This document shows, piece by piece, positions 1 through 64,000 of a DNA stretch of 64,000 nucleotides. The stretch comes from an uncultured SAR86 cluster bacterium (GTDB lineage: Bacteria > Pseudomonadota > Gammaproteobacteria > Magnimaribacterales > D2472). The stretch spans positions 811,449-875,448 of the forward strand of contig CACIJE010000001.1 of the NCBI GenBank assembly GCA_902586925.1, given 5' to 3'. Below the pieces are notes generated by a model that saw only the letters and a program-made list of their open reading frames with translations, made no database searches and was not told the DNA's origin. Positions within the stretch are counted from its first letter, which is position 1; each line of letters opens with the position of its first letter. The position numbers and the translations under genes were made by a program.

Positions 1-726
1 GATAAGTGGATTATTAATGAAACAAAAATTCTTCAAACAGAAGTTTTAAAATTATATAAATCATATTCTTATCATAGGGCTATTCAAAAAATACATAATT
101 TTTGTGTTAATGAATTAGGTGGGATATACCTAGATATTGTCAAGGATAGGCTTTATACCTGCAAAAATGATTCTTCAGCAAGAAGGTCATGTCAAACAAG
201 CCTTGATTTTATTTTAAATGTTTTGGTAAGACTTATTGCTCCAATTCTTTCTTATACATCAGAAGAAATTTGGCAAATAAGCAATAGATTGAATGGCCAA
301 GAGGAATCTGTTTTTCTCTCAAATTTTGATATTTCTGATATAGATTTTAAATCTAATATCAATCAATCTGAATGGAAAAGAGTTTTTGAAATTAAGGATG
401 CTGTTAATCAATCAATAGAAGAAATGAGAAATGAAAATAAAATTAAAGGATCACTTGATTCAATAGTAGATATTCAAGCAGATTCAAGCGACATAAATAT
501 TCTTAGGAAGCTAGGCAAAGAACTTCATTTTTTATTTATTTCTTCAGAAGCAAATATAACTGAGGGAAAAAGTTTTAAAATTAAGGTCAGTCCCTCAAAA
601 AATACAAAATGTGTAAGATGCTGGCACAGATGTTCATCAGTAGGATCTAGCAAAGAACATCCTGAGCTATGTAACAGGTGTATTGATAATATAGAAAATG
701 ATGGTGAGCAAAGAAAATCTATATAA
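1..726 (+). CDS. ileS: Isoleucine--tRNA ligase, C-terminal part (5' end outside window)
   Basis: The frame is open from base 1 to the stop at 724-726, so this is the 3' end of a longer gene. The product charges tRNA-Ile with isoleucine in the cytoplasm. What is visible is the anticodon-binding helical domain (the stretch around YLDIVKDRLYTC, then APILSYTSEEIW) followed by the C-terminal zinc finger with two Cys pairs (CVRCW and CNRC). Only the catalytic N-terminal part is missing, through the window edge and not through a mutation. lspA starts inside the last codons, as in the conserved gammaproteobacterial ileS-lspA pair, so the genes are probably co-transcribed and translationally coupled. 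The identification is firm. Confidence 0.96.
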   Translation, partial: DKWIINETKILQTEVLKLYKSYSYHRAIQKIHNFCVNELGGIYLDIVKDRLYTCKNDSSARRSCQTSLDFILNVLVRLIAPILSYTSEEIWQISNRLNGQEESVFLSNFDISDIDFKSNINQSEWKRVFEIKDAVNQSIEEMRNENKIKGSLDSIVDIQADSSDINILRKLGKELHFLFISSEANITEGKSFKIKVSPSKNTKCVRCWHRCSSVGSSKEHPELCNRCIDNIENDGEQRKSI

Positions 727-1183
727 CTATAGATTTATAACAATTATTCTTGTCTTGGTAGCTTTTGATATATTCTCTAAAGTTATTGCAAATAACAATT
801 TGTTATTCGGTCAATCAACAGAAACCTTTATACCTTTTATCAAATTATTGCTAATTTATAATTCAGGAATTGCTTTCGGAATTTTTGATGATAGAGGAGA
901 CTTAGCTTCAAATTTATTATTAATATTGACAATATTAATAACCCTGTATCTTCTATGGATGATAATTACAGAGACAAGATATAGATATAAAACTGCTTTG
1001 TCATTTATAGTTAGTGGCGCAATTGGTAATGTTCTTGACAGAATTAATGATGGAAGCGTAACTGACTTTCTTCATTTGAAAATATATAATTACTCGCTTT
1101 TTGTATTTAATTTAGCTGATGCATTTATAACGATAGGTGCAGTATTAATTATATACTTTGAATTTAAAGTTTATTTGAAATGA
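698..1183 (+). CDS. lspA: Lipoprotein signal peptidase (signal peptidase II)
   Basis: An inner-membrane aspartyl protease that cleaves the signal peptide of diacylglyceryl-modified prolipoproteins. At 161 aa it has the normal length and four hydrophobic segments. The family motifs are present: NSGIAFGIF, GAIGNVLDRI, VTDF (Asp123) and FNLADAF (Asp141); the last two Asp are the expected catalytic pair. It overlaps ileS by 29 nt and ispH by 4 nt. Two adjacent ATG codons (698, 701) could each be the start. In E. coli a peptidyl-prolyl isomerase gene (fkpB) lies between lspA and ispH; it is absent here. Likely clients in this window are the lipobox proteins at about 44-46 kb and 57 kb. Confidence 0.96.
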   Translation: MMVSKENLYNYRFITIILVLVAFDIFSKVIANNNLLFGQSTETFIPFIKLLLIYNSGIAFGIFDDRGDLASNLLLILTILITLYLLWMIITETRYRYKTALSFIVSGAIGNVLDRINDGSVTDFLHLKIYNYSLFVFNLADAFITIGAVLIIYFEFKVYLK

Positions 1184-2118
1184 CAAAAGAAATAAAATTA
1201 GCTAATCCACGAGGTTTTTGTGCTGGTGTTGATAGAGCAATAGACATTGTTAATAAAGCTCTTGATATATATGGAGCTCCTGTGTACGTAAAACACGAGG
1301 TTGTTCATAATAAAGTAGTTGTTGAGGATTTAAGAAATAGGGGCGCAGTATTCATTGAGGAAATTGACGAAATTCCTGATGATTCTTTAGTAATTTTTAG
1401 TGCCCATGGGGTATCAAGTGAGGTTGAGGAAACTACCAAAGCTAGAAATCTTAATTTCTTTGATGCCACATGTCCATTAGTTACTAAAGTGCATATGGAA
1501 GTAAGAAAGCACGCTAAGGCAAACAGAGATATTATTTTAATTGGTCATGAGGGTCATCCCGAAGTAGAAGGCACAATGGGTCGCCATATAAATTCTGAAA
1601 ATAGCACAATCTATCTTGTTCAAGACGAAAATGATGCATTAAGCGTGAGTATAAACAATTGTGAAAGTCTTGCTCTTGTTACACAAACAACACTTAGTGT
1701 CGATGAAACATTATCAATAATAGATATTCTTAGAAAAAGATTTCCAAATATCGAAGTTCCAAAAAAAGATGATATTTGTTATGCAACACAAAATAGACAG
1801 GATGCCGTAAAACAACTAGCACTTGAATCAGATTTTATTATTGTAGTTGGTTCAAAAAATAGCTCTAACTCAAACAGGCTGAAAGAGCTTGCTGAAAAAT
1901 GTGGATGCAAATCAACTTTAATTGATGAATTTTCCGATTTAAATTTAGAGGATCTTAAAAAGTGTGAAAATATTGCTATAACTGCTGGAGCATCTGCTCC
2001 AGAATCTAGAGTTATGGAAATTGCAAAATCTCTAGGAGACTATTTTGGTGCAAAGCTTATCGAAGATGGTGAAGATACTGAGAATGTTTATTTCAAGATG
2101 CCTCCTGGATTGAGATAA
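1180..2118 (+). CDS. ispH: 4-hydroxy-3-methylbut-2-enyl diphosphate reductase
   Basis: Catalyses the last step of the MEP isoprenoid pathway, reducing HMBPP to IPP and DMAPP with a [4Fe-4S] cluster in the cytosol. The three cluster cysteines are visible at Cys14 (RGFCAGVDRA), Cys98 (DATCPLV) and Cys200 (DDICYATQ). The proton-relay segment HPEVEGTMGR and the substrate-binding SSNSNRL are also present. The 312 aa length is typical. Start and stop overlap lspA by 4 nt (ATGA), and the stop is directly followed by the ampD start codon, so the cluster reads as one operon. Confidence 0.97.
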   Translation: MTKEIKLANPRGFCAGVDRAIDIVNKALDIYGAPVYVKHEVVHNKVVVEDLRNRGAVFIEEIDEIPDDSLVIFSAHGVSSEVEETTKARNLNFFDATCPLVTKVHMEVRKHAKANRDIILIGHEGHPEVEGTMGRHINSENSTIYLVQDENDALSVSINNCESLALVTQTTLSVDETLSIIDILRKRFPNIEVPKKDDICYATQNRQDAVKQLALESDFIIVVGSKNSSNSNRLKELAEKCGCKSTLIDEFSDLNLEDLKKCENIAITAGASAPESRVMEIAKSLGDYFGAKLIEDGEDTENVYFKMPPGLR

Positions 2119-2658
2119 ATGGAAATTGAAAATCATATTTTTAAAAATATAAAGTTCCTCAATTCTCCAAATTTTAATCAAAGACCAGAAAACTCAAATA
2201 TTAGTTTAATAGTTATTCATTCAATAAGCCTACCTCCAAATAAGTATGACAATGATTATGTAGAAGATTTTTTTATGAACAAACTTAATATATTAGACCA
2301 CGATTATTTTAATGAGATTAAAGATTTAAAAGTTTCATCACACCTATATATCAAGAGAAGTGGAAAGATGATTCAATTTGTTCCACTAAACATGAGAGCT
2401 TGGCATGCTGGAGAGTCTTCATATAAAGGTATCATGGATTGTAATGACTATTCCATAGGTATAGAACTTGAAGGATCGGATGATGACTACTTTACAGATA
2501 AGCAATACGAAACGCTAATTCAAACAACAAAATCTATCATAAAAAACTACACTCAAATAACTAAAGAAAAAATAGTAGGGCATTCTGATATTTCTCCTGG
2601 TCGAAAAACTGATCCAGGAAATAAGTTCGAGTGGAATAGATATTTTGAGGCACTATGA
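2119..2658 (+). CDS. ampD: N-acetylmuramyl-L-alanine amidase AmpD (1,6-anhydro-muropeptide type)
   Basis: A cytoplasmic zinc amidase that removes the stem peptide from anhydro-muropeptides during peptidoglycan recycling. The amidase_2 zinc ligands are visible: His34 (VIHSISLPP), the His of GHSDISPGRKTDPG and the Asp of the same motif; the catalytic Glu lies in SIGIELEG. At 179 aa it has AmpD length, and there is no signal peptide, which favours AmpD over periplasmic amidases. The start codon follows the ispH stop with no gap. The gene overlaps the AmpG-like permease by 4 nt, so uptake and cleavage of muropeptides are coupled. Confidence 0.9.
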   Translation: MEIENHIFKNIKFLNSPNFNQRPENSNISLIVIHSISLPPNKYDNDYVEDFFMNKLNILDHDYFNEIKDLKVSSHLYIKRSGKMIQFVPLNMRAWHAGESSYKGIMDCNDYSIGIELEGSDDDYFTDKQYETLIQTTKSIIKNYTQITKEKIVGHSDISPGRKTDPGNKFEWNRYFEAL

Positions 2659-3911
2659 TTAATCAAAACTCTCTTAAAATAGTCTCATTTACTGGCTATG
2701 GATTTGCTTCTGGCCTTCCTTATGTACTAATTTTTATTACTCTCACAGCATGGTTAAGAGATGCTGGTATTGATTTAAGTTTAATTGGATTTATTAGTTG
2801 GATCATGCTGACATATTCACTAAAATTTTTATGGGCTCCACTTGTTGATAAATCGCCAACAAAACTATTTAAAAAATTTGGTCACAGAAGAAGTTGGATT
2901 ATTACAATGCAGCTTCAAATAATAGTATCTTTAATAGTTCTATCATTTATTAATCCAGAAACTGATTTAATAGTCTTTGCCTTATTTGCTTTCTTTATCG
3001 CTTTGGCTGGGTCTATTCAAGATATTGCAATTGATGCATACAGAATAGAAAGTGCAAAATTATCAGATCAAGGAAACTTGGCTGCAGGTTACCAATTTGG
3101 TTACAGGTTAGCTATTTTAGTTGGATCTTCATTTGCATTAATTTATGCTGAAAATTACTCTTGGTCTTCAACTTATCAATTGATGGCAATTATTTTGGGA
3201 ATAAATATATTTCTATCAATATACATTTCTGTAGAAAAACCAAATCCTGACCTTGTTAAATTAAAGTATCAGGATTCTTTAATAGAACCTGTAAAAGATT
3301 TCTTTAATAGATTTGGTGTAAAAATTGCGTCTATGTTGTTATTGATAATTGCTACATATAGGCTTACTGATATTGTAATGGGCCCGATGGCAAACCCTTT
3401 TTACATAGATATGGGATATTCATTATCTGAAATAGGCTATGTTGTAAAAGTTGTTGCATTAATAGCAACTATTATAGGTGTATTCGTTGGAGGTATTTTT
3501 ATAAAGAGATTTGGTTTATATCAATCCCTTTTAATAGGAGCTTTTCTGGTAATGATCACAAATTTACTGTTTTCTTATGCTTCCATAAATGAAAAAAATC
3601 TTGCATTACTTGCATGTATTGTTGCTTCAGATAGCCTCGCAGCTGGAATCGTAGGTACTGTAAACATTACTTTTCTAACTAGCTTGGTTTCTGCAAAATA
3701 TACTGGATTTCAGTATGCATTGTTGACATCACTTATGGCATTCTTAGGAAAATTTTTTGGAGGTTTTTCTGGTGTTTTTGTAGAAAACTTTCAAATGTTA
3801 TTTGGTTTTAACTATGGATGGATGAGCTTTTATATTTTTACCTCAATGTTAGCAATTCCGGCAATTGTAATAATTTTGTTCAATAAAAAATTCTTTTTGT
3901 TGCAAAAATAA
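2655..3911 (+). CDS. ampG: AmpG-family muropeptide permease (MFS)
   Basis: An inner-membrane transporter predicted to import GlcNAc-anhydroMurNAc peptides from the periplasm. The 418 aa protein has about 12 hydrophobic segments. Its N-terminal half matches AmpG: FTGYGFASGLPYVLIF, FLWAPLVDK, GHRRSWI and GSIQDIAIDAYRIE. It overlaps ampD by 4 nt, and this pairing supports a role in cell-wall recycling. E. coli AmpG is longer (about 490 aa); the shorter form lacks C-terminal extra helices. An anhydro-muropeptide substrate is inferred from family and context. Confidence 0.88.
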   Translation: MINQNSLKIVSFTGYGFASGLPYVLIFITLTAWLRDAGIDLSLIGFISWIMLTYSLKFLWAPLVDKSPTKLFKKFGHRRSWIITMQLQIIVSLIVLSFINPETDLIVFALFAFFIALAGSIQDIAIDAYRIESAKLSDQGNLAAGYQFGYRLAILVGSSFALIYAENYSWSSTYQLMAIILGINIFLSIYISVEKPNPDLVKLKYQDSLIEPVKDFFNRFGVKIASMLLLIIATYRLTDIVMGPMANPFYIDMGYSLSEIGYVVKVVALIATIIGVFVGGIFIKRFGLYQSLLIGAFLVMITNLLFSYASINEKNLALLACIVASDSLAAGIVGTVNITFLTSLVSAKYTGFQYALLTSLMAFLGKFFGGFSGVFVENFQMLFGFNYGWMSFYIFTSMLAIPAIVIILFNKKFFLLQK

Positions 3912-3913
3912 TA

Positions 3914-4243
3914 ATGTTTATTAGAAGTGTATTTTATGTATCCATCTTTATTGTATTTATTTTAAGTATTGTAAATGCTGAAAGCATACCTACTTTTAAA
4001 AATCTTTCATTTGATGCTGACAAAATTGTGCACGCGATAGTTTATTTTATTCTTACCTACTTGGCTATTCTGAGTAGATTTAATACATCGGAATTAACTT
4101 TATCCCTATTGATATTCTTTTTTGGACTTTTTATTGAAATAATTCACTTTTTTCATCCATATAGATTTTTTGAATATTTTGACTTACTTGCAAACCTAAT
4201 TGGAGTTACAATTGCGCAGCTTGTTAATAAATTAAAAAGTTAA
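3914..4243 (+). CDS. VanZ-like family membrane protein
   Basis: A 109 aa protein with about four hydrophobic segments and the short conserved pattern of VanZ-like proteins: DKIVHAIVYFILTY early, then IEIIHFFHPYRFFEYFDLLANLIG. The function of the family outside glycopeptide-resistance clusters is unknown; nothing here suggests resistance. It begins 2 nt after the ampG stop, so it is probably the last gene of the lspA-ispH-ampD-ampG operon. A 77 nt gap follows before groES. Confidence 0.7.
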   Translation: MFIRSVFYVSIFIVFILSIVNAESIPTFKNLSFDADKIVHAIVYFILTYLAILSRFNTSELTLSLLIFFFGLFIEIIHFFHPYRFFEYFDLLANLIGVTIAQLVNKLKS

Positions 4244-4320
4244 ATTTTACTATTGATTTATATTTTTTAGCCCTTAACTAGTGATTTAGATAGATTTTAG
4301 TTATTTATATGGAGAGATAA

Positions 4321-4608
4321 ATGAAGTTAAAACCATTACATGACAATGTTCTTGTAAAGAGAACTGAAGAGGAAGAAACCTCCTCTGGCGGTATAATTCT
4401 TTCTGGTTCTGCAAAAGAAAAACCATCACAAGGTGAAGTGGTTGCAGTTGGACCTGGTAAGGTTTCAAACACAGGTGAATCTGTATCAATGAATGTGTCT
4501 GTTGGCGATACTGTTATTTTTGGCCAATATGGCGGTAATGAAATAAAGCTTGACGGTGAAGAGTATCTTATTCTTAGTGAAAAAGATATTTTTGGCGTTG
4601 TTGAATAA
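4321..4608 (+). CDS. groES: Co-chaperonin GroES
   Basis: The 10 kDa lid of the GroEL folding chamber. The 95 aa protein begins MKLKPLHDNVLVKR and contains the mobile-loop region EEETSSGGIILSGSAKEKPS and the C-terminal EKDIFGVVE. A strong Shine-Dalgarno (ggagagataa) precedes the ATG. The 77 nt upstream gap must hold the promoter. I see only a weak sigma-32-like arrangement (TTGATT at 4253, CCCTTAAC at 4271), not enough to call. The gene is followed by groEL after 24 nt. Confidence 0.98.
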   Translation: MKLKPLHDNVLVKRTEEEETSSGGIILSGSAKEKPSQGEVVAVGPGKVSNTGESVSMNVSVGDTVIFGQYGGNEIKLDGEEYLILSEKDIFGVVE

Positions 4609-4629
4609 ATTTTTTTAATAGGGAGATAA

Positions 4630-6276
<1,647 letters not shown>

Positions 6277-6296
6277 TCCATATTTGATGTTTAATT

Positions 6297-6326
6297 AAAA
6301 AACGGGGATTTATCCCCGTTTTTTAT
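6297..6326 (+). terminator. Rho-independent terminator of groES-groEL
   Basis: A perfect hairpin just after the groEL stop: arms aacggggat (6301-6309) and atccccgtt (6312-6320), preceded by an A-run and followed by a T-run. It works as drawn for plus-strand transcripts, and the flanking A/T runs could also support minus-strand termination. Confidence 0.92.
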
Positions 6327-6382
6327 TAGATTTCATTTATTATTTACTTTAATATGTATATACACACTTTTGAGGAGTAATT

Positions 6383-7018
6383 ATGGATTTGTTTACTGAT
6401 CAGGCTTTTTTTAGATCTTTTCATATTCTTTTTGGCATAGCATGGATTGGTCTTTTATATTACTTTAATTTTGTTCAGACTGAATACGTAAAAGTTGCAG
6501 ATCCTGATGCCAAGGCAGATGTAATGAAAAAACTTGCTCCTAATGCACTTTGGTGGTTCAGATGGGCTGCTTTTTTTACTTTTTTAACAGGCCTAATTCT
6601 TTTCTATCAAATTACAGCAAGAATTGGAACAGAAATTATACTAGGTGCAACAATGGGTACCTTAATGATGTTAAATGTTTGGGGTATTATTTGGAGAAAT
6701 CAAAAAATTGTTCTTGGGATGAAAGAGGGTGATGTAGCGAAAGCAGCTGCAAAAGCTGGACTTGCATCAAGAACTAATACTCTTTTTTCAGTTCCAATGT
6801 TGATGTATATGGTTTATTCAGCGCACGCTCAGGGATCCTATCTAGCATTAGATAATTGGAGTGCAACTAGTTTAATTATTGGTTTAGCAATAATCTTTGC
6901 AATTGAAGCAAATGCCATTTGGGGCAAGATGCTGCCAGCCATTGCGAGTGTAAGGGCTGTTATCACATCATCATTTGTGCTAGCAGTAGTTTTTAAAATT
7001 ATTACAGACTTATTGTAA
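6383..7018 (+). CDS. Urate hydroxylase PuuD N-terminal-like membrane protein
   Basis: A 211 aa protein with about five or six hydrophobic segments. The N-terminus (FHILFGIAWIGLLYYFNFVQ) and WWFRWAAFFTFLTG match the urate-oxidase N-terminal/DUF989 membrane domain found in PuuD. Full PuuD proteins add a C-terminal cytochrome c domain with a CxxCH haem site; none is present here, so the protein is a free-standing membrane domain. A urate substrate therefore cannot be assumed. The gene stands alone between the groEL terminator and the convergent corC-like gene, with a gaggagtaatt Shine-Dalgarno. Confidence 0.7.
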   Translation: MDLFTDQAFFRSFHILFGIAWIGLLYYFNFVQTEYVKVADPDAKADVMKKLAPNALWWFRWAAFFTFLTGLILFYQITARIGTEIILGATMGTLMMLNVWGIIWRNQKIVLGMKEGDVAKAAAKAGLASRTNTLFSVPMLMYMVYSAHAQGSYLALDNWSATSLIIGLAIIFAIEANAIWGKMLPAIASVRAVITSSFVLAVVFKIITDLL

Positions 7019-7039
7019 AAGTATTAATGAATTTGATTG

Positions 7040-8302
7040 TTAATTATTTTTTTTAATTTTAATTTTTGATATTAAATTTTCATCAAGTTCTAGTATTTCA
7101 AAACGATAATTATCAACTTCAATACACAAATTTGCTTGAGGAATTTGATCCAAATATTCTGTTATAAGTCCATTAATAGTCTTAGAATTATCTTCAGGAA
7201 TAGACCAGTTTAAATAGTTATTTAGATCTCTTATTTTTGAATTGCCATCAGTTAAAATAGATCCATCTTTTAATTTAGTAAATTCTTTTTCTAATTCTTC
7301 TTTATCACCACCAAATTTACCAGTGATCTCTTTAAATATATCTTCAACAGATATCAGGCCTTCAATCTCTCCGTATTCATCTACAACAAGTGCAATGCTT
7401 TGATTGCTAGCTAGAAATTCTCTTAGCTGTTTCATAAGTAATGTTGACTGAGAAACAAAATAAGTTTTTTGAAGAATCTCTTTAATATTTCTGATTTCTC
7501 CTTGATTTAATTTATCTAAAAATGAATATGAGTCTTTAAGATGCAAAATTCCTATCATATTATCAATTGTGTCTTGAAAAACTGGAAGTCTTGTATATTC
7601 AGTAGACTTGATTATCTTTGTAGCTTCAACATAATCTTGATTAATGTCTATACCAATTATTTCTGATGTTGGAATCATAATATCTTCAACTATAAGCTCT
7701 TCCATTCCAAGAACTGATGAGAGCATTTTTCTGTATTGCTTTGGTATAAGGTCACCAGACTCTTCTAAGAGTGTCTTAAGCTCTTCTGTATTAAGGTTTT
7801 CATTCAATGTTGCATCTTTTGCATCTAACTTGAATATTTTGAGGATCTGCTTACTTAAAAAATTTGTAAGAAATATTAGAGGCTTAAAAACATAAACAAG
7901 AAACTTTAATATAAAAGATGATCTTGTTGCAAAGCTCTCTGGTTTTATAGCAGCCATTGTTTTTGGAGTAATTTCTGAGAAAATCAAAATAATAATTGTA
8001 AGAATTATTGACCCAAGTACAACATTTCCACCAAAATAATTTAGCATCATTATGGTTACTATTGCCGAAGCTAAAATGTTAGCAAAATTATTTCCTACTA
8101 GAATTGCAGAAAGTAACTGATCAGGTCTTTTTAGCAGATCTAATGCTCTTTTGGCACTTGTTTTAGATTTTTTTGATAAGTTTCTAAGCTTAATTTTATT
8201 TGCAGCCATCATTCCAGTTTCTGAACCAGAAAAAAATCCACTAAGTATTAATAAAAATATAAGTGTTGAAAAAAGAACTAGTAATGAGGGATCTTCTTGC
8301 AT
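7040..8302 (-). CDS. CNNM/CorC (HlyC) family transporter with DUF21, CBS pair and CorC_HlyC domains (CorB-like)
   Basis: An inner-membrane protein of the family implicated in Mg2+/Co2+ homeostasis. Reading from the ATG at 8302: N-terminal DUF21 transmembrane domain with FSGSETGMMAANKIKLRNL; cytoplasmic CBS pair starting near VEDIMIPTSEIIGID, with VVDEYGEIEGLISVEDI in the second CBS; then the small C-terminal CorC_HlyC domain. The longer frame opens at 8353, but the ATG at 8302 has a ggag Shine-Dalgarno and forms a TAATG junction with the upstream ypjD-like gene. That pairing is the E. coli ypjD-yfjD(corB) order. Transport substrate is inferred from the family only. Confidence 0.88.
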   Translation of the reverse strand: MQEDPSLLVLFSTLIFLLILSGFFSGSETGMMAANKIKLRNLSKKSKTSAKRALDLLKRPDQLLSAILVGNNFANILASAIVTIMMLNYFGGNVVLGSIILTIIILIFSEITPKTMAAIKPESFATRSSFILKFLVYVFKPLIFLTNFLSKQILKIFKLDAKDATLNENLNTEELKTLLEESGDLIPKQYRKMLSSVLGMEELIVEDIMIPTSEIIGIDINQDYVEATKIIKSTEYTRLPVFQDTIDNMIGILHLKDSYSFLDKLNQGEIRNIKEILQKTYFVSQSTLLMKQLREFLASNQSIALVVDEYGEIEGLISVEDIFKEITGKFGGDKEELEKEFTKLKDGSILTDGNSKIRDLNNYLNWSIPEDNSKTINGLITEYLDQIPQANLCIEVDNYRFEILELDENLISKIKIKKNN

Positions 8303-8868
8303 TATGCTCCAACTAAATATGAATTCATATAATATGCACCAAGTACAGCACACATAGAAACAAAAAGACTTCTGGTTGCATATTTTATTGGAAAATTGAA
8401 GTACTTAACGCCAACAACCGTTATCACAAAAATGAACCACGCAATAAATGTAAAAAGCGCTTTAAAAATTATATTTGCTGAAAAAACTGTTTGTAAGCTG
8501 AAACCTGACACTAAAGAGAAAGATAAAAATAATAATCCAATACCAAGTAATTTGAAAACAATTTTATAATTTTTCTCAACAGAAAAAGGCTCAATATTTA
8601 GGAGTTCGCCTTTTTTTAAATTCCTTATTTTTCTCTCAAGAATACTAATTTCAGAATAGGCGATGAAAATAATAAGTAAGCTTAGTCCTGTGACCATAAA
8701 ATGAATTGTTGGCATTAAAGATATCACTTCGTAGGCTGTTAAATAAATTAAAATATAGGAAATAACTGCTATATATCCTGCTATGTAGAGCGATTTTTCC
8801 TGTTTGTAGAAAAATCTAATAATAAAGTATATGACTATACTTATAGTCACTTGGCTTATAAAACTCAT
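8302..8868 (-). CDS. ypjD: YpjD-like cytochrome c assembly (CcsA-type) membrane protein, shortened
   Basis: A 188 aa hydrophobic protein with about six membrane segments. The later part (EKNYKIVFKLLGIGLLFLSF, SGFSLQTVF, KALFTFIAWFIFV, then KYATRSLFVSM) follows the pattern of the CcsA/YpjD family, whose members are usually around 260 aa. It lies directly upstream of the CorC-like gene and divergent from rpsP. In E. coli ypjD is divergent from ffh-rpsP; ffh is missing from this position here. A role in haem or cytochrome c handling is only family inference. The assignment rests on both sequence pattern and synteny. Confidence 0.62.
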   Translation of the reverse strand: MSFISQVTISIVIYFIIRFFYKQEKSLYIAGYIAVISYILIYLTAYEVISLMPTIHFMVTGLSLLIIFIAYSEISILERKIRNLKKGELLNIEPFSVEKNYKIVFKLLGIGLLFLSFSLVSGFSLQTVFSANIIFKALFTFIAWFIFVITVVGVKYFNFPIKYATRSLFVSMCAVLGAYYMNSYLVGA

Positions 8869-8970
8869 TAAAAATAAAGATTAATTAAAACTTTGCATAA
8901 TAATACTATCAATATTAGCAAGGTTAACCTAAAATACACATCTTTTTAAACAAAATTAAATATTTTTGGT

Positions 8971-9870
8971 ATGGTAATTATAAGATTAGCTAGAAGTGGA
9001 GCAAAAAAAAATCCATATTATTTCATCACTGTCGCAGATGAAAGACGTCCAAGAGATGGTGCATTTATTGAAAGATTAGGCTTTTTTAATCCATCAGCAA
9101 GTGGAAATGAAGAAAGGTTAAGAATAGATCTTGAAAAAATTGAAGAATGGATATCAAAAGGTGCTAAAGTAAGTGATAGAGTCAATTCACTTGTTAAAGA
9201 AGCAAAATTAACTCCAGAAGAACTTGCAGCGAAGATTGAGGCAAAGAAGGTAAAAGCAGAAGCTAAAAAGGCAGCATTAGCAGAAAAATTAGCCAAAGAA
9301 GCCGCGGAAGCCGCTTCACAAGAAGAAACTCCTGCTGAAGAGGCTCCTGCTGAAGAAGAAGCTCCTGCTGAAGAAGCACCAGCTGAAGAAGAAACTCCTG
9401 CTGAAGAAGAAACTCCTGCTGAAGAAGCACCAGCTGAAGAGGCTCCTGTTGAAGAAGAAGCTCCTGCTGAAGAAGCACCAGCTGAAGAAGAAACTCCTGC
9501 TGAAGAAGAAACTCCTGCTGAAGAAGCTCCTGCTGAAGAGGCTCCTGCCGAAGAAGAAGCTCCTGCTGAAGAAGCACCAGCTGAAGAAGAAACTCCTGCT
9601 GAAGAAGCTCCTGCTGAAGAAGCACCAGCTGAAGAGGCTCCTGCTGAAGAAGAAGCTCCTGCTGAAGAAGCACCAGCTGATGAAGAAACTCCTGCTGAAG
9701 AAGCTCCTGCTGAAGAAGCACCAGCTGAAGAAGCTCCTGCTGAAGAAGCTCCTGCTGAAGAGGCTCCTGCCGAAGAAGAAGCTCCTGCTGAAGAGGCTCC
9801 TGCCGAAGAAGAAGCCCCTGCCGAAGAAGAAGCATCTGATAAAGATTCTTCAGAAGATGAAAAAAAGTAA
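8971..9870 (+). CDS. rpsP: 30S ribosomal protein S16 with a long Ala/Pro/Glu repeat tail
   Basis: Residues 1 to about 82 are a normal S16: [34 protein letters not shown], then the Glu-Trp region. Typical S16 proteins end near here, but this reading frame runs to 299 aa. Residues about 83-117 form a Lys/Ala-rich, probably helical linker. Residues 120-287 are 31 tandem units of (A/T)PAEE or (A/T)PAEEE. The last 12 residues ([12 protein letters not shown]) are acidic. No stop or frameshift separates core and tail, and rimM starts inside the last codons, so the long product is the natural reading. The gene heads the rpsP-rimM-trmD-rplS operon. Tail function is unknown. Confidence 0.95.
9328..9831 (+). 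repeat. 31-unit coding minisatellite in rpsP with a ~99 bp higher-order period
   Basis: Units of 15 or 18 bp encode (A/T)PAEE(E). They are organised in six-unit blocks: 9343-9441 (99 bp), 9442-9540 (99 bp), 9541-9636 (96 bp) and 9637-9732 (96 bp), followed by a more uniform end. Synonymous choices recur at the same place in each block: the gca-cca-gct unit in fourth (old third) position, act-cct-gct next, and a gaa-gag end in the first three blocks followed by gct. This shows that whole blocks were duplicated, in addition to unit-level slippage. The tract has no stop in several other frames, which creates spurious long ORFs on both strands. Confidence 0.95.
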
Positions 9871-10375
9871 TTTAATTTGTATTGCAAATATAGGTAAACC
9901 TAGAGGTTTAAAAGGTGAATTTTATATAAATTCTTTTTGTTCACCGCCTGAAAATATTATTGAATATAAAAAACATATCTTATGTAATGACCACAATATA
10001 GAGTTTGATTATATTAAAAAGAATAATTCAAAATTTTTAGCTAAAATTAAAGACATTAATAATGTTGATGATATAAAGAGATTTACAAATATAAATTTGT
10101 ATATACCTTCAAGAAGTCTTCCAGAACTCCCATCGGATCAAATATATTGGCATGACCTAGTTGGTATGAAAGTAATTGGAATTAACAAAAATGAAATATT
10201 AGGTGAAGTCAAAGCGGTTAATAATTTTGGCGCAAACGACTGCTTAGTTATAAAACCTATCAATGAATCTGTTGATGATAAAGAAAGATTAATACCCTTC
10301 ATAAAAGAAACGTTTATTAAATTAATTGATAAAAAAGAAAAAATTTTAAAAGTTAATTGGCAAAGCGATTATTAA
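9857..10375 (+). CDS. rimM: Ribosome maturation factor RimM
   Basis: A 16S rRNA processing factor that assists maturation of the 30S head. It has 172 aa from the ATG at 9857: N-terminal beta-barrel starting [18 protein letters not shown], then the PRC-barrel part with [12 protein letters not shown] and the C-terminal [14 protein letters not shown]. The frame is open far upstream only because it crosses the rpsP repeat; the ATG overlapping rpsP by 14 nt is the start that fits the family. RimM acts on the same subunit as S16. Third-domain residues are divergent but the order of motifs is intact. Confidence 0.93.
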
Positions 10376-10381
10376 ATAATT

Positions 10382-11113
10382 ATGAATATTAATATTTTGA
10401 CAATTTTTCCAGATATATTTAACGTTTTAAATTCAGGAGTTGTTTCTAAAGCAATAAAACAAAAACTGATAACTATAAATCTTAGTGATATCAGAAAGAA
10501 TGCCATCAATAAACACAATCAAGTTGATTCAAAACCTTATGGTGGTGGAGAAGGCATGGTTATGATGGCAGAGCCTTTAATTAAGACTATTAAAAATATA
10601 AACACATCAAAAAGAGGACATATTGTCTATATGTCTCCCCAAGGGACAAAATTAAATCAAGACAAAGTAATTTCGCTATCAAAACTTGAAAATTTAACAA
10701 TAATTTGTGGAAGATATGAAGGAATTGACCAAAGAGTAATTGACAATTATGTTGATGAAGAAATATCAATTGGTGATTTTGTTCTAAGTGGGGGAGAGTA
10801 TGCAGCCATTTGCTTAATAGATTCAATTTCTCGGCACATACCAGGCACGTTAGGAAATAAAAATTCTTATTTAAAAGATACCTTCTCAAATGGACTCTTA
10901 AAAGAGGATGTCTATACAAAACCAGAAATATATGACTCCTTTAAGGTACCCGACATACTTCTATCAGGCAACCATGAAAAAATTGAAGCATGGAAATCAG
11001 AAATGTCATTAATTAAAACTTATTCAAAAAGACCTGATTTATTAAAAAATAGAAAACTAACAAAAAAACAAAAAAAACTCTTGGAAGAATGGTCATCTAA
11101 GGCTATCCTATAG
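10382..11113 (+). CDS. trmD: tRNA (guanine(37)-N1)-methyltransferase
   Basis: A SPOUT-class enzyme that methylates G37 next to the anticodon and prevents frameshifting. The 243 aa protein shows the deep-knot motifs: PYGGGEGMVMMAEPL, IICGRYEGIDQRV, ISIGDFVLSGGEYAA and LLSGNHEKIEAWK. The expected Asp in the flexible linker appears as KDTFSNGLL. It starts 6 nt after rimM and is followed by rplS after 19 nt, the standard operon order. Confidence 0.97.
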   Translation: MNINILTIFPDIFNVLNSGVVSKAIKQKLITINLSDIRKNAINKHNQVDSKPYGGGEGMVMMAEPLIKTIKNINTSKRGHIVYMSPQGTKLNQDKVISLSKLENLTIICGRYEGIDQRVIDNYVDEEISIGDFVLSGGEYAAICLIDSISRHIPGTLGNKNSYLKDTFSNGLLKEDVYTKPEIYDSFKVPDILLSGNHEKIEAWKSEMSLIKTYSKRPDLLKNRKLTKKQKKLLEEWSSKAIL

Positions 11114-11132
11114 CCGATTTTAGGCAATTATA

Positions 11133-11957
11133 ATGAGTGATAATAACGACAATAAGAAAAAAGGCTTTTTTTCCAGAATATTTGGAGGTTTCAGTGCGCC
11201 TAAAGAAACAAAACCTAAAGAAGCCAAAAAAGAACAATCAACTGAAGCTGAAACAATAAGTATTCCAAATAAGTCTGCTTTAAATAAAATGAAGAAAGCA
11301 GATATTGTTGCTGTCGCAAAAGAAAATGATCTTGAATTAGACATTAAACTTACAAAAGCTCAACTTCTAGATGCTTGGGATAGACACTTTAATTTATCGT
11401 CACCAAGTGCAGTTGAAGATGCTGCTACTGTAATGGCTGAATCTGCATCAAGCCAAGTTCAGGCTCCTGATGATAAAGCTCTAGCTGAAAAAGAAGCACC
11501 AGTCGAAGAAGAAGCACCAGTCGAAGAAGAAGTTCCTGCCGAAGAAGCACCAGCCGAAGAAGAAGTTCCAGCTGAAGAAGAACTAAAAGTTTCTTTAGTA
11601 GAAAAGACACCATCACAAATCATTGAAGATTTTGAATCAAGACAATTGAAATCAGACCTTCCTGAATTTAGACCAGGTGATACAGTAGTTGTTTCTGTTA
11701 AAGTTCGTGAGGGAGAAAGAACAAGGTTACAAGCATTTGAAGGCGTTGTAATGGGTGTAAAAAACTCAGGACTAAATTCATCTTTCATAGTGAGAAAGAT
11801 TTCAAGTGGTATAGGGGTGGAAAGAACATTTCAAACTCATAGTCCGATGATTGATTCTATAAAAGTAAAAAGAAAAGGGGATGTTCGTCAAGCCAAATTA
11901 TTCTATCTTAGAGAAAGATCAGGAAAGTCAGCAAGAATCAAAGAACGCTTAGAATAA
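11133..11957 (+). CDS. rplS: 50S ribosomal protein L19 with a 159-residue N-terminal extension
   Basis: Residues 160-274 (115 aa, the whole normal length of L19) are canonical: [48 protein letters not shown] and the Arg/Lys-rich C-terminus. Before it lie, in order: residues 9-20 [12 protein letters not shown], an aromatic amphipathic stretch like FtsY N-termini; a charged linker; residues about 45-86, a Rho_N/SAP-like helical segment ([18 protein letters not shown], then [10 protein letters not shown]); and residues 121-150 with five (A/V)P(A/V)EE(E) units. No good start codon lies near the core, and a core-only gene would leave about 500 bp unused after trmD. The extension therefore looks genuinely translated. 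Confidence 0.93.
11493..11582 (+). repeat. Short Ala/Val-Pro-Glu repeat in the rplS extension
   Basis: Five tandem units encode [23 protein letters not shown] and VPAEEE (the first two units are almost identical in DNA). This is the same repeat class as in rpsP 2 kb upstream, but with gtc/gcc/gtt codons that differ from the rpsP units. It is therefore related in kind and not a recent copy of that tract. Confidence 0.88.
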
Positions 11958-11958
11958 G

Positions 11959-12846
11959 ATGCATAAATTAATTAAGGAAGATTCTATTCTTAGGTCTTTT
12001 TTTAATTATCTGTTCGTTGAAAAAGGATTATCTAGCAATACAGTAAAGGCTTATGAAAATGACATATATTCATTTGTAAGTTGGGTAGAAAAAAGTAAGT
12101 TCGATTACCTTAAGCTTAAGGAAGAAGATATAAATAATTATATTTCATACCTTTTTAGTTCAAAATTAAAAAGCTCATCTGTAAATAGGAAAATATCATC
12201 AATTAAATCTCTATATCTTTTTCTTTTAAAAAAAAATTTGTTGAAAGACTTTCCACTTGATAATTTGGTATCACCAAAAAAAGAGAAATACTTACCAGAA
12301 TCAATGTCTGAAGCTGAAGTTGATTTATTATTAAAAAGTCCTCAAACCTCTAATAAAACTGAAAAAAGAGATAAAGCAATCATTGAGATGCTTTATGCCA
12401 CTGGGATGAGAATATCAGAGCTAATTAATCTTAAGGTTACTGACATTGATATGAAGAGAAATGTAGTGAAAGTGTTGGGTAAAGGATCTAAAGAGAGATT
12501 AATACCATTTGGCGACGCAGCATTTGACGCACTTTCAACATATTTAAGTAATAGAGAAAAATCATCTTGTAAGGAAATATTTTTATCAAACAGAGGAACA
12601 AAGCTTTCAAGAGTTGCTGTTTGGCAAAGAATAAAAATATATCTTACAAGAGAAAATTTAAAGAATACCATTTCTCCTCATACACTAAGACATGCATTTG
12701 CAACACACTTACTTAACAGGGGAGCAGATTTAAGATCTGTGCAACTTTTACTGGGCCATAGTGACTTATCAACCACTCAAATATATACTCACATTGCAAA
12801 ACAAAGATTAAGTGATGTTCTAAAAAAACATCATCCTAGGGGTTAA
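11959..12846 (+). CDS. xerD: Site-specific tyrosine recombinase XerD
   Basis: Resolves chromosome dimers at dif together with XerC and FtsK. The 295 aa protein has an N-terminal SAM-like core-binding domain and a C-terminal catalytic domain with all six residues: Arg151, Lys175, His241, Arg244, His267 and the nucleophile Tyr276 (LGHSDLSTTQIYTH). The ending LKKHHPRG is XerD-type, and dsbC follows as in E. coli, which favours XerD over XerC. It begins 1 nt after rplS ends. Confidence 0.93.
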   Translation: MHKLIKEDSILRSFFNYLFVEKGLSSNTVKAYENDIYSFVSWVEKSKFDYLKLKEEDINNYISYLFSSKLKSSSVNRKISSIKSLYLFLLKKNLLKDFPLDNLVSPKKEKYLPESMSEAEVDLLLKSPQTSNKTEKRDKAIIEMLYATGMRISELINLKVTDIDMKRNVVKVLGKGSKERLIPFGDAAFDALSTYLSNREKSSCKEIFLSNRGTKLSRVAVWQRIKIYLTRENLKNTISPHTLRHAFATHLLNRGADLRSVQLLLGHSDLSTTQIYTHIAKQRLSDVLKKHHPRG

Positions 12847-12847
12847 A

Positions 12848-13642
12848 ATGCAAAATAAATATTTTATATTTTTCTTATTAATATTCTCAACAAGTTCAAT
12901 TTCGGATGATTCTTTAAGTCTTGTAGATAAAAAGATTGTTGAATCAATTTCCAAGAAAATTTCATTAGTACTTCCTGAAGGATCAAAAATTGAAACTGTC
13001 GAAAAGTCTGAATTCCCAGGAATATATAAAGTATATTTTGGGGATATTCAACCAATTTATGTTTCTGAAGATGGAACTTATTTTTTATATGGAAGTATGT
13101 TTAAAATTAAAAATGACGATTATTTGTCAGATGAAAATATCGGTGCAAGCAATGGTCGAACTAATTCTATTATTCAAAACTTAACAGATTTAGATATCTC
13201 TAGTAGAAGATTATCTTTAATGGAGCAAATTGATAAAAATGAATTAATTAGCTTCGAGGCTGAAAATCAATTATACGACTTAATAGTATTTACAGATGTT
13301 GATTGTGGATATTGTAGAAAACTTCATAACGAAATAAAAGAATACAATGAATTAGGCATAACAATAAGATATGCTGCATTTCCAAGATCAGGATTGGGTA
13401 CAGAAACTTTTTCAAAAATGGTTGGTGCTTGGTGTTCAAATGATAAATCCAAAGTAATAACTGAATTAAAAGATGGTAAAAAAATAAATTTAGATTTTTG
13501 TGATTCACAACCTGTTGCAAAACATTACGCAATTGGAAAAAAGCTAGGCATTACTGGAACACCTGCGATAATAGATAATAAGGGCGAGCTTTTACCAGGA
13601 TATCTCTCGCCAGCTGATTTGCTTCAAAAACTTAAAGGCTAG
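12848..13642 (+). CDS. dsbC: Periplasmic thiol:disulfide isomerase DsbC
   Basis: Predicted to shuffle wrong disulfides in periplasmic proteins. Residues 1-19 are a signal peptide (KYFIFFLLIFSTSSISD). An N-terminal dimerisation domain is followed by a thioredoxin-fold domain with the redox site Cys153-Gly-Tyr-Cys156. A second Cys pair (near AWCSND and LDFCDSQ) and the cis-Pro loop TGTPAI are present as in E. coli DsbC. The length (264 aa) is slightly above E. coli's. It follows xerD by 1 nt, the conserved order. Confidence 0.92.
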   Translation: MQNKYFIFFLLIFSTSSISDDSLSLVDKKIVESISKKISLVLPEGSKIETVEKSEFPGIYKVYFGDIQPIYVSEDGTYFLYGSMFKIKNDDYLSDENIGASNGRTNSIIQNLTDLDISSRRLSLMEQIDKNELISFEAENQLYDLIVFTDVDCGYCRKLHNEIKEYNELGITIRYAAFPRSGLGTETFSKMVGAWCSNDKSKVITELKDGKKINLDFCDSQPVAKHYAIGKKLGITGTPAIIDNKGELLPGYLSPADLLQKLKG

Positions 13643-13644
13643 TT

Positions 13645-14907
13645 ATGAAGAATCTAAGGATAGGAATTTGTGGTTGGGGGAATATAGCAACAGGTCTTTA
13701 TAAAACCATTTTGGAGAATAAAGATGAAATCTATTCTAAATCTAATTTAGAAATTGAAATTGTTGCTATTGGTGCTAGAAGAGATAATCCAAAATGTGTC
13801 CCAGAAAATGTTGTGATTGAAAGAAATATTTTTGATGTTTTAAATCACAAAATTGACGTAATGATAGAGCTAATTGGTGGAGTTGATACTTCACGTGAGC
13901 TAATTTTGAATTCTATAGATAAAGGTATCGATGTTGTAACTGCAAACAAAGCAGTTCTCTTTAATCATGGAGATGAAATTTTTCAAAAGGCACGAGATAA
14001 AAATGTCAATATCTTATTTGAATCTTCAGTTTGTGCAGGTACTCCTATTATTAAGTTACTTCAGGAAGAGCTTGCTGCAAATACAATTTCAAAAATATCT
14101 GGGATGCTCAATGGAACATCCAATTTTATAATGACAAAAATGGAGGAGGGAGCAAATTTTGATGATACTCTTATTCTTGCACAAGAGAATGGCTATGCTG
14201 AGCCAGATCCTTCATTTGATATCGAAGGTATGGATGCTGCTCACAAAATAGGAATCCTTTCATCTCTTGCGTTTGGAACAAGCCTTCCACCAAATGAATT
14301 TTATATCGAAGGAATTAAATCCATTGAAAGTGATGATTTTATGTATGCAGCTGAATACGGTTATACAATAAAGCATTTAGCAGTTGCAGCAATCATCGAT
14401 AATTATAATGTTGAATTAAGAGCACACCCAGCACTTATCAGCTCAAGTGAGTACTTATCTAACCTTAAAGGAGTTAGAAACGGAATTGAAATAGAAACTG
14501 ATTTAATTGGGAAAATGCATATAGCTGGATCAGGAGCTGGACAAGGCTCAACAGCATCTGGAATAATTTCTGATTTAGTTTTTATTGCAAACAAAAATAA
14601 AAATGTATTAAAACAAAAAAATAAGATCAACAAGACAAAATTGATTCCTTTTAAAGATATAGAATTTAGAAATTATTTTCATATAAAAACTAATAGTGCT
14701 AATGATATTGAAAAATCGGTTTTCAAAATTTTTGAAAGTTTTAATGTTCAGACCGATGTTTTTGAACCAAAGAATAAAAATAATGAAGATGATTCATTAA
14801 TCATTATTTCTAAATTAATAACTGAGAACACAAAGCTTGATGTTATCAATAAACTAAATAAATTAGAAAATATTAACAGTTTAAAGACTATAAGAATTGA
14901 AAAGTAA
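13645..14907 (+). CDS. hom: Homoserine dehydrogenase
   Basis: NAD(P)H-dependent reduction of aspartate semialdehyde to homoserine in threonine/methionine synthesis. The 420 aa protein begins with a Rossmann segment (RIGICGWGNIATGLYK). It has the catalytic-domain motifs VTANKAVL, ESSVCAGTPII and GMLNGTSNFIMTKMEEG, then EPDPSFDIEGMDAAHKI, and a C-terminal ACT-like region. It starts 2 nt after dsbC, and thrC follows, matching the Pseudomonas-type dsbC-hom-thrC order. The ACT-like region suggests feedback control by threonine, which is inference. Confidence 0.94.
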   Translation: MKNLRIGICGWGNIATGLYKTILENKDEIYSKSNLEIEIVAIGARRDNPKCVPENVVIERNIFDVLNHKIDVMIELIGGVDTSRELILNSIDKGIDVVTANKAVLFNHGDEIFQKARDKNVNILFESSVCAGTPIIKLLQEELAANTISKISGMLNGTSNFIMTKMEEGANFDDTLILAQENGYAEPDPSFDIEGMDAAHKIGILSSLAFGTSLPPNEFYIEGIKSIESDDFMYAAEYGYTIKHLAVAAIIDNYNVELRAHPALISSSEYLSNLKGVRNGIEIETDLIGKMHIAGSGAGQGSTASGIISDLVFIANKNKNVLKQKNKINKTKLIPFKDIEFRNYFHIKTNSANDIEKSVFKIFESFNVQTDVFEPKNKNNEDDSLIIISKLITENTKLDVINKLNKLENINSLKTIRIEK

Positions 14908-14908
14908 A

Positions 14909-16297
14909 ATGCTTTTTCATAGCACAAGAGGAAAGGATAAAAATAAGACTTTTGAAGAAGTTTTGATGCAAGGGTTAGCAAATGACGGTGGTTTATTTAT
15001 GCCAGATAACTGGCCACAAGTAGATTTAGAAGAAATAAAAAAATTAAAGTCTTTTATTGATATTGCTAAATACATTGTGCCAATGTTTACTAACTCCTCA
15101 TTTACCGATGAAGAAGTAAGTAAAGTTCTAGATGATACTTGGCATGATTTTGAGGAAGAAGATCTAATAAAAATTTTTGAAATAGATGAATCTTCATCAA
15201 TTTTAGAATTATTTCATGGGCCTACTGCAGCTTTCAAAGACTTTGGTTTACAACTCGCTGCTGCATTTTTTAATAAAACATTACAGGATAAGAACAAAAC
15301 CGCGATAGTTTTTGGAGCTACTTCAGGTGATACAGGTTCTGCTGCAATTGATGCATGTAAGGAATTTAGTGTAATTAAAAGTTTTATTCTAATTCCTGAT
15401 GGAAATATGTCTGAAATTCAAAGAAAACAAATGACAACTGTTGATAAACCAAACGTTTTTCCAATCTTAGTCAGCGGTTCATTTGATGATTGCCAAGATA
15501 TTGTAAAAAAGGGTTTTAGTGACAGATCTTTTTTAAAAAATGATCAGTATTTATTAGCAGTAAATTCAATAAACTGGGTAAGGATTATTGGTCAAATTTG
15601 CTATTACTTTTATGCATCACTAAAAGTTAATAAATTCTCCGAGCCACTTAATTTTTCTGTGCCCACTGGAAATTTTGGTAATGTCTTTGCATGTTATGCT
15701 GCTTCAAAAATGGGAATGCCATTATCAAAAATTATAGTTGCAGTAAACAGTAATGATATCTTAGATAGATTTTTTAAAAGCAATGATTATTCAAAAGATA
15801 AAGTAAATGAAACAATATCACCAAGTATGGATATAAGCGTCGCAAGTAACTTTGAAAGACTAATATATGATTATTATCTTGATAGAGACTCAGATCTTTG
15901 TTCAGAGCTATATCAAGATTTCCCTTTAAAAAGTATCCATTTAAACGAAAGTATTTGGAAAAAATCTACAAACCTATTTTTAAGCTACAGTGTTGATGAT
16001 AACTCAACCTATGAGTGTATGAAATTTTATTACAACAATTTAAAATATATAATGGATCCTCATACAGCAGTTGCAGCAAATGCTGTTACAAAGCTTGAGA
16101 CCGAATTAAGAAAAAAAACTATTATTTTATCAACAGCTCATCCAGCAAAATTTCCACTTCCTCTTAAAAATGCTGGTATTAATTTGAAAAACATTCCTAA
16201 AAATTTAGAAAAAGTAATGAATAAAAAAGAAGTTTCATTCAAATTAAGTACTTCTAATAATTCAATTTTTGAATTTATAAAAGAAAACAATCAATAA
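14909..16297 (+). CDS. thrC: Threonine synthase
   Basis: A PLP enzyme converting O-phosphohomoserine to threonine. The N-terminus LFHSTRGKDKNKTFEEVLMQ is typical. The PLP lysine lies in HGPTAAFKDFGLQL, and the phosphate loop in GATSGDTGSAAIDA. The C-terminal DPHTAVA and STAHPAKFP are family signatures. The frame opens at a TTG (14897), but the ATG at 14909 begins the conserved N-terminus and sits 1 nt after the hom stop, so it is the preferred start (462 aa). It shares one base with prfB (TAATG). Confidence 0.94.
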   Translation: MLFHSTRGKDKNKTFEEVLMQGLANDGGLFMPDNWPQVDLEEIKKLKSFIDIAKYIVPMFTNSSFTDEEVSKVLDDTWHDFEEEDLIKIFEIDESSSILELFHGPTAAFKDFGLQLAAAFFNKTLQDKNKTAIVFGATSGDTGSAAIDACKEFSVIKSFILIPDGNMSEIQRKQMTTVDKPNVFPILVSGSFDDCQDIVKKGFSDRSFLKNDQYLLAVNSINWVRIIGQICYYFYASLKVNKFSEPLNFSVPTGNFGNVFACYAASKMGMPLSKIIVAVNSNDILDRFFKSNDYSKDKVNETISPSMDISVASNFERLIYDYYLDRDSDLCSELYQDFPLKSIHLNESIWKKSTNLFLSYSVDDNSTYECMKFYYNNLKYIMDPHTAVAANAVTKLETELRKKTIILSTAHPAKFPLPLKNAGINLKNIPKNLEKVMNKKEVSFKLSTSNNSIFEFIKENNQ

Positions 16298-17394
16298 TGG
16301 ACTTGCAAGAATTAAAGATTTCGCTATTTGATATGGAGAAAAGGTTAGACGATATTAAAGATAATGTTTTAAGTATTGAAAGTAAAAAAATAAGACTAGA
16401 TGAAATAGACAAAAAGCTATCAAAGGAAGAGGTCTGGTCAGATTTAGAGCTTTCACAAAAACTAAGTAAAGAGAAAACAATAATTGAAAAAACCCTAATC
16501 TCTTTTGAAGAGGTTTCAAATAAACTTTCTGACTCAATTGTTTTACTTGAGCTTTCTGTTGAAGAAAATGATGATAGTTCTATTGAAGATATTCTCAAAG
16601 AAGCTAATGCGGTCATGGCATCTATTGAAGAATTTGAATTTAGTAGAATGTTCACCAATAAAATGGATCCATCTTCAGCATATATAGAAATTCAATCTGG
16701 TTCGGGAGGAACTGAGGCACAAGACTGGGCAGAAATGCTTTTAAGAATGTATACAAAATGGTCTGAAAATAAAGGATTTTCTACTGAAATTGTTGAGATA
16801 TCTCATGGAGATATTGCCGGAATTAAGTCTGCATCATTATATGTTAATGGAGATCATGCTTACGGTTGGCTTAGAACTGAGACAGGTATCCATAGGTTAG
16901 TCAGAAAATCACCTTTTGATTCAGGCAACAGAAGACATACTTCTTTTGCCTCAGTATTTATTTCACCAGAGATTGATGATTCCATAGAAATAGATATTAA
17001 CAAGGCAGACCTGAGAGTAGATACTTATAGAGCTTCAGGTGCTGGAGGACAACATGTTAACAAAACTGATTCAGCGGTCAGATTAACTCACATCCCTTCT
17101 GGAATAGTTGCCCAGTCACAAAGTGACAGATCACAGCATAAAAATAAAGAAAATGCATTAAAACAACTAAAATCTAAGCTTTACGAGTTAGAATTACAAA
17201 AACAAAATGAAGAACAGCAAATGCTAGAAGATAGTAAATCTGATATCGGATGGGGTAGTCAAATCAGATCTTATGTATTAGATCAATCAAGAATAAAAGA
17301 CTTGAGAACAAATCATGAAACAGGAAATACTTCAGCAGTTTTAAATGGAGATTTAGACGATTTTATGAAATCATCACTAAAAGCAGGCATATAA
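16297..17394 (+). CDS. prfB: Peptide chain release factor 2, no programmed frameshift
   Basis: Recognises UGA and UAA stop codons and triggers peptide release. The 365 aa protein carries the RF2 tripeptide SPF (residues 205-207) and the catalytic GGQ (250-252, GAGGQHVNKTDSA). Most gammaproteobacterial prfB genes need a +1 frameshift at an internal UGA near codon 25 for autoregulation. Here the frame runs through that region (DNVLSIESKKIRL) without a stop, so that control is absent. The start shares the TAATG junction with thrC and lysS follows with no gap. Confidence 0.96.
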   Translation: MDLQELKISLFDMEKRLDDIKDNVLSIESKKIRLDEIDKKLSKEEVWSDLELSQKLSKEKTIIEKTLISFEEVSNKLSDSIVLLELSVEENDDSSIEDILKEANAVMASIEEFEFSRMFTNKMDPSSAYIEIQSGSGGTEAQDWAEMLLRMYTKWSENKGFSTEIVEISHGDIAGIKSASLYVNGDHAYGWLRTETGIHRLVRKSPFDSGNRRHTSFASVFISPEIDDSIEIDINKADLRVDTYRASGAGGQHVNKTDSAVRLTHIPSGIVAQSQSDRSQHKNKENALKQLKSKLYELELQKQNEEQQMLEDSKSDIGWGSQIRSYVLDQSRIKDLRTNHETGNTSAVLNGDLDDFMKSSLKAGI

Positions 17395-18885
17395 ATGGAT
17401 AATGAAAACATAAGTGGCGAAAAAGCCTTAATTGAAGAGAGACGGAAAAAATTAAAGCAGCTTAGAGATAGAGGCGGTGCTTATGGTAATTCGTTTAAAC
17501 CTCAGAATAATGCTTTTAAACTTCAAGAAGAGTACGGAGAGTTTTCAAAAGAAGATCTAGCAGAGAAGGATGTGAAGGATATTTCAATTGCAGGACGAAT
17601 TGTTTTAAAAAGAGTAATGGGTAATGCAAGTTTCGCTACATTACGTGATGCGTCAGGTGATATACAAATTTATGTTACAAAAAATAATGTTGATGAAACT
17701 GTTTATGAAGATTTTAAAACCTGGGATCTAGGTGATATCGTTGGTGTCTCTGGGTCATTATTTAAAACAAAAACTGATGAGCTAACAATTGATGTATGGG
17801 ATCTAGAAATGATTACTAAATCATTAAGACCTATGCCAGAGAAATTTAAAGGCCTTACAGATATTGAAGCCAGATATAGGCAGAGATACTTAGATTTAAT
17901 GACTAATAATGAAACTAAAAATGTTTTCATCAAAAGAACTAGAATCATTGATTCTCTTAGAAAAAAGATGAATGAATGTAATTATTTAGAGGTTGAAACT
18001 CCAATGATGCATCCTCTTGCTGGCGGAGCTGTAGCAAGACCTTTTATAACTCAACATAATGCTCTTGGACAGGATCTTTACTTAAGAATAGCTCCAGAGC
18101 TATATTTAAAAAGACTCTTAGTTGGTGGATTTGAGAGAGTATTTGAAATTAATAGGAGCTTCAGAAATGAGGGCCTGTCAACTAAACATAACCCTGAATT
18201 TACTATGATGGAGTGGTATCAGGCTTATGCAAGTATGCAAGATCAAATGGATTTAACTAAAGATATAATCTTAAGTGCTGCTTCTGCAGCTGGTTGTGGA
18301 TCAAATATTGAATGGGGCGATTTAAAAATTAATTTAGATAATTTTAAAAAATCTAGCCTTTCTGATTTAGTTATTGAGTTCAATAAATCTTTAACTAAAG
18401 ATGACTTGAATAATAAGCAAAAACTTCAAGATATTTTGAATGACAAAAAAGTAAAAATTGAGAAAAGTTGGGGAATAGGGAGAATGTTATTGGAAGTATT
18501 TGAAGAGACAGTTGAGAGCAAGTTGATTGATCCTACCTTTGTCACTCAGTATCCTGTTGAAGTTTCACCGCTGTCAAGACGCAGTGAAAGTAATCCAGAT
18601 TATGCTGACAGGTTTGAGTTATTCATTGGCGGAAAAGAATTTGCAAATGGTTTTTGTGAACTTAATGATCCTGATGATCAAGCTTCAAGGTTTGAAGATC
18701 AAGTTGTAGCTAAAGATTCTGGTGACAAAGAGGCAATGGATTATGACCATGATTACATAACTGCTCTTGAACATGGAATGCCACCTGCTGTTGGAGTTGG
18801 AATGGGAGTGGATAGACTAGTGATGTTACTCACAAATCAATCTTCAATAAGAGATGTTTTACTATTTCCTCAATTGAAATCTTAA
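17395..18885 (+). CDS. lysS: Lysine--tRNA ligase (class II)
   Basis: Charges tRNA-Lys. The 496 aa class II enzyme has an N-terminal OB-fold anticodon-binding domain (VKDISIAGRIVLKRVMGNAS) and the catalytic domain. Motif 1 is near VETPMMHPLAGGAVARPF, motif 2 is FEINRSFRNEGLSTKHNPEF, and motif 3 is GVGMGVDRLVMLL. It directly follows the prfB stop, the usual prfB-lysS pair, and closes the rpsP-to-lysS run of codirectional genes. Confidence 0.97.
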   Translation: MDNENISGEKALIEERRKKLKQLRDRGGAYGNSFKPQNNAFKLQEEYGEFSKEDLAEKDVKDISIAGRIVLKRVMGNASFATLRDASGDIQIYVTKNNVDETVYEDFKTWDLGDIVGVSGSLFKTKTDELTIDVWDLEMITKSLRPMPEKFKGLTDIEARYRQRYLDLMTNNETKNVFIKRTRIIDSLRKKMNECNYLEVETPMMHPLAGGAVARPFITQHNALGQDLYLRIAPELYLKRLLVGGFERVFEINRSFRNEGLSTKHNPEFTMMEWYQAYASMQDQMDLTKDIILSAASAAGCGSNIEWGDLKINLDNFKKSSLSDLVIEFNKSLTKDDLNNKQKLQDILNDKKVKIEKSWGIGRMLLEVFEETVESKLIDPTFVTQYPVEVSPLSRRSESNPDYADRFELFIGGKEFANGFCELNDPDDQASRFEDQVVAKDSGDKEAMDYDHDYITALEHGMPPAVGVGMGVDRLVMLLTNQSSIRDVLLFPQLKS

Positions 18886-18897
18886 AAAAAGAAACGC

Positions 18898-19359
18898 TCA
18901 CCATCTAAACTTATCAAAGTTTTCTGGATTAGCCCAACCGTCTGGATTATTCCAGGTTCTTTTGTTGTTGTATGTTTTAAGATTATAGGAAAAACATTTT
19001 ACGTTATTGTTTTTATCAAATAATTCAGTTTGGAACCCAAGCTTAAGCATTGTGTCATTTGTTGTTTCATCATCCTCAAAAGTTGTGAAAATAGCAATTT
19101 TTTGACTTAGAAGATTCTTGATTATTCCAATATTTGATTCTGAGGTTTGTATATCATCTAAAATTATAAATAAATCAAAATTTTCTTCAGATACTCCTTG
19201 AATTTCAGGACCAATTGATAAAGTATTCACATTTAATTTTTCAATTCTTCTTACCAGTTTTGAAACATCTAGAGATGTATAAATAAATATTTTTTTAGGC
19301 TTCTCATCTTGGATTATATTTGTGATATAGCTATGCAGAATTTTTTCTTTTTTTGTCAT
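18898..19359 (-). CDS. Uncharacterised protein (possibly DUF6231-like)
   Basis: A 153 aa soluble protein with no signal peptide. It has alternating beta/alpha stretches (KKIFIYTSLDVSKLVRRIEK, DLFIILDDI, KIAIFTTFEDD) that read like a Rossmann-type or methyltransferase-like fold without an obvious active site. The C-terminus WANPENFDKFRW resembles the end of a small gammaproteobacterial family that I think is DUF6231, but I am not certain. The start overlaps the mdh stop by one base, so it is cotranscribed downstream of mdh. Function unknown. Confidence 0.6.
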   Translation of the reverse strand: MTKKEKILHSYITNIIQDEKPKKIFIYTSLDVSKLVRRIEKLNVNTLSIGPEIQGVSEENFDLFIILDDIQTSESNIGIIKNLLSQKIAIFTTFEDDETTNDTMLKLGFQTELFDKNNNVKCFSYNLKTYNNKRTWNNPDGWANPENFDKFRW

Positions 19360-20354
19360 TACATTAGATGCTTTACAGCCTCTCTTTCTGAAACTAATTC
19401 ATCTATGGACAGCTTAAATTTCGATTTTGCAAATTCGGACAATGCAATATCTCTTTTTATCTCAATTTTTCCATCATCAAGACAAATTAAAGGGTAACCA
19501 CATATAAGACCCTCTGGAACATCATAAGCTCCATCACTTGCAATAGCAGCACTAAAAGAATCACCTTCTTCAGTTGGAGTTTCACATGCTATTACAGTAT
19601 CTATTGCAGCTTTTGCAGCTGATGTTGCAGAAGAAGCTCCTCTAGCATCTATTACCGCTTTTCCTCTTTGTTGCACTGTTGGTAAGAACTCAGATTCTAC
19701 CCAATTCATATCATTAATTGCTGAACTTCCTAGTTCTCCAGACACAAGTGCATTTTCTATGTCAGGATACATCGTAGGACTATGATTTCCCCATATAATC
19801 ATATTTTTAATATCAGAAATACTATTATTTGTCTTTTTTGCTAAAATTGACTTAGCTCTATTTGAATCAAGCATAGTCATCGCCATCCATAGTTGATCAT
19901 CATTACAACCAGCGTGCTTTCCGATAAATGCATTTGTGTTTGCAGGATTTCCAACAACTAGAATTTTTGCATCATCCTTCCCATATTTTCCAATTGCCTT
20001 TCCTTGCTCTACAAAAATTCCTCCATTAATACTAAGAAGATCAGACCTTTCTTCAATTTTTTTTCCATTGTATACAATGCCTCTAGGAATACTTCCAACA
20101 AGCAAAAACCAATCAGCGTCTTTAGAAGCTTCTTTAAAATTATCAGTAAATGAAACTTCACCCATTTTAGGAAAATATGAGTCTTCTAATTCCATAACTA
20201 GGCCTTCAAGCTTATGAACCACTTGAGGAATTTCAACTAATGCTAGATTTACAACTTTATTACCAAATGTATTGCCATCAACCAATCTTGGTATTAAAGA
20301 ATATGCGATTTGACCTGCCGCTCCTGTGACTACAACTTTAATAGATTCGCTCAT
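19359..20354 (-). CDS. mdh: Malate dehydrogenase with an enlarged active-site loop
   Basis: NAD-dependent malate/oxaloacetate interconversion in the TCA cycle. The 331 aa protein has a Rossmann start (VVVTGAAGQIAYSLIPRL), NPANTNAFI, the Asp-Arg of MLDSNRA, the catalytic His of WGNHSPTMYPD and the C-terminal EREAVKHLM, all of the cytosolic/actinobacterial-type MDH group. The substrate Arg pair in the mobile loop is normally separated by 5 residues. Here Arg91 and Arg103 are separated by 11, an insertion of about residues 93-98. An aaggaataaaa Shine-Dalgarno precedes the ATG. The 138 nt gap to the divergent SDR gene must contain both promoters. Confidence 0.92.
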   Translation of the reverse strand: MSESIKVVVTGAAGQIAYSLIPRLVDGNTFGNKVVNLALVEIPQVVHKLEGLVMELEDSYFPKMGEVSFTDNFKEASKDADWFLLVGSIPRGIVYNGKKIEERSDLLSINGGIFVEQGKAIGKYGKDDAKILVVGNPANTNAFIGKHAGCNDDQLWMAMTMLDSNRAKSILAKKTNNSISDIKNMIIWGNHSPTMYPDIENALVSGELGSSAINDMNWVESEFLPTVQQRGKAVIDARGASSATSAAKAAIDTVIACETPTEEGDSFSAAIASDGAYDVPEGLICGYPLICLDDGKIEIKRDIALSEFAKSKFKLSIDELVSEREAVKHLM

Positions 20355-20492
20355 TTTTATTCCTTACTTAAATAACTTCATTTCACATTATATTCTTTAT
20401 TTAATCTGTAATCCTTAAATTTGCATCATAGTAAATGTGTTTTTTTTTGATTAAAATATCTTCAGTTTCAATGTATTATCTGGAGAAATATT

Positions 20493-21395
20493 ATGACAAT
20501 TAGATTTGACGATAAGGTTGCAGTTGTTACAGGCGCTGGAGGAGGAATTGGAAAGGAGCATGCAATAGAGCTTGCAAAAAGGGGAGCAAAAGTTGTTGTA
20601 AATGATCTTGGTGGAAGTGTAGATGGAAGTGGTGCAAGTAATGCGGCAAATGAGGTAGTTGAACTAATAAAATCTGAGGGTGGTGAGGCCATTGCAAATG
20701 GTGCAAGTGTTACAGACCTTGAAGCTGTAAAAGCTATGGTTGCACAAACTATGAAAGAATGGGGAAGAATTGACATTCTGGTCAACAATGCCGGAATTTT
20801 GAGGGATAAAAGTTTTCACAAGGTTACCTTAGATGATTTTAATTTGGTTATGGATGTACATTTTCAGGGAAGTTTAAATTGTACTCATACAATATTTCCA
20901 ATTATGAGAGAGCAAGAATATGGCCGAATTATTTTTACAAGTTCATCAAGTGGTGTTTTTGGTAACTTTGGTCAAACTAATTATGGCTCTGCAAAGATGG
21001 CAATGGTTGGACTGATGAATACCTTAAAAATTGAAGGCCAAAATAAAAATGTTTTTTCAAATTCAATAACCCCCGTTGCATATACAAGAATGACTGAAGG
21101 ATTAATACCAGAAGATTTTGTAAAGAATCTACAACCAGAATTTGTGACCCCAGCTGTTATATATCTTGCAAGTGAAAATGCACCTAATGGCGCAATTATG
21201 GCTGCAGGTGCCGGAGTATTCTCAAGAATTTTTATTCATGAAACTATGGGTGTTTCCTTAGGTATGGGTGAAGATATGACACCAGAGAATATTCAAGCAA
21301 ATTGGGATAAGATCTCAAATATGGAAGACGCTAGAGAACTTCAAAATGGCGGTGAACAGACCCTTAAGTTTTTTGAATTAATTAACAAGGAATAA
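20493..21395 (+). CDS. SDR family oxidoreductase, (3R)-hydroxyacyl-CoA dehydrogenase-like (MFE-2 type)
   Basis: A 300 aa classical short-chain dehydrogenase. The cofactor motif is TGAGGGIGKEHA; the long loop NDLGGSVDGSGASN and the NNAGILRDKSFHK stretch match the dehydrogenase domain of peroxisomal multifunctional enzyme type 2. The catalytic set is Ser about 152, Tyr164 and Lys168 (TNYGSAKMA). This suggests oxidation of (3R)-hydroxyacyl-CoA in fatty-acid or sterol side-chain breakdown; the exact substrate is inference. Shine-Dalgarno tggaga. It is followed by a GST gene after 3 nt. Confidence 0.85.
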   Translation: MTIRFDDKVAVVTGAGGGIGKEHAIELAKRGAKVVVNDLGGSVDGSGASNAANEVVELIKSEGGEAIANGASVTDLEAVKAMVAQTMKEWGRIDILVNNAGILRDKSFHKVTLDDFNLVMDVHFQGSLNCTHTIFPIMREQEYGRIIFTSSSSGVFGNFGQTNYGSAKMAMVGLMNTLKIEGQNKNVFSNSITPVAYTRMTEGLIPEDFVKNLQPEFVTPAVIYLASENAPNGAIMAAGAGVFSRIFIHETMGVSLGMGEDMTPENIQANWDKISNMEDARELQNGGEQTLKFFELINKE

Positions 21396-21398
21396 TTC

Positions 21399-22010
21399 AT
21401 GAAACTTTATTCTAGTAAACTTGCCCCAAGTCCTTTAAAGGTATTAATTTTTCTGGCTGAAAAAAAAGTCGAAGATATTGAAATTATTAATCTTAATCTT
21501 GGAGAGCTGGAACATAAAAAACCAGAATATTTGGCTATTGCTCCAAACTCCAGAGTCCCAGCTCTCGAGTTAGATGACGGGTCCATTATTTTAGAAACAA
21601 CAGCAATTTGTAGATATTTAGAATCTTTATATCCAGAACCTAATATGTTTGGTAAAAGTCCTATGGAAATTGCGTCAGTAGAAATGTGGTATTCAAGAGT
21701 TACTTATGAACTTGTATCTCCATTAGCTCATGGTTTTAGGCATACACATCCTCATATGAGCAAGATGGAAAATCAAAACCATGAATTTGGCTTAGCTCAA
21801 AGAGAAATAGGTGTGAAGGCACTAAATACTTTTGATGAGATTATTGCTTCTAGGAAATTCGTAGCTGGTAACAACTTTTCATACGCAGATATTCAGATGG
21901 CAGTTAATTTAAATTTTCTAGTAAGACTTAATAGGCTAGACATTAAGGACTTCAAAAACCTGAATGAATACGTCACACAGATTTTTGAAAGACCTAGTTT
22001 TTCTGTTTAA
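21399..22010 (+). CDS. Glutathione S-transferase family protein
   Basis: A 203 aa two-domain GST: thioredoxin-like N-terminus (MKLYSSKLAPSPLKVLIFLA), the cis-Pro region NSRVPALELDDG with ILETTAICRYLE, and an all-helical C-terminal domain with the N-capping motif FSYADIQMA. The glutathione-activating residue is probably one of the N-terminal Ser/Pro residues, as in bacterial beta/theta-like classes. It sits 3 nt after the SDR gene, so a shared role in handling an electrophile or acyl substrate is possible but unproven. It ends 1 nt before the convergent nrdB. Confidence 0.85.
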   Translation: MKLYSSKLAPSPLKVLIFLAEKKVEDIEIINLNLGELEHKKPEYLAIAPNSRVPALELDDGSIILETTAICRYLESLYPEPNMFGKSPMEIASVEMWYSRVTYELVSPLAHGFRHTHPHMSKMENQNHEFGLAQREIGVKALNTFDEIIASRKFVAGNNFSYADIQMAVNLNFLVRLNRLDIKDFKNLNEYVTQIFERPSFSV

Positions 22011-22011
22011 T

Positions 22012-23277
22012 TTATTCCCAGTTTAAAGCACCGCCAACTTGATACTCAGTTACCCTTGTTTCAAAGAAATTTTTCTCTTTTCTTAAATCAATTATTTCTG
22101 ACATCCATGGGAATGGATTAGTAACACCAGTAAACTCTTCATCAAGACCGAGCTGAGTGAGTCTTCTATTGGCAATAAACTTTAGGTATTCCTCCATCAT
22201 TGATGCATTCATACCTAAGACACCTCTTGGCATTGTGTCTCTTGCATATTGAATCTCCAGTTCAGTTCCTTCAAGTATCATCTGAGCAGCCTCAGATTTC
22301 ATTTGATCATCCCAAAGATGAGGATTTTCGATTTTAATCTGATTTATAACATCTATTCCGAAATTTACATGCATAGACTCATCTCTGAGGATATACTGAA
22401 ATTGTTCTGCTGTACCAGTCATCTTATTTCTTCTGCCCATTGAAAGAATTTGAGTAAAACCACAATAAAAGAATATTCCTTCTAATACACAGTAGAATGC
22501 TATTAAGTTTTTCAATAGTTGTTTATCTGTTTCTTCTGTGCCAGTTTTAAAATCAGGATCAGAAATTTCCTGAGTATACTTAAGACCCCATGAAGCTTTT
22601 CTTGCTACACAAGGAATTTCTCTATACATATTAAAAATCTCTCCTTCATCCATACCAAGAGATTCAATACAGTATTGATAAGCGTGAGTATGAATCGCTT
22701 CTTCAAGACTTTGTCTTAAAATGTATTGTCTACATTCTGGATTGGTTATTAGCCTGTATAGAGCCAAAACGAGATTATTTGCAACAAGAGAATCCGCAGT
22801 TGAGAAGAAACCAAGATTTCTCTTTACTATGACTCTTTCATCTTCTGTTAATCCATCATCAGATTTCCATAAAACAATATCATTTGTCATATTTATTTCT
22901 TGTGGCATCCAGTGATTTGCACTTCCATCAAGATATTTTTGCCATGCCCAATCATATTTGAAAGGAACAAGTTGGTTCAAATCAGCTTTACAATTAATCA
23001 TCATCTTTTGATCTACTTGTACTCTTCCATTAGCCATCATTTCATCAAGTTCCTCTATGCCAGCTGTTTCATCTAGTTCATTTACTGCTTTTCTTGCTGC
23101 TTCTGCTCTAGATCCTTCACCAATATTACTTGGTTCAGTCGATACTGCAGACACAGCTGGCTGAGGAGGCTCAGGTTGCTTAACTTCCGCAACAGTATTT
23201 GCTGTTTCAGTTTTTGGCTCTGACACTATAGGAGGAGTTTGATTCTCATCCTTTCCATATTCATCCCAATTTAACAT
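22012..23277 (-). CDS. nrdB: Ribonucleotide reductase class Ia, beta subunit
   Basis: The radical-generating subunit of NrdAB, which makes dNTP precursors. The 421 aa protein has a proline/alanine-rich, probably disordered N-terminal extension (residues about 10-60). The di-iron ferritin-like core follows: Asp162 (FSTADSLV), Glu193 and His196 of [13 protein letters not shown], with the radical Tyr at 200. Downstream ligands lie in [15 protein letters not shown] and [11 protein letters not shown]. Tyr200 is present, so it is the tyrosyl-radical type and not the class Ic Phe variant. It lies 18 nt downstream of nrdA with a Shine-Dalgarno (aggagaaat). Confidence 0.95.
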
Positions 23278-23295
23278 TTTATTTCTCCTTTTAAA

Positions 23296-26166
23296 TTATT
23301 GACATGCCTCGCAATCTGGATCATCCAAAGAGCATGCTGAAGGAACTGGTGCAGCAGCACCTAGCTCCTCTTTTGAAGTCTGATTTACCTCAGAACTTAC
23401 TGCGTTTAATTTTCCCTGCTGTACTGTAGATTTTTCTGTTGAAGTAGCTGCTATTGATCTTAGGTAATATGTTGTTTTTAAACCCGAATACCATGCCATT
23501 CTGTAGGTTATATCTAATTTTTTACCATCAGCATTTCCAATATATAAATTTAATGATTGTGCTTGATCAATCCATTTCTGTCTTCTGCTTGCAGATTCAA
23601 CTATATATCTTGGTTCTACTTCAAAAGCTGTTGAGAATAATTTCTTTATGTCATCTGGTATTCTGGATATTTCTGATAAGCTACCTTCGAAATATTTTAA
23701 ATCATTGATCATAACCTCGTCCCATAAATCCAGTTCTTTTAATTTTCTAACCAGATGAGGATTAACGATTGTAAATTCTCCAGACAGATTTGATTTAACA
23801 TATAAGTTTTGATAAGTGGGCTCTATTGATTGTGTAACACCTGTTATATTAGATATTGTTGCTGTAGGTGCTATTGCCATAACATTAGAGTTTCTCATAC
23901 CATCTTTTTTTACTTTTTCTCTAAGATTATCCCAATCTAATGTTTCAGATTTGTCAACATTAAGATATTCTGCCCCTCTATTATTCTGTAGAATATCAAG
24001 TGAATCTTTTGGTAATATTCCCTTACTCCATAATGATCCTGCAAAACTCTCGTACGCGCCTCTTTCTTTTGCTAATTCAGTTGATGCATATATAGCGTTA
24101 TAGCTAATTAACTCCATGCTTCTATCAGCAAACTCTACTGCTTGATCACTGCAGTATGGTATATCTTGAAGATAAAGAGCATCCTGAAAACCCATTAGCC
24201 CTAAACCAATAGGCCTATGCTTGAGATTAGAATTTTTTGCTGTATCGACAGAATAGTAGTTAATGTTAATTACATTATCTAACATCCTTATTGCTGTAGA
24301 GACAGTTTTTTTAATTTTATCTTCGTCTAATTTGCCATCTTTCATGTGATTAGCAAGATTTACAGACCCTAGGTTACAAACAGCTATTTCATCGTTCGCA
24401 CTCGTATTTAATGTTATTTCAGTGCATAAATTCGATGAATGAACCACACCAGAATGCTGTTGAGGCGACCTTAGATTACAAGAATCTTTGAAGGTGATCC
24501 ATGGATGACCAGTCTCAAACAACATTGTTAACATTTTTCTCCATAGCTCCTTTGCTGGTATGGACTTATGTTGATGAATTTCACCATTTTTGGCTTTCTC
24601 TTCATACTCTTCATATTTTTCTTCAAAAGCTTTACCAGTTAAATCATGGAGTTCTGGTGCTTCACCTGGAGAAAAAAGTGTCCAGTTTTTATCTTGCTCC
24701 ACTCTTTTCATAAAAAGATCTGGAACCCAATTTGCTGTATTCATATCATGAGTTCTTCTTCTTTCATCACCTGTATTTTTTCTTAGTTCTAGAAACTCCT
24801 CAATATCTAAGTGCCAAGTCTCTAAGTATCCACACATTGCTCCTTTTCTTTTGCCTCCTTGATTTACAGCAACTGCTGTATCGTTTGCTACCTTCAAGAA
24901 GGGTACAACACCCTGACTTTTACCGTTGGTGCCCTTAATATATGAGTTCATAGCTCTTACCGGTGTCCAATCATTTCCTAATCCACCAGCCCACTTTGAT
25001 AGCAATGCATTGTCTTTCATCGCAGAGAAAATACCATCTAAGTCATCAGGTATTGTTGTTAAATAACATGATGATAACTGAGGTCGTTTGGTTCCTGAGT
25101 TGAACAAAGTTGGTGTAGAGCTCATATAATCAAAACTTGATAGTAATTTATAAAATTCAATGGCTCGTTCTTCTCTTTTATCTTCCTCTATAGCTAAACC
25201 CATGGAGACTCTCATAAAAAATACCTGTGGTAGCTCATATCTGACATCATCACAATGTATAAAATATCTGTCGTAAAGAGTTTGAAGCCCTAAGTAGGTA
25301 AACTGATTATCTCGTGTGAAGTCAATTGCCTCCGCAAGTCTTTCAATGTCAAAGTTTTTCAGTTCAGGATTTAAAATTTCAAGTTCAATTCCTTTATCAA
25401 TATAAGCCTTGAAGGCTTTTGGATAATTTGTTTCCATTTCTTGATAAGTTGATTCTTCGGCAACATCCAGAAAATTTAGTGCTTCACTTCTTATTTGGTC
25501 CATTAATATTCTTGCAGTTACGAAAGAATAATTTGGTTCTTTTTCAACTTTTGTTCTGGCTGACATGACTAAACTTGTCCTCATATCAGAAATGGATACT
25601 CCATCATATAAATTTTTTAAGGCCTCTTCTAGAACTTCGTTGATTGAAACTTCATCAAGTCCTTCACAGGCATCACTTATAAGTCCAGCTACCTTCTCAA
25701 GATCTAAGGGAACAAGGCTTCCATCACTTTTTGTTATATTAATTTTTTGAGACTCAGGAATATCTATTTCGACTTTTTCTTTTTTTCTTTCCTGTGTTCT
25801 TTCAGCTCTATACAGTATGTAACTTTTTGCAACTTCTAATTCCTCAGATCTCATTAGTTGGAGTTCTACTTGATCTTGTATTTCTTCAATATGTAAAGTT
25901 CCTCCAGATGGCATCCTTCTTTCAAAGACCTCAACAACGCTCTTAGTAAGTTGTGTAACTTTTTTATGGATTCTTTCACTGGCTGCAGCATTCCCTGACT
26001 CTAATGCTAAAAATGCTTTAGTTATTGCAACTTTGATTTTGTCATCCTCAAACGAAACTACTTTTCCATTTCTTTTTATTACTCTGAGTTTGCCAGGTGC
26101 TGTTATTTCTATATCTGATATAGCCTGATTTACTGATTCTTTAGTTTTTTCTTGTTGTACTTCCAT
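23296..26166 (-). CDS. nrdA: Ribonucleotide reductase class Ia, alpha subunit
   Basis: The catalytic subunit that reduces ribonucleoside diphosphates. The 956 aa length is explained by two N-terminal ATP-cone domains: about residues 27-115 (LRVIKRNGKVVSFEDDKI) and about 128-225 (ITKSDGSLVPLDLEKV). The catalytic domain then shows SSCYLTTIP, NLCTEITLNTS, AVCNLGSVNL, the radical-path tyrosines in LKTTYYLRS, and the C-terminal redox cysteine pair CSLDDPDCEAC. The first ATP-cone probably senses ATP/dATP. The upstream gap holds NrdR and DnaA boxes. Confidence 0.96.
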   Translation of the reverse strand: MEVQQEKTKESVNQAISDIEITAPGKLRVIKRNGKVVSFEDDKIKVAITKAFLALESGNAAASERIHKKVTQLTKSVVEVFERRMPSGGTLHIEEIQDQVELQLMRSEELEVAKSYILYRAERTQERKKEKVEIDIPESQKINITKSDGSLVPLDLEKVAGLISDACEGLDEVSINEVLEEALKNLYDGVSISDMRTSLVMSARTKVEKEPNYSFVTARILMDQIRSEALNFLDVAEESTYQEMETNYPKAFKAYIDKGIELEILNPELKNFDIERLAEAIDFTRDNQFTYLGLQTLYDRYFIHCDDVRYELPQVFFMRVSMGLAIEEDKREERAIEFYKLLSSFDYMSSTPTLFNSGTKRPQLSSCYLTTIPDDLDGIFSAMKDNALLSKWAGGLGNDWTPVRAMNSYIKGTNGKSQGVVPFLKVANDTAVAVNQGGKRKGAMCGYLETWHLDIEEFLELRKNTGDERRRTHDMNTANWVPDLFMKRVEQDKNWTLFSPGEAPELHDLTGKAFEEKYEEYEEKAKNGEIHQHKSIPAKELWRKMLTMLFETGHPWITFKDSCNLRSPQQHSGVVHSSNLCTEITLNTSANDEIAVCNLGSVNLANHMKDGKLDEDKIKKTVSTAIRMLDNVININYYSVDTAKNSNLKHRPIGLGLMGFQDALYLQDIPYCSDQAVEFADRSMELISYNAIYASTELAKERGAYESFAGSLWSKGILPKDSLDILQNNRGAEYLNVDKSETLDWDNLREKVKKDGMRNSNVMAIAPTATISNITGVTQSIEPTYQNLYVKSNLSGEFTIVNPHLVRKLKELDLWDEVMINDLKYFEGSLSEISRIPDDIKKLFSTAFEVEPRYIVESASRRQKWIDQAQSLNLYIGNADGKKLDITYRMAWYSGLKTTYYLRSIAATSTEKSTVQQGKLNAVSSEVNQTSKEELGAAAPVPSACSLDDPDCEACQ

Positions 26167-26281
26167 TTTTTTTCATTCCACCATATATTTAACTTATAGA
26201 CTAAGTTATCCTCTTTTTTTATTTTGTTTGGAAAAATTTATGTGTTTCTGCAGTAACGTAAATTTTTTCTCTTACGAACTA

Positions 26282-26309
26282 ACTATACTTGTTGTGGATA
26301 AAGAATCAA
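26282..26309 (-). promoter_or_regulatory. Candidate sigma-70 promoter of nrdAB
   Basis: On the minus strand TTGATT (26309-26304) and TATAGT (26287-26282) are separated by 16 bp, about 115 bp upstream of the nrdA start. A DnaA box lies between the two hexamers and an NrdR box lies just upstream of the -35. The placement fits regulated nrdAB expression. No transcription start data support it. Confidence 0.5.
26293..26301 (-). promoter_or_regulatory. DnaA box in the nrdA promoter
   Basis: TGTGGATAA on the plus strand is the exact complement of the consensus TTATCCACA. It falls between the proposed -35 and -10 of nrdAB. DnaA control of nrdAB is known in E. coli. Confidence 0.65.
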
Positions 26310-26316
26310 GTAAAAA

Positions 26317-26363
26317 ACACAATATATTGTGACAATTTACATTTTATGCACAAGATCATGTAT
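26317..26363. promoter_or_regulatory. Tandem NrdR-box operator upstream of nrdAB
   Basis: Box 1 (26317-26332, acacaatatattgtga) matches the NrdR consensus palindrome at all but the last base. Box 2 (26348-26363, gcacaagatcatgtat) is degenerate. The box starts are 31 bp apart, three helical turns, the spacing at which NrdR operators occur in pairs. The pair lies 151 bp upstream of nrdA and 71 bp upstream of divergent glpK. nrdR itself is not in the window. Confidence 0.8.
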
Positions 26364-26402
26364 AAAAGGTGTATTTTTACTGTTGGAATTCAGTTAACAA
26401 AT

Positions 26403-26411
26403 TGTGGATAA
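26403..26411 (-). promoter_or_regulatory. DnaA box upstream of glpK
   Basis: A second exact TGTGGATAA, 22 bp before the glpK start codon and 110 bp from the first. It may belong to the nrdA control region, with both boxes on the same strand, and not to glpK regulation. Confidence 0.55.
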
Positions 26412-26433
26412 TTAGTATTTATGGGAGAACTTT

Positions 26434-27885
26434 ATGAAAAAATTCTTATCAATTGATCAGGGAACTACCAGCTCTAGGGCAATTGTTTTTGATCAGAACT
26501 TAAAGGCAATAAAGGATGCTCAAATGGAATATGATCTTGCCTATCCAAATGATGGATGGGTGGAACTTAATCCAAAAAGCATAATACAAACTGTCAAAGA
26601 TACTATTGAAAAGGTTTTAACAGATGATTTTGATATCGAGGCCTGCGGAATAACAAATCAACGAGAAACAACAATTGTATGGTCGAGATCAACAGGCGAA
26701 CCAATTCATCCAGGAATTGTTTGGCAAGATAGGAGAACTAACAAATATTGCAAAGAATTAATTTCTAAGGGTTATGAAAAAATTGTTAGAGAAAAGACAG
26801 GACTTGTTCTTGATCCATATTTCTCAGCAACAAAAATAAAATGGATTCTTGAAAACGTAGACGGTGCACAAGATTTGGCAAAAAAAGGTGACTTATTATT
26901 TGGAACAGTTGATACATATTTGATATATAAGCTGACAGAAGAAAAGAATCATTTTACCGATGTTACAAACGCATCAAGAACATTACTTTTCAATATAAAC
27001 ACTATGGAGTGGGATGAGGATTTATTGAATTTATTTGAAATTCCAAAGTCAATGATGCCAGAAGTTCTCAGTTGTGATGGCAATTTTGGCAATTTAGTTT
27101 TTGATAATAAAAAAATACCAATAAGAGGTGTAATTGGTGATCAACAAGCTGCGCTTGTTGGGCAAGGGTGCTTCAAAAGTGGCGACATGAAATCAACTTA
27201 TGGGACAGGTTGTTTTTTAATGGTCAATACAGAGGATAAACCAATTTTTATCAATGAGGGATTGCTAACTACAGTAGCTTATAAGTTAAACGGAAATGTT
27301 CACTATGCTATAGAGGGTAGTATTTATTCTTGTGGGAATATTATTAAGTGGTTAAGAGATAAGATGCTCTTTTTTAACAGCACTCATGATAGTGAAAAAT
27401 ACCTAAATATGAATGGTGACACCAATAACGTTCTTTTTTTACCTGCTTTTAATGGTTTAGGTGCTCCTTTTTGGAATTCCGACATAAGAGGTGGTTTTTA
27501 TGGTATCACGCAAGATACAACTATAAATGATATGGTAACTTCAGCATTTAATTCAATAAGCTTTCAGACAAAAGAAATCACAATGATTTTGGAAAAATAT
27601 GATATAAAAATAAATAATTTATTAGTTGATGGCGGAATGGTTCAAAATAAAACATTTTGTCAGATGTTATCAAATGCATTAAATAAGGAAATACTAACTC
27701 CAGTAAATGTTGAATCAACCGCAATTGGGGCTTGCAAGGTTTGCATGTTATCTTCTGAAATAGATATCAATAATTTATCAAAAGAAATGAATTCTTATAG
27801 ACCAAATTCAAGTTTACAAGATGTTAATTTAACCAATTTTGATAATTGGAAGTCATATGTTTCAAAATCAATAGAAACTATTTAA
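26434..27885 (+). CDS. glpK: Glycerol kinase
   Basis: Phosphorylates glycerol to sn-glycerol 3-phosphate for catabolism or lipid synthesis. The 483 aa FGGY-family kinase has the N-terminal phosphate loop SIDQGTTSSRAIVFD. It also shows CGITNQRETTIVW, IVWQDRRT, VGQGCFKSGDMKSTYGTG and the C-terminal LLVDGGMVQNKTFCQML. Its length is slightly shorter than the E. coli enzyme. Shine-Dalgarno gggagaac. No glycerol facilitator or glpD is next to it, so it stands alone between nrdAB control sites and a convergent ABC gene, with an 8 nt overlap at the 3' ends. Confidence 0.95.
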   Translation: MKKFLSIDQGTTSSRAIVFDQNLKAIKDAQMEYDLAYPNDGWVELNPKSIIQTVKDTIEKVLTDDFDIEACGITNQRETTIVWSRSTGEPIHPGIVWQDRRTNKYCKELISKGYEKIVREKTGLVLDPYFSATKIKWILENVDGAQDLAKKGDLLFGTVDTYLIYKLTEEKNHFTDVTNASRTLLFNINTMEWDEDLLNLFEIPKSMMPEVLSCDGNFGNLVFDNKKIPIRGVIGDQQAALVGQGCFKSGDMKSTYGTGCFLMVNTEDKPIFINEGLLTTVAYKLNGNVHYAIEGSIYSCGNIIKWLRDKMLFFNSTHDSEKYLNMNGDTNNVLFLPAFNGLGAPFWNSDIRGGFYGITQDTTINDMVTSAFNSISFQTKEITMILEKYDIKINNLLVDGGMVQNKTFCQMLSNALNKEILTPVNVESTAIGACKVCMLSSEIDINNLSKEMNSYRPNSSLQDVNLTNFDNWKSYVSKSIETI

Positions 27886-28498
27886 TTAATATCTCATGAT
27901 CTATACCAATGACTTTATTTTGAGATGAGTTATGTGACACCAAAAGGCATGGTATTTCAAATAATTTTATAATTTTTTTTATTACACTTTTGCAGACTAA
28001 AAAATTTTTTTCATCTAGATTTGAGAAAGGCTCATCTAATAATAGAATACTAGGTTTCATTAAAATAGCTCTAATTAAAGCAACTCTTTGTTGTTGTCCT
28101 CCTGATAATTCATGAGGCATTTTATTTAAATGTTCATCCATATTTAAATCAGATACTAAATCTTTAAATAAGTTCTCATCTTTTTTAGACATAGCATATT
28201 GCATATTTTTTTTTGTATTTATGTGCGGAAATAAAGCAAAGTCCTGAAAAACATAACCAATGTTCCTTTTTTCTGTCTGCAAATTAGTACCCTCATTATT
28301 TAAAGTAATATTATTAAGTAGTATTGTTCCTGAGTCAGGCATTTTTAAACCTGAAATAATATTTAATAAAGTAGTTTTACCAACTCCACTAACACCACTT
28401 ATTAGACCTATTTGATTTTTAGATACATTAAAAGATAGGTCTTTAACAAAAGGCCTTTCGTTGTAAGAAAAACTTAAATTTTTAACTTCTATACTCAT
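27878..28498 (-). CDS. ABC transporter ATP-binding protein (orphan)
   Basis: A 206 aa nucleotide-binding subunit: Walker A GVSGVGKTTLL, Q-loop GYVFQDFALFPHI, signature ELSGGQQQRVALIRA, Walker B ILLLDEPFSNLD and H-loop LLVSHNSS. The FQDFALFPH form and small size fit importers of the thiamine/ferric-ion/molybdate type (ThiQ/FbpC-like). No permease or binding protein gene is beside it, so the transported substrate cannot be named. It is transcribed toward glpK. Confidence 0.85.
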   Translation of the reverse strand: MSIEVKNLSFSYNERPFVKDLSFNVSKNQIGLISGVSGVGKTTLLNIISGLKMPDSGTILLNNITLNNEGTNLQTEKRNIGYVFQDFALFPHINTKKNMQYAMSKKDENLFKDLVSDLNMDEHLNKMPHELSGGQQQRVALIRAILMKPSILLLDEPFSNLDEKNFLVCKSVIKKIIKLFEIPCLLVSHNSSQNKVIGIDHEILIK

Positions 28499-28513
28499 TT
28501 ATTTAATTAATAT

Positions 28514-29746
28514 ATGACAATTTTGTATATAATGCCTCTGTTTTACAATACAAACCCATTTATTTTCTTCAAAGTGTACAAATACAAAATATTTAACAAT
28601 TTAGCTGAAGAGGGCATTAATGTTCTTGCTGAGGCAAAGTATATTCAAGATGATTCAGGACCTGATGCTCTTATTCTTAGGAGTTTTCCCTTATCCAGCC
28701 AGGATATTACAAAAAATACAAAATGTATCTCAAGAGCTGGAGCTGGAACTAATAATATTCCTATTGATGAAGCAACAAAAAAGGGAATAGTTGTATTCAA
28801 TACTCCTGGAGCAAATGCAAATGCTGTTAAAGAGCTTGTATTGTGTGGAATGCTTTTGGCATCTCGAGGAATTATTCAAGGTAATGCATATGCAGAATCT
28901 CTTCAGAATAAATCAAGTGATGAGTTAAATAAATTAATAGAAAATCAAAAAAAATATTTTAAAGGTAATGAGTTGAACGGAAAAACCATCGGCATTATTG
29001 GACTGGGCTCTATTGGCTCGCTATTAGCACAAGCAACAAATGTTCTTGGTATGAAAATTATTGGCTTTGATCCTTACTTATCTGTTGAAGGCGCATGGAT
29101 GCTTCCGAAAGAAGTTCAAAAAGCTGACAGCTTAGAGTATTTATTATCAAACTCTGATTATGTTACTTTGCATATACCCTTAACTAAAGATACTGAAAAC
29201 TTTATTTCAAAAAAAAATACTGCGGCTTTCAAAATTGGCGCAAAATTAATTAATTTGTCCAGAGGAAGAATTGTAAATAATGACGATATATTGACTGCAT
29301 TGGATAATGGAAAAATTAGCACTTATGTAACTGACTTTCCTACGCCTGATCTTATTAAGAGATCAGTTCAAAATAGAGGAGTGATTTTATTACCGCATAT
29401 TGGAGCAAGCACAAAAGAAGCAGAAATAAATTGTGCTGTTATGGCATGTGAGCAAGCAAGAAATTATCTTGAAAATGGTTTTATTACTAATTCTGTAAAT
29501 TTTCCAAACATCAGATTAGGTAGAACGTCTAAATTTAGACTGGTGATTATTCATAGAGATGAGCCAGGAATGATTGTGAAAATCACGAGTGAAATTGCTA
29601 ATGAGAACTTAAATATCTCAGATATGATAAATAAAAGTAGGAATGAAAATGCTATTACATTAATTGATCTTGCAACTGAGCCATCTCAAAAACTTATCAA
29701 ATGCATAGAAAAAATGAGAAAGGTGGTAAGCATTCGCATGTGCTAA
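28514..29746 (+). CDS. serA: D-3-phosphoglycerate dehydrogenase-like 2-hydroxyacid dehydrogenase with ACT domain
   Basis: Probably oxidises 3-phosphoglycerate at the start of serine synthesis. The NAD site is TIGIIGLGSIGSLLAQ; the catalytic Arg is in LINLSRGRIVNNDD and the His in LLPHIGASTKEAE. The C-terminal about 80 residues (FRLVIIHRDEPGMIVKIT) are an ACT domain, suggesting serine feedback. The YVTDFPTPDLI stretch is the variant found in the short ACT-type group. The start is uncertain: the ATG at 28514 has no Shine-Dalgarno and overlaps a TATAAT-like element (28528-28533). A GTG at 28574 begins the stretch that matches family N-termini (VYKYKIFNNLAEEG). Confidence 0.82.
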   Translation: MTILYIMPLFYNTNPFIFFKVYKYKIFNNLAEEGINVLAEAKYIQDDSGPDALILRSFPLSSQDITKNTKCISRAGAGTNNIPIDEATKKGIVVFNTPGANANAVKELVLCGMLLASRGIIQGNAYAESLQNKSSDELNKLIENQKKYFKGNELNGKTIGIIGLGSIGSLLAQATNVLGMKIIGFDPYLSVEGAWMLPKEVQKADSLEYLLSNSDYVTLHIPLTKDTENFISKKNTAAFKIGAKLINLSRGRIVNNDDILTALDNGKISTYVTDFPTPDLIKRSVQNRGVILLPHIGASTKEAEINCAVMACEQARNYLENGFITNSVNFPNIRLGRTSKFRLVIIHRDEPGMIVKITSEIANENLNISDMINKSRNENAITLIDLATEPSQKLIKCIEKMRKVVSIRMC

Positions 29747-30051
29747 AAATTCAAAAAAGTAGCATATTTTTTAAAAACAATTGTCCATAATTATATTTTG
29801 TAAAGTTTTAATAAAAAAAGACTTGTCAACAGAAATAAATAGTGTTATTGAAAAGGTTTATTTTTAAATATAACTTTTATACATATATTCATAAAATTTA
29901 CTTAAAATACTGATATAAGGTTATTTTTATGTTTTTTGTATAATTTTTACACAACTTCAATAAAAACCTTATTTTAAGGCTTTTAATGTGGTATAAATAA
30001 AGTTATCCATAACTTTATCCACAGTTTCTGTGGATAAAATTTTAAGTAAAA
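29747..30051. other. AT-rich 305 bp gap with DnaA boxes (candidate replication-origin-like element)
   Basis: No gene is seen here. The left part is almost entirely A/T with many T- and A-runs. Besides the clustered boxes at 30003-30037, near-matches to the DnaA consensus occur at 29877-29885 (TTATACATA) and 29945-29953 (TTTTACACA). An AT-rich stretch next to clustered DnaA boxes is the architecture of bacterial origins. Neither dnaA, gidA nor a clear strand switch of genes is nearby, so DnaA control of ung is the alternative. Confidence 0.45.
30003..30037. promoter_or_regulatory. Cluster of three DnaA boxes including a perfect inverted pair
   Basis: TTATCCATA (30003-30011, one mismatch), TTATCCACA (30015-30023) and TGTGGATAA (30029-30037). 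The latter two form a perfect 10 bp inverted repeat with a 3 nt centre (TTATCCACAG ttt CTGTGGATAA). The cluster ends 14 bp before the ung start codon. Confidence 0.75.
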
Positions 30052-30729
30052 ATGAAGAATTTTTCTAAAAAAATTAGATTGCCAAAAAACTGGCAAAATG
30101 CTCTAAATGAAGTCACTAATTCATATTCACTTGAGAAGATATTGAGTGCAGTTAATGAAGAAATCTTAAGAGGTAAGGAGATATATCCTCCGGTTGATCA
30201 AATCTTTAGAGCATTTGAATGCTGCCCTTTTTCATCAACTAAGGTTGTTATTTTTGGACAAGATCCGTACTTTCAAAAGGGTCTTGCAAATGGATTAGCA
30301 TTTTCAGTAGAGAAAAACCAATCAATCCCACCTTCTTTAAAAAATATTTATAAAGAGCTTGAAAATGATCTTGGAGGTATATCTAATTTAAACGGATGTT
30401 TAAAAAACTGGGCTCTTCAAGGGGTTCTTTTATTAAATACTTCTTTAACAGTAGAGAAATCAAAACCTGGATCACATTCACAAATTGGATGGGAATATTT
30501 TATACAAGATGTCTTAGATATTTTAAATACAAAAAATAACATTGTTTATTTTTTATGGGGGAGTAATGCACAGAAATATTCAAAATTCATTAATAAGAAA
30601 AATAATTTAATTTTACAAACATCTCATCCATCTCCATTATCAGCTTATAGAGGTTTTTTTGGATCCAAGCACTTTTCAAAATGTAACAATTACTTAAAAA
30701 AAAATAATATTGAGCAGATTAGTTGGTAA
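30052..30729 (+). CDS. ung: Uracil-DNA glycosylase (family 1)
   Basis: Excises uracil from DNA at the start of base-excision repair. The 225 aa protein has the catalytic-water motif GQDPYFQKGLANGLAFSV (Asp71) and the C-terminal HPSPLSAYRGFFGSKHF with the active-site His. The usual GQDPYH is GQDPYF here; the catalytic Asp is kept. The uracil-binding Asn segment (LLLNTSLTVEKSKPGSH) is normal. It starts just downstream of the DnaA box cluster. Confidence 0.94.
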   Translation: MKNFSKKIRLPKNWQNALNEVTNSYSLEKILSAVNEEILRGKEIYPPVDQIFRAFECCPFSSTKVVIFGQDPYFQKGLANGLAFSVEKNQSIPPSLKNIYKELENDLGGISNLNGCLKNWALQGVLLLNTSLTVEKSKPGSHSQIGWEYFIQDVLDILNTKNNIVYFLWGSNAQKYSKFINKKNNLILQTSHPSPLSAYRGFFGSKHFSKCNNYLKKNNIEQISW

Positions 30730-30731
30730 AT

Positions 30732-31523
30732 TTAAATAATTGAGATTATTTCATGATTATTTTCTATTTCTGCTAAATCTTTTCTTTTAACAATACCGTT
30801 GAAAATTTTTGAGTTGTTTAAGACCACTGTTTCACCAATTATTTTAATATTCGGATGTTCATTGAAGCTCTCTTTTGATATGAAGGTACAAAATTTTCTT
30901 CTGTTTAAACCTAAATATTCCATTCTTGCTACAATTTCTTGACCTCTATAGCAACCTTTATCAAAAGACACTCTTTGCTTATCAAAATTAATCTCAATTG
31001 GTCTAAATTTTAACGAATCTTCAACAGCAAGAAAGAAAACACCTAAAATCTTGTTAGCAGCATTCCATTGTTGGAGATTTATAGTATTTTCAAAGCTAAA
31101 GGCTGACTCTTTTGTGTGAACATTCAATTGAAATCTATCATTTTTAAGATAGCATCCTTTTGAGCTATCTATTTTAGAGATTTCTCCAATTACTTTTTTA
31201 TCTAATTTTTTAAACTCCACATTGCTGAATTTTGCAAATACATTTAATTCATCAATAAACACATTAATTAAGTTTCTATTGATGATAATAAAAAATTCAT
31301 TATTTTGTTTGTAAACAAAGAAGTCTGCAATTACCTGTCCTTTATGATCACATATTGATGATAATTGTGGATTTTTATCACAAAGCAAACTTATGTCTGA
31401 GGTTAACTGACCTTGAAGAAATTCTTCAACTTTTTTTTGTTCTCCAGTAACCGCTAGAACACACCAATCACTGACTAATAGTGAACCAGTTTTTATTAGA
31501 TTATTATCAATGTCTATTTTCAA
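30732..31523 (-). CDS. ygfZ: YgfZ/GcvT-domain folate-binding protein (Fe-S cluster repair)
   Basis: A folate-dependent protein that helps keep certain Fe-S enzymes (such as MiaB) active. The 263 aa protein contains the diagnostic motif KGCYRGQEIVARMEYLG, with the conserved Cys, and an N-terminal GcvT-like fold (LQGQLTSDI, DHKGQVIADFFV). The only start in the region is TTG at 31523; no ATG precedes the conserved part. It is divergent from sdhE, as ygfZ and ygfY(sdhE) are in E. coli, with a 33 nt gap. Confidence 0.9.
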   Translation of the reverse strand: MKIDIDNNLIKTGSLLVSDWCVLAVTGEQKKVEEFLQGQLTSDISLLCDKNPQLSSICDHKGQVIADFFVYKQNNEFFIIINRNLINVFIDELNVFAKFSNVEFKKLDKKVIGEISKIDSSKGCYLKNDRFQLNVHTKESAFSFENTINLQQWNAANKILGVFFLAVEDSLKFRPIEINFDKQRVSFDKGCYRGQEIVARMEYLGLNRRKFCTFISKESFNEHPNIKIIGETVVLNNSKIFNGIVKRKDLAEIENNHEIISII

Positions 31524-31556
31524 GTAAAATTAAATCCTTAAAATCTATTTTAACTA

Positions 31557-31814
31557 ATGAATAATAAAATAAACAGAATAAACTGGAAATGCAGAAGGGG
31601 CATGAGAGAGATCGATCTTCTTTTGAGGGAATTTTCAAAAACTTCTCTCAATAATTTGAGTAAAAGTGATTTGTCCATATTTGAGGAAATATTAAATTAC
31701 GACGATCAGAAGCTATATGATTTTATTTTTAAAAACACTTCAATTGGAAATGAAGAGCATGAGAAGTTCATATCAAAGAATTTAAAAACCTTTTCTAAAC
31801 TTGGAAACTTTTAG
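31557..31814 (+). CDS. sdhE: FAD assembly factor SdhE (YgfY family)
   Basis: A small protein that promotes covalent flavinylation of succinate dehydrogenase. The 85 aa protein has the family motif WKCRRGMREIDLLLREF (RRGMxE) and an acidic middle. The short length is normal for the family. The intergenic neighbour ygfZ agrees with the E. coli layout. The end of the gene overlaps a candidate sigma-E promoter for rpoE. Confidence 0.92.
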   Translation: MNNKINRINWKCRRGMREIDLLLREFSKTSLNNLSKSDLSIFEEILNYDDQKLYDFIFKNTSIGNEEHEKFISKNLKTFSKLGNF

Positions 31815-31831
31815 GCATATTTATTGTCTTA
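31804..31831 (+). promoter_or_regulatory. Candidate sigma-E promoter for rpoE-rseA-mucD
   Basis: GAAACTT (31804-31810, one base from the sigma-E -35 GGAACTT) and TCTTA (31827-31831, like TCTGA) are separated by 16 bp. The start point would fall shortly before the rpoE Shine-Dalgarno (aggaaac). Autoregulation of rpoE by sigma-E is common in the family; the call rests on two imperfect hexamers. Confidence 0.4.
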
Positions 31832-31852
31832 GAACATAGGAAACAAAATTGT

Positions 31853-32428
31853 ATGAAAAAATATTCAAATAATATTGATTTCCAATTAATACAAAAAGCA
31901 AAAAATGGTAATCATGGAGCATTTAAAATTTTAATGAATAAATATTATCCAAGAGTCTATGCATCATTATTTTCATTCACAAAATCAAGAGAAGATTCTG
32001 AAGATTTGGCTCAACAGACGTTCTTAAAAGTTTGGCAACAATTAGATTCATTTAGAGGCGATAGCGCATTTTTTACATGGATATATCGCATAGCAATTAA
32101 TTTAGCTAAAAATTATTTTTCAAGTTCTGGTTTTAAAAAACAAAAAGTAAATACTTCTATTGAAGATACAGAACTAGACATTAGTTCTTTTGATGATATT
32201 GAATCCATAATTATTCATTCAGAATCCTTAGAAAATATAAAAAATTTTATTAATACATTACCTGAAACATTAAAAACTTCCTTTGTCTTGAGAGAAAATG
32301 ATGGGAAAAGTTACGAAGAGATTGCAAATATAACAAATACACCAATTGGTACAGTAAGATCAAGAATATTTAGAGCTAGAGAAATGGTAGAAGAATTTAT
32401 TAATGAGCAAATTATAAATAATGATTGA
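31853..32428 (+). CDS. rpoE: ECF RNA polymerase sigma factor RpoE (AlgU-like)
   Basis: An extracytoplasmic-stress sigma factor. The 191 aa protein contains region 2 (KYYPRVYASLFSFTKSREDSEDLAQQTF, here abbreviated by its ends; the DSEDLAQQTFLKVW core is diagnostic) and region 4 (RENDGKSYEEIANITNTP, then GTVRSRIFRAREM). An rseA-like anti-sigma gene overlaps by 8 nt and a mucD protease follows: the complete sensor module of gammaproteobacteria. A candidate self-recognised promoter lies upstream. Confidence 0.94.
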   Translation: MKKYSNNIDFQLIQKAKNGNHGAFKILMNKYYPRVYASLFSFTKSREDSEDLAQQTFLKVWQQLDSFRGDSAFFTWIYRIAINLAKNYFSSSGFKKQKVNTSIEDTELDISSFDDIESIIIHSESLENIKNFINTLPETLKTSFVLRENDGKSYEEIANITNTPIGTVRSRIFRAREMVEEFINEQIINND

Positions 32429-33110
32429 TATTAACGAAAAGATCTCTGCACTTTATGATGGTGAACTCAAAGATTCAGAAATTGATGATCTCATAAAAAT
32501 TATTAACGAAGATAAAGATTTGCAAAAAAAACTATCTTTCTACAATCTAATTGAATTTGCATCAAACTATAATATAAAAGAAACAGAACACATAAATACA
32601 AAAAAAATTCGTATTAAAGATTTTCTTTTTAATAAAATATGGTTCTCGAACATAATAACGGCTGCTGCAACCGTCCTTCTTACACTCACGGTCACAAATA
32701 ATAATGATTTTTCTAGATTAGATGAAAATATCGATTCCTCTAATAAGATAACATCTGCAATTAACAGCATTGAAGCTCAAAATATAATCAAAAGATCTGA
32801 AGAGTATCTTACTGACCATATAATGAGAGTGTTAAATGACCCAAGTTATATGAACTCACAAGAAAATGTTGATTTACGCAATGTTGGTTTCAACTATAAA
32901 AATATTGGAACAAACAGCTACTCAAAAGGAAATGAAAATGTACAGTTGCGTATTGAAAATAATGACTTTGGACTTAAAAAGGTTAGATATTGGAAACATG
33001 GAAATAAAATGATATATCTTATACCCATTAAAGGAGAGAGGTTGGTAACGCTCTATGGAAACATTTCAATTTCATCAGCTTTAAATATTGCTGAATCATT
33101 AAATAATTAA
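32421..33110 (+). CDS. rseA: RseA/MucA-like anti-sigma-E factor
   Basis: Predicted to hold sigma-E inactive at the membrane until regulated proteolysis. The N-terminus INEKISALYDGELKDSEIDD matches the RseA cytoplasmic domain. One membrane segment is seen around residues 73-92 (FSNIITAAATVLLTLTVT). A periplasmic domain of about 135 residues follows; its last part (VRYWKHGNKMIYLIPIKG) resembles the short end domain of such regulators. It overlaps rpoE by 8 nt. RseB is absent between this gene and mucD. Confidence 0.82.
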   Translation: MIDINEKISALYDGELKDSEIDDLIKIINEDKDLQKKLSFYNLIEFASNYNIKETEHINTKKIRIKDFLFNKIWFSNIITAAATVLLTLTVTNNNDFSRLDENIDSSNKITSAINSIEAQNIIKRSEEYLTDHIMRVLNDPSYMNSQENVDLRNVGFNYKNIGTNSYSKGNENVQLRIENNDFGLKKVRYWKHGNKMIYLIPIKGERLVTLYGNISISSALNIAESLNN

Positions 33111-33121
33111 TAACAAACATC

Positions 33122-34516
33122 ATGAAAAATTTTTATCAAGGACTCATTATTCTGTTAACGACTTCTTCACTAAATCTATTAGGAAAGTTACCAGATAATA
33201 TTTCAGATTTAGTAGATGAGTCTGCACCAGCTGTAGTTAACATTACTGCAAAAAAAGAATTATCTGGAAGGTCTTCCTTTGGATATGGAGGTATTCCTGA
33301 TGAAATGCTTGAGCGATTTGGAATTCCAAGAGACTTTAGAGAATCACCTCAGCAAAAAAGAGAGACGGTGTCCTATGGCTCTGGTTTTATCTTAAAAAAT
33401 AACTTTATTATGACAAATTTTCATGTTGTAGAAGATGCTACAGAAGTATTGGTATCTCTATCAGATAGAAGAGAATTTAAAGCGGAAGTTATTGGAGTTG
33501 ATCCATTATCTGATCTTGCAGTTTTAAAGGTTAACGGAGAAGACTTACCTTCAGTAAATATTGGTAATAGTAATGAGTTGAAGGTTGGAGATTGGGTGGT
33601 AGCTATTGGATCACCATTTAGTTTTGATTTTTCCGTTACTGCCGGAATTGTTAGTGCTAAAGGGAGAAGTATTCAAAATAATAATATTGGTAACTATGTT
33701 CCTTTTTTACAAACTGACGTCGCCATTAATCCAGGCAATTCTGGAGGCCCATTATTCAATCTAAATGGAGAGGTTGTTGGCATTAATTCACAAATTTATT
33801 CAAGAAGTGGAGGATATCAAGGTCTTGCATTTGCAATACCAATAAACGTTGCTGTTGATGTTGCCGAACAAATTATCTCAGTTGGAACAGTTTCTAGAGG
33901 CTATCTTGGTGTAAGAATGAGTGAAGTAGATAGCGATCTTGCTGAGGCACTTGGTATGAGAAAACCATATGGTGCTCTAATAAATGATGTTGAAGAAGAT
34001 GGTTCTGCTGATGAGGCAGGCTTATTACCAGGGGATGTAATTATTGAATTTGATGATAAAGAAATAAAATTTAGCACTGACTTGCCTCATGTTGTTGGAC
34101 AAATAAAATCAGGTACAAAAGCAAATGCAAAAGTAATTAGAGATGGTAGAGAGATAACTCTTGATTTTGTTTTAGGAGAGTTACCGGTTAATAATGAGGA
34201 ATTTATTCCTGCCAAAACACAGATATCTTCAGACCCACTTGGGTTAAAGGTTGCAGATATTGATCGGGATAATCCATCGATGAGAAATGTTCCTGATGGA
34301 GTAATTGTCTCTAAAGTAAATCCAAATTCAGCTGCTTCAGGAAAAGTTAACCGCGGCGATGTAATTTCAATTATTCAGCATAAAGGTCAAAAATTTAGCA
34401 TTTACGATGTGGCTTCCTTTAATGAAGCACTTCAAAATTTTTCATCTGGTGACAAAATTGCTATGCATTTATTGAGAAATGGGCAGAGGCTTATTCGCTC
34501 AGTAACCTTAAATTAA
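33122..34516 (+). CDS. mucD: Periplasmic serine endoprotease, DegP/MucD type
   Basis: An HtrA-family protease and chaperone for misfolded envelope proteins. The 464 aa protein has an N-terminal signal peptide (residues 1 to about 20) and a trypsin-like domain with the triad His101 (TNFHVVEDA), Asp131 (SDLAVLKV) and Ser207 (NPGNSGGPLF). Two PDZ domains follow (about 250-345, with GYLGVRMSEVD; and about 370-460). It is the third gene of the sigma-E module, 11 nt after rseA, as in Pseudomonas algU-mucA-mucB-mucD. Confidence 0.94.
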   Translation: MKNFYQGLIILLTTSSLNLLGKLPDNISDLVDESAPAVVNITAKKELSGRSSFGYGGIPDEMLERFGIPRDFRESPQQKRETVSYGSGFILKNNFIMTNFHVVEDATEVLVSLSDRREFKAEVIGVDPLSDLAVLKVNGEDLPSVNIGNSNELKVGDWVVAIGSPFSFDFSVTAGIVSAKGRSIQNNNIGNYVPFLQTDVAINPGNSGGPLFNLNGEVVGINSQIYSRSGGYQGLAFAIPINVAVDVAEQIISVGTVSRGYLGVRMSEVDSDLAEALGMRKPYGALINDVEEDGSADEAGLLPGDVIIEFDDKEIKFSTDLPHVVGQIKSGTKANAKVIRDGREITLDFVLGELPVNNEEFIPAKTQISSDPLGLKVADIDRDNPSMRNVPDGVIVSKVNPNSAASGKVNRGDVISIIQHKGQKFSIYDVASFNEALQNFSSGDKIAMHLLRNGQRLIRSVTLN

Positions 34517-34570
34517 TAAGTATTATTGTTTACTCATTTTTGCAGTTTGCTTGTAAAATAGCTGCAAATT

Positions 34571-36358
34571 ATGAGGAACATTAGAAATTTTTCAGTTATA
34601 GCCCATATTGATCATGGTAAATCAACTTTATCAGATAGATTAATAGAGTATTGTGGTGGACTTTCATCAAGAGAGATGGCAGATCAAATTCTTGATTCAA
34701 TGGATATTGAAAGAGAGCGAGGTATTACAATTAAAGCTCAAGCAGTTTCACTTAAATATAAGAAAGATGAAGAAGAGTATCTTTTAAATTTTATAGATAC
34801 TCCTGGTCATGTAGATTTTTCCTATGAAGTATCTAGATCATTATCCGCATGTGAAGGAGCTCTTCTTGTTGTGGACGGCTCTCAAGGGGTTGAAGCTCAA
34901 ACTCTAGCAAATTGTTATACAGCTGTTGAAGAAGGTTTAGAGGTTGTACCTGTGGTGAATAAAATTGATCTTCCTCAAGCCGAACCCGAAAGAGTGAAAT
35001 TGGAAATTGAAGAAATGGTTGGTATTAATGCAAATGATGCACCCTTAGTTAGCGCAAAAACTGGAGAGGGTATAGAAATCTTATTAGAAAAATTGGTAAA
35101 TGATATACCTAGTCCAGAAGGTGATCCCAATGCAAGCCTACAGGCTTTAATAGTTGACTCATGGTTTGATTCATATCTTGGTGTGGTTTCTTTGATAAGA
35201 ATTAAAAATGGTAGTATAAAAAAAGGGCAAAAATTTCAAATTCATTCAAATGGTCAATCCCATACGGTTGATGATATTGGTATATTTTCTCCAAAAAAAG
35301 TATCAAAAAATCAACTTTATGCTGGTGAAGTTGGTTATTTGGTGGCAGGAATCAAAGATATCAAAGGAGCCCCAGTTGGAGATACTCTTATTGATTCAAA
35401 TAATGAATTTGCTGAAGCATTACCAGGCTTTAAGAAAGTAAATCCAAAAGTCTTTGCATCTTTATTTACTTTAAATTCTGATGATTATGAAAAGTTTAGA
35501 GATGCTTTGTCTAAATTAGTCCTAAATGATAGTTCATTGATCTATGAGCCAGAAGTCTCTGATGCATTGGGTTTTGGATTTAGATGTGGTTTTCTGGGTA
35601 CTTTACATATGGAAGTTGTTCGTGAAAGACTTGAGAGAGAATATGATTTGGATTTAATTTCAACCGCTCCTTCAGTAGAGTACGAAGTATTAAAAACTGA
35701 TGGAGAAATATTAATGTGTGATAATCCATCTCAACTTCCAACTCCAAATGAGATTGATGAAATCCGGGAACCAATTGTAAATATTACCATCATTTCTCCA
35801 AATGAATATATTGGAAATATAATTACATTATGCACCTCAAAAAGAGGCATTCAAAAAGATATGAAATATTTTGGCAATCAAGTATCTATAATATTTGAAA
35901 TGCCTTTGTCTTCAGTGATTATTGATTTTTTTGATCAAATAAAATCATCAACCAAAGGTTTTGCCTCAATTGAATACTCATTGATTGGATTCCAAAAATC
36001 AGATTTAACAAAAATAGATGTCTTAATAAATAATAATAAGATCGACGCCTTATCGATGATTGTGCACAAATCTTTCTCTACATCTAAGGCAAGAGAAATT
36101 GCAAAAAATCTTCAAAAATTAATTCCAAGACAAATGTTCGATGTACCAATACAAGTAGCGCTTGGTGCTAAAATTATATCAAGGGAAACTGTTAAAGCTT
36201 ATAGAAAAAATGTTACTTCGAAGCTTTACGGAGGTGATGTTACAAGAAAAATGAAATTACTGGAAAAACAAAAGCAAGGTAAGAAAAAAATGAAGCAATT
36301 GGGAAAGGTTTCAATACCTCAGGACGCTTTTTTAAATTATTTTAACTCGGAGCAATAG
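34571..36358 (+). CDS. lepA: Elongation factor 4 (LepA)
   Basis: A ribosome-dependent GTPase acting in translation/30S assembly. The 595 aa length is standard. G1 is [16 protein letters not shown], the switch motif is [12 protein letters not shown], and G4 is NKIDLP. It also has the EF-G-like domains, with [13 protein letters not shown], and the LepA-specific C-terminal domain ending near [19 protein letters not shown]. It precedes lepB by 1 nt, the universal lepA-lepB pair. Confidence 0.97.
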
Positions 36359-36359
36359 T

Positions 36360-37307
36360 ATGTTTACTGATCCATTATTTATTATAGGTTTGCTTGGAAT
36401 GACTATATGTCTTTATAGCTGGATAAAGTTTTCAATCGAACAGAATGAAGCAGAGCCACTTATAGTTAAATATATTTCAACAATTAGTTTTATATCAGGA
36501 GCTGCAATATTGCTCAGCATTTTTTATAACTCAGGTAACCTGGATATAGTATTACTTTTTGCTTCGATAATTGCATTCATAGTCATGACTATTGGAGTTT
36601 TTCTTAAAAACTTTGAAATAACTTCAACCGCTAGAGGTTACTTTATACCAATTTTTACCATATTTATTATTAGAGCTTTTTTGTATGAACCTTACCAGAT
36701 ACCATCTGGCTCAATGGAACCACAATTAAAAAAAGGAGATTTTTTATTAGTAAATAAATTTGCTTATGGGCTAAAAGTTCAAAGAATTGCTATTCCTTCG
36801 TTTTTTAGAAAAGATCCACAGTATGGCGACGCCGTTGTGATTATTCCAAAACACAATCCTGTTCCCTATATTAAAAGACTTATCGGAATGCCTGGAGATG
36901 TAGTAAGAATTATAAATAAACAGATATATATAAATGGAGTTGCCCTTGATAGAGACTTTATTGAATCTGAGGAAATAATTCTAAAAAAAAGATATAGATA
37001 TAGCGATGGAAGCATTGAAACGAGAGAAATTGAAGCAATAGGTGATTTATATTCTGAAAAAATTGGAAATGCAGAATATGTTATTAGAAATACCAGAGGT
37101 CAAAATGAGCAATATCCTCAAGAGTGGACTGTTCCAAAAAATCATTATTTTGTAATGGGTGATAATAGAGATAACTCAAATGACAGCACAAAAGATGTTG
37201 GATTTGTTCCAAGAGAAAATTTCTTTGGAAGAGCTGATTACATTTGGATGACATGGGAGTGCTGGTTGTGTCTTCCAACTTTTAAGAAAGCTGGGAAAAT
37301 TAATTAA
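36360..37307 (+). CDS. lepB: Signal peptidase I
   Basis: Cleaves signal peptides of exported proteins at the outer face of the inner membrane. The 315 aa protein has N-terminal hydrophobic segments, the nucleophile Ser118 in IPSGSMEP and the general base Lys172 in PYIKRLIGMPGD. The box MGDNRDNSNDS and the C-terminal YIWMTWE follow. It shares one base with the rnc start (TAATG). Confidence 0.95.
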   Translation: MFTDPLFIIGLLGMTICLYSWIKFSIEQNEAEPLIVKYISTISFISGAAILLSIFYNSGNLDIVLLFASIIAFIVMTIGVFLKNFEITSTARGYFIPIFTIFIIRAFLYEPYQIPSGSMEPQLKKGDFLLVNKFAYGLKVQRIAIPSFFRKDPQYGDAVVIIPKHNPVPYIKRLIGMPGDVVRIINKQIYINGVALDRDFIESEEIILKKRYRYSDGSIETREIEAIGDLYSEKIGNAEYVIRNTRGQNEQYPQEWTVPKNHYFVMGDNRDNSNDSTKDVGFVPRENFFGRADYIWMTWECWLCLPTFKKAGKIN

Positions 37308-37966
37308 TGTCATTAGATGATTTGCAGCAAAAGATTGGTTATAAATTTAAAGACATCAATCTCCTGAAATTAGCTTTAACCCATAAAAGTTTCAACAATC
37401 AAAATAACAATGAAAGACTAGAGTTTCTGGGTGACTCAATACTTAATTCTTGTATTTCAAAATATTTATTTTCAAAATTTCCAGAGATAAATGAAGGCCT
37501 ATTAACAAGAATACGCTCATTTGTAGTAAAGGGTGAAACTTTAACGAAAAAAGCTGCTGAATTGAATATTACACAAAACATTGAACTTTCTAAAGGAACG
37601 GCAAACTTATCTGAGCAAAGAAAACATTCAATTTTAGAAGGTTCAATAGAATCCATAATTGGTGCTGTATTTCTTGATAGCAATTGGCAGCAGGCAGAAA
37701 AGTTTGTTTTAAATTTATTCAACACAGAGTTAATAAATATTAAAGTTGATCAGGAATTCAGAGACTCAAAAACAGAACTACAAGAACTGTTGCAATCAAA
37801 AAAATTAAAACCACCTGTTTATGAAACAAGTGAATCGGCTAGAGGCTTTGATTGTGAAATCAAATTATTAGAAGGAACATTTATTGCAAATGGAAACTCA
37901 AAGAGGCAAGCAGAGATTGCTGCAGCTAAGATGGCACTTACACAACTAAAAAACAAAAATGTCTAA
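37307..37966 (+). CDS. rnc: Ribonuclease III with an atypical active site
   Basis: Double-strand-specific endoribonuclease for rRNA and mRNA processing. The 219 aa protein has the RNase III signature NERLEFLGDSIL (Glu36, Glu39, Asp43) and a C-terminal dsRNA-binding domain (about residues 148-217). The second metal-binding motif is normally D-x-x-E (E. coli Asp114/Glu117, in LADTVEA). Here it is LEGSIES, so the Asp is replaced by Gly112 while Glu115 is kept. Residue Glu111 next to it might compensate. Order lepB-rnc-era is conserved. Confidence 0.94.
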   Translation: MSLDDLQQKIGYKFKDINLLKLALTHKSFNNQNNNERLEFLGDSILNSCISKYLFSKFPEINEGLLTRIRSFVVKGETLTKKAAELNITQNIELSKGTANLSEQRKHSILEGSIESIIGAVFLDSNWQQAEKFVLNLFNTELINIKVDQEFRDSKTELQELLQSKKLKPPVYETSESARGFDCEIKLLEGTFIANGNSKRQAEIAAAKMALTQLKNKNV

Positions 37967-38867
37967 AAAATATTGTGGTTATGTTTCCATAATAGGGAAG
38001 CCAAACGTAGGTAAATCTTCAATTATTAATTCAATACTTAAAAAGAAAATTTCTATAACATCTAGAAAATCTCAAACAACAAGAAATAACATTCTTGGAA
38101 TTAAAACAGTTGAAGATAAACAAATGATTTTTATTGACACACCTGGGATGCATATAAAGTCAGAGAAAACTATGAACAAGATTCTTAATAGATCTGCGCA
38201 AAGTATTATTGATGACTCTGATATTATTCTTTTTGTAATTCAAAGGCTAAGTTTTGACAAAAATGATGAGTTAATTCTTGAAAAGCTTCAAGAGAGCAAT
38301 CAAAAAATTATCTGTATAGTTAATAAAATCGACCAGGTAGATGATAAAAACAAGTTACTACCTTTTATCAACGAGATTTCATTAAAAAAAGAATTTTTGG
38401 AAATTATGTTAATTTCTGCCAAGACAAATAATGGAATTGATGATCTAGTATCTGTTATCAAGAACAATTTACCAGAAAATTCACACATCTATAATGATGA
38501 TTTTGAGTTAGAAGAAAATAACAAAAAATTTGTATATTCTGAATTAATTAGAGAAAAGATTATTAGAAAACTTGGTGATGAACTTCCACATGATACTTTT
38601 GTAGAAATTGATAAGATTGATGATAAAGATGATATTACAGAAGTTCATGCCACTATATTTGTGAATAGAAAATCACAAAAACAAATTGTTATAGGTACAA
38701 AAGGAGAAGTCCTAAAAGATATTGGTAAACAAGCTAGAATTGAAATAGAACAACAAATCAGTAGAAAAGTATTTTTAAAGACTTGGGTTAAAGTTAAAAA
38801 AAATTGGAATACGGATTCAAGTTTTATTCATAGTCTTGGAGTTGGAAGTAACTATGAGTCAAAGTAA
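37959..38867 (+). CDS. era: GTPase Era
   Basis: A GTPase that binds the 3' end of 16S rRNA in 30S assembly. The 302 aa protein has G1 GKPNVGKSS, effector TSRKSQTTRNNILG, G3 DTPGMH and G4 NKID. The C-terminal KH domain is marked by VIGTKGEVLKDIGKQARI. It overlaps rnc by 8 nt and recO by 14 nt. Confidence 0.96.
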   Translation: MSKKYCGYVSIIGKPNVGKSSIINSILKKKISITSRKSQTTRNNILGIKTVEDKQMIFIDTPGMHIKSEKTMNKILNRSAQSIIDDSDIILFVIQRLSFDKNDELILEKLQESNQKIICIVNKIDQVDDKNKLLPFINEISLKKEFLEIMLISAKTNNGIDDLVSVIKNNLPENSHIYNDDFELEENNKKFVYSELIREKIIRKLGDELPHDTFVEIDKIDDKDDITEVHATIFVNRKSQKQIVIGTKGEVLKDIGKQARIEIEQQISRKVFLKTWVKVKKNWNTDSSFIHSLGVGSNYESK

Positions 38868-39549
38868 TAGTGATTATTGTTTTCTTTTGCACCAAAGGTC
38901 TTATGGTGAGACAAGCATAATCGCAGATGTTTTTACAGAAAATTACGGTAAGATATCTATAATTGCTAAAGGAGCAAAAAAGCCAAGATCTAAATTCTTT
39001 GGATATTTAGTACCGTTCCAAAAATTAAACGTAACATTTTCTGGAAGATCTGAATTAAAAACACTTACAAGCATAGACAGAAACCTTGCAGAAACATCAA
39101 ATACTTTTTCTAAAGTGAGCTACAGTTTGTTATACATAAATGAACTTCTCATAAGGCTTCTTCCGAAAGATGCAAAACATCAAGAATTATTTTTTCTTTA
39201 TGAAAAATTTCTCAAAAGCATTATTGATAAAAATAATTTGGAATTAACTCTTAGACACTTTGAATTAGACTTATTAGATATGCTTGGCTATGGATTTGAT
39301 TATCAATTAGATATTGATTTCAATCTGCCAATTGATCCTGAAACACCATATGTATTTGTCAAAGAAAAGGGATTTCGAAAATCAAAAAATTCAAATTTTT
39401 ATGGAAAAGATATAATAAATATCAAAAATAGAAAACTTGAAGATGTTTCTCTTAAAATGCTTAAAGAGATTACAACAAAAGCTATAAGTATTTGCCTTGA
39501 GGGAAAAGATCTCCGAAGTCGAAAAATTTTTAAATCAATTAAGCAATGA
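38854..39549 (+). CDS. recO: DNA repair protein RecO
   Basis: Loads RecA onto SSB-coated DNA with RecR in gap repair. The N-terminal OB domain shows FLLHQRSYGETSIIADVFTE and AKGAKKPRSKFFGYL. The helical C-terminal domain has ELDLLDMLGYGFD. The frame opens at a TTG at 38836, but the ATG at 38854 has a ggaag Shine-Dalgarno 5 nt away and is preferred (231 aa). No zinc cysteines, as in other gammaproteobacteria. pdxJ, often between recO and acpS, is missing. Confidence 0.9.
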   Translation: MSQSNSDYCFLLHQRSYGETSIIADVFTENYGKISIIAKGAKKPRSKFFGYLVPFQKLNVTFSGRSELKTLTSIDRNLAETSNTFSKVSYSLLYINELLIRLLPKDAKHQELFFLYEKFLKSIIDKNNLELTLRHFELDLLDMLGYGFDYQLDIDFNLPIDPETPYVFVKEKGFRKSKNSNFYGKDIINIKNRKLEDVSLKMLKEITTKAISICLEGKDLRSRKIFKSIKQ

Positions 39550-39923
39550 TATTTGGTATTGGAACAGACATAGTTGAGATTAAAAGGATTGAGAAAATAA
39601 CCTCTCTTGATAAATTTGCAAAAAAAATATTAAGCAAGAATGAACAAGACATTTTTGCTATGATGAATAATTCCAAAAGAATAAGATACATTTCGAAACA
39701 ATTTGCTGGTAAAGAAGCTATATCAAAAGCTCTTGGGACAGGAATCAGCAAAAATACTTCCTTCAATAATATTGAAATTCTTAGGGATGATAATGGAATG
39801 CCATTTTTTAATGCAATTAATCAATTAGACAATGTACTTGCCAACTTGGGTATAACCAAGACCCATGTTAGTCTTTCAGATGAAAACGATTATGCAATAG
39901 CATTTGCAATACTAGAAAAGTGA
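39546..39923 (+). CDS. acpS: Holo-[acyl-carrier-protein] synthase
   Basis: Transfers 4'-phosphopantetheine from CoA to acyl carrier protein. The 125 aa protein has the Mg2+/CoA motif IGTDIVEIKRIEK near the start and FAGKEAISKALGTGI. It also shows the terminal HVSLSDENDYAIAFAI. Its start overlaps the recO stop by 4 nt and its stop overlaps the GTG start of adk by 4 nt. Confidence 0.94.
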   Translation: MIFGIGTDIVEIKRIEKITSLDKFAKKILSKNEQDIFAMMNNSKRIRYISKQFAGKEAISKALGTGISKNTSFNNIEILRDDNGMPFFNAINQLDNVLANLGITKTHVSLSDENDYAIAFAILEK

Positions 39924-40564
39924 ATAATATTATTTTATTAGGTCCCCCAGGGGCAGGTAAAGGTACTCAAGCAGATTTAATCTGTAAAATGTGTAATATT
40001 CCAAAAATAAGTACTGGAGACATGTTAAGAGAGGCTGTTGCGTCGGGAAGTGATCTTGGAATAAAAGTTGCAAACATATTAGATTCTGGTGGTTTAGTCT
40101 CCGATGATATTATTGGCTCATTAATACAAGAAAGGCTTATAAGGCCTGATTGTAATAATGGTTCACTATTTGATGGCGTTCCAAGAACAATTGGACAGGC
40201 TGAGAAACTTGCAAAGATGAATATAAATTTTACACATGTAATTGAAATATTTGTTGAAGATAAAATCATTGTAAATAGAATGTCTGGAAGAAGAGTTCAT
40301 CCATCATCTGGCAGGAATTATCACATTGAATTTAATCCTCCTAAAAATGATGGATTAGATGATGAGACAAATGAACCACTCATACAAAGAGAAGATGACA
40401 AACCAGAAACGGTCTTAAAAAGACTCAGTGTATATCATGAGCAAACAAAACCTCTTACTGTTTTTTATAAGAACTTATCAGACAATGGACATTTAAAATT
40501 TTTCAAAGTTGATGGTTCTAATTCGGTTAAAAGCGTTTTTCAAGAAGTCTCATCTCAATTATAG
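39920..40564 (+). CDS. adk: Adenylate kinase
   Basis: Interconverts ATP+AMP and 2 ADP. The 214 aa long-form enzyme has the P-loop GPPGAGKGTQA, the NMP-binding region ISTGDMLREAV, FDGVPRTIGQAE and the LID (MSGRRVHPSSGRNYH). The LID lacks zinc cysteines, as in other Gram-negatives. The usual DGFPRT is DGVPRT here. The start codon is GTG, overlapping the acpS stop. Confidence 0.95.
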   Translation: MNNIILLGPPGAGKGTQADLICKMCNIPKISTGDMLREAVASGSDLGIKVANILDSGGLVSDDIIGSLIQERLIRPDCNNGSLFDGVPRTIGQAEKLAKMNINFTHVIEIFVEDKIIVNRMSGRRVHPSSGRNYHIEFNPPKNDGLDDETNEPLIQREDDKPETVLKRLSVYHEQTKPLTVFYKNLSDNGHLKFFKVDGSNSVKSVFQEVSSQL

Positions 40565-40566
40565 GC

Positions 40567-40998
40567 ATGAATATTCTTGCTATAAAAAGTTGCGGTGATA
40601 AAACAGCTATTAGCGTAATGCTCGATAAAGAAATAAATACTTTCTCTATGAGTCATAATCGAAAAGATAGACCAAATTGGCAAATGTTTTTAGAGAATGT
40701 TGGCCATAATAAGATCTTTAAATTAGATGATATTGATTTATTTGTATTTGCTAATAACCAAAATTCATTTACTGCCACGAGAATTATTGCAAGCTATTTA
40801 AAAGGCATTGCTACTGCATTAAATAAACCCTTAATATCAATTGAAGACAAGCCCGAGGATAATTTTGAAACAGATCAAATAGTTATAATTGCTAAAGAAA
40901 GATATTTGGCAGAGGAAAATGATCTCGATAAGTTTGATCCTAGGAATGTTAATCCTGCATATAATGCAAAAATTAAGTTTAAAAAACTAAATGAATGA
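40567..40998 (+). CDS. tsaB: TsaB-like t6A biosynthesis protein, shortened
   Basis: TsaB supports TsaD in making threonylcarbamoyl-adenosine at tRNA position 37. The N-terminal half is recognisable: MNILAIKSCGDKTAISVML, LDDIDLFVFANNQNSFTATR and KGIATALNKPLISIED. The C-terminus VNPAYNAKIKFKK resembles the usual Pro-x-Tyr-Leu-Arg ending. At 143 aa it lacks roughly 80-90 residues of the second lobe seen in typical TsaB. The consensus GPGSFTGLR is NQNSFTATR. It may keep the dimer interface with TsaD only. It overlaps uppP by 8 nt. Confidence 0.75.
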   Translation: MNILAIKSCGDKTAISVMLDKEINTFSMSHNRKDRPNWQMFLENVGHNKIFKLDDIDLFVFANNQNSFTATRIIASYLKGIATALNKPLISIEDKPEDNFETDQIVIIAKERYLAEENDLDKFDPRNVNPAYNAKIKFKKLNE

Positions 40999-41779
40999 TA
41001 TTTTTTTAAGTTTTATTCTAGGAATAATTCAGGGACTTACAGAATTCTTACCTATATCTAGTTCAGCGCACTTGCTTTTTCCGTCACTGTTATTTGGAAC
41101 AAATGATTTGGGTTTATATTTTGATATTTCTGTCCACGCAGGCACATTAGTTGCAGTAATATACTATTTTAAAAATAGAATATTTTTAATGGGAAGATCA
41201 TTATTTGTTGAATTAAATAAGCCTAATAAAAATAAAGATTTAGCATTCCAATTAATTATTGCAACATTACCTATTGTTATTGCTGGATTCTTTTTTAAGG
41301 AACTAATAGAACAGAGAATATTCGATACATATAGTATTGCGATAGCAAACTTATTTTTCGCTGCTGTTTTATTTTTTGCCTTTGTAAGAAATAAGAGCAA
41401 CAAAGATCTTATGAATATCACTTTATACAGCGCTTTATTCATAGGTATTTTTCAATGCTTTGCATTAATTCCAGGGGCCTCAAGATCTGGAACTGCAATT
41501 ACTGCAGCGCTATTAATTGGGTTAAATTTGAAGGATGCTTCAAAGTTCGCTTTTTTGCTTTCAATCCCAACAATATTAGGAGCCTTGCTCTTACTTAGTT
41601 TTGATTTAAAAACTGAAGTTGTAGAATTAAATGTTATGAATATAATTATTGGTTTTTTCACTTCAATGATTTTTGCTTTTCTCACAATAAAGCTTTTCCT
41701 CAAAATTATAGAAAAAATTGGCATGATCCCTTTTATTACTTATCGAGTTTTACTAGGTGTATTTCTAATACTAATGTAA
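40991..41779 (+). CDS. uppP: Undecaprenyl-diphosphate phosphatase
   Basis: An inner-membrane phosphatase (BacA) that recycles the undecaprenyl carrier for cell-wall synthesis. The 262 aa protein has about 8 membrane segments and the two family motifs: QGLTEFLPISSSAHLLF near the N-terminus and IPGASRSGTAITAAL. rsmJ begins directly at the next base after the stop. Confidence 0.95.
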   Translation: MNDIFLSFILGIIQGLTEFLPISSSAHLLFPSLLFGTNDLGLYFDISVHAGTLVAVIYYFKNRIFLMGRSLFVELNKPNKNKDLAFQLIIATLPIVIAGFFFKELIEQRIFDTYSIAIANLFFAAVLFFAFVRNKSNKDLMNITLYSALFIGIFQCFALIPGASRSGTAITAALLIGLNLKDASKFAFLLSIPTILGALLLLSFDLKTEVVELNVMNIIIGFFTSMIFAFLTIKLFLKIIEKIGMIPFITYRVLLGVFLILM

Positions 41780-42511
41780 ATGTATATTTATATTGTTGAG
41801 AAAAACAATTTTTTATTAAAAGAAAACTTAGCAAATTTTTCTGAATTAGAATTTGTAAATGAAATACCTAATTCTAATTATTATTTTGTTTACGACACTG
41901 ATGGTTTGTCATTTATCAAAGATTCAACTCATCCAAAAGAAGCATTAAATTTAGATTTTTTAACAGGTGCTGTAGATTGGAGAATGAAAAGAGCTAGTCA
42001 TGAGGGAAATATAAAAAAGGCTCTTGGTAAAAGTGATAAACAACTTTTAATATTTGATTCTACAGCTGGTCTGCTGACGGACACACTAATTTTTTTATCT
42101 CTTGGGCATAAAGTTGTTGCTGTCGAACAAAGTAAAATTCTATATTCACTTGTGAAAGATGCTGTCTCGCGCGCAGAAAAAAAAATACCTGAATTAAAAA
42201 ATTTAATATTGATTAATGATAATTCTATTAACGCTTATAAGAGTATCTCAAAGGATTTTGATGCTATATATATTGATCCAATGTTTCCAATATCAAAAAA
42301 ATATATAAAAAAATCTGGCAAAATCGAATCAATAAAAAAGATACTTGAGTTAGAAAATTTAAAAGAGGATTCACAGCCTCTAATTGAGATTTTTTTAGAT
42401 ACCAATTACAAAAAAATAATCTTTAAAAGGCCATTAAAACAGAGAAATATTTATAGTAATATTAATTATCAAGTATTTGGAAAAACAACAAGATTTGATA
42501 TTTTCTTATGA
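41780..42511 (+). CDS. rsmJ: 16S rRNA (guanine(1516)-N2)-methyltransferase
   Basis: An SAM-dependent methyltransferase modifying G1516 of 16S rRNA. The 243 aa protein shows LDFLTGAVDWRMKRASHEG, the SAM motif LIFDSTAGLLTDTLIFLSLG and the catalytic-type YIDPMFPISKK, in the same order as E. coli RsmJ (YhiQ). The C-terminal KKIIFKRPLKQRN also fits. It overlaps the dioxygenase gene by 4 nt. Confidence 0.87.
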   Translation: MYIYIVEKNNFLLKENLANFSELEFVNEIPNSNYYFVYDTDGLSFIKDSTHPKEALNLDFLTGAVDWRMKRASHEGNIKKALGKSDKQLLIFDSTAGLLTDTLIFLSLGHKVVAVEQSKILYSLVKDAVSRAEKKIPELKNLILINDNSINAYKSISKDFDAIYIDPMFPISKKYIKKSGKIESIKKILELENLKEDSQPLIEIFLDTNYKKIIFKRPLKQRNIYSNINYQVFGKTTRFDIFL

Positions 42512-43575
42512 TTGAAATTAAAAAGGATTCAATACTTTTATCGGTTGATAACAATCAATATGATTTGCCATTCTTATGGTTGCGAGACAATTGCCAATGT
42601 AACGAATGTAGAATAACAGAAACACAAGAAAAACAATTTCTCTTGCATACAGTTCCTGTTGATATTGCTCCAAAGCATGCTAAGGAATTAAAAAATAATT
42701 TAGAGATACTTTGGGAAGATAATCATAAAACAACAATTCCAATAAAGCTCATAAAGAATTCTCATCGCTCTAGATATCCTAAACACCAAAAATGGTATGA
42801 AGAATTCTCTCCACAAAAGTTTAGTTGGAATGATTTTCTAGAAAACAAAATCATAGGGATAGATGCCCTTAAAACATTTATAAAGTATGGTGTAATCATC
42901 CTTGAAGACGCTCCGACAGAATCAAACTCACTAGAATTTTTATCTAAAAGACTTGGACCAATACATGAAGTCCTTTTCGAAAGAATTCATAATGTTTCTG
43001 TTACTGGCAATGTATACAATGTTGCACACACTCCCAAAGGATTACCACCACATAATGATTTTGCAAGCTACAAGTCTCAACCAAGTATTCAGGTTTTGCA
43101 TATGTTAGAAAATGAATGTGAAGGTGGCGAATCTATAATTGTTGATGGATGGCAGGTTGCTGAAGATTTAAAAAAAGAAGAACCCAAGCATTTTTCAATT
43201 CTTCAAAAATTTAAAGTGCCTTTTAGAGAGTTTGATGAACAAAATGAAACATATGCTGAAGCTCCTTTGATTCAATGTTCAAGCACAGGAGCTATTGAAA
43301 GTTTCAGATTTTCAAATCAACTTATGCAAATGATTAATCCACTCAGAGAAGGCATTAAAGAATTTTATGAAGCTTATCATGAAGTTTCTAGAAGAGTTCA
43401 TGATCATAAGTACCGTTCAACTTTTAGACTAAATGGCGGAGAAGCTTTGGTTGTTGCAAGCCTTCGCGTATTGCATGCACGTGAACCTTTCATTCCTAGT
43501 GGAGCGAGGCATCTTCAAGACGCTTATTTTTTCTACGATAATGCTGCCAATAATCTTTTTTTGTTATCTAATTAA
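42508..43575 (+). CDS. Gamma-butyrobetaine dioxygenase-like Fe(II)/2-oxoglutarate oxygenase
   Basis: Probably hydroxylates gamma-butyrobetaine (last step of carnitine synthesis) or a related quaternary amine. The N-terminal DUF971-type zinc domain has Cys29, Cys31, Cys34 (NCQCNEC) and His47, as in GBBH. The TauD-type core has the iron ligands His182 and Asp184 (LPPHNDFASY) and a distal His in RVLHAREPF. The 355 aa length is close to the family. The substrate is inferred. It may let the cell use or make carnitine/betaine osmolytes. Confidence 0.83.
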   Translation: MIEIKKDSILLSVDNNQYDLPFLWLRDNCQCNECRITETQEKQFLLHTVPVDIAPKHAKELKNNLEILWEDNHKTTIPIKLIKNSHRSRYPKHQKWYEEFSPQKFSWNDFLENKIIGIDALKTFIKYGVIILEDAPTESNSLEFLSKRLGPIHEVLFERIHNVSVTGNVYNVAHTPKGLPPHNDFASYKSQPSIQVLHMLENECEGGESIIVDGWQVAEDLKKEEPKHFSILQKFKVPFREFDEQNETYAEAPLIQCSSTGAIESFRFSNQLMQMINPLREGIKEFYEAYHEVSRRVHDHKYRSTFRLNGGEALVVASLRVLHAREPFIPSGARHLQDAYFFYDNAANNLFLLSN

Positions 43576-43827
43576 GTGAAATTATCTGAATCAGACATAT
43601 CAAGAATTATTGAGATGGCTTGGGAGGACCGAACTCCCTTTGATGCGATAGAATCTCAATTTGGCCTTACTCAAGACAAAGTAGTTAAAGTAATGAGAGA
43701 AAACCTTAAAAAAAATAGTTTCAACCTTTGGAGAAAAAGAGTAAGAGGTAGGAAAACAAAGCATTCTGAGTTAAGAACTTTCAAAGTTGGTAGACATCAT
43801 TCCTATGACCAAAATAAACATAAATAA
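43576..43827 (+). CDS. TIGR03643 family protein
   Basis: An 83 aa basic protein starting at GTG directly after the dioxygenase stop. The signature ISRIIEMAWEDRTPFDAIE and SFNLWRKRVRGRKTKH fit the small conserved family TIGR03643, whose function is not known. The middle reads as a helix-turn-helix-like segment, so nucleic-acid binding is possible. It overlaps the next ORF by 23 nt. Confidence 0.8.
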   Translation: MKLSESDISRIIEMAWEDRTPFDAIESQFGLTQDKVVKVMRENLKKNSFNLWRKRVRGRKTKHSELRTFKVGRHHSYDQNKHK

Positions 43828-44107
43828 AGATAAGTTAAAGTTTACAAATTTACACAAATCATTTTTTAGTGATTTAAAAGATACTGAGTGTCAAATATCA
43901 GATACAAACGTACTAATATTTGAATCATCTGGAAGAAATCCAGATCCAGCTGCGGTTGAATTAGTTTTTAAGAACAATCATTATGTTTTGTACTACTGGG
44001 ATGGCTACTCATTGGCAGAAAAAAATCAAACAAGTTCATATGATGATGCACTCTACCAATTTAAAAAATATGCAAAGAAATTGGCTAAGAATTTAAGAAA
44101 ATTCTAA
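43805..44107 (+). CDS. Uncharacterised small protein
   Basis: From the ATG at 43805, a 100 aa soluble protein with a Lys-rich start and end and an aromatic middle (VLYYWDGYSLAEK). An upstream TTG at 43787 is less likely as the start. I do not recognise the family. It is codirectional and overlapping with the TIGR03643 gene and ends 4 nt after which the terminator begins, so it is the operon's last gene. Confidence 0.65.
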   Translation: MTKININKDKLKFTNLHKSFFSDLKDTECQISDTNVLIFESSGRNPDPAAVELVFKNNHYVLYYWDGYSLAEKNQTSSYDDALYQFKKYAKKLAKNLRKF

Positions 44108-44136
44108 AAAATGCGATCAAAGTGATCGCATTTTTG
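44106..44136. terminator. Bidirectional Rho-independent terminator
   Basis: A perfect 9 bp stem atgcgatca (44111-44119) and tgatcgcat (44123-44131) with loop aag, flanked by A's on the left and T's on the right. It lies between convergent genes and can end transcripts from both sides. Confidence 0.9.
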
Positions 44137-44152
44137 TTGTATAGTTTAAATA

Positions 44153-46048
44153 TTAATAGCCACTTCCACCAGAACTAGAAGTTGAGAAGTGTGATTTTGG
44201 TTTGAATAGTTCATCAGAAGAAGAGGTTTCTGATCCATGATACCCACCTGTATCTGGCATATAAAAGGTTAATCCAGGATACTCATAAAATGTATGTGGA
44301 TGGTCGTCGTCACCTTGTGATGACAAATAAACTTTATATGTGAAACCTGATGCTCCTTTAAAAGGTCCTGAAGCAATGGTACCTTTCACTTGCATTGCAG
44401 TACTTGAGCTAGTTACGTCGATATTAGATTGTGTATATGAAGATACTTTTACAATCTTTCCTTCAGAATACATTCCAGAGTGAAAATCACAATATGGGTA
44501 TATTGTGTCCGGAGTATTTGCACCAACAGTAAGTGTTAATGTGCTCTCATCCCATCCTTCACTTGAACCAATGATACCAGAATCTGAGGCGGTAGCATTT
44601 TGGACAGTCGACATTTTAAACGGATGACTTGCAGTCACAGAGTTAGAAGCTTCAAACTTTATAACATCACCTTCTCTAACATAAATTACCATTTCAGTAG
44701 AAGATGTATTTACACTATCGACTAGGTAATTGCTGCTACCATTATTTGACAGGGTGTATGAAGTGATGTTTAAGTCAGATTCGTTATCGGATATAGTTCC
44801 ACCGGCCCATGAAGTATTCTCATTTATCCAGTTAATTGTATTAAAGACTAACTTGTCTATTTCTTCCGTTGTTGAGGTCCCATCTAAGACTGATCTCATT
44901 AGTACAGCTAGTTCAGTGACACCAGCTTTCGTAAAATGCGAAAGTGAGTTAGAAGAGTTCGCGTAGATTTTTTGCATATAAGCTGATATTCCTGCAGATA
45001 AATCAACAAGCTGTTGACTAGATGGAGAAAACCCACTATCTAGGTTTGTTAAAAAATCTTTTATGAAAGTTGTATCACCCAATGATGTTTCAGATCCAGT
45101 TCGATTAAAAACACTTTCGGTAAATTTATAAGTATTACTATTTGAAGTTGGATTTGGATTTAAAGCATTTAATATGTCGTACATAATAGCAGCCTGAGTG
45201 TTAACGACCGCAGCTTTATTGTATGTAGCCGAATCTAAGTTTGAAAATGGGTTATCAAATCTAATCATGAAATTAGAATCTATTCCAAGCTTAGATTTCA
45301 AAGTTTCATAGTCTGTGCTATTAAATTCATTAAGCATTGTGCTCAGAGGCGTTACTAAAAAATTTTGATCAGTAACTGGTTGACTCAAGGCAAGGCTTTC
45401 ATTCTCCATGAATTGAAGATTTGTCACAGGATCAAATCCACCTTCACTTCGAATTACACCAGAAGTGCCTGAATCGACAGTTAGAGAAAAGGTTCCATCT
45501 TGAGCAGAAGTAGTTGTATATTGAGCGCCAGTACATGTCCCAGCACTAGCTTCAATACAAACAGTTGCGCCTTGAATTGGACCCATTACAAGAATAGTAC
45601 CGTCATAACCAGTAGTTGTTACATCATCAGACGTATCGTTAGTAACTGTAACGCTAAAATCTTCTGAGTCAGACAAAGAACCGTCAGAAACAGTAGCAGT
45701 CATTTCATAAACATTGTCTGTGTTTGAGTCAGCAGGATTTTCATAATCTGGAGCAGAACTAAATGTGACAACACCACTACTTGATACAGCAAACTGAGAA
45801 CTATCTGTCCCTGACAAACTATATGTTAACGTATCCCCATCTGAGTCAGTTGCTGTGATTGTGAAAGCGGAGGTTTGATTTTCCTCTACAGAAATAGCAA
45901 ATGTTGTATTTGTAATATTTGGTGCACTGTTCATGTTTCCAGAATTACTGCCATATCCATCGCCCATTGAACCGCCACCGCCACCGCCACCGCAAGCAGT
46001 AATGACAAAAAAACAAATAAGTAAGTTTACTTTTTTTAAAGTATTCAT
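44153..46048 (-). CDS. Surface lipoprotein with cadherin-like and cupredoxin-like domains
   Basis: A 631 aa protein with a signal peptide and lipobox ending at Cys19 (FVITAC), followed by seven glycines. Residues about 43-140 are a cadherin-type repeat (APNITNTTFAISVEENQ, TDSDGDTLTYSLSG, APDYENP). A carboxypeptidase-like/Ig region and a helical middle part follow (about 150-430). Residues about 440-545 look like a cupredoxin: His475 (TASHPFKM) and Cys520, His523, Met526 (YPYCDFHSGM) form a type-1 copper-like ligand set. It is exported and lipid-anchored; the function (electron transfer, copper binding or adhesion) is not known. Transcription ends at the shared terminator. Confidence 0.82.
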   Translation of the reverse strand: MNTLKKVNLLICFFVITACGGGGGGGSMGDGYGSNSGNMNSAPNITNTTFAISVEENQTSAFTITATDSDGDTLTYSLSGTDSSQFAVSSSGVVTFSSAPDYENPADSNTDNVYEMTATVSDGSLSDSEDFSVTVTNDTSDDVTTTGYDGTILVMGPIQGATVCIEASAGTCTGAQYTTTSAQDGTFSLTVDSGTSGVIRSEGGFDPVTNLQFMENESLALSQPVTDQNFLVTPLSTMLNEFNSTDYETLKSKLGIDSNFMIRFDNPFSNLDSATYNKAAVVNTQAAIMYDILNALNPNPTSNSNTYKFTESVFNRTGSETSLGDTTFIKDFLTNLDSGFSPSSQQLVDLSAGISAYMQKIYANSSNSLSHFTKAGVTELAVLMRSVLDGTSTTEEIDKLVFNTINWINENTSWAGGTISDNESDLNITSYTLSNNGSSNYLVDSVNTSSTEMVIYVREGDVIKFEASNSVTASHPFKMSTVQNATASDSGIIGSSEGWDESTLTLTVGANTPDTIYPYCDFHSGMYSEGKIVKVSSYTQSNIDVTSSSTAMQVKGTIASGPFKGASGFTYKVYLSSQGDDDHPHTFYEYPGLTFYMPDTGGYHGSETSSSDELFKPKSHFSTSSSGGSGY

Positions 46049-46322
46049 AGTTTCTCCAACTTTTTAAATTTATCGTGCGTCAGCAAGTTGTAAGAAAGAT
46101 TTGTGCCCAAATAAATCAAGATTGCTGCAAAGCGATATGATATTTTTATTAATCTATAATACTATTTATATACTGTCAAAATTTTTTCAATCCCTAGAGT
46201 GAATTTTTTAATTAAAGCCTTTTTAGCCATATATTTTTGTAGTTTTAGTACATTATTACTTTAGATACAATAGACCCAGCATTAAAGATTCAGTAAATAC
46301 AAAAATTTTTGATTAAAAACAT
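46049..46322. other. Intergenic region upstream of the lipoprotein gene
   Basis: About 270 bp without a coding frame. It contains the lipoprotein Shine-Dalgarno (ggagaaact on the minus strand) directly before its ATG and otherwise very AT-rich sequence; I see no convincing promoter hexamers or hairpins. Confidence 0.6.
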
Positions 46323-46407
46323 TGGTGCCCCATATCTGAGTCGAACAGATACTCCCGAAGGAACGCGATTTTGAATCGCGCGCGTCTACCAATTCCGCCA
46401 ATGGGGC
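46323..46407 (-). tRNA. tRNA-Leu (anticodon CAA)
   Basis: On the minus strand: 7 bp acceptor GCCCCAT/ATGGGGC, discriminator A and an encoded CCA end. The D-arm is GGCGGAATTGGTAGAC, and the anticodon stem CGCGA/TCGCG with loop TTCAAAA gives anticodon CAA (codon UUG). A long variable arm and T-arm loop GTTCGAC complete the leucine-type structure. It is divergent from queA with a 48 bp gap. Confidence 0.95.
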
Positions 46408-46455
46408 TAGCGAAGCATTGTAGCTAAGTATTATCTATTTTAAAATCTGCTTCTC

Positions 46456-47475
46456 ATGAAAACCTCAGATTTTGATTATCACTTGCCAAATGAGCTAATT
46501 GCTAATTATCCTTTAGATAACAGAAGTTCTAGCAGATTATTAGTATATTCAAACTCTATCGAGCATAAGACCTTTAAAGACATTGTTAACTACTTCGAAA
46601 AGGGAGATTTACTGGTTGTTAACAACACTTCTGTTATTCCGGCAAGAATATTTGGTAAGAAGGAGTCAGGAGGTTCTATTGAGGTAATGCTTGAAAGGAT
46701 CATGGAGCACAATCAAGCTTTAGTCCAAATACGATCAGGAAGAAGTCCAAAGCTAGGCTCTAACATTTTTTTAGATTCATATAGGGTTGAATGCATCGAT
46801 CGAAAAAATAGTTTTTTCATTCTTCAGTTCGATAGGCCCCCTTTAGGAGTTTTTAATGAAATAGGGCATATTCCTCTTCCACCATACATAAAAAGACCTG
46901 ATGAAGATTTAGATAAAGATAGGTATGCAACTGTATATGCAGATAGGCAATTTCAAGAATCAGTTGCAGCACCAACAGCAGGATTACATTTTGATAATGA
47001 GTTGCTTAAAGTAATTGAGGAGATTGGTGTTCAAATAGCCTCAGTTAATTTAAGTGTTGGGGCAGGGACCTTTCAACCGGTTAAAGTTGAGAATATTGTT
47101 GAACATGATATCCATAAAGAGTACTTAGAAGTAAGTGGTGAGGTAATAGACATGATCGAGACAACAAAATCTTTTGGTAAAAAAGTTTTCGCAGTAGGAA
47201 CAACTACAGCAAGAGCTTTAGAAACGGCATATATCGATCAAACGAAGAAAGGATTTAAGGGGTACACAAAATTATTTATATACCCTGGATATAAATTTAA
47301 GGCAGTTGATAAACTTATTACTAATTTTCATTTGCCAAAGTCATCGTTATTAATGTTGGTATCAGCATTTATTGGTCACAAAAACATGAAGGAAACTTAT
47401 AAAAGTGCTGTTAATGAGAAGTATAGATTTCTTTCATATGGCGATGCTATGCTTTTAACTAGACATGAAATTTAA
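46456..47475 (+). CDS. queA: S-adenosylmethionine:tRNA ribosyltransferase-isomerase
   Basis: Adds the epoxycyclopentane part to preQ1-tRNA in queuosine synthesis. The 339 aa protein begins [17 protein letters not shown] and has the core motifs [39 protein letters not shown] and [14 protein letters not shown]. It overlaps tgt by 11 nt, the usual queA-tgt operon. Confidence 0.96.
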
Positions 47476-48580
47476 ATTAATAAACAAATCTGTCTTTGCA
47501 AGAAGATCAGAATTAGAATTTAAAAGAGGCACAATTCAAGCTCCAGCATTTATGCCTGTTGGCACAAATGGAACTGTAAAAGGCATGACAGTAGAAGACC
47601 TAGAGTCAACAAATTCTGAAATAATTCTTGGTAATACCTTTCATTTAATGTTAAGGCCTGGAGATGAAACTATTAGAGACTTGGGTGGGCTTCATAAATT
47701 CTCAAATTGGAATAGGCCAATACTAACAGATTCAGGAGGTTTCCAAGTTTGGAGTCTTGGAGATTTAGTAAAAATAACTGAAGAAGGGGTTAAATTCTCA
47801 TCACCATATGATGGTAAAAAAATTTTTATGACTCCAGAAGATTCGATGAAAATTCAAGAAAATTTGGGATCAGACATTGTAATGGCTTTTGATGAATGCA
47901 CCGATTACCCTTCAACATATCAACAGGCAAAACAATCAATGGAACTCTCAATGAGGTGGGCCAAAAGATGTAAAGAATTTCATAAATCAGACTCGGCATT
48001 ATTTGGCATTGTTCAAGGTGGGATGTATAAAGATTTGAGGGAGGAATCCCTTAAACAATTAATAAAAATAGATTTTGATGGTATCGCGCTTGGAGGATTG
48101 AGTGTAGGTGAGTCAAAATCAGAAAAAACTGCAATATTAGAGCACATGTCTGACAAATTACCTGAAGATAAACCAAGATACCTTATGGGTGTTGGGACAC
48201 CTGAGGATATTGTAGAAGCTGTAAGGTATGGAATTGATATGTTTGATTGTGTTTTGCCAACAAGAAATGCTAGAAATGGACAATTGTTTACCTCAGAGGG
48301 CGTTATAAATATTAGGAATGCAGAATTTAAAAATAGTGATGATCCTATTGATAAAAATTGCAACTCTAAAGTTTCTCAGAATTACAGTAGGGCATATCTA
48401 AATCATCTTCACAGAACAAATGAAATGCTAGGTTCTATGTTAGCTACATATCACAATATTTATTACTATCAGTCGTTAATGAAGGATATCAGAAACTCAA
48501 TTACCAATAATATATTCGCGAAGTTTATAAAAGACTTTTATAATAGTCGAAATTTAGATATGCCCGATGGGCCAATATAG
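47465..48580 (+). CDS. tgt: Queuine/preQ1 tRNA-guanine transglycosylase with degenerate zinc site
   Basis: Exchanges G34 for preQ1 in tRNAs with GUN anticodons. The 371 aa TIM-barrel enzyme has the catalytic Asp89 ([13 protein letters not shown]) and nucleophile Asp261 ([14 protein letters not shown]), plus the substrate loops GIVQGGMY and GGLSVGE. The zinc site is normally CxCx2C plus a His. Here the Cys triplet reads C299-N-S301-K-V-S304, and His330 is kept (TYHN). So two of four ligands are Ser. Catalytic residues are intact. Part of queA-tgt-yajC-secDF. Confidence 0.94.
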
Positions 48581-48588
48581 GAATAATT

Positions 48589-48885
48589 ATGGATAGCGGA
48601 TCAACATCACTTTTGTCGCCCTTACTTTTTCTAGGGTTTTTATTATTGTTTATGTATATAGTAATAATCAGACCACAAAATAAGAGAAATAAAGAAATTA
48701 ATGATATGTTATCAAAACTTGAGATTGGGTCAGAGATCATTGCCGCAAGCGGTATTATCGGAAAAGTAAAAGCTATTAAAGGTGAGTATATATCACTTGA
48801 AGTAAGTGAAAGTGTCGTTTTTAAACTTCAAAGATCTGCAATTGCAAACATTTTGCCGAAGGGCACCATAGATTCAATTAAATAG
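48589..48885 (+). CDS. yajC: Sec translocase auxiliary subunit YajC
   Basis: A single-span membrane protein associated with SecDF. The 98 aa protein has a hydrophobic N-terminal helix (LLFLGFLLLFMYIVIIRPQ), the IIRPQNKRNKE motif and the soluble KL..GSEIIAASGIIGKV domain. Shine-Dalgarno ggaata. The order tgt-yajC-secD-secF is conserved. Confidence 0.95.
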   Translation: MDSGSTSLLSPLLFLGFLLLFMYIVIIRPQNKRNKEINDMLSKLEIGSEIIAASGIIGKVKAIKGEYISLEVSESVVFKLQRSAIANILPKGTIDSIK

Positions 48886-48890
48886 TAAAA

Positions 48891-50747
48891 GTGAATAAAT
48901 TTTCAATTTATCAATATTTGTTAATACTAACTGTATTGATTCTTGGAGCAATTTACGCATTACCAAATCTTTATCCTACACAACCATCAATTCAAGTTGC
49001 ATATACAGATTCTGGCAAATCTGCAGATCAGATGCTTTTAGATGATCTTGAAAACATCCTTGATGATTCTAATACAAATTATGAAGAAATTTTTCTACGT
49101 GAGAATAAAATAATTATTAAATTTAATGATGTTGACTCTCAACTGAGCTCAAAAACAATATTGCAAAAGGCTCTTTTAGATAAAGTCATCATTGCTCTAT
49201 TTCTTGAGCCATCAACTCCACAATGGCTAAGAGACATTGGAGCAAATCCTGTTAAATTAGGTCTTGATTTGTCTGGTGGCGTACATTTTTTATTAGAAGT
49301 AGACATCGACTCTGCGCAACAAGCCAGGCTTGAGACCCTCATAGATAATTATAGAAAATCCTTCAAGGAAGAAAGAATAAGGTTTGATGAATCTTATATT
49401 GATGATTTAAAACTATATTTTAAGTTTTCAGATAATCAAAGCTATAACAGCGGGCTAAAAAAATTTAGAGATGATAGTCCTGTTATCAATGGCGTTCAAT
49501 ACATTATTACAGAAAGACCCAGCTCAGATGTTTTGTTGCTTGAATATTCTGATATTGCACTTAGAGAAATAAGAGATTATGCAGTTGGTCAGAACCTAAT
49601 AACCTTAAGGAACAGAGTAAATGAACTGGGAGTGTCTGAGCCTATTGTTCAAAGACAAGGTTCAAATAGAATTGTTGTCCAGTTACCAGGAGTCCAAGAC
49701 CCAACTGCAGCAAAAAAAATAATAGGTAAAACTGCAAATCTTGAATTTAGAATGGAGGCAAACACAAGAACTTCACCATTAAGAAAAGAGGAGTTTGCTT
49801 TCAAAGAAAATGAGTTTCAAACTGCTTTTCTAGAGAAGGCAGTTGTTGTTGCTGGAGATAGAGTAACTAATGCTAATACTGGTTTTGATGAAAGCGGCTT
49901 TGCACAGGTAAACATTACGCTTGACATGGAGGGTGGTCGAGCAATGCAAAAAGCAACAACAGGAAATATAGGTAGAGGTCTAGGAGTTCTTTTTGTTGAA
50001 CAAAAAACTAAGTCTGAGCTTGTCTTAAACAATTTAGGTGAGACAGTCATAGAGCAAACTTCTTACATAGAAAAAAAAATCATTAGTCTTGCTACTGTTC
50101 AGGCGGTGCTTGGAACAAGTTTTAGAATAACTGGTGTTGGATCTCCAGCTGAAGCAAGTGAATTAGCTTTATTACTTCGTGCAGGTGCTCTTGCCGCGCC
50201 AATGAAATTTGTTGAAGAGAGAACTGTTGGTCCAAGCTTAGGCAAAGAAAATATTGAACTTGGTATGACATCGATAATGATAGGCTTTGCTTTAGTAGTA
50301 ATTTTTATGATTTTTTATTATCGAATATTTGGAATTGCAGCAAATATTTCACTAATACTTAATTTAGTTCTAATAACTGGAATAATGTCATTACTTGGAG
50401 CCTCATTAACTTTACCCGGTATGGCTGGAATTGTATTAACAGTTGGCATGGCAGTAGATGCAAATGTCTTAATATTTTCAAGAATTCGAGAAGAGCTTAG
50501 AGAGAAAGAACCTCAGACAGCAATTAGAGATGGATTTTTAAGAGCATTCATTACAATTTTTGATGCAAATATTACAACATTAATAACAGCCTTAATTTTA
50601 TATGTTATTGGAACTGGGCCGGTTAAAGGTTTTGCAATAACGCTTTCAATAGGAATAGTTACTTCAATGTTTACTGCAATAGTTTGCACTAGGGCAATGG
50701 TAAATCTCATTTATGGCAATAAAAATATTAAGGCTTTGAAAATATAA
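48891..50747 (+). CDS. secD: Protein translocase subunit SecD
   Basis: Uses the proton gradient to help pull proteins across the inner membrane. The 618 aa protein has one N-terminal span, a large periplasmic region with LGLDLSGGVHFLLEV and VQLPGVQDPTAAKKIIG, and the five-span RND-like C-terminal part with TVGMAVDANVLIFSRIREE. The start is GTG at 48891, 5 nt after yajC. It shares one base with secF. Confidence 0.96.
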   Translation: MNKFSIYQYLLILTVLILGAIYALPNLYPTQPSIQVAYTDSGKSADQMLLDDLENILDDSNTNYEEIFLRENKIIIKFNDVDSQLSSKTILQKALLDKVIIALFLEPSTPQWLRDIGANPVKLGLDLSGGVHFLLEVDIDSAQQARLETLIDNYRKSFKEERIRFDESYIDDLKLYFKFSDNQSYNSGLKKFRDDSPVINGVQYIITERPSSDVLLLEYSDIALREIRDYAVGQNLITLRNRVNELGVSEPIVQRQGSNRIVVQLPGVQDPTAAKKIIGKTANLEFRMEANTRTSPLRKEEFAFKENEFQTAFLEKAVVVAGDRVTNANTGFDESGFAQVNITLDMEGGRAMQKATTGNIGRGLGVLFVEQKTKSELVLNNLGETVIEQTSYIEKKIISLATVQAVLGTSFRITGVGSPAEASELALLLRAGALAAPMKFVEERTVGPSLGKENIELGMTSIMIGFALVVIFMIFYYRIFGIAANISLILNLVLITGIMSLLGASLTLPGMAGIVLTVGMAVDANVLIFSRIREELREKEPQTAIRDGFLRAFITIFDANITTLITALILYVIGTGPVKGFAITLSIGIVTSMFTAIVCTRAMVNLIYGNKNIKALKI

Positions 50748-51661
50748 TGAACATTGAACTTAAATTTATGAAATTTAGAAAGGCCGCTGGCTTGATTTCA
50801 ATTTTTATATTTTTAATATCATGTATATCGCTTGGTTTTAAAGGATTAAGTCTTGGCCTTGATTTTAGTGGTGGCACATTGATAGAGGTTTCATATGATT
50901 CACCAGTCTCTCTTGAATCAATAAGGAGTGAACTTGAACAAAATGGTTATCCTGATTCTCAAGTTGTCAACTTTGGAACAAATTTGGATGTATTAATAAA
51001 AGTAGCCGATCAAAGTGGTAATAGTTCTGTAGGAGAAAATATATTTAATATCTTGAATAATCAAGAAATACCTATTGAGCTGAAAAGAGTTGAATTTGTA
51101 GGCCCTCAGGTTGGTGATGAATTAAGAGACCAAGGCGGATTGGGCATGCTAATAGCTTTATTTATGATATTGATGTATGTGGCTTTTAGATTTCAATATA
51201 AATTTGCTTTGGGTGCGGTTACAGCTCTTGCGCATGATGTAATAATTATTCTTGGACTATTTTCTATTTTTTCTTGGGACTTTGATCTTACTGTTCTTGC
51301 AGCACTTCTTGCAGTAATAGGTTATTCATTAAATGATACTATAGTGGTCTCAGATAGAATTAGAGAAAATTTCAGAAACGAAAGAGTTCTTGAGCCAATA
51401 GATATGATTGATTTATCACTTAATCAAATGCTAGGCAGAACACTTGTAACTTCTTTCACAACACTTTTAGTTCTTTTTGCTCTATACATATTTGGAGGTG
51501 AATTGATAAAAGGATTTAGTCTTGCCTTAATCATAGGAGTTGTGATTGGAACATATTCTTCAATTTATGTTGTAGCAAATATGCTTATGTCTCTTGGTTT
51601 AACTCAGGATGATCTTGCTATACCAGAACCAGAGGGAAAAGATTTTGAGGAATTACCTTAA
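50747..51661 (+). CDS. secF: Protein translocase subunit SecF
   Basis: The partner of SecD in the SecDF complex. The 304 aa protein shows the periplasmic motif LGLDFSGGTLIEVS, FVGPQVGDELRDQG and the membrane motif AVIGYSLNDTIVVSDRIREN. It has about six spans. The TAATG junction couples it to secD. Its last bases overlap the convergent suhB by 4 nt. Confidence 0.96.
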   Translation: MNIELKFMKFRKAAGLISIFIFLISCISLGFKGLSLGLDFSGGTLIEVSYDSPVSLESIRSELEQNGYPDSQVVNFGTNLDVLIKVADQSGNSSVGENIFNILNNQEIPIELKRVEFVGPQVGDELRDQGGLGMLIALFMILMYVAFRFQYKFALGAVTALAHDVIIILGLFSIFSWDFDLTVLAALLAVIGYSLNDTIVVSDRIRENFRNERVLEPIDMIDLSLNQMLGRTLVTSFTTLLVLFALYIFGGELIKGFSLALIIGVVIGTYSSIYVVANMLMSLGLTQDDLAIPEPEGKDFEELP

Positions 51662-52443
51662 TTTTTATAAGAAGATTTAATCGACTTAAGTATAGTTTTA
51701 TAAATTTTTGAGGTTGATGAAAGGATACTATTATTCTTTAAAAATTTAGGATTCCCAGTAAAGTCACTTACTAATGAGCCTCCCTCTTGGGAAATCAAGC
51801 TTCCTGCAGCAAAATCAATTAGACTGACATCATATGCCCATGCGGCATCAAGTCTGCCAGCACCAACATATGCAAGATCAAGAGACAAACATCCACTTTC
51901 CCTCATATTTAATTTTTGATTTGAGAGTTCTTTGTATGTTTTTTTAAATTCAAATTCGTCACTTTCATTAGATTTTTTAAAAGAAATCATTGAGTCATCA
52001 AGAGCATTTTGTTTGCTTGATCTAATTTTATTATTATTAAGCTCAGCTCCGCCTCCAACTGATGCTGAAAACTGCTCTCTTCTAATGGGGTCTATCACAA
52101 CTGCGGAAGTGATAACATCTTCAACCATAGAACAAAGTGTAATTGCGAAATGAGGATAACCGTTTATGAAATTCTCTACCCCATCAATAGGCTTTAAAAT
52201 CCATGTAACATTTGAGTTATTTAAAATATGCCCACTTTGCTTACTAAGAAAGTTATCTTCGGTTTGAAATTTCTGTACTTCTTCCATTACCAAATCTTCA
52301 ACTCTTCTTTCAATAGCAAGGACATATCCTTCTGGACCTTTTGAAGAATCTAGACTATGAACTTTTTTAACAGCAAACTCTAATTCAGCAGCACCTTTTT
52401 GAGCAGCTAAAATATTTATATTTAATAAAGCTTGTTTTGACAT
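51658..52443 (-). CDS. suhB: SuhB-like inositol monophosphatase family protein lacking metal ligands
   Basis: A 261 aa protein of the IMPase fold. E. coli SuhB also joins the Nus complex for rRNA transcription. The C-terminal half is clearly SuhB: SGCLSLDLAYVGAGRLDAAW and LIDFAAGSLISQEGGSLVSDFTG (Asp210 kept). Metal ligands are changed: the TEESG motif is LSKQSG (K68, Q69), and WVIDPLDG is WILKPIDG (K84 for Asp, with Asp87 kept). The upstream Asp of the NVD motif aligns with AIE. The enzyme is probably inactive as a phosphatase. It is divergent from trmJ, as in E. coli. Confidence 0.85.
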   Translation of the reverse strand: MSKQALLNINILAAQKGAAELEFAVKKVHSLDSSKGPEGYVLAIERRVEDLVMEEVQKFQTEDNFLSKQSGHILNNSNVTWILKPIDGVENFINGYPHFAITLCSMVEDVITSAVVIDPIRREQFSASVGGGAELNNNKIRSSKQNALDDSMISFKKSNESDEFEFKKTYKELSNQKLNMRESGCLSLDLAYVGAGRLDAAWAYDVSLIDFAAGSLISQEGGSLVSDFTGNPKFLKNNSILSSTSKIYKTILKSIKSSYKN

Positions 52444-52478
52444 GTCGCTATTGTAATAGAAATGAGGATAATAGTTAT

Positions 52479-53204
52479 ATGTCTTTGGAAACTAATTTAA
52501 TAAATATAGTCTTAGTTGACACAATTCATCCAGGTAACATCGGTTCAGCAGCTAGGGCAATGAAGACTATGGGACTTAAACGACTATCTTTAGTAAATCC
52601 AAGAGTTTTTCCATCCAGTGATGCAACTGCATTAGCTGGAAATGCAACAGATGTTCTGGATAATGCTACTGTTTATAGTTCAATTAGAGAAGCAGTCAAA
52701 GAAAGTACATTTGTTTATGCGACATCCTCAAGAGATAGAACCATACAGTGGCCAATATTGGATGCTCAAGAAGCAGCAGATGATATATGTGTACAAATAA
52801 ATTCTAAAAAAGAAATTTCAATTATATTTGGTAAAGAGGATAGGGGTCTTACAAATAAAGAGCTTGAGTTAGCAAATAAACTTATTGAGATACCAGCGAA
52901 TCCAAAATACCCTGTTCTGAATTTGGCAATGTCCATACAAATTATTTGCTACGAAATTTTTAAGGCATCTTCAGATTCAATCAAAAAAGAGTGGCGAGAT
53001 TATCCAGAAGTTAATTCAGATCAACTTCAAAAATTAATCGATCATTTTATAGAGACCGCAGTAGAAATTGATGTTATTGATCCAGACAATCCAAAGAAGA
53101 TTATCTCTAGAATTAAAAGAATGTTTACGCGTCTTCAACCAGATGAAATGGAATCAAGTTTTATGAGAGGTTTTCTTTCAGGAGTAAAGAAAAAATTAAA
53201 ATAA
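52479..53204 (+). CDS. trmJ: tRNA (cytidine/uridine-2'-O-)-methyltransferase TrmJ
   Basis: A SPOUT enzyme methylating the ribose at tRNA position 32. From the ATG at 52479 it has 241 aa: NIVLVDTIHPGNIGSAARAM, FGKEDRGLTNKELELAN and the knot segment PVLNLAMSIQIICYEIF, then a C-terminal helical extension. An earlier start at 52437 would add a non-conserved segment. Shine-Dalgarno gagg. suhB is divergent from it. Confidence 0.92.
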   Translation: MSLETNLINIVLVDTIHPGNIGSAARAMKTMGLKRLSLVNPRVFPSSDATALAGNATDVLDNATVYSSIREAVKESTFVYATSSRDRTIQWPILDAQEAADDICVQINSKKEISIIFGKEDRGLTNKELELANKLIEIPANPKYPVLNLAMSIQIICYEIFKASSDSIKKEWRDYPEVNSDQLQKLIDHFIETAVEIDVIDPDNPKKIISRIKRMFTRLQPDEMESSFMRGFLSGVKKKLK

Positions 53205-53210
53205 TTTGGT

Positions 53211-53238
53211 TTGATAATCTTTTTTGATTCCATATAAT
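53211..53238 (+). promoter_or_regulatory. Sigma-70 promoter of tRNA-Glu
   Basis: TTGATA (53211-53216), 16 bp spacer and a perfect TATAAT (53233-53238), 14 bp before the mature tRNA 5' end. It lies just after the trmJ stop. Confidence 0.75.
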
Positions 53239-53252
53239 ACACTTTTTATCCT

Positions 53253-53328
<76 letters not shown>

Positions 53329-53337
53329 ATTTACTAT

Positions 53338-53363
53338 AAAGCCCACACTAGTGGGCTTTTTTT
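53338..53363 (+). terminator. Rho-independent terminator of tRNA-Glu
   Basis: A 9 bp stem aaagcccac (53338-53346) and gtgggcttt (53351-53359) with loop acta, followed by a T-run. It ends the tRNA transcript 10 bp after the CCA. Confidence 0.92.
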
Positions 53364-53371
53364 ATGGGGTA

Positions 53372-53450
53372 TGTTTCCATAGTGTTTCCATGCACCACCT
53401 TGATAGATTAAGCATTTCTATAAAACGCATGTTTCCACAAATGTTTCCAT
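53372..53450. repeat. Four direct copies of a TGTTTCCA(T/C) nonamer downstream of tRNA-Glu
   Basis: TGTTTCCAT at 53372-53380, 53383-53391 and 53442-53450, and TGTTTCCAC at 53430-53438; a TGTCCACG variant follows near 53465. One further TGTTTCCAC lies at 56389-56397. Short direct repeats beside a tRNA gene resemble integrase arm-type sites, but no integrase gene is in the window. The stretch at about 53470-53500 is locally GC-rich compared with the rest. Confidence 0.6.
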
Positions 53451-53552
53451 ACCTAATAAAAATGTGTCCACGGGGCAGGAGTACCAGCCGGGTGGGGTGG
53501 GTATATATCTAGTGGTTGTGAATTTTGAGAGGTTTTGGAGTGTTAATTAGTT

Positions 53553-54053
53553 TTATGGCAACATAATGTTAGCTTTGGTTGTGTAATAGATATCTCCTTT
53601 ATATTCAAATGAATACCATTCTCTGTACCAAGGATACGCAATCTCAGCCCATCCAGCATTTTCAATAGTTTTGATTTCATCTTTTATATAAATTTCCTGT
53701 GTGCTCCTAATGTGACCCATATAGTAGCCTGATTCTGACCCTTTGAATGGCATTCTATAAACAGTACAAGGTATATCGCACTTTATTACTTTGAAGCTGT
53801 TAATACTTTTTTTGGACTCTACCCATGCATCAGGAACTTCCTCACTTTGACATTCTGGGAAGCCATTTTCATAAAGGCTATATGTTTGCCATTTTTCAGA
53901 ACGCCATTGCACAAATTCTTCACAGCTAAGTCTTTTAGGTTTATCTTCATCAACCTCATAAAAATAATCAAATCCACCAAGATGGAAATCAAGCTTATCG
54001 TTATCGGCATATGTGATTGGTGCTATAAGAATAAATAGAAATAGTATCTTCAT
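53553..54053 (-). CDS. Exported uncharacterised protein with SH3-like C-terminal part
   Basis: From the ATG at 54053, a 166 aa protein with a signal peptide (KILFLFILIAPITYA). The mature part has Cys pairs (LSCEEF, PECQSEE, KCDIPCTVY). Its C-terminal half (YYMGHIRSTQEIYIKDEI, GWAEIAYPWYREWYSFEYKG) has the spacing of bacterial SH3-like (SH3b) repeats, which is only a resemblance. An in-frame start at 54089 exists, but the signal peptide begins at 54053. It is the last gene of a four-gene minus-strand set running from 54732. Confidence 0.6.
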   Translation of the reverse strand: MKILFLFILIAPITYADNDKLDFHLGGFDYFYEVDEDKPKRLSCEEFVQWRSEKWQTYSLYENGFPECQSEEVPDAWVESKKSINSFKVIKCDIPCTVYRMPFKGSESGYYMGHIRSTQEIYIKDEIKTIENAGWAEIAYPWYREWYSFEYKGDIYYTTKANIMLP

Positions 54054-54094
54054 ATGCCTGGGAAAGTAATTAATACTATAAGAAATCACTTAAG

Positions 54095-54310
54095 TTAATA
54101 GCCTCTTAATATCCATCCAAAAAGAGCGGCTCCCCCAAGAACAATTAAATATTTCATCCAAGTTGGAGACTTTGATTCTAGAACGAATGCCATAAAGGTC
54201 CAGCCGGCCATGATAAAAATAGAAAAAATAATCCATGGCCAAACCTGTGACCATGGAATACCAACTATAAATTCATAGATTTCTCTTGCCAGAACTCCCA
54301 TATAATTCAT
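54095..54310 (-). CDS. Small membrane protein
   Basis: A 71 aa (or 68 aa from the ATG at 54301) protein with two hydrophobic segments (VWPWIIFSIFIMAGWTFMAF, then YLIVLGGAALFGWILRG). The family is not recognised. It overlaps the preceding gene's end by 38 nt, consistent with translational coupling. Confidence 0.5.
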   Translation of the reverse strand: MNYMGVLAREIYEFIVGIPWSQVWPWIIFSIFIMAGWTFMAFVLESKSPTWMKYLIVLGGAALFGWILRGY

Positions 54311-54581
54311 TCCATTTATCTATACACATATCATTAACTAAGCACATATATTCAGCGAACATAGGGTCTTCACCCCATGGTCTATGCTTAGCCCACACAA
54401 AGTCTGATGCTTCTTTACAGATTTGTTCGTAAACATCCTCAGGTATTTGTGGGGTAGGGAAGAAGAACTCTTTTAATTGTTGATACAAAAAGATAATTAG
54501 TTTTTCTACTGTATACAAAACTATACATCCGACTGCCATAAAGGCAGTGATGAAAGCAATGTAACCAAAGAATATATTCAT
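54273..54581 (-). CDS. Small membrane-anchored protein
   Basis: A 102 aa protein with one N-terminal membrane segment (IFFGYIAFITAFMAVGCIVL) and a Cys-containing soluble part (residues about 45-102: EDVYEQICKEASDFVW, EYMCLVNDMCIDKWNELYG). Three cysteines lie in the soluble domain. No recognised family. It sits between two other small membrane proteins on the same strand. Confidence 0.5.
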   Translation of the reverse strand: MNIFFGYIAFITAFMAVGCIVLYTVEKLIIFLYQQLKEFFFPTPQIPEDVYEQICKEASDFVWAKHRPWGEDPMFAEYMCLVNDMCIDKWNELYGSSGKRNL

Positions 54582-54585
54582 AACC

Positions 54586-54732
54586 TTATTTCTCCACCAA
54601 TTCCTTAAGTTTTTTAATAATCATGGCATACATAGAATCTATCATAGAAAGAAGGTATCTTAATTGATTAGCTATATAGATAAGAACTATCAATATAATA
54701 ATTAAAACTGTTATTGTTATAAAATCAAACAT
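54586..54732 (-). CDS. Very small membrane protein (48 aa)
   Basis: ATG at 54732 to TAA at 54586: MFDFITITVLIIILIV is a hydrophobic segment, followed by an amphipathic, basic tail (MIDSMYAMIIKKLKELVEK). The next gene starts 4 nt after the stop, which supports a real, coupled coding unit. No recognised family. Confidence 0.45.
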   Translation of the reverse strand: MFDFITITVLIIILIVLIYIANQLRYLLSMIDSMYAMIIKKLKELVEK

Positions 54733-54739
54733 TATTTAC

Positions 54740-54768
54740 ATCCTAAACAATGCGTTTTATTTTGACAA
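54740..54768 (-). promoter_or_regulatory. Candidate promoter of the minus-strand small-protein cluster
   Basis: On the minus strand TTGTCA (54768-54763), 17 bp and TAGGAT (54745-54740). The ATG at 54732 lies only 7 nt after the -10, so the transcript would be almost leaderless. The site overlaps the start of the divergent cupin ORF. Confidence 0.35.
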
Positions 54769-55214
54769 ATTGTTCTGGCATTATTATTTATATGTTTTTT
54801 CTAAAGATACTAGAGAAATTAGGACGAAAAAGAGTTGTGATGGACAGAGGTCTTTCACACCCAGAATATAACTTAGCTAAACCATGGACTCACAGGTATT
54901 ATTTACTATTTAGAAAAAGACCAAAATGGTTTCCTTTCAACATATTAATTAATCATATTATAGATAATGACCATGGTATTGGACTGCATAATCATCCTTT
55001 TCCATATATTACAATTATTTTAAGTGGTGGTTACTGGGAGACAAACATTAAAAAAGAAAGAAAATGGCGTGGAAAATTTTACATAGGCTTTAGAAGTGCT
55101 GATAATTTACACCGAGTTGACTTAGAACCAGGCATTAAGCCAATTACATTATATATTGCTGGACCTTATGGACTGAGAAAAAAAGGAAGAAGTGAATACG
55201 GCACTTGGAAATAA
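54750..55214 (+). CDS. Cupin-like protein (phage-type small RmlC fold)
   Basis: A 154 aa protein whose conserved part reads HRYYLLFRKRPKWFPFN, LINHIIDNDHGIGLHNHPFP, TIILSGGYWETN, NLHRVDLEPG, then LYIAGP. The His-x-His and later His are metal-ligand-like for a cupin. Such small cupins occur in marine phages and accessory regions. The start could be 54750, or an internal ATG at 54792 or 54840. It is divergent from the minus-strand cluster. Confidence 0.65.
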   Translation: MRFILTNCSGIIIYMFFLKILEKLGRKRVVMDRGLSHPEYNLAKPWTHRYYLLFRKRPKWFPFNILINHIIDNDHGIGLHNHPFPYITIILSGGYWETNIKKERKWRGKFYIGFRSADNLHRVDLEPGIKPITLYIAGPYGLRKKGRSEYGTWK

Positions 55215-55238
55215 TTTTTATTAGTGAAAATGAACTAA

Positions 55239-55526
55239 TTAACTTATCAATTTTGGTATTAAGCCTATTTGAGCCAGGATACCCAAAATAATCATTAATA
55301 AAAAAGCAAATAAAATTGTAAGATTCTTTTCTTCTATCCATTCAAACAATTTTTCTAAAAATTCTCTTGCCCAATCATCAACTTTACCCATTAATTTTAC
55401 AGATTTTCTTGTCCATTTGTCAGTCTTATCAATTAAGGGTACGGCAATTACAGCAATTACAAGCCACACAATTCCATTCAAGACCATATCAATAATCCAG
55501 CCAATTAATATCCAATCAATCTTCAT
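55239..55526 (-). CDS. Small two-span membrane protein
   Basis: A 95 aa protein with N-terminal and C-terminal hydrophobic segments (WLVIAVIAVPLI; TILFAFLLMIILGILAQIGL) around a charged amphipathic centre (WARKSV-like, then DDWAREFLEKLFEWIEEK). Not recognised. It is convergent with the cupin gene. Confidence 0.5.
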   Translation of the reverse strand: MKIDWILIGWIIDMVLNGIVWLVIAVIAVPLIDKTDKWTRKSVKLMGKVDDWAREFLEKLFEWIEEKNLTILFAFLLMIILGILAQIGLIPKLIS

Positions 55527-55560
55527 AGTTACATAGTATAACTTTTGATATTATGAATGC

Positions 55561-55671
55561 ATGAACAAATTATATACAAAAATATGTACCCTAATAATTG
55601 GATTGGCAGCAGGCGCAATTATTTACTATAGCCTTTGGTCAGTATTTGTTTATTTCGGTTTTGTAAATTAA
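55561..55671 (+). CDS. Possible 36 aa membrane peptide
   Basis: ATG at 55561 to TAA at 55671 gives MNKLYTKICTLIIGLAAG, then AIIYYSLWSVFVYFGFVN: a basic start and one hydrophobic helix. No clear Shine-Dalgarno. It lies in a gap of about 210 nt that otherwise has no gene. Confidence 0.4.
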   Translation: MNKLYTKICTLIIGLAAGAIIYYSLWSVFVYFGFVN

Positions 55672-55737
55672 GTTAAACTTTTTTACTATTCTCTTCATAT
55701 TTAATGTAAGATTGCCTTTCTTACTAAGGATTAATTA

Positions 55738-55983
55738 ATGAATATATATGTCGGAAATATTTCTTGGGGATTAACAGACCAAGATTTAGAAAATGTTTTT
55801 GCTGAATACGGAACAGTAACATCTGCAAAAATAATTACAGACAGAGCAACTGGTCGCTCTAGAGGCTTTGGTTTTGTTGAAATGAGTGATGGAGCTGAAG
55901 CAGCCATCGAAGCATTAAACGGAACAGAAGTTGATGGTAGAGAACTTGTTGTGAATGAATCAAGACCCAAAGATAAAAGCTAA
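55738..55983 (+). CDS. RNA-recognition-motif (RRM) RNA-binding protein
   Basis: An 81 aa single RRM domain: RNP2 IYVGNI at the start and RNP1 RGFGFVEM in the centre, flanked by SAKIITDRATGRS and EAAIEALNGTEVDGREL. Such small RRM proteins in bacteria often respond to cold and act on mRNA. It has a clear gap upstream and ends 4 nt into the convergent NTF2-like gene. Confidence 0.92.
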   Translation: MNIYVGNISWGLTDQDLENVFAEYGTVTSAKIITDRATGRSRGFGFVEMSDGAEAAIEALNGTEVDGRELVVNESRPKDKS

Positions 55984-56375
55984 TCTAAATTATCTAAAGC
56001 CTCTATCATTTTTTCTTGAACTTTTTGTACAGCTTTGTATGGTCTGATCATGACCTTAAAGTTGGATATTTTGCCGTCTTCATTCCACTCAATCATATCT
56101 ACACCATTAACAGAAATTTCATCAATAAAAGTTTCAAACTCAAGCACCGAATTCATATCGTCATGAATTTCTTTGGTATATTCAAATTTTTCCATATTAA
56201 AGGATTCACCTGCTGCATGAAGATACATCATTGTTATTTCTTTTCCCTCCATAGGTTTAAAAACAACTGGCGAGGAGAAAATTGCATTATCTGCAATTAT
56301 TTCGTTTAATAATTCAAGATTATTTGATTCAATTACCTTGTGCCATTTTTTGATTAATGTTTTTGCATTTTCCAT
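55980..56375 (-). CDS. SnoaL/NTF2-like fold protein
   Basis: A 131 aa protein starting at the ATG at 56375, which has a gagg Shine-Dalgarno 7 nt away (a longer frame opens at 56396). The pattern ends (VIESNNLELLNEIIADNAIF, SSPVVFKPMEGKEITMMYL, IDEISVNGVDMIEWNEDGKI) fits the SnoaL-like/NTF2 superfamily. Ligand unknown. Confidence 0.7.
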   Translation of the reverse strand: MENAKTLIKKWHKVIESNNLELLNEIIADNAIFSSPVVFKPMEGKEITMMYLHAAGESFNMEKFEYTKEIHDDMNSVLEFETFIDEISVNGVDMIEWNEDGKISNFKVMIRPYKAVQKVQEKMIEALDNLD

Positions 56376-56514
56376 AAGTTTCCTCAATGTTTCCACGCTG
56401 CAACTAAAAGTACATTAAATATTAATATAATTTAAATATAATAATATCTATTTAAATTTTTTATAGTAGTATCTTATATGAAAAGAATAAATAAGATTTA
56501 TCTTGGAGTTTAGA

Positions 56515-56886
56515 ATGACAAATCTGGAACAAATTGAGCAATGTATTAATCTTTACTATGAAGGTTGTTGCGAGTCAGATAGTAAAAAAATTAAAGAAGC
56601 TTTTGATGAAAGTGCAATGATTAGTGGATATTTACCAGATGGACTCCATGAAATGAATCTAAATGACTTCGCAGGATTTGTATCTGCTCAACAACCTTCA
56701 CCAAAAGAAAAGGGCGATAATGAATTTTTAGAAATAATTTCAAGTGAGGTAGTTGGAGATACTGCAATTGTTAAAATAAGAGAAGAATATCTGGGAATGA
56801 TCTTTATTGATTCGTTCTCCTTTTTGAAAAAAGACAACACATGGAGAATTTATACAAAGCTATTCCATGTTGAGTCCATAATATGA
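56515..56886 (+). CDS. NTF2-like putative lumazine-binding family protein
   Basis: A 123 aa protein starting at the ATG at 56515, after a ggag Shine-Dalgarno (the frame extends to a TTG at 56503). The sequence (LYYEGCCESDSKKIKEAFDE, HEMNLNDFAGFV, VVGDTAIVKIREEYLG, FSFLKKDNTWRIYTKLFH) follows the putative lumazine-binding NTF2-like family. A second NTF2-like gene lies just before it on the other strand. Confidence 0.75.
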   Translation: MTNLEQIEQCINLYYEGCCESDSKKIKEAFDESAMISGYLPDGLHEMNLNDFAGFVSAQQPSPKEKGDNEFLEIISSEVVGDTAIVKIREEYLGMIFIDSFSFLKKDNTWRIYTKLFHVESII

Positions 56887-56911
56887 CGCATAAATTTAGA
56901 GGAGGAAAAAT

Positions 56912-57769
56912 ATGTTGTTTAAAAATAAATTAATTACAACTGCTATGATAAGTGTACTGTTTGTCACAAGCTGTTCTAATGAAATGGAAGTTGAGACTTC
57001 AAGTGAGAATTCTGATGGCGGGGGTTCAGCATTTGCTGAATTTATGGCCTGTACCGCAGGCCCAGATTTTAATGCTGAAAATGCTATGAAAATGATTGGT
57101 GAATGGCGAAAATTAATTACAGCTGAATCACTTTATGGTGCATGGGGATATGTTCCTGCAGCAGAAACAAATAGCTCAGGTGAAACCTTATGGTGGGAGC
57201 TAAATTGGTCTTCAAAAGAAGATGCTGATTCTGCTTGGAGTGAATGGTCTGAAAATGCAGATGGACAAGCTTGGGCAGAGGAATACTCAAGTGTTATGGC
57301 TTGTGATGGAGAAGGAAGAAATTCTTTTATAGCAGAATATCCAATTTCACCTGGTACCTATGGTGATACAAACGAAAGTGGTTATTTCTACAGCGAATTC
57401 TATCTTTGCAGTTTCACTGAGGGTTCCGATGAAACAGATGCACTAGAATTTTTACCCGGTTTTAGCAATGCTGTAAGCAATGCTGACTATAGCGGAACTA
57501 ATTATTCAATTGGAAACTATTTTCCATTTAAAAATGAAAATGGATCTCATGCCAATCCTGATGTAGATTTTTTGTGGGCAAATTTTACAGAAAGTAAAGA
57601 ATCTATGGATAAAGCTCAAGCATCCTTTGAAAAAGATGTTAGAGATGAAATGTTTCCAATATTTAGTAAATTTGCAACCTGTGCAGAAATGCCAGATGTT
57701 TATAATAGTTGGACTTTTTATAACAGTTCTGCAAAAGAATTTATGCCAGATTTTACATCCATGAATTAA
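56912..57769 (+). CDS. Uncharacterised lipoprotein with an internal duplication
   Basis: A 285 aa protein with a signal peptide and lipobox ending at Cys21 (LFVTSCS). After a Ser/Gly/Glu-rich linker there are two similar halves: about residues 42-120 (FMACTAGPDFNAENAMKMIG, then ETLWWELNWSSKEDADSAW) and about 165-260 (FYLCSFTEGSDETDALEFL, then VDFLWANFTESKESMDKAQ). Each has a Cys and a W-x-N/F strand followed by a helix. Function unknown. A strong terminator follows. Confidence 0.7.
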   Translation: MLFKNKLITTAMISVLFVTSCSNEMEVETSSENSDGGGSAFAEFMACTAGPDFNAENAMKMIGEWRKLITAESLYGAWGYVPAAETNSSGETLWWELNWSSKEDADSAWSEWSENADGQAWAEEYSSVMACDGEGRNSFIAEYPISPGTYGDTNESGYFYSEFYLCSFTEGSDETDALEFLPGFSNAVSNADYSGTNYSIGNYFPFKNENGSHANPDVDFLWANFTESKESMDKAQASFEKDVRDEMFPIFSKFATCAEMPDVYNSWTFYNSSAKEFMPDFTSMN

Positions 57770-57780
57770 TTTAAAATTAA

Positions 57781-57812
57781 AAAGAAGCTGCTTGACGCAG
57801 CTTCTTTTTTTT
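57781..57812 (+). terminator. Rho-independent terminator after the lipoprotein gene
   Basis: An 11 bp stem aaagaagctgc (57781-57791) and gcagcttcttt (57797-57807) with loop ttgac and a following T-run. It lies about 20 bp before the ald start, so ald has its own promoter or relies on readthrough. Confidence 0.92.
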
Positions 57813-57831
57813 GTGTTACATTTTACATATT

Positions 57832-58923
57832 ATGATTATTGGTGTTCCATCAGAAGTAAAAAATAATGAAAATCGTGTGGGTTTAACTCCGAGTTCTGTC
57901 AAAACTATTGTCGAATCAGGACATGAAGTCAAAATCCAATCAAATGCTGGTGCTAACATTGGATATCTAGACAACCAATATATCAATGCAGGTGCGAAAT
58001 TAGTTGAAACTGCAGAAGCTTTATATGCCTCATCTGAGATGATCGTAAAAGTAAAAGAACCTGTTCCAGATGAATATAAATTTCTTAGAAATGATTTAAC
58101 TCTATTTGCATATTTACATCTCGCCGGTGATCCTGAAAATGCAAAAAAATTAATTGATACTGGTGTTACAGGCATAGCTTATGAAACTGTGACATCTGAA
58201 GATGGCTCAATGCCACTTCTTGCTCCAATGAGCAATATTGCAGGTCAGCTTGCTGTTATTGTTGGTTCATATCATTTATTAAAACCTTATAAGGGAAAAG
58301 GTGTTTTGATAGGACAAATGCAGGACATGAATCCAAGAGTTGTTACTGTTATCGGCGCTGGAGTTTCTGGGACTCAATCAATTATAAAAGCGTTAGATAA
58401 TAATGCTTTTGTGAAAGTAGTTGATTCATCTCAATCAAAATTAGATGAGCTAAAATTACAATTTGGTTCAGATAACATTGAATATATTTTTTCTACTAAA
58501 GACTCAATCCAATCGTCAATTAATGAATCAGATTTAGTGATTGGAAGTGTTTACGTAGTAGGCAAAGAGGCTCCAAAAGTAATTACGAAAGATATGTTAT
58601 CTCAAATGAAGCCAGGGACTGTGATGGTTGATGTTTCAATTGATCAGGGTGGTTGTTTTGAGACAAGCAGGCCAACAACTCATGATAATCCAATATTTTT
58701 AGAAAATAACATTGTTCATTATTGCGTTACAAACATGCCAGGCGCAGTTCCATTAACTGCAACGGAAGCACTTAATAAGGTAACTCCTTCATATATTAAA
58801 GAGCTTGCTAACAAAGGAATTCAAAGTGCTTTGGATGAAAATAAACATTTAAAAAATGGTTTAAACATCAAAGATGGTTTCATTGCACATCCAGGTGTTA
58901 AGGAAGCCCTTGAATCAAAATAA
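57832..58923 (+). CDS. ald: Alanine dehydrogenase
   Basis: NAD-dependent interconversion of alanine and pyruvate plus ammonia. From the ATG at 57832 it has 363 aa: MIIGVPSEVKNNENRVGLTP, the substrate Lys in MIVKVKEPVPDEY and His in FAYLHLAGD. The Rossmann motif is VVTVIGAGVSGTQSI, and the catalytic Asp segment is MVDVSIDQGGCFETSRPTTH. The frame opens upstream at a TTG in the terminator's T-run, which is not a likely start. Confidence 0.93.
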   Translation: MIIGVPSEVKNNENRVGLTPSSVKTIVESGHEVKIQSNAGANIGYLDNQYINAGAKLVETAEALYASSEMIVKVKEPVPDEYKFLRNDLTLFAYLHLAGDPENAKKLIDTGVTGIAYETVTSEDGSMPLLAPMSNIAGQLAVIVGSYHLLKPYKGKGVLIGQMQDMNPRVVTVIGAGVSGTQSIIKALDNNAFVKVVDSSQSKLDELKLQFGSDNIEYIFSTKDSIQSSINESDLVIGSVYVVGKEAPKVITKDMLSQMKPGTVMVDVSIDQGGCFETSRPTTHDNPIFLENNIVHYCVTNMPGAVPLTATEALNKVTPSYIKELANKGIQSALDENKHLKNGLNIKDGFIAHPGVKEALESK

Positions 58924-58930
58924 TTAAGAA

Positions 58931-60268
58931 TTGATTAGGTATTTATTAATATTATCTCTATATTTTCCTGTTTCTTTAATTGGAAATGACTCTAAAAATG
59001 CATTAATTGAGAGTTATGAGAATTCATCTTATCCAAATAAAATAAATATCGTTATAAAGGATAATATTGATATTAAAGGCAAAGTAACATCTGCTGGTTC
59101 ATTAGCATTAAAAGATAATATTGCAGATAAAAACGCCTTTATTATCGATAAATTAATTCAAGCCAATTATTTCATTTCAGGCAAAGCTAATCTTTCTGAA
59201 TGGGCAAATTTTAGATCAGAGGATTCTGTTAGTGGGTGGTCTAGTTATGGTGGACAAACAATGCACTTTAATGATGATGAATTTAATCCATGTGGGTCAT
59301 CTTCAGGTTCTGCAGTTGCTGTTGCAACTGGATTAGTTGATATTGCTATTGGGACAGAAACAAATGGTTCAATATCATGTCCATCTTCTATTAACGGAAT
59401 AGTAGGAATGAAGCCAACAACTGGTCTTGTAAGTAGATCAGGAATTATTCCAATTTCAGCATCTCAGGATACTGCAGGGCCAATGGGTAAAAATGTTGCA
59501 ATAGTTGCGAAAACCTTAGAGGCAATTTCTGGAGTTGATACGAATGATAGGTCAACATTACTAATTCCTGATGATTTCGATTTTAATTTTACTATCGCTG
59601 TTAAAAACAAAAGGCTTGATGGATTGAGATTTGGACTATTAAATTCAAATAATACTAATCAGAATATTGTTAACCTGCATAATGAAATAAAAGAAATCGT
59701 CTCTTCTTTGGGTGGAGTTGTTATTGATATCAACGATAAAAGAATTTATCCAGATGATGCTGAGTATTACATCCTTCTATATGAATTTAGAACTGGTTTA
59801 GAGGAGTATTTATATCAATCAAATTCCGCAATGAAAAGCTTAGAAGACATTATTAATTTTAACAACTTAAATAAAAAAACTGTAATGCCTTATTTTGGCC
59901 AAGATATTTTTTATAAATCTCTTGAAAGTAATAACTATTTAAAATATTTATGGTCAAAATATCAAACCAATCGTTCATATAAGGCAACTTTGGAATTATG
60001 GAATGAATATGATTTAGATGGATTTATTGGTTTGACAAGAGGAACACCTTGGAAGATAAATTATAAAGGAGGTGATTGGCCAGCAATGAAAAATACCCTA
60101 CTGATAAGTAGTGGAGGATTTGCTGCACATAATGGAATGCCACATATCACAATTCCTTATTTTAAGATAAATAATTTTCCAATTGGAATTTCAATAATTA
60201 GCAAACGCTGGGATGACAAATCAATAATTAAATACGCTGCTGCTATAGAGAAAACCAAATTAAATTAA
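58931..60268 (+). CDS. Exported amidase-signature hydrolase
   Basis: A 445 aa amidase-signature protein with a Ser-cisSer-Lys triad: Lys43 (IVIKDNIDI), Ser about 124 (GSSSGSAVA) and Ser147 (TETNGSISCPSS). It begins at a TTG and its first 18 residues are a signal peptide (YLLILSLYFPVSLIGN), so it acts outside the cytoplasm. This differs from cytosolic GatA. Likely an amide hydrolase; substrate unknown. No ATG lies near the N-terminus. Confidence 0.78.
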   Translation: MIRYLLILSLYFPVSLIGNDSKNALIESYENSSYPNKINIVIKDNIDIKGKVTSAGSLALKDNIADKNAFIIDKLIQANYFISGKANLSEWANFRSEDSVSGWSSYGGQTMHFNDDEFNPCGSSSGSAVAVATGLVDIAIGTETNGSISCPSSINGIVGMKPTTGLVSRSGIIPISASQDTAGPMGKNVAIVAKTLEAISGVDTNDRSTLLIPDDFDFNFTIAVKNKRLDGLRFGLLNSNNTNQNIVNLHNEIKEIVSSLGGVVIDINDKRIYPDDAEYYILLYEFRTGLEEYLYQSNSAMKSLEDIINFNNLNKKTVMPYFGQDIFYKSLESNNYLKYLWSKYQTNRSYKATLELWNEYDLDGFIGLTRGTPWKINYKGGDWPAMKNTLLISSGGFAAHNGMPHITIPYFKINNFPIGISIISKRWDDKSIIKYAAAIEKTKLN

Positions 60269-60301
60269 TTTATAATTAAAGTAAAGAATAAAGGATTACT
60301 T

Positions 60302-61309
60302 ATGGAAAAAGTTTTAGTTACTGGCGCTACTGGTTATATAGCACTTCATTGTATTCAACAATTACTATACAAAGGATATGCAGTAAATGGATCAATAAGG
60401 TCTCCTGAAAGAAAGAACGAAGTGATAGATGCACTAAAACAATGTAATACTTCGACTGAAAATTTAAATTTGTTTAATTTTGATCTTACAAACGATGAGG
60501 GTTGGGATGAAGGAATGCAAGGTTGTGATTACCTTCTTCATATAGCATCTCCTCTTGCTCTTCAGAATTATGAAGAAGATTATTTTGTAAAACCTGCTGT
60601 TGAAGGAGCAATGCGGGCATTAAATTTTGCAAAAAAACATAATGTAAAAAAGGTAGTTTTAACATCATCCGTTGCTGCAATTTTTGAGACAGGAACAGAA
60701 AAGGTTTTTTATGATGAAAGTGATTGGTCTGATCCAAATAGTCCAAAAATAAGCAATTATGCAAAAAGTAAAACTCTTGCTGAAAAAGCTGCATGGAATT
60801 TTGTAGAACAAGAAGATAATCCCTTTGAATTCACTGTAATTAATCCAGCCTTAGTTATAGGACCATCACTTTCAGGAGATCTTGGTGTCTCAAATACAGC
60901 AATAGAAATGGTTGTAACTGGTAAAATGCCTGTTGCAATTCCCATACAATTTGGTTTTGTTGATGTTAGAGACGTGGCATCTGCTCATGTTCTTGCAATG
61001 GAGAATAAATCAAGTAACGGAGAAAGATTTGCTTTAGCAGAGTGTGATTTGTGGTACAAAGATATTGCAAAGCTTTTAAGAGAAAATGGATTTAATAAAG
61101 CCCCAACATTTGCGGTACCAGTATGGTTAGCAAAAATAATGGCAAATTTTAATGAGCAGTTAAAAGTAACGGCTCCATATTTAGGTCGAGTAAGAAGTGT
61201 TGCCAAAACGACAAAAGCTAAAGATATTTTAGGGTGGAACCCAAGGCCTTCAGAAGAATCTATATTAGAAATAGCAAATCAAATAAAAGACATGGGGCTA
61301 ATCAAATAA
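60302..61309 (+). CDS. NAD-dependent epimerase/dehydratase, dihydroflavonol reductase-like
   Basis: A 335 aa extended SDR. The nucleotide motif is TGATGYIALHCIQQL and the catalytic Tyr153-x3-Lys157 lies in SNYAKSKTLAEKAA. The sequence SSVAAIFETG and the EEDYFVKPAVEGAMRAL stretch resemble dihydroflavonol-4-reductase/cinnamoyl-CoA-like reductases. An aldehyde or ketone reduction is likely; the substrate is not known. It overlaps the convergent steroid-reductase-like gene by 8 nt. Shine-Dalgarno aaagga. Confidence 0.83.
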   Translation: MEKVLVTGATGYIALHCIQQLLYKGYAVNGSIRSPERKNEVIDALKQCNTSTENLNLFNFDLTNDEGWDEGMQGCDYLLHIASPLALQNYEEDYFVKPAVEGAMRALNFAKKHNVKKVVLTSSVAAIFETGTEKVFYDESDWSDPNSPKISNYAKSKTLAEKAAWNFVEQEDNPFEFTVINPALVIGPSLSGDLGVSNTAIEMVVTGKMPVAIPIQFGFVDVRDVASAHVLAMENKSSNGERFALAECDLWYKDIAKLLRENGFNKAPTFAVPVWLAKIMANFNEQLKVTAPYLGRVRSVAKTTKAKDILGWNPRPSEESILEIANQIKDMGLIK

Positions 61310-62051
61310 TACCTGGGATGATTGCCTTTCGTTCTTTTGGATAATTATCAAATTTATCTATGTACCACTTATGGTGTGCAATTGCCCTAGGAAAAAGATT
61401 TGCTATAACCCATATTAGAAAGACAAAACCTGAAATACTAAAAGTTAATATAGCCCATCCCAACCATTCTATTATTTCTCCAAAATAATTAGGCGCAGAC
61501 AAATACTTATATAAAAATTGATCAGGTAAATGATATCCAGGACCTTTATTTCTTTTCATACTATTAATTATGTAATCAGATTTAATATTTATAAACATAC
61601 CAAAGAGGAAGATTGATAATCCAATTATAAAAGCAGGACTCATAAACCAGTCTTCAGAATATTGAGTAAAGTAAAAAATTCCAAAGGCTTGAATGCTAAC
61701 ATTTATAACATTGAATAAAAATGCTGATAAAGCTATTGAAATTGGCATTTTTGGATTAGTCATTTCGATTACAAAAGGATAAATAAAAGTTCTGTGTATA
61801 TAGTGTGTTAGCCATATACAAAGAAATATTTTATGAATCATCTCTAATTGTTCTCTTACAATTAAAGCTAAGGCTACCATTAAAATAACACAGGGTGACT
61901 CCATAACTACCCAACCAAACCTTGCAGGGATTTTTATTCCCCATCCATCTTTAATATGCCTTCCATACGGCGCATTTTCGTAAAACAAATAAACGAAAGT
62001 TATCAAACCTATTGCTACCCAAATAAAAAGAAAGATGTAAAAATTTTCCAT
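61302..62051 (-). CDS. 3-oxo-5-alpha-steroid 4-dehydrogenase family membrane reductase
   Basis: A 249 aa protein with six or seven hydrophobic segments. The C-terminal motifs YKYLSAPNYFGEIIEWLGWA and NLFPRAIAHHKWYIDKFDNY, ending PKERKAIIPGI, are the diagnostic signature of steroid 5-alpha-reductases and their relatives. An NADPH-dependent reduction of an enone in a steroid or polyprenoid lipid is inferred. Bacterial members are known, but this one has no adjacent steroid pathway. Confidence 0.85.
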   Translation of the reverse strand: MENFYIFLFIWVAIGLITFVYLFYENAPYGRHIKDGWGIKIPARFGWVVMESPCVILMVALALIVREQLEMIHKIFLCIWLTHYIHRTFIYPFVIEMTNPKMPISIALSAFLFNVINVSIQAFGIFYFTQYSEDWFMSPAFIIGLSIFLFGMFINIKSDYIINSMKRNKGPGYHLPDQFLYKYLSAPNYFGEIIEWLGWAILTFSISGFVFLIWVIANLFPRAIAHHKWYIDKFDNYPKERKAIIPGII

Positions 62052-62130
62052 AAAAGTATATAAACAAAGTTTACAGTTTTGATTCTAAATCATAAACTTA
62101 TTGTTGAGTTTTTTTTTGGGAAATATATTT

Positions 62131-63807
62131 ATGGAAAAATATGATTTTATTATTCTTGGCGCTGGATCTGCAGGATGTGTTCTTGCAAACAGACTTAGTG
62201 AGAATCCTGATAACAAAGTTTGTTTAATTGAAGCCGGTTCAAAAGATAGTGATATTAGAATACATATCCCAATTGGCTTTGCCTTCTTTGGTCCAAATAA
62301 TCCTGTGAGTTGGAACTACGAAACTGTTCCTCAAAAAGAGTTTGAAAAAGTTGCAATAGCCGAACCTGCAACTGCAGTTGTAGATTCAACTGGAGGCATT
62401 CATGAAGTTGAGACTGAGTCTTTAGAGCATAGAAGAGGGTTTCAACCTAGAGGCAAAACACTTGGTGGCTCAAGTTCAATCAATGCAATGCTATATGTCA
62501 GAGGTCATAAATGGGATTATGATCATTGGTCTCAATTAGGTAACGAGGGCTGGTCTTATGAGGAAGTATTGCCATATTTTACAAAAGCCGAGCATAATGA
62601 AATGTTTGATAATGAGTTTCACGGACAGGATGGACCATTGAATGTTTCAAAGATTCGTCATGAAAATCAACCTGTAAAAGATTTTGTAAAATCTGGTTCT
62701 GAGATATATGGATTTAACGAAGACTTTAATGGTGAAGAACAAGAGGGAATCGGTTTTTATCAATGCACTCAAAAAGATGGAAAAAGATGCAGTGCTGCTA
62801 AAGCATATTTAGTTCCTTGTTTAAATAGAGATAATTTGACTGTTATTACAGATACAAACGTAAATAAAATTATCGTAGAAAATAAAAAAGCGATCGGTGT
62901 GGAGTGTATAAATAAAGATGGTGAATATTTTATTTTAAATTCAAATAAAGAGGTTCTTCTTTCTTCAGGTGCATTTGGCTCTCCTCAAATTATGCTTAGA
63001 TCTGGTATTGGACCGAAAGAAGAAATTACAAAACATGGAATTGAACTAAATCATGAACTACCAGGTGTTGGTAAAAATCTTCAAGACCATATCGATTATC
63101 TTACCGTGCACAGATATAACTCTATTAAATTAATTGGGATTTCGCTTAAATCGATTTTTTTCAAATTCCCAATTGAAATTTTAAAATATATTTTTGCCAA
63201 AGTTGGAATTTTTACTTCGACAGTCGCTGAAGCTGGTGGCTTTATAAAATCAAGGGAAAATATTGAGATTCCTGACATACAACTCCATTTTCTTCCAACT
63301 ATGGTAGTAGACCATGGACGAAAGCAGATGTGGGGTCATGGATTAGGCTGCCACATGTGTCTTTTAAGACCAAAATCCAGAGGAGAGGTAACATTAAAAT
63401 CATCAGATCCTTATGAAGATCCAAATATCGATCCAAAGTTCTTGTCACATCCTGATGATATGAAGGATATGATAGCAGGATACAAAAAAATGATGAACAT
63501 TATGAATATTGATTCTTTTTCAAAATATACATCTAATTCAATAAGGCCAATTGACATCAATAGTGACCAAGAAATTGAACAGGCAATAAGAGAAGAGGCT
63601 GACACCGTTTATCATCCTGTGGGAACATGCAAAATGGGCTCTGATGAAATGTCAGTTGTCGATAGTTCACTAAAGGTTCATGGAATCAAAGGATTAAGAG
63701 TAATTGATGCTTCAATAATGCCAACACTTGTAGGTGGTAACACAAATGCTCCTACCATTATGATTGGAGAGAAAGCCTCAGACATGATTCTAAATGATTG
63801 GAATTAG
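62131..63807 (+). CDS. GMC-family FAD-dependent oxidoreductase (choline dehydrogenase-like)
   Basis: A 558 aa flavoprotein oxidising an alcohol. From the ATG at 62131: FAD motif DFIILGAGSAGCVLANRLSE, the GMC signature RGKTLGGSSSINAMLYVRG, SSGAFGSPQIMLRSGIGP, and the C-terminal active-site HPVGTCKMG and NTNAPTIMIGEKASDMI (His and Asn). An extra segment around residues 85-105 precedes the signature. Possible substrates are choline or other alcohols; not determined. Betaine aldehyde dehydrogenase is not adjacent. Confidence 0.88.
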   Translation: MEKYDFIILGAGSAGCVLANRLSENPDNKVCLIEAGSKDSDIRIHIPIGFAFFGPNNPVSWNYETVPQKEFEKVAIAEPATAVVDSTGGIHEVETESLEHRRGFQPRGKTLGGSSSINAMLYVRGHKWDYDHWSQLGNEGWSYEEVLPYFTKAEHNEMFDNEFHGQDGPLNVSKIRHENQPVKDFVKSGSEIYGFNEDFNGEEQEGIGFYQCTQKDGKRCSAAKAYLVPCLNRDNLTVITDTNVNKIIVENKKAIGVECINKDGEYFILNSNKEVLLSSGAFGSPQIMLRSGIGPKEEITKHGIELNHELPGVGKNLQDHIDYLTVHRYNSIKLIGISLKSIFFKFPIEILKYIFAKVGIFTSTVAEAGGFIKSRENIEIPDIQLHFLPTMVVDHGRKQMWGHGLGCHMCLLRPKSRGEVTLKSSDPYEDPNIDPKFLSHPDDMKDMIAGYKKMMNIMNIDSFSKYTSNSIRPIDINSDQEIEQAIREEADTVYHPVGTCKMGSDEMSVVDSSLKVHGIKGLRVIDASIMPTLVGGNTNAPTIMIGEKASDMILNDWN

Positions 63808-63813
63808 ATACAA

Positions 63814-64000
63814 TTGAAAACATTAACCATTTTTTTTGCACTATTTAACTTGAGTTTATTTGCAAATGATTATTTGGTGATTGATGTACGAACAGGGCAA
63901 GAATATAAAACTGGCCATGTTGAAGAGGCATTAAACATAGAGTGGCAAGATATTTCACAAATTATAGAAGATATTAAAAAAAACAAAAAATTATATCTGT
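63814..64000 (+). CDS. Exported rhodanese-like protein (3' end outside window)
   Basis: The frame from TTG at 63814 gives a signal peptide (KTLTIFFALFNLSLFA) and the rhodanese start YLVIDVRTGQEYKTGHVEEA, then LNIEW, and runs off the window. The active-site Cys would lie beyond the edge. PspE-like periplasmic single-domain rhodanese is likely. The start codon is uncertain because there is no nearby ATG. Confidence 0.65.
   Translation, partial: MKTLTIFFALFNLSLFANDYLVIDVRTGQEYKTGHVEEALNIEWQDISQIIEDIKKNKKLYL

Follow-up and report, generated by a model that had tools for sequence, protein, structure and literature searches.

The extended rplS gene and its surroundings

The window, a stretch of 64,000 nucleotides of DNA from an uncultured SAR86 cluster bacterium, carries the rplS gene for ribosomal protein L19 in the same order as in E. 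coli, after rpsP, rimM and trmD (Table 1). The initial annotation, made from the sequence alone, had described the product of rplS as a normal L19 preceded by an N-terminal extension of several parts; we confirmed this observation, and the interpretation attached to it is partly supported. The protein starts with MSDNNDN, which precedes a short tag, and continues through a spacer, a block at residues 45-86 and a linker into the L19 core. That its last 115 residues form an ordinary, full L19 was borne out by the Pfam profile Ribosomal_L19 (PF01245), which matched residues 162-272 with E 4e-47 over profile positions 1-111 of 111. No SRP54-type NG GTPase domain was matched by Pfam within the 274-aa protein. 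The acidic A/V-P-E linker expected after the block is also there, and among 31 genomes, including that of the window, it varies in length from 37 to 170 residues and consists of 30-44% D/E. In the full-length AlphaFold2 model of L19 (mean pLDDT 62, with 52-83 for the core in blocks of ten), the linker has pLDDT values below 50 at residues 90-111 and 113-153.

Table 1. Features at the rplS locus (positions are those of the window).
Feature	Position	Strand	Basis
Gap between the gene in the ypjD position and rpsP, site of ffh in E. coli	8869-8970 (102 bases)	.	Window ORFs compared with E. coli K-12
rpsP (S16) with long Pro-Ala-Glu C-terminal tail	8971-9870	+	Pfam S16 at residues 8-68 of 299
rimM	from 9857		Between rpsP and trmD as in E. 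coli
trmD, directly upstream of rplS	10382-11113	+	ORF of 243 aa; named by place compared with E. coli
rplS, L19 with N-terminal extension	11133-11957 (stop included)	+	ORF of 274 aa, ATG start; Pfam L19
Basic/aromatic tag like the FtsY N-terminus, residues 8-19	11154-11189	+	Conservation, dN/dS, hhalign
Variable spacer, residues 20-44	11190-11264	+	dN/dS 0.842; pLDDT <50 for residues 24-40
SAP/Rho_N-type helix-extended-helix domain (predicted), residues 45-86	11265-11390	+	AlphaFold2, VIA-align, dN/dS
Acidic Ala/Val-Pro-Glu linker, residues 91-159	11403-11609	+	Composition; low pLDDT
Ordinary L19 core, residues 160-274	11610-11954	+	Pfam PF01245, E 4e-47

In E. coli K-12, the order rplS-trmD-rimM-rpsP-ffh is followed by ypjD-yfjD. 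No ffh is present among the ORFs of the window at the syntenic site beside rpsP, where only the 102-base gap lies. Facing rpsP are a CNNM/CorC gene, recognized by Pfam, and a gene of 188 aa in the ypjD position, which was assigned to ypjD by its place and has zero Pfam matches.

The S16 protein encoded by rpsP has a Pro-Ala-Glu repeat from residue 118 on, which extends over 182 residues (9322-9867), and the S2 proteins of the window's family have acidic tails. As these tails occur in the same lineage, the L19 linker may have a general cause. In several relatives, repeats of the Pro-Ala-Glu type in L19 fall where contigs end. The stretch at 11090-11132, which covers the end of trmD and the bases before rplS (TATCCTATAGC ... 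TTTTAGGC), is well conserved in the family. A CCTA may pair with a TAGG near the rplS start codon, perhaps in translational coupling. The search of positions 8000-13000 with Rfam revealed no L19 leader, and its three matches were far under the cut-offs.

Selection, tag and predicted fold of the N-terminal module

Residues 1-20 and the block had dN/dS ratios of 0.129 and 0.133, respectively, against 0.842 in the spacer, 0.228 in the linker and 0.080 in the C-terminal 115 residues. These ratios were calculated from 124 pairs with a core pS between 0.03 and 0.60, drawn from 30 genomes out of the 31; they are rough, as the pairs overlap and are not independent, and as synonymous sites are fairly saturated at pS near 0.6. 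The rows had to contain the pattern GF[FL], KKA[DE]IV and TK in the tag and block, and dN was lowered somewhat by this requirement. An earlier run with 20 pairs agrees with these values (0.115 for the tag part, 0.923 for the spacer, 0.114 for the block and 0.063 for the core). Conservation counts from motif-picked alignments were set aside, and residues were recounted on rows that a tblastn search with the window module had retrieved, not rows picked by motif (37 of 38 rows used; one 5'-cut row was excluded). In the tag, K10, G11 and F13 are conserved in 97% of the 37 rows, F12 in 100% and S14 in 95%. In the block, K54, K55, A56, I58, A62, L69, T74 and K75 are invariant (100%), and W82 and F86 are conserved in 92% and 97%, respectively. 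The exceptions in sequence are GFL in G077, SFF in G008 and KKAEIA in G096. The spacer differs greatly in dN/dS from the parts on either side of it: the tag and the block are both under strong purifying selection as protein, and the spacer between them drifts in a near-neutral manner. Thus, the FtsY-like tag and the block are present before the L19 core as claimed, and are conserved and selected as protein. A translation start near residue 150, which the initial annotation had considered as the alternative, was rejected because the residues upstream of it are selected and conserved; it is contradicted both by dN/dS and by the residues fixed in the 37 rows.

The likeness of the tag to the N-terminus of FtsY is supported by profile alignment. 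The N-terminus of E. coli FtsY reads MAKEKKRGFFSWLGFG, and hhalign of the module profile with the whole of this protein (497 aa) paired the tag with FtsY residues 3-20, KEKKRGFFSWLGFGQKEQ, at 47% identity, with P 5.7e-4 and a probability of only 30%. By this alignment, the N-terminal tag of L19 is basic-aromatic and belongs to the KKRGFFSW type. Among 30 FtsY loci from the class, 25 had a loosely similar stretch, the pattern being broad and the 30 loci being the best of the matches. In a PDB search, the tag aligned with BamC too (E 0.013), and therefore this type of sequence is not unique to FtsY. The window genome has 2 sites that fit a degenerate DNA pattern for KKGFF and 4 that fit a reversed control pattern, indicating that chance would yield the bare motif at a similar frequency. 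As the second KKGFF site lies antisense inside a 145-aa frame, the site in L19 is the only likely KKGFF in this genome. Common descent of the FtsY and L19 tags cannot be shown, about 12 residues being too few for that. Two possible sources of these sequences were rejected: FtsY of the window genome itself as the source of the tag, since TIGR00064 gave one weak match below its cut-off in this genome and SRP54 gave none, and a phage as the source of the module, since 140 pattern matches in viral_contigs included zero relatives.

The initial annotation had assigned a Rho_N/SAP/HeH layout to residues 45-86. AlphaFold2, supplied with 29 aligned relatives, predicted helices at residues 47-51, 55-64 and 75-86, and thus a SAP/Rho_N-type helix-extended-helix arrangement at residues 47-86. 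The order of a short helix, a helix, an extended loop and a helix within about 40 residues is that of the SAP/Rho_N/HeH fold, many members of which bind DNA or RNA. The mean pLDDT was 92, 89 and 92 for residues 51-60, 61-70 and 71-80, respectively, and 73-76 at the domain edges; residues 1-40 were modelled by AlphaFold2 without confident structure. Foldseek searches of the PDB with the domain model returned nothing at E 1e-3 or better. The top row of VIA-align was an unrelated-looking gliding-machinery ATPase (Z 5.7), next to residues 111-156 of T4 endonuclease VII (Z 5.5) and residues 1-46 of Rho (Z 5.4, rmsd 2.0 over 46 residues). Lower rows included the SAP domain of Tho1 (4.3), 3'hExo (4.2) and FAN1 (4.0), the latter two presumably matched through their SAP domains, and also vFLIP, lysyl-tRNA synthetases and CDNF at Z 3.5-4.0, middling Z values being common. 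In a profile search of PDB sequences, 1jjr, titled thyroid autoantigen, which we take to be the Ku70 SAP domain, aligned in register with E 0.22.

The profile searches proposed in the initial annotation gave a different result: Pfam had zero matches to residues 1-159 of the window L19, including Rho_N (PF07498), SAP (PF02037) and HeH, and none at E <0.01 to the modules of 23 relatives, where the best was a weak, unrelated name at E 0.013. NCBIfam, applied to 23 module members, returned weak unrelated names only (best E 0.0023), and hhalign with residues 1-48 of E. coli Rho was not significant (16 columns, probability 8.5%). The layout is supported by the predicted fold, with a weak and mixed fold comparison, and is not supported by the Pfam families or the alignment with Rho. 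Within SAR86, another family has two genomes in which the module profile matched the C-terminal tail of S2 (E 7e-5 and 1e-4), and hhalign of the L19 module with the S2 tail gave P 3.7e-7 and a probability of 93% over 36 columns. In Pfam, these S2 tails scored as SAP with E 1.3e-4 (21.9 bits, just short of the cut-off of 23.9) and 5e-4 (20.1 bits). The clearest link that the sequence of the L19 domain suggests is thus within SAR86, to the S2 tail. Because of the fold comparison and of the match to the SAP-like S2 tail, the L19 domain is best called SAP/Rho_N-type by its predicted fold, though it lies outside any Pfam family.

A SAP-type C-terminal domain after a charged tail was seen in S2 at L167:1898-2926 (-), L168:1154-2191 (+) and L242 (by eye). 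Another SAR86 family has such ends in part of its members, and lysine-rich or acidic tails in others.

Distribution of the module and of SRP components

Of the 203 genomes of the order, 42 had strong matches to the module (E <1e-20), and each of these belongs to the window's family. The conservation of residues 45-86 among relatives, on which the initial annotation had made its proposal depend, was thus borne out by 42 of the 107 family genomes and by the 37-row alignment. A scan of species genomes, whose reach was limited to relatives close to two peptide patterns, yielded 36 loci, 34 titled SAR86 and 2 titled only Pseudomonadota or Gammaproteobacteria. The tree of TrmD and the L19 core, made by a quick method, comprised 73 rows (8 of 81 were dropped for lack of TrmD). 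Among the 64 family rows with readable TrmD, the module is present in 35 and absent in 29, and its changes on the tree number at least 8, gains and losses together, 6 of them forced by starred branches, as compared with 24.6 for shuffled labels. The possibility that the module has a single origin and marks a clean clade was rejected, since the tree needs 8 changes. Family members free of the module still have an acidic L19 extension. In the other three families sampled within SAR86, L19 was plain in all 10 genomes in which it was found (11 asked). Weak matches of the module profile also fell on a frame resembling a topoisomerase in G155 (E 0.005) and on an archaeal-looking FtsY frame in G156 (E 0.007). 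At L059 (G044), the L19 frame continues into the gene that follows, and the last part of its linker is similar to the L19 of another genus; this frame may be an assembly chimera or a product of recombination in repeats.

The signal recognition particle (SRP), which normally directs ribosomes to the membrane, is described as generally essential in PMC8299109, with yeast, Streptococcus mutans and E. coli as exceptions. The SRP54 GTPase family, which includes Ffh and FtsY, was over cut-off in 0 of the 107 genomes of the window's family, with one weak sub-threshold match, and in 14 of 14 controls. In the whole order, matches with E 0.001 or lower occurred in 14 of 203 genomes, of which 6 reached the cut-off. 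Five of these six matches covered 58-64 profile positions at 21-25 bits, and the sixth is the full FtsY-type frame in G156, which we read as lying on a contaminant contig because the neighbouring genes (prefoldin-like, helicase) look archaeal by eye. The 4.5S RNA, searched for across many genomes with stricter filters, was found in 0 of the 107 family genomes; it was matched in 11 of 14 controls, in 9 of them over the cut-off. Thus, on the sequence searches, the SAR86 order appears to lack SRP, namely Ffh and FtsY and, in the window's family, 4.5S RNA. SRP is apparently missing in all four SAR86 families sampled, and strong module matches occur in one only. This apparent loss provides a context for an FtsY-like tag on L19.

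In a control of the class, 168 of 185 gammaproteobacterial genomes, 3 of which are SAR86, were over the FtsY cut-off. The FtsY profile alone gave no FtsY-type match in nine gammaproteobacteria outside SAR86 (G205, G207, G238, G245, G313, G356, G359, G363 and G374), eight of which are 94-98% complete. L19 was found in 8 of these 9 genomes, and the module in none of them. SRP may have been lost several times in gammaproteobacteria. A long tail of YidC as a substitute for SRP was considered and rejected, as none of the 11 YidC loci with a readable frame, three of them from the window's family, had a long basic tail; a twelfth locus, L209, gave no frame, and the YidC located in the window genome itself is separate from these loci.

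Possible roles of the module

What the computations show is selection on both the tag and the domain, a tether, a predicted fold, and a lineage that has apparently lost SRP. As to function, we infer, with a probability of about 0.4, that the L19 module keeps ribosomes at the membrane and/or holds nucleic acid in a lineage without SRP. From the L19 core, a long, acidic and probably disordered linker would lead to the SAP/Rho_N-type domain and to the basic-aromatic tag at the N-terminus. As FtsY does with its first 14 residues, the tag would make weak, reversible contacts with anionic inner-membrane lipids, and the SAP-type domain would grip either nucleic acid (RNA or DNA) or a partner protein. 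Jointly, the two parts could hold ribosomes near the membrane and so favour the insertion of membrane proteins without delivery by SRP and FtsY. According to PMC5533587, FtsY makes a dynamic contact with lipid through its first 14 residues, altering the charge of these residues weakens the contact, and the A-domain that comes next is highly acidic. FtsY resembles the extended L19 in having a KK(K/R)GFFS basic-aromatic tag at the N-terminus, a long acidic region and a functional core; it differs in that L19 has no NG GTPase, carries a SAP-type domain between the tag and the acidic stretch, and places the whole on L19. Among the points for the membrane tether are the agreement of this order of tag, acidic stretch and functional core with FtsY, and the alignment of the tag with residues 3-20 out of the 497 residues of FtsY. 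The module would be an aid and not a required replacement for SRP: SRP-less relatives and eight FtsY-less other gammaproteobacteria do without it, indicating that life without SRP needs no module.

The module could instead be chiefly a tether for nucleic acid, which we consider rather doubtful. The SAP-type domain would then hold mRNA, rRNA or nucleoid DNA near the ribosome, in translation-transcription coupling or polysome cohesion, and the tag, without any membrane role, would either contribute to this contact or serve as a peptide for protein docking. The presence of the nucleic-acid binders T4 endonuclease VII, the Rho N-terminus, Tho1 SAP, 3'hExo and FAN1 among the top structural rows is in line with such a role, as are the SAP-type tail that some members of another SAR86 family have on S2 and the invariant lysines 54, 55 and 75. 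However, the structural list is not pure, with the gliding-machinery ATPase in first place and vFLIP, lysyl-tRNA synthetases and CDNF further down, residues 45-90 are almost neutral in charge (8 K/R and 7 D/E), and the tag, which resembles a lipid-binding stretch, is conserved as strongly as the domain. Docking of the ribosome to a specific protein, e.g., SecA, SecYEG, YidC or RNA polymerase, seems unlikely. Small helical domains and short aromatic peptides are frequent protein docking sites, and strong conservation of the lysines, W82 and F86 would fit such a function, but the searches point to no partner.

It is highly improbable that the extension is mainly a by-product of the growth of acidic tails on ribosomal proteins, with the parts at its end as neutral passengers. 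The 182-residue tail of S16, the acidic tails of S2 in the window's family and the acidic L19 extension retained by module-free relatives speak for it, whereas a dN/dS of 0.13 in both end parts versus 0.84 in the spacer, and the fixed residues in 37 rows, speak against it. For the tag and the domain, this explanation is contradicted; for the linker, it may hold.

Among known systems, the SAP/Rho_N/HeH domains resemble the L19 domain in predicted fold, as illustrated by the superposition on Rho, and in the match of the S2 tail that lies near SAP; unlike them, the L19 domain is without a Pfam match and sits on a ribosomal protein. Long C-terminal tails of YidC in some marine bacteria bind ribosomes and partly replace the SRP receptor (Seitl 2014, as cited in passages of PMC8595059). 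By analogy, the supposed job of the L19 module would be the same, i.e., to hold ribosomes at the membrane, with the difference that there a membrane protein reaches the ribosome, and here a ribosomal protein would reach the membrane. Chloroplast bL19 is likewise extended, by 46 residues for both ends together, and its N-terminal extension (in bL19c) lies near the bulge between H100 and H101; the relevant passages of PMC5071890 describe no tether or domain in it. A SecA of SAR86 was used in PMC8321541. In titles and abstracts, with few subscription journals covered, we found no report of the L19 module or of SRP loss in SAR86, in agreement with the suggestion of the initial annotation that the module is undescribed. 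It extends a ribosomal protein by a domain whose type is known, and the missing SRP makes the case much more interesting.

It is possible, though we hold it to be less likely than not, that this free-living marine order dispensed with SRP and that one family built an FtsY-like tag and a SAP-type domain into L19, making its ribosomes membrane-seeking. If this is true, there is a bacterial ribosome that bears a tethered lipid- or nucleic-acid-binding module. An order without detectable Ffh, FtsY and 4.5S RNA would mean that nature has already solved the insertion of membrane proteins without SRP, and the L19 module is a concrete candidate for a part of the answer.
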